From contig JAFTUS010000167.1 of NCBI GenBank assembly GCA_017466125.1, forward strand, positions 1 through 35,516: a stretch of 35,516 nt of DNA. The letters run 5' to 3'. Below are positions 1-35,516 of the stretch, in pieces. This DNA is from Lentisphaeria bacterium (GTDB taxonomy: Bacteria > Verrucomicrobiota > Lentisphaeria > Victivallales > Victivallaceae). The position numbers and the translations under genes were made by a program. Each line of letters begins with the position of its first letter. Position 1 is the first letter of the stretch. The notes below the pieces were generated by a model. That model worked only from the letters and a program-made list of their open reading frames with translations, had not been told where the DNA came from and did not search any database.

Positions 1-311
1 CCCCGGAGGCTCGAGAGCCCCGGAGGGGCGACAGCCGACCACTACCGAGGCCGACGTTCGGCCGACAGCCGACCACTACCGAGGCCGACGTTCGGCCGAC
101 AGCCGACCACTACCGAGGCCGACGTTCGGCCGCCGTACGCTCAACGCCCCGATAAAATACGCTGCGCTCTTTTATCGGGGCATCGCTCCCGGCGAGAGGT
201 ATTGCCGCGGTGCGGCAATGTTGACGCTTCGCTTGTACTTTCGCCGCCATTTTAAGGCGGCGACCAGCGTTCCGCCGCGGGACCACGTCCGGGTGCGACC
301 CGGGGCGGGGT
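1..311. repeat. Intergenic palindrome mosaic A
   Basis: No gene is visible here. The stretch is built of short GC-rich palindromic modules. In order they are a GGCTC/GAGCC hairpin (5-21), three tandem 34-bp units (29-62, 63-96, 97-130) each holding a GGCCG/CGGCC hairpin, a 53-bp module (138-190) with an 11-bp stem of CCCCGATAAAA and its complement, an ATTGCCGC/GCGGCAAT hairpin (about 201-218), a GCCGCC/GGCGGC hairpin (about 243-261), and a module at 284-300. Several of these modules recur in another order at 5414-5584, so this is a dispersed, shuffling repeat family (REP/BIME-like in style). It lies beyond the 3' end of the DUF3999-like gene. Its function is unknown. Confidence 0.85.
29..130. 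repeat. Three exact 34-bp tandem repeats
   Basis: Three identical 34-bp copies lie head to tail at 29-62, 63-96 and 97-130. Each begins CGACAGCCGACCACTACC and ends in the hairpin GGCCG-ACGTT-CGGCC. A single identical copy occurs at 5531-5564. Exact identity between copies 5.4 kb apart points to recent copying or gene conversion. Confidence 0.95.
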
Positions 312-334
312 GCGCGCTACGCGCGGATTTTTTT
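312..334 (+). terminator. GCGCG hairpin with T-tract closing mosaic A
   Basis: The stem GCGCG (312-316), loop CTA and CGCGC (320-324) are followed by a T-run at 328-334. The form is that of an intrinsic terminator reading on the plus strand. The same tail, GCGCGGATTTTTTT, closes mosaic B at 5571-5584. It is followed by a simple (TTATTCT)n tract in which the minus-strand gene's stop codon lies. Confidence 0.5.
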
Positions 335-353
335 ATTCTTTATTCTTTATTTT

Positions 354-1205
354 TTATTCTTTATTCAGTAGACGGATTATGACGATGAACAGCACTGCCG
401 CCGCCGCTGAAATAACGCCCCACATGATCCCGCGCCGGATTTTTTCCGCAGAGACCGATGGCGCGAAAGCGGGATTTTTCCTCTCTTCTCCGGGGGCGTA
501 TTCCCGGAACGTCTCAAAGAGATCCACCAAACGTTCAAGATCGTATTGGGGTGCGGGTGCGTCTCCGCCGTAATAAAGTCTCAATTTCTTTTCTCTGTCC
601 GTAAAGACGATGGTCTTCTTTTTGGTTTTCCACACCAGACGGATATTTTTCAGCGGGGCATCGTCCTGATTGCGGATCGTAACGGTATATTCTCCGGAAC
701 GGTATTCCGGCAGATGTATCTCCTTCTTTTCCTGCGTGATCTCTGCGGAGGCAAGTTGTTTTTTTCCCGCCGCAACGGTAACGGTGCGGCTGAAATAACG
801 GTCGTCTGCGGTGATTTCAAGGGAGGAACAGGGAACGCGTCCGGCATCGACAGTCAGGACGGTCTCTTTCTCTTTTTCGACCCGCCCGGTCAGCGGCAGG
901 GCGATTTCCACGGTATGATATTTCCCCCATTCATAACGGGTGACGGGGCGTTTCTTTTCGTAGACGGTAACGGTTTTGCGTTCCCGCTCATCGCGTATCG
1001 TAAACGGAACTGGTTTGTTGTCTTCATCCAAAATCCGGATGTTTGAGAACCCGTCGTCGGTATTGCGGTAGAGCGGCAGATCGAAAACGATGATGCCCGC
1101 CTCTTTGCCTTTGCCGGAAAATTCACGGTAAAAGGGGTACTCTTTCACACTCGCAGCGGAAACAGCCGTCAGCAGCACCGCCAATATGGAAAACAGACCT
1201 TTCAT
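354..1205 (-). CDS. DUF3999-like membrane-anchored secreted protein
   Basis: The 283-aa product has an N-terminal signal peptide (residues 1-18, ending in AVSAAS) and a long beta-rich extracytoplasmic region. A hydrophobic segment near the C-terminus (about 258-279) is followed by a short basic tail, so it is probably periplasmic with a C-terminal membrane anchor. Its start overlaps the end of the upstream DUF2339 gene by 4 bases (ATGA), which implies translational coupling. DUF2339 proteins are commonly followed by DUF3999 proteins in other bacteria. The assignment rests on that pairing plus the topology, not on a recognised motif. The C-terminal residues NKE and the stop codon come from an AATAAAG simple repeat, so the exact end may drift between strains. 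No function is established. Confidence 0.6.
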   Translation of the reverse strand: MKGLFSILAVLLTAVSAASVKEYPFYREFSGKGKEAGIIVFDLPLYRNTDDGFSNIRILDEDNKPVPFTIRDERERKTVTVYEKKRPVTRYEWGKYHTVEIALPLTGRVEKEKETVLTVDAGRVPCSSLEITADDRYFSRTVTVAAGKKQLASAEITQEKKEIHLPEYRSGEYTVTIRNQDDAPLKNIRLVWKTKKKTIVFTDREKKLRLYYGGDAPAPQYDLERLVDLFETFREYAPGEERKNPAFAPSVSAEKIRRGIMWGVISAAAAVLFIVIIRLLNKE

Positions 1206-3013
1206 GCTTCACCTCCGAAACGCTTCCGGTAAAAGATATATGCCCCCGCTCCGCCGAGCAGCAGGATGCCCAGCAGCAGGAATGCGATGACTTTGTACAG
1301 CGTATTGAGTCCGGAAATATCAACGGCGTATACTTTGGTCAGGCAGACGGCAAAAAGCAGAAGTCCGGCGGTGCGGAGTTGACGGATATTCCTGCCGATG
1401 CCGCTGACGAGCAGAGCGGCGGCGCAAAGCCCCCACCAGACCGAAAGGCCGCCGTGACGGAACCCGTTCAGGACGGCGGAAGTACGCAGATTTTCATAAA
1501 TTTCCAGCGACGAATAATAGAGGAAAACCAGACCGCCGCAGATAAAATAAAGTTTCTTCATCGTATCAGAATGGACGGAAACCGGATTTCTGTGAAGCAG
1601 TATTCCGCTGCCGGTGAGCGAAACGGCAAGTATTCCGCTGCTGAAAAAGCGTTCCAGTGCCCCGCCGGTACACATGGGTTCCAATCCGGCAATAAACGCT
1701 CCGAGGTACGCAAAGAAACTCAAAACCAGCAGGGTCGCAAGTCTGCTGCGGACATGGGAAAGCACCAGCACAAATGCCAGTGCCGACCATGCGGCGGCAA
1801 CGCTTTTGCCGTCCTGCAGAGCCAGCGGCACGGACAATGCAAGCGCAAAACTGGCGGCAGAGAGAAATGCGGGAAGAAGTTTGAACCCGTCTTTCCGCCT
1901 GCGGGCGAGCCAGATCCCTTCAGCGAGCGTGACCGCAGAGACCAGCAGTGCAAACCCCGCCTTATAAAAGTTTCCGTAACTTGGCGGCACACAGCGAACG
2001 AGCGGAGACGCGATCCCGATCCACAGGGCAAACGCCGCCGCACCCACCGGCAGCAGCCACTCTGTAAGCCCGAAAGGATACTCTTTTTTGCGGAAAACCG
2101 GAATGAGCGTAAACACCAGAAAATTGATGAGAAGAAAGAGGATACACCACGCATTGGCTTTGGTCGGCAGAGAGAGTTCACCTGCCAGGAGAATAATGAA
2201 ACTGAAAAAGAACGAGACGGTTTCCAGACTGCGCCAGCGGTGTTCCCGGGCGGCGATGAGCAAACCGGCCGAGATCATTGCCGTATAGCCGAAGAGAAAA
2301 GGCAGATTGCCGCTGCCGTCTGAAAGCATCACCGGGGTCAGATATGCTCCGGTACATCCGGTGAGCGCGACCGGCAGAATATTTTTCTTTACCGCCGTAA
2401 GCATGGCGGCCGCCGTGGTCAGGATCATCAGCACCAGTGCCGCCGCAGCGGGCATGATATGATACAGTTTATACCCGGCGAACGAACCCATGTAAAGCGT
2501 AACGACCCCCGCCGCAAGAATACCGATCGCAAGCGTATGGAACTTTTTGCGGATGCCGTATGTGCCGACAGCGAACATCCCCGTTCCGGCAAGAAAGGTC
2601 AGAATGATGCGTACCGCAGGCGAAATAAGATTATTCTCGATCGAATATTTCAGGAAAAAGCCGATGCCGCAGAGCAGGACGGTCACGCCCGTGCGCATAA
2701 GCCATGTCGTGGCGGCGGCGTATTCCACCGAAACACCCTCTCTGACGTTGCCGGTGCAGAACCACCGCCAGAAATTCCGGAACGTGGACGGTTTGGGCGG
2801 TTCTTTCTCAAATAACGGCTCTTCCGTTATTTTTTCAGCCTCAACAGGCGGCTCAATAACGGGTTCTTCCGCAAGTGACGGAGAAATGACGGATCGTTCG
2901 TCAGCGGGCTTCAGTAGTGTTTTCAATGCCGTTTCGATACGGTTGAGTTTGCTATTGACCGTGATGAGAAAAACAGTAAAAACAACAATGACAAAAAAGA
3001 GCAGGACTTCCAT
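1202..3013 (-). CDS. DUF2339 polytopic membrane protein
   Basis: The 603-aa product has an N-terminal membrane segment (about 1-18), a charged Glu/Pro-rich linker (about 40-75) and then roughly 16 or more hydrophobic helices to the C-terminus. This fits DUF2339, a large multi-pass family of unknown role. The start is supported by a GGAGG site at 3019-3023 and a strong promoter just upstream (TTGACA, 16 bp, TATATT). The overlap with the DUF3999-like gene makes a two-gene unit, probably one envelope complex. It is separated from recO by about 80 bp and has its own promoter. Confidence 0.75.
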   Translation of the reverse strand: MEVLLFFVIVVFTVFLITVNSKLNRIETALKTLLKPADERSVISPSLAEEPVIEPPVEAEKITEEPLFEKEPPKPSTFRNFWRWFCTGNVREGVSVEYAAATTWLMRTGVTVLLCGIGFFLKYSIENNLISPAVRIILTFLAGTGMFAVGTYGIRKKFHTLAIGILAAGVVTLYMGSFAGYKLYHIMPAAAALVLMILTTAAAMLTAVKKNILPVALTGCTGAYLTPVMLSDGSGNLPFLFGYTAMISAGLLIAAREHRWRSLETVSFFFSFIILLAGELSLPTKANAWCILFLLINFLVFTLIPVFRKKEYPFGLTEWLLPVGAAAFALWIGIASPLVRCVPPSYGNFYKAGFALLVSAVTLAEGIWLARRRKDGFKLLPAFLSAASFALALSVPLALQDGKSVAAAWSALAFVLVLSHVRSRLATLLVLSFFAYLGAFIAGLEPMCTGGALERFFSSGILAVSLTGSGILLHRNPVSVHSDTMKKLYFICGGLVFLYYSSLEIYENLRTSAVLNGFRHGGLSVWWGLCAAALLVSGIGRNIRQLRTAGLLLFAVCLTKVYAVDISGLNTLYKVIAFLLLGILLLGGAGAYIFYRKRFGGEA

Positions 3014-3035
3014 AAAAACCTCCGTTTTACGAGAT

Positions 3036-3063
3036 AATATACACCGTATTTCCCCGTTGTCAA
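3036..3063 (-). promoter_or_regulatory. Sigma-70-type promoter of the DUF2339/DUF3999 pair
   Basis: On the minus strand there is a consensus -35 TTGACA (3058-3063), a 16-bp spacer and -10 TATATT (3036-3041). This places transcription start near 3029, just ahead of the GGAGG site at 3019-3023. It is the best promoter match in the Lentisphaerae part. Confidence 0.75.
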
Positions 3064-3095
3064 GGGCGCAGAATAACGGAAACGGAAAAAGACCG

Positions 3096-3707
3096 TCAGC
3101 GTTTGAAGCCGTTGCAATCCAGCAGGGAAGAGAACCAGTTGTTCAATGCGGTCCAGTATTCCGGTTTGCACTCCGGCAGCGGAGCGTTTTCGATCCCGGC
3201 GGCGACCAGTTCTTCCAGAAACTCATTCCGGCGGGGGTCATCGATTTCGGGCAGCATACCGTTTTCGTAGAGAAAGGCCGCCTTGATCACCACGGCGCAC
3301 TGGGTCAGATCCCAGCGGGCTTCAGACATGCCGCCCGAAAGTTGGGTCAGTACGGAACGCAAGGTGTCATAAGTGTAGGGCATCGGTACGCCCGGAGCCG
3401 CATTGCGCAGCAGAAAGCCGCCGATACGGTTCGCCATTTTGTAGTGGTTCGGCACATCGGCAACGCCGTCGTAAGAGGCGATCAGTTCCATTCTGCGGGC
3501 GGTGAAAAGATCGCCGGGACGTTCTTCATTGAACTCCACACTCAATTCCCGGAACAGATCGGCTTCGGGAAAATTCTTCTCCGAAAGTTTCATCGCCCCG
3601 TGCGCCACCAGACTGGTTTTGCCGAAGTCCGGCGAAAACCCGTTGAGCAGCAGGGCAGACTCCCGATAGGGCTGTTTGGTCAGAACGATCATTTCTGTGG
3701 AGATCAT
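3096..3707 (-). CDS. recO: DNA repair protein RecO, short form
   Basis: RecO helps RecR load RecA onto SSB-coated single-stranded DNA in gap repair. The N-terminal OB-fold is recognisable from the VLTKQPYRESALLLNGFSP stretch, then GKTSLVAHGAMK, the usual order in the family. At 203 aa it is shorter than typical RecO (about 240), and the C-terminal half lacks the CxxC zinc-binding pairs seen in many homologues. The start has GGAGG six bases upstream. The gene begins 11 bases after the rng stop, so the two are cotranscribed. Confidence 0.75.
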   Translation of the reverse strand: MISTEMIVLTKQPYRESALLLNGFSPDFGKTSLVAHGAMKLSEKNFPEADLFRELSVEFNEERPGDLFTARRMELIASYDGVADVPNHYKMANRIGGFLLRNAAPGVPMPYTYDTLRSVLTQLSGGMSEARWDLTQCAVVIKAAFLYENGMLPEIDDPRRNEFLEELVAAGIENAPLPECKPEYWTALNNWFSSLLDCNGFKR

Positions 3708-3718
3708 GGCTTCCTCCG

Positions 3719-5332
3719 TTATTTCAGTTCGACTCCCGTTTCGGAGTCGATCAGTTTGAACTCTTCATAGTGCAGAGCCGGGTCCGCACGGAACGACAGC
3801 TCGACGCTCGAACGGGTCTCGATCTCCCGCAGCAGGGCCTCGTCTTCATTGCGCAGACGCGCCAGCACTTCGGGGTGGACGATGACCCTCAACGGAATAT
3901 CCTTGTAACGCTTGTCGCGCACGACGGAGTTCAGCCGCCGCTGGATCTCAACACTCATGGAGACCAGAGATTTCACCCGTCCCGAACCGTTGCAGTACGG
4001 ACAGGGGCTGAAAACCTGATCTTTGATGCTCTCATGTTCCCGCTGACGGGTCATTTCCATCAGTCCGAGGCGGCTCAGGGGCAGAGCGTGTGTTTTGGCG
4101 CGGTCCTCTTTGAGGAACTTCTTCATGGCGCGGAAAATCTCTTCGCGGTCTTTGGCGGTGCGCATGTCGATAAAGTCGATCACGACCAGTCCGCCCACGT
4201 TGCGCAGACGCAGTTGACGGGCGATCTCTTCGGCGGCTTCCAGATTGGTTTTAAGGATAAATTCGGGTTGTTCCGCCCCTTTCCGTCCCTTGCCGGAGTT
4301 TACGTCGATGGCGATCAGGGCTTCGGTTTCGTCCACCACGATCGCGCCGCCGGTCGGCAGTTTCACTTCACGCTGAAAGACCTGGCGGAGCTGGTCGTTG
4401 ATGCAGTACTCCTCAAAAACCGGGCGGGGAGAGTTGTGAAGTGTGACCTTGTTCAGCATGTTCCTGGCTCCGAACTGCGTGAAAGCGTCGCTGATCTGAT
4501 TTTTGGCGTCAACGGAGTCCACGATGATCTCATCGATCTCATCGGTCATGAAATCCCGGATGGAGCGTTCGATCAAATTCGGTTCGGTATAGAGCAGAGC
4601 CGGAGCGTTGCGCTTATCCATGTCGTTTTCCACTTTCTCAAACGCATTGAGCAGGATCTCAAGATCCTGTTTGAAGAAAGCGGCGCGCCGTCCTTCTCCG
4701 ACGGTACGGCAGATAAGCCCCATGCCTTCCGGCAGTTCCAGCGAAGCGAGGATCTTGCGCAGACGGTCACGTTCCTGCCCCTTCTCAATGCGGCTGGAAA
4801 GTCCGATGTGGTCGCTGAAAGGCATCAGCACCAGAAAACGGCCCGGAATGGAAATATCGGTCGTCACTCTTGCCCCTTTGGTGCTGATGGGGGATTTCAC
4901 CACCTGTACGAGGATCTCCATGCCGGGGCGGAAGATGTTCGGAATATCGGCGATGGTGTACTTTTTGGAACGCCGCGCCTGTTCCTGTCTGGTTTTGGCG
5001 GAACCGTTCTGTGAGCGTTTCTTCCGCTGTGCCTGAATGTTTTCACCTGCGGGGTGCTTGTCGTCCTCATCGTCGTCCTCATCGGTTCTGCCGAGGCCGG
5101 GGAGCATCTCCTGATAGTGCAGAAACGCATTTTTATCCGCACCGATATCGACGAATGCCGCTTGCAGTGAGGGTTCCAGATTGATAATTCTGCCCAGATA
5201 GATATCGCCGACTTTGGGTTCGTTATCGTCCCGTTCGATCTGGTATTCTTCCAACCGTCCGTTTTGCAGCAGGGCGAAACGGCGTTCCAACTTTTCGCAG
5301 TTCAGAATGATCTGCTTGCCTTTGTTCTCCAT
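3719..5332 (-). CDS. rng: Ribonuclease G (RNase E/G family)
   Basis: This is an endoribonuclease acting in rRNA maturation and mRNA decay. The 537-aa product has an N-terminal S1 RNA-binding domain (VGDIYLGRIINLEPSLQAAF, then VDIGADKNAF). The S1 domain is interrupted at about residues 85-125 by an acidic then basic low-complexity insert (DEDDDEDD followed by a Lys/Arg/Gln-rich run). The catalytic DNase I-like region retains both metal-binding aspartates, in IAIDVNSGKG and VVIDFIDMR. The zinc-link CPYCNGSGR lies near the C-terminus. There is no long C-terminal scaffold of the RNase E type, hence RNase G. recO follows 11 bases downstream. Upstream lies palindrome mosaic B. Confidence 0.92.
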   Translation of the reverse strand: MENKGKQIILNCEKLERRFALLQNGRLEEYQIERDDNEPKVGDIYLGRIINLEPSLQAAFVDIGADKNAFLHYQEMLPGLGRTDEDDDEDDKHPAGENIQAQRKKRSQNGSAKTRQEQARRSKKYTIADIPNIFRPGMEILVQVVKSPISTKGARVTTDISIPGRFLVLMPFSDHIGLSSRIEKGQERDRLRKILASLELPEGMGLICRTVGEGRRAAFFKQDLEILLNAFEKVENDMDKRNAPALLYTEPNLIERSIRDFMTDEIDEIIVDSVDAKNQISDAFTQFGARNMLNKVTLHNSPRPVFEEYCINDQLRQVFQREVKLPTGGAIVVDETEALIAIDVNSGKGRKGAEQPEFILKTNLEAAEEIARQLRLRNVGGLVVIDFIDMRTAKDREEIFRAMKKFLKEDRAKTHALPLSRLGLMEMTRQREHESIKDQVFSPCPYCNGSGRVKSLVSMSVEIQRRLNSVVRDKRYKDIPLRVIVHPEVLARLRNEDEALLREIETRSSVELSFRADPALHYEEFKLIDSETGVELK

Positions 5333-5413
5333 AGTTTTCTTCCATAATTACATAAATCTTCAGGCACTGTACGAAGCATTGACTGATTTTACCGGGCTTC
5401 AGAATTCTCTGTC

Positions 5414-5584
5414 CGCTCAACGCCCCGATAAAATACGCTGCGCTCTTTTATCGGAGCATCGCTCCCAGCGAGCTGGAGCACGTCCGGGTACGACCTGGTA
5501 CAGACGGAGGCTCGAGAGCCCCGCACGGGGCGACAGCCGACCACTACCGAGGCCGACGTTCGGCCGCTGCGCGCGGATTTTTTT
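5414..5584. repeat. Intergenic palindrome mosaic B
   Basis: This gene-free stretch between fmt and rng contains the modules of mosaic A in a different order. First is the 53-bp CCCCGATAAAA-stem module (5414-5466, 52 of 53 bases identical to 138-190). Then come CACGTCCGGGTACGACC (5479-5495, one difference from 284-300), GGAGGCTCGAGAGCCCC (5506-5522, identical to 5-21), one 34-bp unit (5531-5564, identical to 29-62) and the GCGCGGA plus T-tract tail. The permuted order shows that modules move individually. The arrangement follows the 3' end of fmt, so it could also act as an mRNA 3' stabiliser or terminator. Confidence 0.9.
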
Positions 5585-5685
5585 CAGTCTATGTTTTGCA
5601 CACAGCCAAATTTTAACAATCCCGCAAACGGAGCCCGGCGTGTATCAGGGATGTCGCTGACCGCCCCGGACTTTTGTGATCCGTT

Positions 5686-6639
5686 CTACGGAAGGATAAT
5701 CGGTTTTTCTCCCCGCAGCCCGTTGAGAAAGGCTGCCGCAGGCATGGCGTGACGGCCGGGAGGAGCCAGTTCCACCACTTCGATCGCCGCCTTGCCGCAC
5801 CCGATGATGAGACCGTATTTATCCGCCTGAAGCACCTGACCGGGCTTGCCGGAGAGGGCGGGGCGTTTTTTGACTTTGGTCAGAGCCACAACGGTTTCGC
5901 CTTTGCTGGTGAGCAGACGGCACTTCGCTCCGGGCCACGGTGTGTAGGCACGCACCATGGCGTCGATCGCCTCAAAGGAACAACTCCAGTCGATGTTGCC
6001 GTCGGATTTGCGGATCTTGGTACAGCAGGTTGCAAATCCGGAGTCTTGCGGTACGGCTTCCAGTTCGCCCCGGGCGATGGCGCAGAGGATGCCGGGAGCT
6101 TCTCTGCCGGCAATAAGCCCCATTTTGAATTCCAGCGCATCGGCGTACTCCCGGTGATCGAGCGGAATACGGAGCATCTGGTAGACCGGTCCGGTATCCA
6201 GCCCCTTATCCATGAGCATAAACGCCACACCGGTTTCGCTGTCGCGGTTGAGGATGCACTGGACGATCGGCGATGCACCGCGGTAACGGGGCAGAAGCGA
6301 TGCGTGGATATTCACACAGCCCACACGCGGCAGGCGGAGGATCTCCTCTTTCAGCAGTTGTCCGAAAGAGACGACAAGAATGATGTCCGGAGCGAACGCA
6401 CGCATTTTATCCAGAAATTCCGGAGCATTGACCGAGGCGATCTTATCCACCGGCATCCCTTTTGAGGCGGCATAAGCCCCCACCGGCGTAGGCGTCAACT
6501 GGCGTTTCCGTCCGGCGGGACGATCCAGCTGCGTACCCACGCCGAGCAGTTCCACCTCCGGAGCCTCCGCCAGAGATTTCAGCACCGGCACAGCAATATC
6601 GCCGGAGCCGAGAAAATAGATCTTCGGTCTTTCAGTCAT
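5686..6639 (-). CDS. fmt: Methionyl-tRNA formyltransferase
   Basis: Fmt transfers a formyl group from 10-formyl-THF to initiator Met-tRNA. The 317-aa length is normal. The catalytic triad is visible as Asn110 and His112 in the NIHASLLP motif and Asp148 in KGLDTGP. The folate-binding SLLPRYRGASPI loop is a near-consensus form. A C-terminal OB-like domain (about 205-317) begins after KIRKSDGNIDW. The start has a GAAGGA site seven bases upstream and a promoter about 40 bases further out. It sits first in the minus-strand fmt, rng, recO block, although mosaic B separates it from rng. Confidence 0.95.
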   Translation of the reverse strand: MTERPKIYFLGSGDIAVPVLKSLAEAPEVELLGVGTQLDRPAGRKRQLTPTPVGAYAASKGMPVDKIASVNAPEFLDKMRAFAPDIILVVSFGQLLKEEILRLPRVGCVNIHASLLPRYRGASPIVQCILNRDSETGVAFMLMDKGLDTGPVYQMLRIPLDHREYADALEFKMGLIAGREAPGILCAIARGELEAVPQDSGFATCCTKIRKSDGNIDWSCSFEAIDAMVRAYTPWPGAKCRLLTSKGETVVALTKVKKRPALSGKPGQVLQADKYGLIIGCGKAAIEVVELAPPGRHAMPAAAFLNGLRGEKPIILP

Positions 6640-6675
6640 TTTTTTCCTTCAACAGCCGTTTTATCACAGCACACA

Positions 6676-6704
6676 TGTATATAATATAAATCCACTTTCT
6701 GCAA
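6676..6704 (-). promoter_or_regulatory. Probable fmt promoter
   Basis: On the minus strand: TTGCAG (6699-6704), a 17-bp spacer, TATACA (6676-6681). The surrounding 6640-6790 is AT-rich with no gene. Confidence 0.5.
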
Positions 6705-6793
6705 AAAACGAATAAAATATGGTATTTTTCTTAAAAAAACCGCTGTTATTCTGAAAAAAAGTCCGGATTTATCTTTGACGGCTGCTGCCGTTG

Positions 6794-7384
6794 TCATGCA
6801 AGGTGCAGACTGCCCTGACGGAGGATCTCCGGCTTCTCTCCGGTTGCAAGGACAACGGTGGAGGCCTGTGCATCCGGAGAGATCGCTCCGCCGTCAATGA
6901 CCAGATCCACCTTGTCGATCAATTCGTTTGCCGCATCTTCCGCATTCAGAGCGTTGGGGCGGCCGGAGAGATTGGCACTGGTCTGACAGAGCGGCAGATC
7001 GATCAATTCGAGGAGCCGTTTCAGCAAGGGGTGATCCGGCACACGGAACCCTTGCGTGGAACCGTCTTCGCAGGGAGCAATGATGGTTATTGCGCCCGGA
7101 CAGTATTTCTCCGCCAGTTCGGAGGGCAATCCCTCCATTTTCACGCCGTACTCCGGCAGTTTGTGCCAGTCGCCGACAAACCAGCCCAGCGGCTTGGCTT
7201 CGGAACGGTGTTTCAGGTAGTAGATGCGCCGTATCGCCTCCGGGTCATCCGCACAGCAGACCAGACCGTAAACCGTCTCCGTGGGAAGCAAAACCACCGC
7301 TCCCGGCAGATCGAAAGCGGCGGCGGCCTCCCGTGCGGCCGCTTCAAGGCCGCACTCTGAAAGTTTGAAAATACGGTTATTCAT
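6794..7384 (-). CDS. tsaC: Threonylcarbamoyl-AMP synthase (TsaC/Sua5/YrdC family)
   Basis: The enzyme makes L-threonylcarbamoyl-AMP from Thr, bicarbonate and ATP for the tRNA t6A37 modification. Family motifs are clear: LPTETVYGL with the following KxR-type region (LKHRSEAKP), CPGAITII, and the C-terminal CQTSANLSG that binds nucleotide. I chose the ATG at 7384 (196 aa), which overlaps the end of the symporter gene by 8 bases. Starts at 7393 or 7453 are possible but lie inside the neighbour. The single-domain length matches TsaC rather than the longer Sua5. Overlap with the transporter implies one transcript but no obvious functional link. Confidence 0.88.
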   Translation of the reverse strand: MNNRIFKLSECGLEAAAREAAAAFDLPGAVVLLPTETVYGLVCCADDPEAIRRIYYLKHRSEAKPLGWFVGDWHKLPEYGVKMEGLPSELAEKYCPGAITIIAPCEDGSTQGFRVPDHPLLKRLLELIDLPLCQTSANLSGRPNALNAEDAANELIDKVDLVIDGGAISPDAQASTVVLATGEKPEILRQGSLHLA

Positions 7385-8969
7385 CTTCTTCATCAGGCTG
7401 GTCAAGCACCCAGTGAGGAACCCGTTCCCCGAGGTAACAGCAGATAAACGCAACGATACCGGCTGCGAACCCGTATACGGCTCCGCAAGTGAGTGCGCGA
7501 TCCATTTCGGGACTGTTCATAAGTTCAACAAAACTCATATCGTTTCCGGCAACACCGGCAATGAAAGCGTAGGCGAGCCAGACCGCTGTGGAAACTGCCA
7601 TCGCCGCCCATGCGCAGTTTTTGCTGGCATTGGGAACATACAGAGCCGTCACCACCGGGATCAGCACCACAACCAGTTGCGATGCCCAGCTGTTGATCAT
7701 CAGAGCGTAGATGCTTTCGACTTTGATCGCAAGGAAAAGAGCCACCACCGTAAGCAGAATGGTAACGGCACGGGTCATGCGCAGCAGGGATTTGTCGGAC
7801 TTGCGGGGCCAGATCGAACCGATGATGTTGTTGCAGATCAGCGATGAAGCCGCCAGAAGTGAACTGTCCGCCGAACTCATGATCGCCGAGATCAGAGCCG
7901 CCAGAAAGACCGTCAGGATGATCGGGTGGATCTTTCCGAGGATCAGCACCGCCATACGGGGCAGAACCTGATTTTCCAGATCGCCGCCCATGGTTTCTGT
8001 GGTAATGCCGTATTTGGTAAAGACGAAACGCGCCGCAAAACCGATGGTGATGGGGACGAGGGCGACTGCCATATAGAAGAAGCCGGACATCACTGCACTT
8101 GACACTGCGATCTTCTCATTGCGGCTGGCGAGAGAACGCTGCACCAGATCCTGACCGATGGTACAGCCGAGCCCCATGATGATCCAGCCGCCGATGTAGT
8201 ATGCCCAATCGTCAGCGGTATGGCCTTTGGCGGCATCGACAGCCGGGGGGATCCAGAGGGAGAAATCGGCTTCGGGGATATTTTTCATCATGTGCGCCCA
8301 GCCGCCCGCTTCGGTAATGGCTCCGGGAACGATGATAAAAAGACCGATGATGATAATGGAGACCTGCACGACATCAGTGAGCGTGACTGCCCACATTCCT
8401 CCGGCATAGGTGTAGATCAGCACAACAGCGGCACCGATAAGAGTTCCCCAGATCATATCCAGACCGGTGAGAACGTGAAGGATCGTCCCCATGCCGAGCA
8501 GCTGCGCACCGAGCCAGCCCACGTAGACCGGCACCATCCATGCGGAGGCGTACACGCCCGCCCATTTTCCGTAACGGCGTTCAATAATATCCGTAACGGT
8601 GAGGCATTTCAGCCGCCGGAGCATACCGACGATGAAGATACCGGCGATGATCAGACTGAATGATGCTCCGAAAGGATCGGCACGCACCGCACCGATACCG
8701 TCCGAAAAGACCGTTGCGGCAACGCCCATGCTGGAACCGGCTCCGAACCACGTCGCCAGCAGTGCTGTCGTAGCCATCCAGAGCGGCAATCGTCGCCCCG
8801 CCACCAGAAAGTCGTTCATGCCTTTGACCTTACTGCTCGACCACATGCCGATCCCCAGCATGAAGAGCAAGTAAATCACGATTCCGATCCAGAGCGTATA
8901 GAGCGCGCCGGAGGAGAGCCCCAGACTTCCTGCTGACTGTGCAGCGGCAACAAAGAGTTGATTTCCCAT
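7377..8969 (-). CDS. Sodium:solute symporter (SSS family)
   Basis: A polytopic inner-membrane transporter of 530 aa with about 13 hydrophobic helices, the normal size for the Na+/proline, pantothenate and glucose symporter superfamily. Typical features are the early GMNDFLVAGRRLPLW segment after the first helix, then ATWFGAGSSMG, and the SAIMSSADSSLLAASS motif in the Na+-binding helix region. The start at 8969 is preferred over 9020 because AAGGAAAC lies eight bases upstream and the promoter ends at 8993. The substrate cannot be read from the sequence. It overlaps tsaC. Confidence 0.85.
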   Translation of the reverse strand: MGNQLFVAAAQSAGSLGLSSGALYTLWIGIVIYLLFMLGIGMWSSSKVKGMNDFLVAGRRLPLWMATTALLATWFGAGSSMGVAATVFSDGIGAVRADPFGASFSLIIAGIFIVGMLRRLKCLTVTDIIERRYGKWAGVYASAWMVPVYVGWLGAQLLGMGTILHVLTGLDMIWGTLIGAAVVLIYTYAGGMWAVTLTDVVQVSIIIIGLFIIVPGAITEAGGWAHMMKNIPEADFSLWIPPAVDAAKGHTADDWAYYIGGWIIMGLGCTIGQDLVQRSLASRNEKIAVSSAVMSGFFYMAVALVPITIGFAARFVFTKYGITTETMGGDLENQVLPRMAVLILGKIHPIILTVFLAALISAIMSSADSSLLAASSLICNNIIGSIWPRKSDKSLLRMTRAVTILLTVVALFLAIKVESIYALMINSWASQLVVVLIPVVTALYVPNASKNCAWAAMAVSTAVWLAYAFIAGVAGNDMSFVELMNSPEMDRALTCGAVYGFAAGIVAFICCYLGERVPHWVLDQPDEEDE

Positions 8970-8992
8970 TGTCTTTTGTTTCCTTAAACGAA

Positions 8993-9020
8993 AATATAAA
9001 TCAAAAAAACACCGTTCCAA
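8993..9020 (-). promoter_or_regulatory. Promoter of the symporter-tsaC unit
   Basis: On the minus strand: TTGGAA (9015-9020), 16 bp, TATATT (8993-8998). It lies in the divergent region shared with ispH. Confidence 0.6.
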
Positions 9021-9117
9021 GCATCACTTTCGATTTGCTTTTGTCGTACAATCTTATAAAGTAGTCCTCTTTAGCGTCAATTCAATTCCAAAATGAAAAA
9101 AAAACTGATTTTTTTGG

Positions 9118-9145
9118 TTGAAAAATCATCTTTAGCGGGTATCTT
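9118..9145 (+). promoter_or_regulatory. ispH promoter, probably leaderless
   Basis: TTGAAA (9118-9123), 16 bp, TATCTT (9140-9145). The predicted start of transcription, about seven bases downstream, falls on the ispH ATG at 9153. No purine-rich ribosome site precedes that ATG, which supports a leaderless mRNA. A TCTTTAGCG nonamer occurs at about 9068 and again at about 9129, inside the spacer. Confidence 0.5.
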
Positions 9146-9152
9146 ATAGAAT

Positions 9153-10043
9153 ATGGAACAGAAAAAGAGACTTTTTATCGCCCAGCCGCACGGAGTCTGC
9201 GCCGGAGTGGAACGTGCCATTGATACCGTGGAAGAGGTTCTGAAAACGGCAAACGGTACGGTTTGGGTACTGCATGAACTGGTGCATAATGATTTTCTGA
9301 CGGAGGAACTCACCCGCCGCGGTGTCCGCTTCACGGAAAACATCAATGATGTGCCGGATGGTTCCGTTCTGCTTTTCGGCGCACACGGCGTCGGCAATGA
9401 CGTGGAGGAGCTGGCGCGCAGAAAAAAATTACAGATCACAGATGCCACCTGTCCTCTGGTATGCAAATTGCAGAAGGCGGCGTGTGATGCTGTGAAAAAC
9501 GGTGAAAAAGTCATCCTTTTCGGTCATAAAAATCACCCCGAAGTCTGCGGAGTTTTGGGGCGGCTGCCGGAAGAAACGGTATTTCCGGTCAGTTCCCCCG
9601 CTGAAGTCTCCGCTCTGCCGGATTTGAACGGAACTCCCTGCCGGATGCTGTCGCAGACCACCATGAATACGCAGGAGATCGGGGAGGTTTTCTCCGCCGT
9701 ACAGAAACGCTTTCCGCACGCGTTGCCCGGAACAGGAGCGTGTTACGCCACGACCCAACGGCAGAATGCGGTGCGGAAACTGGCGGAAAAGGTGGATTTT
9801 ATTGTGATCCTCGGTTCGGTGCGCAGTTCCAACTCCCGCCGCTTGCAGGAGATCGCCGCCGCTTGCGGAGCAGAAAGCCTCCTGCTGGACAGCGCGGCGG
9901 AACTGCCGCCGGAACTCCTGAAAAACCGCACCGCTGTCGGGTTGAGTTCAGGAGCGAGCGTGCCGGAACAGCTCTTTACGGAGTGCGTCCGGAAGTTGGA
10001 AGAATCCGGCTTCAACGAAAAAGTGATCGTATCAGGAGAGTGA
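9153..10043 (+). CDS. ispH: 4-hydroxy-3-methylbut-2-enyl diphosphate reductase
   Basis: IspH is the last step of the MEP isoprenoid pathway and uses a 4Fe-4S cluster. The 296-aa product has all three cluster cysteines: Cys16 (PHGVCAGV), Cys100 (DATCPLV) and Cys197 (GACYATTQRQ). His41, His78 and His128 line the active site, and Glu130 (HPE) is the proton-relay residue. SSNSRRL matches the usual SSNSNRL diphosphate-binding loop. No ribosome site is visible before the ATG, so it may be translated leaderless. The YkgJ-type gene starts one base after its stop. Confidence 0.95.
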   Translation: MEQKKRLFIAQPHGVCAGVERAIDTVEEVLKTANGTVWVLHELVHNDFLTEELTRRGVRFTENINDVPDGSVLLFGAHGVGNDVEELARRKKLQITDATCPLVCKLQKAACDAVKNGEKVILFGHKNHPEVCGVLGRLPEETVFPVSSPAEVSALPDLNGTPCRMLSQTTMNTQEIGEVFSAVQKRFPHALPGTGACYATTQRQNAVRKLAEKVDFIVILGSVRSSNSRRLQEIAAACGAESLLLDSAAELPPELLKNRTAVGLSSGASVPEQLFTECVRKLEESGFNEKVIVSGE

Positions 10044-10044
10044 A

Positions 10045-10365
10045 ATGGATTTTCAATGCGCCCGCTGCGGCAACTGCTGCCGCTGGGAAGGCTGTGTAAA
10101 GGTCAATGACCGGGAGGTGGATGAGATCGCCGCTTTCCTCGAAATGCCCGTGGAAGAGTTTCTGGAGGAGTACACCCGTCTGCGCCCCGACCGGACGGGG
10201 CTTTCCCTGACGGAAGCGGAAAATGGCTCCTGCATCTTCTTTGAAGACGGCGACGCGCCCCGCTGCCGCATCAATCCGGTCAAACCGCAGCAGTGCCGGG
10301 ATTTTCCGCTGAAATGGAACTTCCCCAACTGGCAGAGTGAGTGCAAGGGCAAACTGATCGAATGA
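10045..10365 (+). CDS. YkgJ-type cysteine-cluster protein
   Basis: A 106-aa protein with eight cysteines in the YkgJ (Fe/Zn-chelating) pattern: an N-terminal CARCGNCCRWEGC, a central Cys in NGSCIFF, then PRCRINPVKPQQCRDFPL and a final Cys near the C-terminus. The family is thought to bind metal or an Fe-S cluster, and no activity is established. It begins one base after the ispH stop, with AGGAGA inside the ispH end, so it is cotranslated with an Fe-S enzyme. That context makes a role in cluster or metal handling plausible but unproven. Confidence 0.8.
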   Translation: MDFQCARCGNCCRWEGCVKVNDREVDEIAAFLEMPVEEFLEEYTRLRPDRTGLSLTEAENGSCIFFEDGDAPRCRINPVKPQQCRDFPLKWNFPNWQSECKGKLIE

Positions 10366-10369
10366 TCCA

Positions 10370-10388
10370 CCGCCGGAAACACCGGCGG
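10370..10388. terminator. GC-rich inverted repeat between convergent genes
   Basis: A perfect 7-bp stem CCGCCGG / CCGGCGG with an AAACA loop lies five bases after the YkgJ stop, between it and the convergent glycosidase gene end. There is no T-tract, so it may be a weak or bidirectional terminator, or only a 3'-end structure. Confidence 0.4.
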
Positions 10389-10438
10389 CACGTCGGTCGG
10401 ACGGTGTATCCCGATGGTCCGGTAAAATCAGTCAACGG

Positions 10439-13114
10439 TCAGTGTCCCATCTCCTCTTTTTTGCGGACTTCGATCGCCAGAGAAATATCATCCATCAGGA
10501 ATGTTCCGGTCGTTTTCGGGGCGAAATTGCAGTTGACCACAAGTTCATCGGTATCCGGGGCGATTTTACGGGAAACGGTCAGCCGTTCCCAGTTGGAACT
10601 CCCGGAACGGTACGGCGTTTCATTCCATTGACTGCGGACTCCTTTTTTGTAGAAATCGACCCCGATATTGACTCCGCGCCCGACGACGTTGAGCCGGCGG
10701 CAGTATGCGGAATAGGTGAAATACGCCGTTTCACCGGGTGCGAGCGTCCCGATCACTTCAGAAAGTCTGATCCGCTGACGCATACCGGCGAACTCTTTTT
10801 CATTCGGAAGAAGTGCGTGTACGGAAAGAACTTTTTTACCGCGTTCTCCGTCTTCAACAACGGTGATTTTGCCATTTTTCCCCATACTGTTTCCCCAGTG
10901 ACGGCTGCCCTCTGCCATATCGCCGTTTTTCAAAATCGGTTCGGGGGTCATGGGGTAGCGGCGCACAACGACTTCGCCGGGATAACGGGGGATGCCGCCG
11001 TCACCGGTGATCCTGCCTTTGATGAAAACGGGCAGTTCGTCCAGTTTCAGTACCGTTCTGCCGTTCTTTACCGGATAAACGGTCTTATTGCCCATCAGGT
11101 CGATCACGGTCAGGGATTTTTCTGAAGAGGTCACAGTAACGTCCGCTTTTTGGGCATCGCAGAGCCAGAGTGCATTGACACGGCCGTTTTCGGGGGAATC
11201 AAAGGCGTATGCCCTGACATATCCCCTGTCGGAACGTTTGAGCATATTCAGTGTTCCGGCGAACTTCGCATCGTGCAGAAGTCCGATCATGGTGGTAAAA
11301 CCGACATAGTTGGGCTTGGGTGAAAAATCCCGCCGGATCATACCGAAATTATGTTCATGGTAAGAGGTCGTGCCATCGTTCCGGAAGTCGTACTTGAACA
11401 CCTTTTCCGCCCCGGCGGCAAGTTGTTCGATCTGCTGGGTGATATCCACCAATAACTGTTGGCGTTCACTGGAGTTGCTGCCGGAGTGAAATCCGATCTC
11501 TGTGACCCATGTCGGTTTTTTATCCGCTCCATACGGTTTGAGCATCTCACGCAGCAGAGAAATGTTTGAGATATAGTGGATGTTCATGATGTCGAATTCG
11601 TCAGCCATACCCATTTCCAGCGTGGTTTTGAAGAAGGGACGGTAGGTGTTGCCCTGCGGCATGGAAGAGGTCGTTGCCATATACAGGAATTTGGCATCAG
11701 GGATCGCTTTCAGAATACCCTTTTTAGCGGTTTTATAATAGGTGACGGCATCCCGGATGATGGCTCTGTCATCGCCTTTCTGCCAGTTTTCCCAAGTGCC
11801 TTTCCAGAATACTTCGGCATCGGGTTCATTCATGATCTCCCAATATCGGGCATTCCGGAAGCGGGCAAGCCGTTCCGCGTATGCCTCCAACAGTTCCCAG
11901 CGGGGAGCGCAGCGCGCCCAGACAGAACGGGATTGATCTTTGGGGGCGGTCGAGGCATATTGCGCAGTATAAGAGATGGTAGAAAGAATACCGATCCCGG
12001 TGGATTTCGAGTAGGCATAGATCCGTTCGGCGGATTTGAAAAAACGGTCTTCATCGGCTTTGGTACGGACACCGTCCCACTCGATGCCGCCGCCGCGGAG
12101 CCAGCCGATCCCGGCGCGGCGGGCAAGGTCAAGTTCCCGTTTCCCGTCACGGAAACTGATGCGCAGCAGATGGAAATTACAGCCGAAACGGTTGGCGGGA
12201 AGAGCAAGCCGGGTTTGATCCGGCGCAACGGCGAAAGCCTGTGTCAACGTACCGTTTTTCAGCAGAAAATAACCCGGCTTTTCCGTTGGGACTGCAAAAG
12301 AGACCCCGTCATTTCCGGGAGTGGTCTTTATACAGAAACTTTTTCCGTAAAAATCCGTTACGGTAATGACGGGATCTTTTTCCGCCGTTTCAAGGAACGC
12401 GGCTGTTTTTTCGCCGGGAGAGAAAAACCAGCCCGTTTCCACCTTTTCAGCGGGCAGGTGGAACTGCGTTTTTATCTTTTTTTTTTCGGGGACAAAAGCC
12501 GGAGCCGGAACTGCATCGGGAGCAGAACTGCGGACTTCAATGACCAGTTTTATATTGTCCAGATAAAGATCTCCGGTGGATTTGGGGGCAAATATCGCAG
12601 AGAGGTGAAGCCGCCGGGTCCCCGCCGGGATCTGACGGACGATTTTGTGTTTTTTCCACGGGTGCGTCCCCTTGAAATACGGAGTCTCGGCATAGCCGAT
12701 CCGCTTGGCGGCATCGAGAAAACTCACCCCGACACAGGAGCCGCCGCCGGTGACATTTTCGCGGCGGGTTTCGGCGGTAAAGACGATGTAAGCCTTCTCA
12801 TCCGCTTTGAGGGATGCCATGATGTCGGCAACCTTCACTCCCTGAATGATTCCCTGATAGGTTTTCATACCGGGCGCGGGGACGCTCATTTTGCCGACCT
12901 GTTTCTTATGTTCTCCATCGGCGGAAACAGAAACAGAACCGCTTTTACCCATGGTATTGTGCCAGTGATCCGTGCGGGAGGTGAAACTCCCGTTGCGGAC
13001 CAGATTTTTTGCCGGATCTGCCGGATAACGGCGGACAACGGTTCCGTCGGGTGCGGCGGCAAGGCTCAACGCCGATATTGCCGCCAGCAAAGTAAGAAAA
13101 AGTTTTGGTGTCAT
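10439..13114 (-). CDS. Secreted GH-A clan glycoside hydrolase with duplicated CBM-like ends
   Basis: The 891-aa product has a signal peptide (1-20). The middle (about 310-630) is a TIM barrel of the GH-A clan, closest in style to GH39/GH5-like enzymes. Glu430 in the strand-4 motif IMNEPD is the acid/base and Glu539 in WVTEIGF the nucleophile. The two ends are copies of one beta-sandwich module, at about 25-200 and 715-885. Both start VVRRYP, have NG followed by HW and MGK, and end with FAPK-TG-L-D-I and LAIEVR or LVIEVR. They resemble CBM4/9-type carbohydrate-binding folds. The gene follows the pseudopilin gene 27 bases downstream and is third in an operon behind a LacI-type regulator. The substrate is not readable. 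Confidence 0.8.
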   Translation of the reverse strand: MTPKLFLTLLAAISALSLAAAPDGTVVRRYPADPAKNLVRNGSFTSRTDHWHNTMGKSGSVSVSADGEHKKQVGKMSVPAPGMKTYQGIIQGVKVADIMASLKADEKAYIVFTAETRRENVTGGGSCVGVSFLDAAKRIGYAETPYFKGTHPWKKHKIVRQIPAGTRRLHLSAIFAPKSTGDLYLDNIKLVIEVRSSAPDAVPAPAFVPEKKKIKTQFHLPAEKVETGWFFSPGEKTAAFLETAEKDPVITVTDFYGKSFCIKTTPGNDGVSFAVPTEKPGYFLLKNGTLTQAFAVAPDQTRLALPANRFGCNFHLLRISFRDGKRELDLARRAGIGWLRGGGIEWDGVRTKADEDRFFKSAERIYAYSKSTGIGILSTISYTAQYASTAPKDQSRSVWARCAPRWELLEAYAERLARFRNARYWEIMNEPDAEVFWKGTWENWQKGDDRAIIRDAVTYYKTAKKGILKAIPDAKFLYMATTSSMPQGNTYRPFFKTTLEMGMADEFDIMNIHYISNISLLREMLKPYGADKKPTWVTEIGFHSGSNSSERQQLLVDITQQIEQLAAGAEKVFKYDFRNDGTTSYHEHNFGMIRRDFSPKPNYVGFTTMIGLLHDAKFAGTLNMLKRSDRGYVRAYAFDSPENGRVNALWLCDAQKADVTVTSSEKSLTVIDLMGNKTVYPVKNGRTVLKLDELPVFIKGRITGDGGIPRYPGEVVVRRYPMTPEPILKNGDMAEGSRHWGNSMGKNGKITVVEDGERGKKVLSVHALLPNEKEFAGMRQRIRLSEVIGTLAPGETAYFTYSAYCRRLNVVGRGVNIGVDFYKKGVRSQWNETPYRSGSSNWERLTVSRKIAPDTDELVVNCNFAPKTTGTFLMDDISLAIEVRKKEEMGH

Positions 13115-13141
13115 TGTTATTTTCCTGTTTGTTTCAACTTA

Positions 13142-14230
13142 TTACATCATATCATATCCCAGAGCCGGACTTCTGTGCCAGCCGGTGATATTGGAGGTAA
13201 AGAAGAAGTACCAGTTCACATCCCGGCCGCCCCGGAACTCCTCCCATACCCGTACCGAGCCGTCCATACAGGCGGCATTGGATTTCACAGAAACTTCAAG
13301 TTCAAGATTGTTGACCTGTGTCGTACTTAACTCCCCGCCGCTGTAATGGTGGGTGTACTGGTCGAAAAGCATCACCTGCTTTGAGGGATTTTTAAATTTT
13401 TCCAGTTTTAAATTGGTCACGTTTTCTTCGCTGGTCATATTTTTGCAGAGCATTCCGCGATAGGCGTAACTGATACAGTACCATTTTGCATTGGTCACAC
13501 TCTTATTCGGCACCTTTGAGAGCGGCTGACCATAGTTGGCGTCCAGATAAAACCCCCGCTTGCTCGCAGGACAGATATAGTACCCCTGAACCCCCTGCGA
13601 ATAATCCCATAACGCATAGACAAGCCCGCGTAACTGACAGGTGTTGTTCATCGCCATATTGTGCATTTCATCACTGACCGGCAGCTGATCGTTAAAGTCG
13701 GTCACATACATCATCCAGATCGTGCCGATCTGCTTGAGATTGTTGGTGCAGCTGATATTTTTCGCCTTCTCCCGTGCCTTGTTCAAAGCGGGCAAAAGCC
13801 TAGCCGCAAGGATTGCAATAATTGCAATCACAACCAAAAGTTCGATAAGGGTAAACGGCGTCGGGAGAGAAAGGGAAACCTTTTTGGAAAAAGGTTCTCC
13901 CTTTCTCCCCCGAACCCCCTCTATCCTTTCCAAAAACTTTCGGGTAATTACATTTTTTGCATCCGCAAAAACTGTAATTGCTCTGGTTGCGAAAAGTTCA
14001 ATCAGCGTGAACGCTGATCGAATGAAGCACGGCTTCGCCGTATGAAGCGCAGCGTTGCTGCATGAAGCGTTTGCCTGCGGCAAACATGAAGCACTTGCTT
14101 TGCAAGTATGAAGCGGCGTATTTTTGAGAGCGGCATTCTCCGTATGTTTCCGTACACATCCGTTCTTATCCGTACAAACTGTAATTGCTCTGGTTGTGAA
14201 ATCACACAGAGATTTTTTGGGTTTTCTCAT
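13142..14230 (-). CDS. Prepilin-type protein with hairpin-array N-terminal extension
   Basis: From about residue 125 on this is a type II pseudopilin-like protein: [19 protein letters not shown], then [13 protein letters not shown] and a secreted globular domain ending in ACMDGSV. That is the DG of the H-X9-DG family, here without the His. What precedes it is odd. The ATG at 14230 has a good AGGAGA site, and the frame stays open for about 120 codons through a region made of palindromes. A first SAFTLIEL copy breaks off into [20 protein letters not shown] also occurs near residue 14, so signal-peptide pieces are duplicated. A prepilin peptidase normally cuts after a short leader, so a 124-residue leader may block processing. 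An internal start near 13870 is possible but I see no good site. Confidence 0.75.
13867..13907. repeat. Long near-perfect hairpin inside the pseudopilin gene
   Basis: A 10-bp outer stem, GAGAAAGGGA (13867-13876) with TCCCTTTCTC (13898-13907), a single bulged base and an inner AACCTTTTT / AAAAAGGTT arm. It is translated, encoding the [14 protein letters not shown] stretch just before FTLIELL. Confidence 0.8.
13946..13979. repeat. Two-tier hairpin inside the pseudopilin gene
   Basis: The inner stem TTTTTGC (13954-13960), loop ATCC and GCAAAAA (13965-13971) is embraced by AATTAC (13946-13951) and GTAATT (13974-13979). It lies in frame between the broken FTLIEL copy and the complete one. Confidence 0.7.
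13998..14114. repeat. Array of five hairpins spaced by ATGAAGC
   Basis: Five hairpins are each followed by the same heptamer ATGAAGC (14022-14028, 14042-14048, 14062-14068, 14086-14092, 14108-14114). The hairpins are 13998-14021 (10-bp arms, TGAA loop), 14029-14041 (ACGGC arm, TTC loop), 14049-14061 (GCAGC, GTT), 14069-14085 (GTTTGCC, TGC) and 14093-14107 (ACTTGC, TTT). Arm sequences are unrelated to one another, yet the last four are perfectly complementary. The first has one mismatch that is a G-U pair in the mRNA. The spacing is about 20-24 bases. On the coding strand the spacer reads GCTTCAT. The array is translated within the prepilin gene's leader. Confidence 0.95.
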
Positions 14231-14245
14231 GATGTTCTCCTGTTT

Positions 14246-15298
14246 TTAGTTTGTTAAGTTTTTAATGGAATTGCGCTCGATCACGCTCATGGGGACAATG
14301 GGGTTGAATGGTTTTCCGGAATGAAAAACTCCGTCCAGGCCCTTGATGACCTCCTGTGCCAGCCGGTCGAAGTCATTCGATACGGTCGTCAGTGCCGGAC
14401 GGCACAGTTCGCCATCGCAGATACCGTCGTAACCGATGACAGAAACATCCTCCGGAATCCGCAGATTGTGATCCTGCAAAGCGGCATAGACGCCGGAGAC
14501 ACAACTTTCGCAAAGCAGAGCCAAAGCGGAAAAATCATGACCGTTTTTTTCCAGATATTCTGATAACAGCCGATAACTTTTGATACTTCCCTTTTCGCCG
14601 GATAGGGTATGACAATCCAGCAGAACCGGTTCAACACCCTGCAAACGGGCGTAACTGAGAAAACCGTTTTTACGGGCGGTGATGTTTACTGTATCCGGCT
14701 CTGAATTGATAATGATGATACGTTTGTGTCCTTTGCGGATCAGATGATCGGCGGAGAGCATCCCCCCCTGATAGTGATCGCTGCAAACCGATGAGACCGA
14801 AAGCAATCCGGCGTTGTAGTCAAGCAGAACGAGCGGGATCGTCAGCGAGCCGAGTTCCTGCATCTCCCTGTGTTGAAGCGGTACTGCTCCCTGCATGACC
14901 AGTACAGCATCATATATTCCGGCATTGAAGTTCTGGAAAACCGGGCGGTCATACGCAAAAAGCTGCTGCTGCATGCGGAAACGCCCCGATGCGTCAAACG
15001 CTTTTTGCAGATGTTCCTGCCATTCGGACCAGAAACTGCTGGGGTAGTCAACCTTCAAAAGCAGAATGTTCTTTACCGGAGAACAGCGGTTTACATTGGA
15101 AAAGTATCCGACCCGGGGAATTTTCCGCAGCAGTCCTTCTTCCTCCATGCGGGCAAGAGCCCCGTCGGCAACGCGGCGGTTGGTTTTGAATTTTGAAATG
15201 ATCTCCCGGATCGGATAAAATTTCTCATCCCGGGGGAAATATTCCAACTCCCGGTTCAGGATCTCATACAATTTCCGTATTTGAAAATTCAAGTCCAT
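14246..15298 (-). CDS. GntR-headed, LacI-type sugar-binding transcription regulator
   Basis: The 350-aa product has an N-terminal winged-helix segment (about 1-70) with a GntR-like ending (ADGALARMEEEGLLRKIPRVGYF). A LacI/periplasmic-binding-type ligand domain follows (about 75-345), with YDAVLVMQG, SDHYQGGMLSADHLIRKGHKRI, VSVIGYDG and a final ALTTVSNDF region. Start at 15298: the ATG has AAAAGG seven bases upstream. It heads the operon with the pseudopilin (15-base gap) and the glycosidase, so it most likely senses a sugar released by that enzyme. Twin TGTGCACA palindromes in its own promoter suggest autoregulation. Confidence 0.85.
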   Translation of the reverse strand: MDLNFQIRKLYEILNRELEYFPRDEKFYPIREIISKFKTNRRVADGALARMEEEGLLRKIPRVGYFSNVNRCSPVKNILLLKVDYPSSFWSEWQEHLQKAFDASGRFRMQQQLFAYDRPVFQNFNAGIYDAVLVMQGAVPLQHREMQELGSLTIPLVLLDYNAGLLSVSSVCSDHYQGGMLSADHLIRKGHKRIIIINSEPDTVNITARKNGFLSYARLQGVEPVLLDCHTLSGEKGSIKSYRLLSEYLEKNGHDFSALALLCESCVSGVYAALQDHNLRIPEDVSVIGYDGICDGELCRPALTTVSNDFDRLAQEVIKGLDGVFHSGKPFNPIVPMSVIERNSIKNLTN

Positions 15299-15329
15299 GA
15301 TCATACCTTTTTCCGTATCTTCTTTATAA

Positions 15330-15370
15330 AGTATACCGATGTGCACACGTAAAAACAAGTTCTGTGCACA
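15330..15370 (-). promoter_or_regulatory. Promoter with twin TGTGCACA operators
   Basis: Minus-strand promoter: TTGTTT (15353-15358), 17 bp, TATACT (15330-15335). The same 8-bp palindrome TGTGCACA sits at 15340-15347 inside the spacer and at 15363-15370 next to the -35 box. The two are 23 bp apart centre to centre, about two helical turns. This is the layout of a repressor's paired operators and the downstream gene is a LacI-type regulator. Confidence 0.65.
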
Positions 15371-15434
15371 AAAAAATCACGGATTTTTCTTTTGCGCCTC
15401 CCCTTAATCTGGGATTTTAAGGTGCAGGAGCTGC

Positions 15435-15457
15435 CAAACGGATTTTCTATCCGTTTG
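15435..15457. terminator. Hairpin downstream of ahcY
   Basis: A perfect 9-bp stem, CAAACGGAT (15435-15443) with ATCCGTTTG (15449-15457), around a TTTCT loop. It lies about 30 bases after the ahcY stop. There is no clean T-tract on the minus strand, so termination is uncertain. The rest of 15371-15488 shows nothing else. Confidence 0.4.
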
Positions 15458-15488
15458 TGTTCTGTATGAAATCTTTTACGAAAGACGG

Positions 15489-16895
15489 TTAATAGCGGTA
15501 GGTTTCCGGCTTGTAAGGACCATCGACGGAAACACCGATGTAATCCGCCTGCTCCTGCGTCAGCGTGGTGAGTTTTGCTCCCAGTTTCGCCAGGTGGAGA
15601 CGGGCGACCTCTTCATCCAGTTTCTTGTCGATAAGGTAAACGCCGACAGCACGTTCCGGGTTGCGGGCAATGTCGATCTGCGCAAGCGTCTGATTGGCAA
15701 AACTGTTGGACATCACAAAAGAGGGGTGGCCGGTGGCACAGCCGAGATTGACCAGACGCCCTTCCGCCAGCAGATAGATGCAGTGTCCGTCAGGGAACGT
15801 GAAACGGCTCACCGGACATTCACTGCCCTTGATGACCATTTTTTCCACGCCGGGGTAACTGTTCAGATCCGCCACGTCGATCTCATTGTCGAAGTGACCG
15901 ATATTGCAGACGATCGCCTGATCTTTCATGCCCGCCATGTGTTCGGCGGTGATGATGTGGCAGTTTCCGGTGGTGGTCACATACAGATCCGCCTGCGGTA
16001 GAGCATCTTCCACGGTACAGACCTGAAAACCTGCCATACATGCCTGCAATGCGCAGATGGGATCGACTTCGCTGACCAGCACTCTGGCACGTTCATTGCG
16101 GAGAGCCTCCGCACAGCCCTTGCCCACATCGCCGTAACCGCAGACCATGACGGTTTTGCCCGCCAGCATCACGTCCAGTGCGCGTTTGATGCCGTCGGTC
16201 AGGCTGTGGCGGCAGCCGTAGATGTTGTCGAATTTGCTTTTGGTAACGGAGTCGTTGACGTTGATTGCCTGAAACAGCAGTTCGCCCTTTGCCTGCATCT
16301 GGATCAGACGGTGGACTCCCGTAGTGGTCTCTTCGGAAACGCCCTTTACTTTGGCGGCAACCTTGTGCCAGTGGCGGGGGTCTTCCGCAAGGACTCTTTT
16401 CAGCAGGGCATTGATGACCTGCAATTCATAGACATCGGTGGGTTCGTCCAGAATGGCGGGATCATCTTCGGCGGCAACGCCGCGGTGGATGAGCAATGTG
16501 GCATCTCCGCCGTCATCCACGATCTGGTCGGGACCGGAGTTGTCGGGCCAGGTGAGGGCTTTGTAAGTACACTCCCAATACTCTTCAAGGGTTTCGCCTT
16601 TCCATGCGAAAACAGGAGTGCCGCCCGCGGCGATCGCCGCTGCTGCATGGTCCTGCGTAGAGAAAATATTGCAGCTCGCCCAGCGCACATCGGCACCGAG
16701 AGCCTTGAGGGTTTCGATCAGAACTGCGGTCTGGATGGTCATGTGCAGACTGCCCATGATTTTGATGCCTTTGAGCGGCTGTTCTGCTCCGTATTTGGCG
16801 CGGGTCGCCATCAGACCGGGCATCTCCTGTTCGGCAATGTTGATCTCTTTGCGGCCGAAATCAGCCAGATTAATGTCGCGGACTTGATATTCCAT
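15489..16895 (-). CDS. ahcY: Adenosylhomocysteinase
   Basis: The enzyme hydrolyses S-adenosylhomocysteine to adenosine and homocysteine with bound NAD. The 468-aa product has the expected family segments: [22 protein letters not shown] at the N-terminus, [13 protein letters not shown], the NAD-binding [29 protein letters not shown], and the C-terminal KPETYRY tail that reaches the partner subunit's cofactor. The start at 16895 has AGAGGTG six bases upstream, and the upstream in-frame GTG at 16904 is less likely. It lies 12 bases after the adenosine kinase gene in a metK, kinase, ahcY operon. Confidence 0.96.
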
Positions 16896-16907
16896 ATAAT
16901 TCACCTC

Positions 16908-17921
16908 TTATTGAATTCTTGATTTGATATATTCCCATGTGTCGGAACTCATCTCTGAACCGATGACTTTTACGACTTCTCCTGATGTGACGGCTCCGAA
17001 ACGGGCGGCTTCTTCCAGAGAGTGTCCGGAGAAAAGCCCGTAGAGGAACCCTGCCGCCCAGAGGTCTCCGGCAGCGGTCGTATCCAGCGGATTTTCCACC
17101 AGTTCGGCAGGGACACGGTACTTTTCAGCTCCGCACTGAACCAATGCTCCCCTTTTTCCCCGTTTTATGACGGCGATGCGGCAGCGGCGGGAAAGTTCAT
17201 CGAGCATTTCATCGCAGGAACGTCCTTTTCCGAAAAGTTCCGTTGCCTCTTCCTCGTTGGCAACGATGATGTCGATGTTTTCCGCCAGCAGAAGCGGCAA
17301 CTCTTCACGGAAGGCGCGTACCACTTCAAAACTTGCCAGATCAAAGCCGATCATGCACCCCGCTTCCCCGGCGCATTTCAGTATCGTCCGGAACGCCGGG
17401 TTGAAGAGCATGTAACCTTCGATGTAAACAAGGTCGAATTCCGAGAAATCCAACGTTTCGACATCCTCCGGAGCCAGAAGCAGCGAGGCGGCAAGATTGG
17501 AACGCATGGTGCGTTCTCCGTCGGGGGTTATCAGCGAAAGGCAACTGCCGGTGGGGGCCGCCTGCGTTTTGAAAAACGCATGTTCCGAGCCGCCCAGTTC
17601 CGTCAGACTTCTGCGGTAGAAACGGCCGAAATCATCTTCGCCGAGTTTGCCCAGCATGGCACAGGAGATACCCAGCCGCGCCAGAGCAAAAACCGTATTG
17701 CCCGCCGAACCGCCGGGAGCGGTGCTGACCTCACCCGGCAGGGCATCGATCATGCTGTTCTGTTCGGCGGCATCGACCATGACCATTCCGCCCTTTTCAC
17801 CGGGAATGGTGTCGATGAAAGAATCCGTCACCTGCGAGAGAAGATCCACCAGCGGTGAACCGACTCCGAGACAGCGGTACTTGCGTCCGGAGGGGATCAG
17901 GGATGTTTTCATATTCAGCAT
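16908..17921 (-). CDS. PfkB-family adenosine kinase
   Basis: The product probably phosphorylates adenosine to AMP. The 337-aa protein has the ribokinase/PfkB fold: the N-terminal [10 protein letters not shown], the [17 protein letters not shown] signature, and the C-terminal [17 protein letters not shown] with the catalytic Asp. The usual GAGD anion hole reads AAGD here, a variant I believe occurs in bacterial adenosine kinases. Its place between metK and ahcY supports adenosine over fructose or ribose as substrate, because removing adenosine pulls the reversible SAH hydrolase forward. The start at 17921 overlaps the metK stop. A second ATG at 17912 just after that stop is also possible. Confidence 0.82.
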
Positions 17922-19102
17922 CCGGCGGCTGCGGCTTTGAGTTCTTCGACTTTATTGAGTTTTTCCCAGGGGAAATCGGGACGGCCGAAGTGACCGTAGG
18001 CGGCAGTATCCTGATAGCACCAGCCGTCGCCGGGGTGCTTGAGCTGAAGTTGTTCCACAATGCTTGCGGGTTTCATGCAGAAGACTTTGCGGATGACCGC
18101 TTCAAGTTGGTCATTGCTGATTTTGCCGGTGCCGTAGGTATCCACGTTGACGCTCAAAGGATCGGCAACGCCGATGGCGTAGGCAACCTGGACTTCGCAC
18201 TTGTCAGCCAGTCCGGCGGCGACCACGTTCTTGGCGATATAGCGGCACATGTAGGCGGCGGAACGATCCACTTTGCTCGGGTCTTTGCCGGAGAAAGCAC
18301 CGCCGCCGTGAGAACCGACACCGCCGTAAGTATCGACGATGATCTTGCGTCCGGTAAGGCCGGTATCGCCGTGGGGACCGCCAATCTCAAAGCGTCCGGT
18401 GGGGTTGACAAAGTATTTCACATCTTCGGAGAGCAGTTCGCCGGGGATGACCTTTTCGGTGACTTCGCGCACGAGAGCATCCAGCCATTCGGAGGGCATG
18501 TCGGGCGTGTGCTGATGAGACAGAACGACCGTTTCCACAGCAACGGGTCTGCCGTCTTTGTAGCGGATGGAGACCTGACTTTTTGCATCCGGACGGAGAT
18601 AGCGGTATTTTTCCGGGTCACTCTTGCGGAGACGGGCGAACTCTTCCACCAGTTTGTGGGCGTAGTAGATGGTCGCGGGCATCAGGGCGGGGGTTTCGTT
18701 GCTGGCGTAGCCGAACATCATTCCCTGATCGCCTGCACCCTGCTCCTTGAAAAGTCCTTCCCCTTCGGTGACGCCCTGCGAAATGTCAGCGGACTGCTTG
18801 TGGATGCAGACCATGACTTTGGCATCGTCGGCGCAGAAGCCGACTCCGTGCTTGTCGTAACCGATCTTGCGGACGGCATCGAGAGCGACTTCCTGCCAGT
18901 TGACTTTGGCATTGGTGGTGATTTCGCCTGAAATAACGATCAGATTGGTGGTCGTCAGCGTTTCGCAGGCGACACGGCTCGCAGGGTCCTGCATCAGACA
19001 GGCGTCGAGGATGGCATCGGAGATCTGGTCACAGACCTTGTCGGGATGCCCTTCAGAAACGGATTCCGAAGTGAAAACATGTTCAGAACGGATTTTGCTC
19101 AT
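17915..19102 (-). CDS. metK: S-adenosylmethionine synthetase
   Basis: MetK makes SAM from methionine and ATP. The 395-aa length is standard. Signature segments are present: [18 protein letters not shown] near the N-terminus, [12 protein letters not shown] in the middle, and [19 protein letters not shown] at the P-loop-like signature. The start has AAGGA nine bases upstream. It is first in the metK, adenosine kinase, ahcY operon, which covers SAM synthesis and SAH disposal. No homocysteine methyltransferase is in the window. I see no SAM riboswitch ahead of it. Confidence 0.97.
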
Positions 19103-19139
19103 AATAAAAATTCCTTAATAATGAAAGTATAATAACAGT

Positions 19140-19171
19140 AAACAAAACGCCCGACTCTCATGCCGGGCGTA
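19140..19171 (-). terminator. Intrinsic terminator of pal
   Basis: On the minus strand the stem ACGCCCG / CGGGCGT (19148-19171, 10-base loop) is followed by TTTTGTTT (19147-19140). It sits between the pal stop and the metK start, so it separates the two transcripts. Confidence 0.75.
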
Positions 19172-19187
19172 TGAAATCAGACACATA

Positions 19188-19823
19188 TCAGCGGTTGGGC
19201 ATGATCATGGGGACCGGAACGCCGCGGCGGTTCTTGCTCCATACGGAGTCGCCGGAACCGGTGACAGCGGGCTTTTCCTTGCCGTAACTGACCGTTTTCA
19301 TGCGCTTGTCGGCAACGCCCTTTCCGGCGAGATAAGCACGGATGGCATTGGCACGGCGTTCGCCGAGGGCGCGGTTGTATTCATCGGTGCCGCGCTGGTC
19401 GCAGTGACCTTCGATGACCAGACCGAGGGTGGTGTTGGCAGAGAGGTAATCGGCGATCTTGTCGAGCAGTTCACGCTGGGAGGCGATGAGCGTGTCGGAG
19501 TCGTAAGCGAAATAGATGATCGGCATATTCAGGCGGTTGCCGGAGGGGTCGGCAAGACGCCAGCCGTCCGCATCGGCCGCTGCGCCTTCATCCTTGAGAG
19601 TACCTTCGTCTGCGCCTTTGCCCCAATCGGAGACGCCGCCTTTGTCAAAACCGTTTCCGCGGCCGAGTTTGCCCGCGTCATTGAAATTGGAGGGTTCATC
19701 CACGGCTTCGGGGACCTGGGGCATCGTGGGGTCGTTGCCGGGAATATCGTTATTGAACCAGCTGCAGCCGGCAGTGAAAGTTACAGATGCAGCGATCAGG
19801 GCGAAAGTCAGAACATGTTTCAT
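19188..19823 (-). CDS. pal: Peptidoglycan-associated lipoprotein (OmpA domain)
   Basis: An outer-membrane lipoprotein of 211 aa. The signal peptide ends in a lipobox FTAGC with the lipidated Cys20. A Gly/Asp-rich linker spans about 25-85. The OmpA/Pal peptidoglycan-binding domain (about 98-200) shows IYFAYDSDTL, VIEGHCDQRGTDEYNRALG and ERRANAIRAYL, where the Asp and Arg bind diaminopimelate. It indicates a diderm envelope, consistent with Lentisphaerae. The start has AAGGA seven bases upstream. The tol genes are not nearby. Confidence 0.93.
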   Translation of the reverse strand: MKHVLTFALIAASVTFTAGCSWFNNDIPGNDPTMPQVPEAVDEPSNFNDAGKLGRGNGFDKGGVSDWGKGADEGTLKDEGAAADADGWRLADPSGNRLNMPIIYFAYDSDTLIASQRELLDKIADYLSANTTLGLVIEGHCDQRGTDEYNRALGERRANAIRAYLAGKGVADKRMKTVSYGKEKPAVTGSGDSVWSKNRRGVPVPMIMPNR

Positions 19824-19913
19824 TTTTTTATCCTTATTTTAAATAGTTTGGGTTGATACTGATTATTAATATAGCGCACGTGTGCGAAAATTCCACACCA
19901 AATTCAGAAAATA

Positions 19914-19982
19914 ATGGAAAAATATATCGTATGCATCGATCCTGACGATTGTAAGACTAAACGCACCGCCCAGGTTAATTGA
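19914..19982 (+). other. Short open frame in the pal-mtaB gap, doubtful
   Basis: A 22-codon frame starting ATGGAAAAATATATCG contains the first copy of the 16-bp repeat described next. There is no recognisable ribosome site or similarity, and it is probably the start of a gene lost by deletion, or chance. Confidence 0.15.
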
Positions 19983-20042
19983 TACCCTCAAACTTGACTA
20001 AATGGTGCATTTACTTTTTCAATTCACGTATGCATCGATCCT
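19928..20042. repeat. 16-bp direct repeats flanking 83 bp upstream of the mtaB remnant
   Basis: CGTATGCATCGATCCT occurs exactly at 19928-19943 and 20027-20042. The 83 bp between them have imperfect inverted ends (TAAACGCACC and GGTGCATTTA). The second copy abuts the truncated mtaB sequence, so this looks like a recombination or insertion scar. Confidence 0.6.
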
Positions 20043-20089
20043 TTGACTGTATGTGCCGTTCTTTCTGCCGCCCGGAGAGGGGTTCAGAT

Positions 20090-20434
20090 GTCCGGCAGAC
20101 GGCTTTTGCCAATCTGCATATTTTCACCTATTCCAGACGGCCCGGCACCCCGGCGGCGGAGATGCCGGAGCAGGTCTCCGGAGATACGGCGCAGCGGCGT
20201 TACCGGCAGCTGAAAGAGATCGCCTGCGCCTCGCACCGGAAATTTCTCCTCGCCAATACCGGCAGAACGCTTCCGGTGATCTTTGAACGCATCGACTGGG
20301 ATGGGTTCGCCCGGGGATGGAGTGATAACTATATTGAAATACGGCGTCCGGCAGGCGACGTGCCGCTTGACCGGATCGTGCCGGTTCGTATAAGTCCGGA
20401 AGATTTCACCGGTTCTCAGGAAATTCTAAGTTAA
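20090..20434 (+). pseudogene. Remnant of MtaB-type tRNA methylthiotransferase, C-terminal part
   Basis: The stretch FANLHIFTYSRRPGTPAAEM, then RRYRQLKEIACASHRKFLL and the C-terminal TRAM-like region (GRTLPVIFERIDW through IVPVRISPEDF), match the end of MiaB-like radical-SAM enzymes of the MtaB/RimO type. These add a methylthio group to t6A37 (MtaB). All of the N-terminal domain, the CxxxCxxC radical-SAM cluster and the first part of the barrel are missing. The open frame upstream of FANLHIF has no similarity. About 300 residues are lost, so it is inactive. An AAAGGA just after its stop serves the next gene. The boundary at the left is approximate. Confidence 0.8.
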
Positions 20435-20448
20435 AGGATGGTTTGTCT

Positions 20449-20919
20449 ATGAAGAAATACTTTACTTGTATTATGAAGGCGCTGCTCGTTCTCTGTGCCG
20501 GATGCTGTACCGATGATGCAATTTCTCAGGCGCAAAAGCTGGTTCAGTCCGATCAGGCGTCCTGCGTGCTGGTCAAAAACGGCAAACTTGTTGCGCAGGA
20601 AAGCGGACGGGGATTGGGGCCGTTATTCGTCATGCTGGATAAACACGGCGAAGAGATGGCTGGCGGCGTGATCGTTGATAAGGTCATCGGCAAAGCGGCG
20701 GCCGCCATCATCGTCTGCGGCGGAGCGGAAAAAGTCTGCACCGGTTTGATCAGTGAACCGGGACTGGTGCTGCTGGAGAAACACGGCATCAAAGTCTGTT
20801 TTGAGCAAAAAGTTCCGCAGATCCTCAACCGCCGCCGTGACGGACTCTGCCCCATGGAAAAACGGGTCGCCGCAATCGATGATCCGGAAGAGGCCGTCAA
20901 AGCTCTCCGCCAGAAGTGA
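20449..20919 (+). CDS. DUF1893-domain lipoprotein
   Basis: The 156-aa product has an N-terminal lipoprotein-type signal (LLVLCAGC, Cys about 19). The DUF1893 domain spans about 27-135: ASCVLVKNGKLVAQESGRGLGPL, VIVDKVIGKAAAAIIVCGG, then EKHGIKVCFEQKVPQILNR. The family has a cytidine-deaminase-like fold of unknown activity and is usually cytoplasmic, so a lipobox would be unusual. The start at 20449 has AAAGGA about ten bases upstream. It begins 14 bases after the mtaB remnant and is probably the surviving member of that operon. Confidence 0.78.
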   Translation: MKKYFTCIMKALLVLCAGCCTDDAISQAQKLVQSDQASCVLVKNGKLVAQESGRGLGPLFVMLDKHGEEMAGGVIVDKVIGKAAAAIIVCGGAEKVCTGLISEPGLVLLEKHGIKVCFEQKVPQILNRRRDGLCPMEKRVAAIDDPEEAVKALRQK

Positions 20920-20921
20920 TT

Positions 20922-21755
20922 TTAACGCTTGTTTTTACGATACTCCATGGGAGAACTGCCGATAAAAAGTTTGAACCGGCGGGAAAAATGAAACGGGTCA
21001 TTGTAGCCGCATGAACGGGCGATATCCTGGATCGTGGCCGAAGAACAGATCAATTGTTCGGCGGCATGATTGAGTTTGAGACTTTCCATATACTCTTTGG
21101 GATTCATGTGGATCTCCTGCTGAAAAAGCCGCCGGAGGGTATCGTCGCTGATATTGCAGAGTTCCGCAAGTTCCGTTACGCTGTACCAGCGTGCCGGATT
21201 CTCTTTCAGCAGACTGATCACATCTTCAAGCAGCGTCTGTTTCGGATCCGGGATGCGTTTTTCGTACAATTCAAAGAAGAGTTTCTGCAGGGCGATATTG
21301 GCTTTGATCTGACTGCCGGGAGCCGGATCATGCGACAGGTCAATGATCGGAGAGAGCTTCCGGACGTTGCCCAGATGATAGACGCCGCTTTGCAGAACCC
21401 CGCTGGCGTAAAGCTGATCGGCGATCGGGCCGACAAAGCAAATACTGTCTTCGATATAAGATTCCCCCTGATATCCGCCGTAATTATGCAATTCTTTGGG
21501 TGAGATCAAGGCACAGTCCCCCGGTTTCATCTCGATTTTTTTGCCGTCGGAAAGCATAAAACACCCTTTCCCGGCATACATGTGGGAGAGAGAATAAAAT
21601 TCAAAATACCGGGTTTTCCCCTTTGTAAAACTATCCGGACGGGAGGCATATCCTCTGGCTCCATTGATGATCCACAAGCCGTATTTCTCATGGATTTCCC
21701 GGATTTGACTGGTGTAATAATGGATTTCATGCGATTGCGTAAAACGGACAGGCAT
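20922..21755 (-). CDS. AraC-family transcription regulator
   Basis: A 277-aa protein with an N-terminal cupin-type ligand domain (about 15-150, with MKPGDCALISPKELHNY) and a C-terminal double helix-turn-helix (about 180-275). The latter has TELAELCNISDDTLRRLFQ and the second-helix signature IARSCGYNDPFHFSRRFK followed by GSSPMEYRK. It is divergent from the Gfo/Idh/MocA operon and very likely activates it in response to a sugar. The intergenic DNA has a TATAAT at 21794 with a poor -35 box, as expected for an activator-dependent promoter. Confidence 0.92.
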   Translation of the reverse strand: MPVRFTQSHEIHYYTSQIREIHEKYGLWIINGARGYASRPDSFTKGKTRYFEFYSLSHMYAGKGCFMLSDGKKIEMKPGDCALISPKELHNYGGYQGESYIEDSICFVGPIADQLYASGVLQSGVYHLGNVRKLSPIIDLSHDPAPGSQIKANIALQKLFFELYEKRIPDPKQTLLEDVISLLKENPARWYSVTELAELCNISDDTLRRLFQQEIHMNPKEYMESLKLNHAAEQLICSSATIQDIARSCGYNDPFHFSRRFKLFIGSSPMEYRKNKR

Positions 21756-21799
21756 TTGCGTTTTTTTTCCATGTTAAAATGTTGCGTTTGGTGTATAAT
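21735..21799 (+). promoter_or_regulatory. Activator-type promoter of the oxidoreductase operon
   Basis: The -10 box TATAAT (21794-21799) has no good -35 partner. TTGCGT occurs at 21735-21740, 21756-21761 and 21782-21787, spaced 21 and 26 bp. These are candidate half-sites for the divergent AraC regulator, but the first lies within its coding start and the motif is short. Confidence 0.35.
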
Positions 21800-21850
21800 A
21801 TACATCGGAAGCAAAAAAAGTCAATGTCTGAAAAAATATTGGAGACAGGA

Positions 21851-22984
21851 ATGGATAAAAAAATAAAGGTGGCAGTGTTGGGGACTGGCGGCAGAAGCCG
21901 ATGTGTCATGACCAATTTACTGAATGATTCTGATTACAACGTGGAGATCGTTTCTGTTTACGATCCGGATATGGAGCTGGCGGCCCGGATGACGGAAGAG
22001 TGGAAATATCCTCTGGCGCAGGTCTGCAGCTCTTTTGAAGAGGCGATCCATGTTCCCGGCGTGGAATGGGTCATGGTTTTTTCTCCCAACGCATATCACA
22101 AAGAGCAGATCCTGGCCGCCTTCGCTGCCGGGAAGCATGTTTTTTCTGAAAAACCCCTCGCCACAAGTATCAGCGATTGTCAGGAGATCTATGAAGCCCA
22201 TCAGAAAACGGATGTGATTTTTGCCACCGGTTTCGTGCTGCGGTACAGCAAGGTTTATCAAACGGCCAAAGAGATCCTTGCATCGGGGAAGCTCGGCAGG
22301 ATATTATCGATCAATGCAGATGAAAATATCATTCCGGAACATGGCGGTTATATCATGTGCAACTGGCGGCGGGATTCCCGCATTTCCGGGCCGCACATTC
22401 TTGAAAAATGCTGTCATGATCTCGATTTGATCAACTGGTTTTGTGAATCTCTGCCCAGCCGGGTCTCTTCTTTTGGAAGTCTGGATTTCTTTGTTCCGGA
22501 AAATGAGCATCTTATGCAGAAATACGGGAAAGAGACATTCTGCAAATGGTACGACCCCCATCCGGAACCTTCGCCCTTCACGTCCGAAAAAGATCTGATG
22601 GATAAACAGGTCTCCATTCTGCAGTACCGCAACGGTATTCTTGTCAACTTTCAATGCACCATGTCCAATACCATCCCGGAGCGGCGGATGTACTTCACCT
22701 GTACCGAAGGGACCCTGATCCTGGAACTGTACAAGAGTACCGTCCACTATATGAAAATGGGGGATCCTTGTATGTACAGCTACAATTTTTACGCTGACGG
22801 ACATGGCGGCGGCGATAATTACATTATGAAAGAACTCTATCGTACCATGTGCGATAAGACCCCGCCCCGCTGCAGCGGAAATGAGGGACTTGAAAGTGCC
22901 GTTGTCGCACTTGCGATCGATCAGGCGGCACAGAAAGGGGAGGTCATCGATTTGGAAGAAGTATGGAAAAAGCTGGAACGCTGA
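21851..22984 (+). CDS. Gfo/Idh/MocA-family oxidoreductase
   Basis: An NAD(P)-dependent sugar or inositol dehydrogenase-type enzyme of 377 aa. The N-terminal Rossmann fold begins [12 protein letters not shown]. The family EKPLA motif with the catalytic Lys101 follows, and the C-terminal alpha/beta domain carries [17 protein letters not shown] with a typical active-site His. The start at 21851 has GGAG seven bases upstream, and the open frame extends further upstream without a ribosome site. It is first gene of the plus-strand operon with two pseudopilins, the GH39-like enzyme and a sugar isomerase, and is probably for the sugar that the hydrolase releases. The substrate is unknown. Confidence 0.9.
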
Positions 22985-23040
22985 CGATGGGAAAGGAGGA
23001 CAGATCATCCATTCCGGTTATTTGCCATTTTATTGTTTTC

Positions 23041-23057
23041 ACATAATGCGATTATGT
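23041..23057. repeat. CACATAAT hairpin upstream of the pseudopilin
   Basis: CACATAAT, GCG, ATTATGTG: a perfect 8-bp stem. A closely related GCATAAT / ATTATGC stem recurs inside the next gene just before its FTLIEL codons (about 23143-23160). Confidence 0.6.
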
Positions 23058-23114
23058 GGAGAAAAGAGTATTTCCGTTCAAAGTAAACCACTAAAAACAA
23101 GGAAGTCAAAAAAA

Positions 23115-23891
23115 ATGAAGAAACAAGAATTCAAGCCGCATCGCATAATTGATATTATGCGCCTTTTCACCCTTATCGAATTGCTGGTTGTAATTGCCAT
23201 AATAGCTATTCTTGCTGCTATGCTGCTGCCGGCTCTGGACAAGGCTCTTGCCAAGGCAGATGCCATCAACTGCACCAGCCATTTGAAACAAATCGGTACC
23301 GGTCTGGTGATGTATGCAGATGATTATCAGAATTTTATAGCCAACTCCATTGCCAATTCCGGCGCACCGGATCAGCGTTATTTGTGGCACCATATTTTAA
23401 GCGGCAAATCCGCTACCAGCGATGGTCAGGAAGTCGATGTGGTCGGGTATACTCCTTATCTGGGCGGCGGCCTGCCGTTGGTCAACTGTTCTGCCGGCGG
23501 TGGTGATCTTCACTACAATTACGCCTATGCAATGATTTACATCAACGATCTTTCCAATAAAGATGCGATCATTGGCGATATCGGCAGTTACAGTGTTGCC
23601 GGGCCGACGTGGCGTGACCGCTATATCAATCTGACCCGGGTGAAAACGGCGGGGACGGCGATTTTTGTCGGTGATTCCGGCCGGGCGGATTCTCCGTTGT
23701 ACGGCCACTGGGGGATCTCCAACAAGATCAATGACAAAAACGGTTTCGGCACCTGGATGCTCCGTCATGGTTCCACAGGCAACTGGCTCTTTTTCGACGG
23801 CCATGTGGATGCACTCAATGCCGGTGGCCTCAAGGGAACTGCCAACAAAGCGGATCAGATCCTCGATGCCGAAGGCGTGCAGGTAATGTGA
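23115..23891 (+). CDS. Prepilin-type H-X9-DG protein
   Basis: A 258-aa protein. A short basic leader ends at MRL, then [18 protein letters not shown] with Glu5 of the mature form, then [17 protein letters not shown] and a secreted domain. The C-terminus carries [18 protein letters not shown], an exact H-X9-DG motif. The family is abundant in Lentisphaerae, Planctomycetes and Verrucomicrobia. The proteins are thought to be exported by the type II or type IV pilus apparatus. The start has AAGGA about nine bases upstream. It sits between the oxidoreductase and a second pseudopilin in a sugar operon, so it may help capture or organise glycan at the surface, which is inference. Confidence 0.88.
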
Positions 23892-23931
23892 ATTGATACG
23901 ATCAACATATACAAGATGAGGAATGAAAATT

Positions 23932-24720
23932 ATGAAAAAGAAAAATTTCACGCTGAAAAAAAGTAATAAAATCAACACATCCTTACGCCCGGCAGGGCGC
24001 ACTTCACGCTTGACGCAGTCAAGTTCTTCACATCTTCACATCTTCACTCAATCAGCGTTCACGCTGATTGAACTGCTGGTCGTTATTGCCATCATCGCCA
24101 TTCTGGCCGCCATGCTGCTGCCGGCTCTGAATCAGGCCCGGGCCAAGGCCCGCGGCACCGCCTGTATGAATAATTTCAAACAGCTCATGCTCGGTACGAA
24201 ACAGTATTCCATGGATCAGAAGGGCTGGATCATGCAGGCCTATGTCTCCAATTCGTACAAACCCTTTTCCGGAGCAAGTGTTCATTGGGAATACAATATG
24301 AATGGTCTGGGATATATCCCAATGAGCAACCAGAAGGGGAAGCTCAATTCTCCGTGGCAATGCCCGGTGCTGGCTCCCCAGCGCAATCTGGTTTCTTCCG
24401 TCAACCGGGTGACCAACTTCAACAATCAAAATGGTTCCGGCAAATTTTTCCGTCTGGCTTCTCTCTCCGGAGCCAGTTCAACGATCCTGCTGATCGAGGG
24501 AAATGAAAAATGGATCGCAGACAGGGACGGCTTCTCCTGCGAGGGATACCCGGTGCGTTTGTACAATGACCGGGCAGTTTATCTGGAAAAACACATCTCT
24601 TTCCCCCACAATGACCGCATGACGACCGGTTATGCCGATGGCCACGTGGAAGCTCTGGCAAGAAATGACATCCAGGATAACTCCTTTGATGCTCCGTTGA
24701 AATTCTGCAAAAGTTTGTAA
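23932..24720 (+). CDS. Prepilin-type H-X9-DG protein with palindromic leader
   Basis: The 262-aa product has a 39-residue leader that is longer than usual and encoded by small hairpins. After it comes [18 protein letters not shown], then [19 protein letters not shown] and a secreted domain. The C-terminal [20 protein letters not shown] is an exact H-X9-DG motif. The start at 23932 has GAGG ten bases upstream, and an alternative ATG at 23923 lies almost on that site. It begins 40 bases after the previous pseudopilin. The GH39-like gene follows after nine bases, with its ribosome site touching this stop codon, so the two are tightly coupled. Confidence 0.88.
23986..24071. repeat. Hairpin array encoding the prepilin leader and FTLIE
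   Basis: Hairpins: 23986-23999 (CGCCC arm, GGCA loop), 24009-24023 (CTTGAC arm, GCA loop) and 24048-24071 (TCAATCAGCG arm, TTCA loop, perfect 10-bp stem). They are separated by CTTCAC words, with CTTCACAT tandemly repeated just before the last. The last hairpin encodes SAFTLI and nearly all of the prepilin cleavage motif. The same palindrome occurs at 13998-14021 in the other pseudopilin. The spacer core CTTCA matches the GCTTCAT spacer of that gene's array on its coding strand. Confidence 0.88.
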
Positions 24721-24729
24721 GGAGATTTT

Positions 24730-27171
24730 ATGAAAAAATTTCTCCTCGCTTTTTCTTATCTGTTACTGGTCTGTCTGACTCCGCTTGCGGGGGCGCCGGT
24801 AATGGAGTTGGAAGTCGATTTTTCCAACCCATCCTGGAAATCGCTCATCAAACCCGCATGGGGGAAATATCCCCGGGTCGAGGGAAATGAACTGGTTTTC
24901 GGGCCGGGATCGTTCTCCGGGATGCCCATTGTCCCCATCGCTCCGGGAAGTGTCATCCATGTGGAGTTTGATGTGCAGAATACCCATATCACTCACGGCG
25001 GAAAAGAGGGCTGGAAAACGGCCGCTGTCCAGATGGCATTTTTCTCCGGCAACAAGGAGGTCGGGCATACCGACCTGTACAACAGCGGGAAACCCACCAA
25101 CGGCAAAAAACATGTGACTTACTCCATCCCGTGCAAAAACACCGGTTTCCGGCTTGCGTTCGGCAGCTATGGCAGAGATGGAGAATTCCGCATTTCCAAC
25201 ATAAAGATCAAAGTGGAGGTCCCCGGAAAAGATTTGGAACGGGACGGCTCTTTTTTCGGTATGTTCGGAATCAACGACTGGTTTATCCATCGGGAAAAAA
25301 GTGACTGGGACAAGCTGCCGCTGGGCGGCAAAAATAATATCCGGGTCGTCAAAAATATATTTCCTTCCCGGGGCGGTACGCTCGAGATCAAAGACGGCGG
25401 TACCGTTGTCAGTCAGATATTTCCCTATAACGGGGAAGGACTCATCGTCGGCGCCTGGTACGCCCAGAAAAATATAAAACGCAAGGCCGGTGCGCCTCCA
25501 TGGGCAAATGCCGGGATCCAGCTGGTCTATCTGGATGAAAAGGGCAAGTATCTGGGGCATCGGGATATTACGGCCTCGCTGCTGGAGGGCGACCGTCCGT
25601 GGGAATATCATCAGTGGGTCTATGCTCCGGGGACTTTGAGCCGCCGGGTAAAAGGCATCCAGCTCTGGCTGCGGATCTGGGGCGGCAACACCGGAACAGC
25701 ATGGTTCGATGATTTTTCGGTCATCATCCAGGGGAAGAGCGAGGCGCGCAATTACAATTCCAAGGCCGGGACGCTCAAACTTTCCGTTGCGGAAAATGCT
25801 CCTCAACTTCCGAAGATCTGGAACGGGATCGATCTTGCCAATGCCCGTCAGACCGATCACTACCGTGTTTACGATGCCATCGCCCGGCTGAAACGGGAAG
25901 GGGGCATTGAGTATTTGCGTCTCCGGGAATTCATGGCCGCTCCGATTTCTGCCAAAGGGGTCAGGCCGGATGGTTCCATCGTGCATGACTTTGGCAAAGT
26001 CGATCACTATCTCGACCGGCTGGTTTTCGACTTGGATCTGAAACTGGTCCCGACCATCCAGACCGTGCCGCCCTTTCTGCAGGAAAAAGGGCAACCCCAT
26101 ATCCCGAAAGATTACGGGATCTGGAAAAAGTGTGTCAAAGGTCTGGTGCATCACTGGATCGCCCGGTATGGCAAAGAACGGGTCTCTGAGTGGATCTTTG
26201 AGTGCTGGAATGAACCCGGTTCTGATTTCTTCAAGGGGACCGATGCGCAGTTCTGCAGGATTTTCGTCACCTATCTGCAGGCGTTGACCGAAGTGGAAAA
26301 AGAAGCCGGTATCAAGCTGCGTATCGGGACGCCTTCCTGCGCAATGCGGGAACTGCTTTCGCTGTGCATGGCCGAAGCGCAGAAAGCCGGTCTGGATAAA
26401 GCTGTTACCGATGCCAGCACCCATATTTACGGCGGGTATGCCGGTAGTCTTGCGCTCTTTCCCGAAGGGATCAAAAAGCTCCGCCGGCAAATGGCACCTC
26501 ACTCCGGAAAAGATATCCCTGTCCATATTACCGAGTACAGCGGTTCGGCAATGGCCACGCCGCATCATGATTCGCAGGTCGGGGCGGCATCTTTTGTCAA
26601 GATCAACCGGATGATGCTGGATATGGGCGTGACCCGTTCCTATTATTACAGTGTGATCGATCAGCCCTATCTGAATCTGGATCGCCACTATACCGGAGAT
26701 CACGGCATGTTCATGCACTACGGCCCTGTTCCCAAAGCCGTGTTCAATGCGCTGGTCTGTCTGAACAAACTCTCCGGGAAACGGATGACCGTTACCGCTT
26801 CCAGTGAGCCGTTTGATGCGATCGCCGCCGTGGCGGATGATGGTACGGTGCGGGTCGTGGTCACGACCTTCAGCGAGGAAGAGACCGATCTGATCAAAAA
26901 AGTCCCGGTGACGCTTGAGATCGATTGGAAGAAGGACGAAATGCCCCACATTGCGGAAATCATCTATGTCGATTCGGCCCGGGGCAACGGTTATGTGGCA
27001 TTTCTGAAGGCCGGAAAGCCGAAATTCAAGGAAAATCCGGATACGTCAGCCTACTTCAGAGCTGCGGAAATGAAAACGGAAAAACTCCCGGCATGCCGGA
27101 TCGGAAACGGCAAATTGACCGTCACTGTGGAGATGGAACTCAACAGTATATCTTATATTACATTAAAGTAA
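24730..27171 (+). CDS. Secreted GH39-like glycoside hydrolase with CBM-like domains
   Basis: The 813-aa product has a signal peptide (1-22). Two beta-sandwich, CBM-like regions follow (about 25-165 and 175-335, the second ending in GTAWFDDFSVIIQG). A GH-A TIM barrel spans about 360-690. Glu495 in ECWNEPG is the acid/base and Glu602 in HITEYSG the nucleophile. The C-terminal beta domain (about 700-813) is typical of GH39. The nearest described activities are beta-xylosidase and iduronidase-type, but the substrate is not determined. AAGGAGA precedes the start. It is cotranscribed with two pseudopilins upstream. Confidence 0.85.
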   Translation: MKKFLLAFSYLLLVCLTPLAGAPVMELEVDFSNPSWKSLIKPAWGKYPRVEGNELVFGPGSFSGMPIVPIAPGSVIHVEFDVQNTHITHGGKEGWKTAAVQMAFFSGNKEVGHTDLYNSGKPTNGKKHVTYSIPCKNTGFRLAFGSYGRDGEFRISNIKIKVEVPGKDLERDGSFFGMFGINDWFIHREKSDWDKLPLGGKNNIRVVKNIFPSRGGTLEIKDGGTVVSQIFPYNGEGLIVGAWYAQKNIKRKAGAPPWANAGIQLVYLDEKGKYLGHRDITASLLEGDRPWEYHQWVYAPGTLSRRVKGIQLWLRIWGGNTGTAWFDDFSVIIQGKSEARNYNSKAGTLKLSVAENAPQLPKIWNGIDLANARQTDHYRVYDAIARLKREGGIEYLRLREFMAAPISAKGVRPDGSIVHDFGKVDHYLDRLVFDLDLKLVPTIQTVPPFLQEKGQPHIPKDYGIWKKCVKGLVHHWIARYGKERVSEWIFECWNEPGSDFFKGTDAQFCRIFVTYLQALTEVEKEAGIKLRIGTPSCAMRELLSLCMAEAQKAGLDKAVTDASTHIYGGYAGSLALFPEGIKKLRRQMAPHSGKDIPVHITEYSGSAMATPHHDSQVGAASFVKINRMMLDMGVTRSYYYSVIDQPYLNLDRHYTGDHGMFMHYGPVPKAVFNALVCLNKLSGKRMTVTASSEPFDAIAAVADDGTVRVVVTTFSEEETDLIKKVPVTLEIDWKKDEMPHIAEIIYVDSARGNGYVAFLKAGKPKFKENPDTSAYFRAAEMKTEKLPACRIGNGKLTVTVEMELNSISYITLK

Positions 27172-27177
27172 AAGGAA

Positions 27178-27248
27178 ACGTCCAAAATCCGTATTTTGCC
27201 GTTTGTACGATGCTTTTCAAACATGCGTCGTACTCTCCGGCTGGACGT
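27178..27248 (+). other. Two-tier stem structure between hydrolase and isomerase genes
   Basis: In the 114-base gap, an outer stem ACGTCC (27178-27183) / GGACGT (27243-27248) encloses a 9-bp inner stem GTACGATGC (27205-27213) / GCGTCGTAC (27225-27233, one G-T pair). It could be a processing site or partial terminator within the operon. There is no T-tract. Confidence 0.4.
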
Positions 27249-27285
27249 CTCAAATCGTTTCTGCAAAAAATAAGGTCAGATAGCA

Positions 27286-28161
27286 ATGGAAACAAAATTG
27301 TCATGGTCATTCCCATGGTTTTCGCCGGATCGGGACGAACGGGTGCGGCGGCTTGATGTCATCGCAGATGCCGGGATACGGAAATTGGTCTTGCCCGGTG
27401 AGTTTCTGCAATGGTCGCTGTTTGATCCCCGCTATTTCCTGGAGAGCATGGCGGAGTTCCGGGAACGGGCTTTGATCCCTCATGATGCGCATGCCGTCTG
27501 GGGAGACTGGAGCGATCCGGCACTGCCGGTGGAAACGTTCCGTCCGTGGATGATCGCACGACATGCGGCCCTCCTGGCCATGCTCGGCGGCGAGGGGGTG
27601 AAAACACTGACATTCCACGCCGGGAATACCTATCCGCAGATCTACGGGGAGTATCCGCTGGAACACTACCGCCGGATGCTGACCGCAAGTCTGGAGGTGC
27701 TGCTGCCGGAAGCGGAACGATACAATGTGGTTCTCGCTCTTGAAAACTCCTGGACTCCGCTGTGCCATTCCCGGCACCTTGTCGATATTGCCGGGGCGTT
27801 TCATTCCCCCTGGCTGGGGCTTTGTTATGACTCCGGTCACGGGCATCTGATGGAACAGGGACGGGAGCTGCCCAATATCGTCCCGGAATATTGGCAGATG
27901 ATCGGAGCGGAGGTGGAGTGGGAAGCCGGACTGATCGAGAAATTCCGGCCATTGCTGGTGACCTGCCATCTCCATGATAATCATGGCGTCACAGACAGTC
28001 ATCTGCTGCCGGGGCAGGGGAGTGTGGACTGGGGGAGGATCCGGAGAAATCTTGCCGATGCTCCCCGGCTTATCTCCATTCAAACCGAAACGGCAATGCC
28101 GGAAGTGACGGCCGAAAGAGCCGTTGAGCTGAAAAAATGCTTTGAAACCTTGTTTTTATAA
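27286..28161 (+). CDS. Sugar phosphate isomerase/epimerase-like TIM-barrel protein
   Basis: A 291-aa protein of the xylose-isomerase-like / AP endonuclease 2 superfamily. Metal-ligand motifs are in the expected order: TFHAGNTYPQ, LALENSW, GLCYDSGHGHLM, CHLHDNHG and, near the end, ISIQTE. It would interconvert a ketose and its epimer or isomer, or process the oxidoreductase's product. The start has AAGG about ten bases upstream. It is the last gene of the carbohydrate operon. About 120 bases of AT-rich sequence separate it from the tRNA genes. Confidence 0.85.
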   Translation: METKLSWSFPWFSPDRDERVRRLDVIADAGIRKLVLPGEFLQWSLFDPRYFLESMAEFRERALIPHDAHAVWGDWSDPALPVETFRPWMIARHAALLAMLGGEGVKTLTFHAGNTYPQIYGEYPLEHYRRMLTASLEVLLPEAERYNVVLALENSWTPLCHSRHLVDIAGAFHSPWLGLCYDSGHGHLMEQGRELPNIVPEYWQMIGAEVEWEAGLIEKFRPLLVTCHLHDNHGVTDSHLLPGQGSVDWGRIRRNLADAPRLISIQTETAMPEVTAERAVELKKCFETLFL

Positions 28162-28210
28162 AAAAAACGTATTTTTTGAAGAAAAAATCAAAAAAAATTA
28201 CTTTTTCGAT

Positions 28211-28238
28211 TTGCAAAGTGAAAAAAATGGCATATATT
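28211..28238 (+). promoter_or_regulatory. tRNA promoter
   Basis: TTGCAA (28211-28216), 16 bp, TATATT (28233-28238), about 44 bases before the tRNA-Leu 5' end. Confidence 0.65.
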
Positions 28239-28281
28239 AAGAGACATGTCAGCAGAAATGTTGATTACAAAAGCGAATTGT

Positions 28282-28366
28282 GCTCGGGTGGCGGAATTGG
28301 CAGACGCGTATGGTTGAGGTCCATATGGTGTAAACCTTGGGGGTTCAAGTCCCCCCTCGAGTACCA
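28282..28366 (+). tRNA. tRNA-Leu(GAG)
   Basis: An 85-base tRNA with encoded CCA. The acceptor arm GCTCGGG pairs fully with CTCGAGT (two G-U pairs). The anticodon stem TATGG / CCATA encloses TTGAGGT with anticodon GAG. The T-arm is GGGGG-TTCAAGT-CCCCC. The gene is intact and has the promoter listed just before. Confidence 0.95.
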
Positions 28367-28387
28367 TCTTTTTTTGTATGGCGTCCG

Positions 28388-28463
28388 GCCTACATAGCTC
28401 AGTTGGTAGAGCACATCCTTGGTAAGGATGAGGTCACCAGTTCGACTCTGGTTATCAGCTCCA
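28388..28463 (+). tRNA. Chimeric tRNA-Thr(GGT)
   Basis: The D-arm, anticodon arm (CATCC / GGATG, anticodon GGT), T-arm and CCA are all good. The acceptor arm fails: 5' GCCTACA against 3' TATCAGC has three mismatches in seven. The 3' arm would pair perfectly with GCTGATA, the form I would expect for a clostridial tRNA-Thr. The 5' arm expects TGTAGGC. The gene therefore joins the 5' part of one tRNA to the 3' part of another somewhere in 28395-28452. As written it is unlikely to be functional. Confidence 0.88.
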
Positions 28464-28501
28464 AAAAATCGAAGCACTTCTTCGGAAGTGCTTTATTTTT
28501 T
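28462..28501 (+). terminator. UUCG-loop terminator, copy 1 of a 40-bp direct repeat
   Basis: A 9-bp stem AAGCACTTC / GAAGTGCTT with a TTCG tetraloop, followed by TTTATTTTTT. It begins at the end of the tRNA CCA. The full 40 bases are identical to 29559-29598. Confidence 0.9.
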
Positions 28502-28507
28502 GTGTTT

Positions 28508-28720
28508 GTGTCCGTAAGGACACAACATCGTTTGTGAGTTTACTCGCAACATCATTTATCCGAAGGATAACATCATTCCGCTTTAGCGGACACAAAACGA
28601 TGTGGCTTCGCCAACGATGTTACACCTTACTGCGTAAACGATGTTTTACCTTCGGTAAAAACGATGTTGCGTCTACGACGCAAATACACGATTGCGTGCG
28701 AGATGTTGCACTTCATGCAA
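28508..28720. repeat. Array of about ten small hairpins with CATCGT/ACGATG spacers
   Basis: Hairpins with 3-5-base loops lie at 28508-28523 (GTGTCC arm, GTAA loop), 28534-28547, 28556-28570, 28577-28590, 28603-28613, 28627-28637, 28644-28660 (TTTTACC, TTC), 28667-28683 (TTGCGTC, TAC), 28687-28698 and 28706-28720. Arms differ from one hairpin to the next but are complementary (only one G-T pair, in the second). The linkers share a core: CATCGT or CATCAT in the first part, then its reverse complement ACGATG from 28597 on, so the array flips orientation between the fourth and fifth hairpins. The last arm supplies the -35 box of the next gene. It is not a CRISPR, since the unique parts are palindromes. 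Confidence 0.92.
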
Positions 28721-28734
28721 ATATATGGTATAAT
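28706..28734 (+). promoter_or_regulatory. Promoter of the four-helix-bundle gene
   Basis: TTGCAC (28706-28711), 17 bp, TATAAT (28729-28734). The -35 box is inside the last hairpin of the array. Confidence 0.75.
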
Positions 28735-28759
28735 CAATATTGCAAGAGAGGTGATAGCA

Positions 28760-29116
28760 ATGAAAGAAGACAAACTTTCTGATTTATCTATGCAATTATC
28801 TGTTGATGTTTTGAAATTGACAAAAGAATTAAGGTTAAAACACGAAATTGTTATTTCAAATCAGATTGGCAGAAGTGCAACGAGTGTTTGTGCTAATATC
28901 GCAGAAAGTAAATATGGTCATAGTCGTGCTGATTTTATTGCTAAACTCGAGATTGCGTTGAAAGAAGCTAATGAAACAGGTAAATGGCTTGAAATGCTTT
29001 TGAAATCGGACTATATTGATAAAGCAACCTATAAATCTATTGGTAAGACTTGCTCGACAATTCGCATATTATTGATTGCTTCAATTAAAACTGCAAAAAG
29101 TAAATTGAACAAATAG
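28760..29116 (+). CDS. Four-helix-bundle protein (S23/IVS, bAvd-like)
   Basis: A 118-aa protein of the family found in 23S rRNA intervening sequences and, in relatives, as the Avd accessory of diversity-generating retroelements. The conserved middle is recognisable: SNQIGRSATSVCANIAESKYGHS, then DFIAKLEIALKEANETGKWL. All predicted secondary structure is helical. The start at 28760 has AGAGGTG about seven bases upstream. The gene is very AT-rich compared with folT and folC downstream. It follows a small-hairpin array directly and is bounded by 40-bp direct repeats. No reverse transcriptase is nearby. Its role is not known; nucleic-acid binding is likely from the family. Confidence 0.88.
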   Translation: MKEDKLSDLSMQLSVDVLKLTKELRLKHEIVISNQIGRSATSVCANIAESKYGHSRADFIAKLEIALKEANETGKWLEMLLKSDYIDKATYKSIGKTCSTIRILLIASIKTAKSKLNK

Positions 29117-29133
29117 TGCAATGAGGCAACTTT

Positions 29134-29517
29134 ATGAAATTATTTAATTCTTTCAAATCAAACAAAGAACTCATTATCAAAACGGAATTTGTAAATGTTT
29201 ATTCTGTAAAATGTGATAAAAAAGAATATACAATTATTATTCCAAGAAAAGTTGCTAACAAACATACAATTATTCACTTTATAGATAATACTATTTGTTG
29301 GGAACAAGTTCCTCGCTTTTGGAGATTGGCAGGTAGACGATACGGTGATAAAATTCCGATATACAAATTCGACGGAAAAATTTTGAACACAATATTTGTT
29401 CTCAAAGGAAATCCCGGCGGTGACGAGGGATTAGATAATGGTATTTTTAGAAGTTCTAAAAAATATGATGAAAATTATGTGAATTGTATAAGCTATATGA
29501 AGTTCAAAGGAATGTAA
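29134..29517 (+). CDS. Unknown protein in the hairpin-array cassette
   Basis: I do not recognise this 127-aa product. It is Lys/Ile/Asn-rich, has no signal peptide or membrane helix, and seems to be mainly beta-strand (KEYTIIIPRKV, HTIIHFIDNTICW). A Gly-rich stretch GNPGGDEG lies near residue 95. GAGG lies seven bases before the ATG, and the gap from the four-helix-bundle gene is 17 bases, so the two are cotranscribed. Low GC matches that gene and not folT or folC. It may be part of the same mobile cassette. Confidence 0.65.
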   Translation: MKLFNSFKSNKELIIKTEFVNVYSVKCDKKEYTIIIPRKVANKHTIIHFIDNTICWEQVPRFWRLAGRRYGDKIPIYKFDGKILNTIFVLKGNPGGDEGLDNGIFRSSKKYDENYVNCISYMKFKGM

Positions 29518-29558
29518 AAATCAGGCTTTTAAACTAATTCTTTTTTGGTCCGTAGACT

Positions 29559-29598
29559 CAAAAAATCGAAGCACTTCTTCGGAAGTGCTTTATTTTTT
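29559..29598 (+). terminator. UUCG-loop terminator, copy 2 of the 40-bp direct repeat
   Basis: Forty bases identical to 28462-28501, with a 9-bp stem, TTCG tetraloop and T-tract. It ends the four-helix-bundle unit. The two copies are 1097 bp apart. Confidence 0.92.
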
Positions 29599-29600
29599 TA

Positions 29601-29629
29601 TTGTACTTCTAAGTATTTTGTGTTATAAT
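29601..29629 (+). promoter_or_regulatory. Promoter of the Lrp/AsnC gene
   Basis: TTGTAC (29601-29606), 17 bp, TATAAT (29624-29629), starting three bases after the terminator repeat. Confidence 0.75.
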
Positions 29630-29666
29630 CAAAGAAAAATGCTTTAAACTTTTCGGAGGTTATATA

Positions 29667-30104
29667 ATGGATAGTATAGATTTCAAAATACTCGAATGCC
29701 TGAAGGTAAATTCACGTATGAACGCTACGGCAATCGGGGAGAGAATAAACCTTTCTACGTCGGCGGTTCTTGAAAGAATAAAGAAGCTTGAAGCGTCAAA
29801 CGTTATTGTGAAGTATACTACTGTTATCGACAGCGAAAAGATAGGGAAGGGAATTACCGTTTTCCTGTCAGTAAGCCTTGAGCATCCCAAGTTTGACGAG
29901 AACTTCAGAGCACAAGTCATGGAAAATGAAGAAATAGTGGAATGCCACTACGTGACGGGCGACTATGACTATATGCTCAAATGCACAACTGCTTCAAGTA
30001 AAACCCTTGAACAGCTTCTCAATTTTGTGAAGAGCATCAACGGCGTCAGCCACACCAAAACTCTTGTGGTAATGCGCACCACAAAAAATGAATTTACGTA
30101 CTGA
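29667..30104 (+). CDS. Lrp/AsnC-family transcription regulator
   Basis: A 145-aa protein with an N-terminal helix-turn-helix (DFKILECLKVNSRMNATAIG, then LSTSAVLERIKKLE) and the RAM/AsnC ligand-binding domain (VECHYVTGDYDYMLKC, and the C-terminal strand TKTLVVMRTTK). The length is normal for single Lrp-type regulators that sense amino acids. The start has a strong CGGAGG site. It has its own promoter and is followed by the folate riboswitch unit, to which it has no evident link. Confidence 0.93.
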   Translation: MDSIDFKILECLKVNSRMNATAIGERINLSTSAVLERIKKLEASNVIVKYTTVIDSEKIGKGITVFLSVSLEHPKFDENFRAQVMENEEIVECHYVTGDYDYMLKCTTASSKTLEQLLNFVKSINGVSHTKTLVVMRTTKNEFTY

Positions 30105-30145
30105 TTATATTGACAAAATTATACTCTTGTGATATATTATCTCTT

Positions 30146-30261
30146 GCAGAGTAGAGTTAACTGCGTTAGCAAAATTAAATTTGCTTACAGTGCTTATCGG
30201 ACGGGGAGTTGCCGATTTGACGAAGGGTACGCCTGCGGTAGTTTAACTCGCATCCCGCTGC
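30146..30261 (+). promoter_or_regulatory. Tetrahydrofolate (THF) riboswitch
   Basis: The conserved THF aptamer elements appear in order: a GCAG closing arm with AGAGTAG, then TGCGTTA, AGTGC, CGGACGGGGAGTTGCCG, GACGAAGGGT, CGCCTGCGG and a closing CATCCCGCTGC. The P1 arms GCAG (30146-30149) and CTGC (30258-30261) pair. Its place before a folate ECF transporter gene is the classic context of this riboswitch in Clostridia. Confidence 0.92.
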
Positions 30262-30276
30262 TACAATTAAGAGAAC

Positions 30277-30327
30277 AATACCTCCTAATGGTAGCATATT
30301 ATTATTTTGCTCCATAAAGGAGGTATT
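30277..30327 (+). promoter_or_regulatory. Riboswitch expression platform sequestering the folT ribosome site
   Basis: AATACCTCC (30277-30285) is fully complementary to GGAGGTATT (30319-30327), which is the folT ribosome site. When paired, translation start at 30332 is blocked, and the following T-run could also end transcription. It supports OFF control by folate. Confidence 0.8.
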
Positions 30328-30331
30328 TTTT

Positions 30332-30853
30332 ATGGATAAAAAACTGAGTGCAAAAGCCTTGACAACCTGTGCCATTCTTGTGGCAATGAGCGTGATTATC
30401 GGTATTTTTTGCAAAAACTTCATGAACTTCGGTGGAGGGCTGTTCAGAGTCACATTTGAAAATCTGCCTATCATCTTATCGGGTATCCTTTTCGGGCCCC
30501 TAGTGGGAGGCTTTGTGGGTGTTGCTACCGACTTTATCAGCTATTTTCTGTCGGCACAGATTTATCCCCCAAACCTTATCGTCACCCTCGGCGCCGCCTC
30601 TATCGGCGTGGTGTCGGGTATAGTGTCAAGAACTGTGGCGAAGAAAAGAGGATTTTTGCAGATTATTCTCTGTGAGATATCGGCGCACGCTATAGGCTCT
30701 CTTATAATCAAATCTATCGGACTTTACACCTTCTACGGCATAGCGGTGCTTTGGAGAATTCCCCTTTACACCGTTATAGTTGCAGTTGAAACGGCGGTTA
30801 TATGCTTGCTTTATAAGAACACTAATTTCAGAAATACTTTTCTCAACCGCTGA
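30332..30853 (+). CDS. folT: Folate ECF transporter S component
   Basis: The membrane substrate-binding subunit for folate uptake by an energy-coupling-factor transporter. The 173-aa product has about six hydrophobic helices, with the family's early ILVAMSVIIGIF segment and FRVTFENLPIILSGILFGPLVGGFVGVATDFI, a typical S-component N-terminal half. The energising ATPases and EcfT are not here, as in group II ECF systems. It is controlled by the THF riboswitch, and folC follows 17 bases later, so uptake and polyglutamylation are coupled. Confidence 0.92.
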   Translation: MDKKLSAKALTTCAILVAMSVIIGIFCKNFMNFGGGLFRVTFENLPIILSGILFGPLVGGFVGVATDFISYFLSAQIYPPNLIVTLGAASIGVVSGIVSRTVAKKRGFLQIILCEISAHAIGSLIIKSIGLYTFYGIAVLWRIPLYTVIVAVETAVICLLYKNTNFRNTFLNR

Positions 30854-30870
30854 GAATTTTGGAGGCTATT

Positions 30871-32136
30871 TTGAATTATAACGAAACCCTTGAATACATC
30901 CATTCGGTCTCCTGGAAGGGAAGCCGTCCCGGTCTTGAGAGAACGAGAGAGCGTCTCTATCTGATGAAAAACCCCGAAAAGAAGTTAAAGTTTGTCCATA
31001 TCGCAGGCACTAACGGAAAAGGCTCAACAGCCTCAATGACCGCGAATATTTTAGAGAAGGCAGGCTATACTGTTGGTCTTTACACCTCTCCATATATTTT
31101 CTCCTTTAACGAAAGAATGAGAGTGAACGGTGAAAATATTTCGGATAGCGACCTTGTCTCAGTTACCGAATTTGTAAAACCGCTTGCCGAGAAAATGACC
31201 GACAGCCCCACCGAATTCGAGCTTGTTACCTGCATCGCCTTTGAATACTTTTACCGCAAGAAATGCGATATAGTAGTACTTGAAGTAGGCATGGGCGGAG
31301 AGCTTGACTCCACAAACGTTATCGAGCCCCCCGAAGTGTCGGTTATTACCAATATAGGACTTGACCACACCGATTTCCTTGGAGATACCCTCGAAAAAAT
31401 TGCAGAAACTAAATCTAAAATTATAAAAGAAAATTCTATTGCTGTTCTCTATCCTTCCACCAAAGGCGTGGAAGAAGTGGTTGAAAAAAGATGCCATGAC
31501 GTGAATTCGAGGCTTATAAAAGCAGATTTTGACGCCGTTATATCGAAAGAAAAATCTCTTTCAGGTCAGACCTTTGACTATAAAGGCTTAAAAAATGTAA
31601 AGCTCCCGCTGCTTGGCAAACATCAGCTAAATAACACAGCAACGGTTTTTGCAGTTATTGACGGACTTCGCAGTAAAGGGTGGAATATTTCGGATACAGC
31701 CGTCAGAGAGGGAATTGAGAGCGTCAGATGGCAGGGCAGATTTGAGCTTGTGTCAGAAAGCCCCACCTTCATTGTAGACGGCGGACATAACCCGCAGTGC
31801 GCCGCGTCACTCTTTGAAAATGTTAAGAGCTACCTCGGCGGCAAAAAGCTCGTAGTCCTCACAGGCGTCCTCGCTGATAAGGATTTTGAGAGTATGTACG
31901 CCGATATGGCAACCCTGACTTCCGAGTTTGTAACCGTCACCCCTCCGAACCCCAGAGCCCTCAGTGCCGAAAAGCTCGCCGAATATCTGACTCGCTTCGG
32001 TAAGACGGCAACTCCTTGTAAAACTATTGACGAAGGAGTCCGTCTCGCAAAAGAAAAAGCAGGGGAGAAGGGCGCCGTCCTCGCCTACGGCTCGCTTTAT
32101 ATGGTAGCGGATATAGAGAATGCCGCACGTTCTTAA
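30871..32136 (+). CDS. folC: Folylpolyglutamate synthase / dihydrofolate synthase
   Basis: This Mur-ligase-family enzyme adds glutamates to folates and so traps imported folate in the cell. The 421-aa product has HIAGTNGKGSTASMTANIL (ATP P-loop), GLYTSPYIFSFNERMRVNG, then LEVGMGGELDSTNVI, NIGLDHTDFLG and the C-terminal DGGHNPQC. The start is taken as TTG at 30871 with GGAGG five bases upstream; an earlier TTG at 30859 contains the ribosome site itself. It is cotranscribed with folT under the THF riboswitch. Confidence 0.93.
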   Translation: MNYNETLEYIHSVSWKGSRPGLERTRERLYLMKNPEKKLKFVHIAGTNGKGSTASMTANILEKAGYTVGLYTSPYIFSFNERMRVNGENISDSDLVSVTEFVKPLAEKMTDSPTEFELVTCIAFEYFYRKKCDIVVLEVGMGGELDSTNVIEPPEVSVITNIGLDHTDFLGDTLEKIAETKSKIIKENSIAVLYPSTKGVEEVVEKRCHDVNSRLIKADFDAVISKEKSLSGQTFDYKGLKNVKLPLLGKHQLNNTATVFAVIDGLRSKGWNISDTAVREGIESVRWQGRFELVSESPTFIVDGGHNPQCAASLFENVKSYLGGKKLVVLTGVLADKDFESMYADMATLTSEFVTVTPPNPRALSAEKLAEYLTRFGKTATPCKTIDEGVRLAKEKAGEKGAVLAYGSLYMVADIENAARS

Positions 32137-32151
32137 AAAACGGAGAATGAA

Positions 32152-32766
32152 ATGAAAATACTTTTTTTACTGCTCCTTGTTGTTTTTAACTTCACCTTTG
32201 CGGGTCAAGTTGAGGACAGACCGCAAGAGCAAATATTAAAAGAAGAAACAAAGAATGACAATGTATGTTATCACTTAAACGCCGACGACATAAACGGAGG
32301 AATGGCACAACAATTCCTGAACGGAGAAATTACGATTGATAATTACGATGGAAAGAATAATCTCACCGTTTCTGAAATTGGATATTTTGGAACGTCGGCG
32401 GAATATGCCCTTGCAGATTTAGAGGGCGACGGAGCAAGAGAGCTTGTTGTTGTCTTTGACCCTTCGGGAGACAGAGTAATAATTGACGTAACCGAAGGCG
32501 TAAGCACAGCGTATTATCTTCCAATCAGATGTTATAACGACATAAAGAAAGACGGTACGGCAAGCTGGAGCGCCAGCGCTTTTTATAACGGAATTCGTAA
32601 AATAATTTTTTCCAACGGTCAAGTGGAATTTGAAGATATTATCGTTCACAATACTTATGATGGAATATTTAAAGTAAACGGAAAAGACGTGAGCGAGGAA
32701 GAGTGTAACAACGCTTTAGCTTTGCAACGTGAAAAAGAATCCGTCGAATGGATAGAAATTGAATAA
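32152..32766 (+). CDS. Secreted protein of unknown function
   Basis: The 204-aa product has a hydrophobic signal peptide (1-17, FNFTFAG). A short FG-GAP/VCBS-like strand, ALADLEGDGARELVVVFDP, lies near residue 90 and resembles a calcium-binding repeat, but only one copy is present. I do not recognise the rest. CGGAGA sits before the ATG, and it starts 15 bases after folC, so it is cotranscribed and ends in a terminator. Confidence 0.7.
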   Translation: MKILFLLLLVVFNFTFAGQVEDRPQEQILKEETKNDNVCYHLNADDINGGMAQQFLNGEITIDNYDGKNNLTVSEIGYFGTSAEYALADLEGDGARELVVVFDPSGDRVIIDVTEGVSTAYYLPIRCYNDIKKDGTASWSASAFYNGIRKIIFSNGQVEFEDIIVHNTYDGIFKVNGKDVSEEECNNALALQREKESVEWIEIE

Positions 32767-32768
32767 AT

Positions 32769-32796
32769 AAACGGACAGAGAAATTTGTCCGTTTTT
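32769..32796 (+). terminator. Intrinsic terminator of the folT-folC transcript
   Basis: The stem AAACGGACA / TGTCCGTTT with an 8-base loop is followed by T residues, three bases after the stop codon of the secreted-protein gene. Confidence 0.85.
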
Positions 32797-32827
32797 GAAT
32801 TATAACCGCAAAACTATATACTAACAT

Positions 32828-32860
32828 AAAACGACAGATGTACTTCGCATCTGTCGTTTT
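32828..32860 (-). terminator. Terminator of the XRE gene
   Basis: A 12-13-bp stem, arm AAAACGACAGATG in part, with a short loop at about 32841-32847. It lies one base after the minus-strand XRE stop and can work in both directions. Confidence 0.7.
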
Positions 32861-33079
32861 CTATTCATTCATTTCTCGTTTTTCCGTGCGACCTAAAAGG
32901 TAATCGAGAGAAACCTTGTGAAAATCTGCTATTTTAATAAGTGTAGTCGTTGGAATATCAATGTCTCCTCTCTCATAGTTGCTATAAACACGCTGACTGC
33001 AAGAGAGAATTTTACCCATTTCACTTTGCGTCAAATTTTTATCTTCGCGTAAATTTCTTATACGCGGATAATACGGCAT
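32861..33079 (-). CDS. XRE-family helix-turn-helix repressor
   Basis: A 72-aa protein consisting only of a Cro/CI-type helix-turn-helix: RIRNLREDKNLTQSEMGKIL, SCSQRVYSNYERGDIDIPTT, then LIKIADFHKVSLDYLLGR, the common clostridial form. The start has GGGAGAA upstream. It is divergent from the cohesin-dockerin gene, and two palindromes in the gap are likely its operators, so it probably represses that gene. Confidence 0.9.
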   Translation of the reverse strand: MPYYPRIRNLREDKNLTQSEMGKILSCSQRVYSNYERGDIDIPTTTLIKIADFHKVSLDYLLGRTEKREMNE

Positions 33080-33161
33080 AAACTACTTTCTCCCTTCATA
33101 TAGTCATTCTATGTGATAATTATACAAATAAGTTTTTTGTTCAAGGGTACGATTTGTCACA

Positions 33162-33208
33162 ATAGCGGAAAATTCGCTATTGACTTTTAGCGGAAAATTC
33201 GCTAAAAT
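33162..33208 (+). promoter_or_regulatory. Promoter with two AGCGGAAAATTCGCT operators
   Basis: TTGACT (33180-33185), 17 bp, TAAAAT (33203-33208). One palindromic site at 33162-33180 ends on the -35 box. The second (33188-33204) fills the spacer and overlaps the -10 box. Both have arms TAGCG and CGCTA around GAAAATT and are 25 bp apart. Binding would shut off the promoter. Confidence 0.8.
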
Positions 33209-33242
33209 ATTTTGTGTATAAAAAACAAGGAGAATATATCAA

Positions 33243-34733
33243 ATGAAAAAGAGAACACTTTCATTTTTTCTAACAGTGAATTTATTAATACAGCTTGTTT
33301 CTCTGCCAATAATTGCAACAACAGATATCATTGCTGACACCAACGAAACAGAGGGAGTTGGTTGGGTAGAGGGAATTGAAACTCCTGCAATTCCTTTGCC
33401 TGATGAGGAAGAACCTGAAGCTTATACTGTAACGTGGAAAAACTATGACGGCACAGTCCTTGAAACCGATACGGATGTAGCCTGCGGTACAACGCCAACT
33501 TATGACGGCGTAACACCCGCAAGAGAGGCAACCGCAGAATACACCTACATCTTCTCAGGCTGGACACCTGTGATTTCAACTGTAACAGGCGACGTAGTTT
33601 ATACTGCTGCTTATACAGCCGAGGCTATATCCAATGAAATCACATACCCATTGGAAGTGGATGAGATTCCAAGAATAGACTGGGCAGTCACAGAAGACGA
33701 AGAAGCTTATACTGTAACGTGGAAAAACTATGACGGCACAGTCCTCGAAACTGATACGGATGTAGTCTACGGTACAGCTCCCACCTACGATGGTGATGTA
33801 CCTGCAAGAAGCGCAACCACACAATACAGCTATACTTTTAGCGGCTGGACTCCCGCAGTTGCCGAAGTAACAGAAAATATAACTTATACGGCTATCTTCA
33901 CGGAAACCGTCAACAAGTACACGGTAACTTGGACTAATTATAACGGTGCGGTTCTTGAGACCGATGCCGACTTAGCATATGGCACAACGCCAACTTATGA
34001 CGGTGTAACCCCCGAAAGAGAAGCAGATGAAGAATTTACCTACACCTTCTCGGGCTGGACGCCTACGGTTTCGGCAGTAACAAGCAACGTGACCTACGTT
34101 GCAACCTATATTTCCAATGAAATAATAAAGCCGGCCTCTGACGTTAAGCTTACAATGACAGGAGGCAGGGCAAGACCCGAGACCGAAATCGTAATACCTG
34201 TAACTATTTCTGATAACACTGGGCTGGCTGGACTTCAGCTTTCGCTGTTCTATTCCGACAGTCTCACCTTGAAGTCCGTAGAGACAGGGGACGCACTTAA
34301 CGGTCTTACCTTTACTTCTCCCGGGAATTTTTCAGCTAACCCCATAACTCTTTTGCTTGCAGGAGAAACAGCCGACGACAGCAACGGAACAGTGTTTAAT
34401 CTTACATTTACAGTCAATGCCGATACCCCCGAAGGCGATTATGACATAAATATAACTGTGGTGGATTCTTACGATAACGATATGGAAACGGTGCTTGTTT
34501 CAAACACATCTGCAACAGTAACAGTAGTTCACTATACACCCGGTGACGTAAATGGAGACGGAAATGTCACTGCCCGTGATATTACCGCCCTAAGCCGATA
34601 TATCGCAGGCGGTTATAATATAACAGTTGTGGAAGCGGCGCTTGACATCAACCGTGACGGAAATGTTACTGCCCGTGATATTACAACGCTCAGCAGATAT
34701 ATCGCAGGCGGCTACGGAATAGAACTTAAATAA
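33243..34733 (+). CDS. Secreted cohesin- and dockerin-containing protein with InlB-like repeats
   Basis: A 496-aa secreted protein. Signal peptide about 1-25. Three beta repeats (about 60-130, 155-220, 227-293) share YTVTWKNYDGTVLETDTDV and FSGWTP and look like InlB-B/bacterial repeat domains. A cohesin-like domain spans about 299-430 (PVTISDNTGLAGLQLSLFYS). The C-terminal dockerin (about 433-495) has two calcium loops, DVNGDGNVTARDIT and DINRDGNVTARDIT. Cohesin and dockerin on one chain mark a scaffold adaptor of cellulosome-like systems. AAGGAGA precedes the start. It is controlled by twin XRE operators. Confidence 0.88.
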   Translation: MKKRTLSFFLTVNLLIQLVSLPIIATTDIIADTNETEGVGWVEGIETPAIPLPDEEEPEAYTVTWKNYDGTVLETDTDVACGTTPTYDGVTPAREATAEYTYIFSGWTPVISTVTGDVVYTAAYTAEAISNEITYPLEVDEIPRIDWAVTEDEEAYTVTWKNYDGTVLETDTDVVYGTAPTYDGDVPARSATTQYSYTFSGWTPAVAEVTENITYTAIFTETVNKYTVTWTNYNGAVLETDADLAYGTTPTYDGVTPEREADEEFTYTFSGWTPTVSAVTSNVTYVATYISNEIIKPASDVKLTMTGGRARPETEIVIPVTISDNTGLAGLQLSLFYSDSLTLKSVETGDALNGLTFTSPGNFSANPITLLLAGETADDSNGTVFNLTFTVNADTPEGDYDINITVVDSYDNDMETVLVSNTSATVTVVHYTPGDVNGDGNVTARDITALSRYIAGGYNITVVEAALDINRDGNVTARDITTLSRYIAGGYGIELK

Positions 34734-34744
34734 AGGAGATAACT

Positions 34745-35516
34745 ATGAAAACGAAAATACTTTCTTTATTTTTTGCCTCTCTTTTGATTATTCTAACTGT
34801 GTCGGTTACGGCATTTGCTACCCTTGATTATAGTGACGAAAGCGAAACAGAAAGCCCTGGTTGGGAAAATGAGGAGTCAGAAACCGTAGTGACGATAGGT
34901 GACGTGACAGTATCGAAGGGACAGAGTACAGTAGATGTTCCCATCACTGTTTCGGGTAACACAGGACTTGCAGGACTCCAGCTTTCCATGACGTACAGCG
35001 ATGGACTTGAGCTGACAGCTATAGAAAGAGGGGACGCTCTTTCGGGACTTACCTATACAAAGCCCAATGACCTTACAGCAAATCCCATAACTCTTGTCCT
35101 TGCAGGGGAAGTGGCTGATGATACCAATGGAACCTTATACACTTTGACTTTTTCGCTTCCAAACGATACTGCCCAAACTTATTCGGTGGACGTTGAAGTT
35201 ATCGATGCTTATGACAACGATATGGAAACAGTTGCCGTTACTGTTGACAGCGGAATTATTAATGTGGAAAGCGTAATAAGTGCCGTTGGCAAATCACTCC
35301 TTCTTGACGGCGGTATAGGTGTCAAGGTGTATTTCGAGTATGACCCCGACGTTGTATCAATTGACGGCGTTACGGCAGAAGCAACCGTCATAAATTCTGA
35401 TAACGGCTTATCTGACACCGTAGAATTAGAGCTGTTCGAGGCAGAAAACCTTGAAAACACGGTTTATGGCATAATCGAGGTATCGCCTAAGGACTATGAA
35501 AATATCACAATGAACG
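34745..35516 (+). CDS. Secreted cohesin-family protein, cut by the window end
   Basis: Only the first 257 codons are inside the window and there is no stop. Signal peptide about 1-25 (VSVTAFA). A cohesin-like domain spans about 48-175 (PITVSGNTGLAGLQLSMTYS, ANPITLVLAGEVADDTNGT, YDNDMETVAV). It is a clear paralogue of the one in the previous gene. A further beta domain begins about 180. AAAGGAG lies eight bases before the ATG and the gap to the previous stop is 11 bases, so both are one operon. A dockerin may lie downstream. Confidence 0.85.
   Translation, partial: MKTKILSLFFASLLIILTVSVTAFATLDYSDESETESPGWENEESETVVTIGDVTVSKGQSTVDVPITVSGNTGLAGLQLSMTYSDGLELTAIERGDALSGLTYTKPNDLTANPITLVLAGEVADDTNGTLYTLTFSLPNDTAQTYSVDVEVIDAYDNDMETVAVTVDSGIINVESVISAVGKSLLLDGGIGVKVYFEYDPDVVSIDGVTAEATVINSDNGLSDTVELELFEAENLENTVYGIIEVSPKDYENITMN

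Follow-up and report, generated by a model that had tools for sequence, protein, structure and literature searches.

A probable metagenomic misassembly joining two bacterial genomes inside a tRNA-Thr(GGT) gene

Introduction

tRNA genes are frequent integration sites for mobile elements, and an element that integrates site-specifically at a tRNA 3' end normally reconstitutes a functional tRNA. The locus described here resembles such integrative elements and genomic islands in that foreign DNA starts within the tRNA or right at its end. The locus also resembles the chimeric contigs of short-read metagenomes, in which pieces of two genomes have been joined in error (PMC8201837, PMC8172020), here probably through a sequence common to both. 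Assembly from k-mers can yield paths that match no real genome, and metagenome-assembled genomes (MAGs) include chimeric contigs (PMC8172020, PMC8201837). The DNA analyzed here, referred to as the window, comprises 35,516 bases and is an entire contig of a genome assembly of 3.83 Mb (224 contigs, 99.7% complete, 6% contaminated).

Results

ARAGORN and Rfam agree in calling a tRNA-Thr(GGT) gene at 28388-28463 on the + strand. Its acceptor arms, GCCTACA and TATCAGC, are mismatched at pairs 3, 4 and 6 (C-A, T-C and C-A), and its predicted fold lacks the acceptor stem that is present both in the intact clostridial copy and in one copy from the window's genus; with three of seven acceptor pairs broken, a functional tRNA is not restored at the junction. 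The first six bases, GCCTAC (28388-28393, + strand), can be assigned to the tRNA-Thr(GGT) native to the window lineage, since the 5' arm GCCTACA pairs with TGTAGGC in G001, G004, G006, G007 and G022 and is the ordinary acceptor arm of the window's family. The last part of the gene (28436-28463, + strand) is clostridial, and is identical to the tRNA-Thr of L039 and L044, both from Clostridia. Only three bases of the window gene, 28390, 28391 and 28393, differ from the clostridial gene, which starts with GCTGATA, and identity with the clostridial contig, followed leftward, ends inside tRNA-Thr at 28394, tRNA base 7. The switch would be contained in the stretch at 28394-28435 (tRNA bases 7-48, + strand), the 42 bases of which are common to the clostridial and to some same-family tRNA-Thr genes. 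On this comparison, the switch point lies between 28394 and wherever the two real tRNA-Thr genes cease to match. GC content drops from 0.54 at 27001-28000 to 0.33 at 28501-29500. An earlier note, made from the letters of the window, had pointed to acceptor arms unpaired at three positions in seven, to a 3' arm fitting a clostridial GCTGATA partner and to a shift in composition at the tRNA-Thr; all three observations were borne out, and L039 and L044 carry exactly the partner that had been proposed. The search for a second tRNA-Thr(GGT) in the window genome returned none, the nearest match being a Thr(CGT) gene on another of its contigs (C193).

The kinship of the left side was judged against genomes of the window's genus and family. 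The tRNA-Leu(GAG) gene of the window lineage (28282-28366, + strand; called by ARAGORN and also by Rfam) shares 94-98% identity with same-genus tRNA-Leu genes, and the non-coding DNA upstream of it shares 79-81% identity with G003, G005 and G006. The window genome has one copy of the SAHH gene (15489-16904), which is 85-90% identical to its counterparts in 8/8 same-genus genomes; together with the tRNA-Leu identity, this rules out that the left half was misbinned from another lineage. Wherever contigs of same-family genomes extend far enough, tRNA-Leu(GAG) and tRNA-Thr(GGT) are followed by tuf, tRNA-Trp, nusG, rplK and rplA. The spacer between tRNA-Leu and tRNA-Thr measures 21 bases in the window, versus 91-110 in most of the genus, 33 in same-genus G004 and 16-18 in other genera of the family. 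At the left contig end (1-132), a 34-base unit is repeated 3.1 times at 100% identity (29-132), and this repeat is possibly the spot where assembly stopped.

The expected continuation of the left side was located on a separate contig of the window genome. This contig, C184 (20,196 bases), carries tuf, tRNA-Trp, nusG, rplK, rplA, rplJ and rplL, and ends 68 bases before the start codon of tuf, about where the tRNA-Thr of relatives ends. Judging from its gene content and from the position of this end, C184 is the broken-off other half of the locus on the left side of the window. It begins just past tRNA-Thr and not within the gene, so that some 27 tRNA bases specific to the lineage are missing from the assembly; this counts against a misassembly. 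No repeat of the tRNA 3' end is seen between the end of C184 and tuf (68 bases), a comparison bounded by the fact that C184 stops there and that the window contig stops before any far junction.

Bacterial genome contigs were scanned with the FolC protein of the window, on the right side, yielding a contig with 99% protein identity. This contig, JAFUKG010000039.1 (L039), is part of a Clostridia MAG recovered from the rectum of a roe deer (isolate RGIG4571). From 28394 to the contig end at 35516, the window aligns to it without gaps and with three mismatches in 7,123 bases (99.96% identity), all of them clustered at 30953-30963; the titles of the matching records bear out the earlier assignment of the right side to Clostridia. 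The clostridial chromosome segment past the tRNA (28464-35516, + strand) encodes a 23S rRNA-intervening-sequence protein, an Lrp/AsnC regulator, a THF riboswitch, an ECF S component, FolC and cohesin/dockerin proteins, as determined with Pfam and Rfam. Gene order is the same as in JAFUKG010000039.1, and the window stops while still inside the clostridial chromosome. JAFUKG010000039.1 carries an intact tRNA-Thr (GCTGATA…TATCAGC), with tRNA-Gly, tRNA-Val and tRNA-Asp in front of it where the window has tRNA-Leu. The tRNA array Phe-Gly-Val-Asp-Thr, followed by the same lrp-folT-folC order, is also found in L044, a diverged clostridial genome of a different species and from another isolate series, which shares its tRNA-Thr sequence with L039. 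The arrangement on the clostridial side is thus genuine and not itself a chimera. The segment is absent from 8/8 same-genus genomes, and the left flank of the window was not found in the clostridial genome. The FolC encoded in the segment is a second copy: the window genome has its own folC on contig C119, with 33% identity between the two.

Several further features were observed in the clostridial DNA. The THF riboswitch (30145-30262; Rfam RF01831, 58 bits) lies directly 5' of the ECF S component and FolC. A perfect 40-base repeat, consisting of the last two bases of tRNA-Thr and its terminator, occurs at 28462-28501 and 29559-29598 (L039:387-426 and 1484-1523), and brackets 1.1 kb that include hairpin-rich DNA, the gene for the 23S rRNA-intervening-sequence protein and a small unknown gene. 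A cluster of short hairpins sharing the core AACGATGTT/AACATCATT lies at 28500-28720, on the upstream side of the gene for this protein. At the corresponding place, L044 has neither the 40-base repeat nor the two genes between its copies, and the bracketed stretch therefore seems to be an insertion into the clostridial genome, accompanied by duplication of the terminator. Elsewhere in the window genome, C96:32560-34212 shows 72% DNA identity to L039 9389-11054, where a protein containing the motif GGGTGRT is encoded. This value is high for distant lineages, and could reflect a widely conserved gene or, possibly, a real transfer.

The clostridial tRNA-Thr was compared with those of the window's family for the longest shared word. 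Genomes of the family in which base 17 of the tRNA is T (G035, G023, G015 and G031) have an exact word of 42-45 bases in common with the clostridial tRNA-Thr, starting at base 7, the very base at which the window turns clostridial. Counting against this route, the listed same-genus relatives have C at base 17, which would leave a shared word of no more than 34 bases, beginning at base 18. We infer that the tRNA-Thr of the window species itself has T at base 17 and thus has 42 or more bases in common with its clostridial counterpart. A word of 42-45 bases exceeds a short k, and a de Bruijn assembler could therefore be misled across genomes at this point. The defaults of MEGAHIT start from small words. 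The clostridial MAG comes from a study that ran both MEGAHIT, with its default word sizes, and IDBA-UD (PMC8199421); the window genome may stem from a different study.

Discussion

The two sides of the window come from different genomes, the right one being 99.96% identical to a Clostridia contig and the left one falling within the genus of the window genome, and the true continuation of each was located elsewhere, on the tuf contig C184 for the left side and in the tRNA array of L039 for the right. The recovery of both parental arrangements, the orphaned C184 and the near-identity to the clostridial contig argue that the contig is chimeric. From these sequence comparisons, we assign a probability of roughly 0.97 to a metagenomic misassembly of two bacterial genomes joined inside tRNA-Thr(GGT). 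The earlier note had proposed such a join in the tRNA-Thr, and the proposal is supported by the two parental arrangements and by the end of C184 at the tRNA position. The misassembly would have arisen in a community where two organisms carried tRNA-Thr(GGT) genes with a long identical word. The assembler would have entered along the path of the window lineage, from tRNA-Leu into tRNA-Thr, and left on the clostridial path, presumably in a step with short k in the de Bruijn graph, so that bases 28394-35516 would derive from a Clostridia genome and the true continuation (tuf, tRNA-Trp, nusG, rplK) would be left as a separate contig in the same bin. The true tRNA-Thr of the window lineage would then start GCCTACATAGCTCAGTTGG and end TGTAGGCTCCA, or near that.

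The alternative that survives best is a real and very recent transfer, in which recombination within the tRNA gene placed clostridial chromosomal DNA between tRNA-Thr and tuf. An insert at that position would likewise leave a tuf contig ending where C184 does, and tRNA genes do attract mobile elements. The putative insert, however, is ordinary clostridial chromosome in the order of the donor contig, 99.96% identical to it and still running at the contig end, which makes such a transfer very improbable. Pfam showed no integrase domain in those proteins of the segment that were scanned (up to the contig end at 35516), in keeping with the earlier note, which had seen no integrase, and searches of the segment against phage and plasmid collections gave no match. 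The destroyed acceptor stem and the failure to find a second Thr(GGT) gene are likewise unlike the usual outcome of integration at a tRNA. Site-specific integration at the tRNA was rejected because no integrase turned up among the proteins scanned, the tRNA was not restored and the insert consists of core chromosome. Less probable again is a genuine, very recent inter-lineage transfer by recombination within the approximately 42 bases of shared tRNA that left the tRNA-Thr broken. Least probable of all, a correct window contig and a chimeric clostridial reference, which is also a metagenome assembly, was ruled out by the retention of the same tRNA array and lrp-folT-folC order in L044 and runs against the presence of tuf after tRNA-Thr in the window lineage's family.

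The gene transfer apparent in the window is, on these grounds, almost certainly not real biology, and the misassembly matters only for quality control. The right-hand 7.1 kb of the window should be taken out of the genome; otherwise clostridial folC, a THF riboswitch and cohesin/dockerin genes would be misattributed to another lineage or scored as horizontal transfer. The locus also suggests a cheap, read-free test for chimeras, in which tRNA acceptor arms that fail to pair are considered together with a housekeeping contig broken off at the expected tRNA position.

Unlike islands inserted at tRNA genes, the window shows no integrase among the proteins scanned, no attachment repeat as far as the contigs reach and no restored acceptor stem, and its foreign DNA is the core chromosome of a known organism. 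Compared with the chimeric contigs of short-read metagenomes, the window shows no difference of kind; the case is unusually well documented, in that both parental arrangements and the orphaned half were found.
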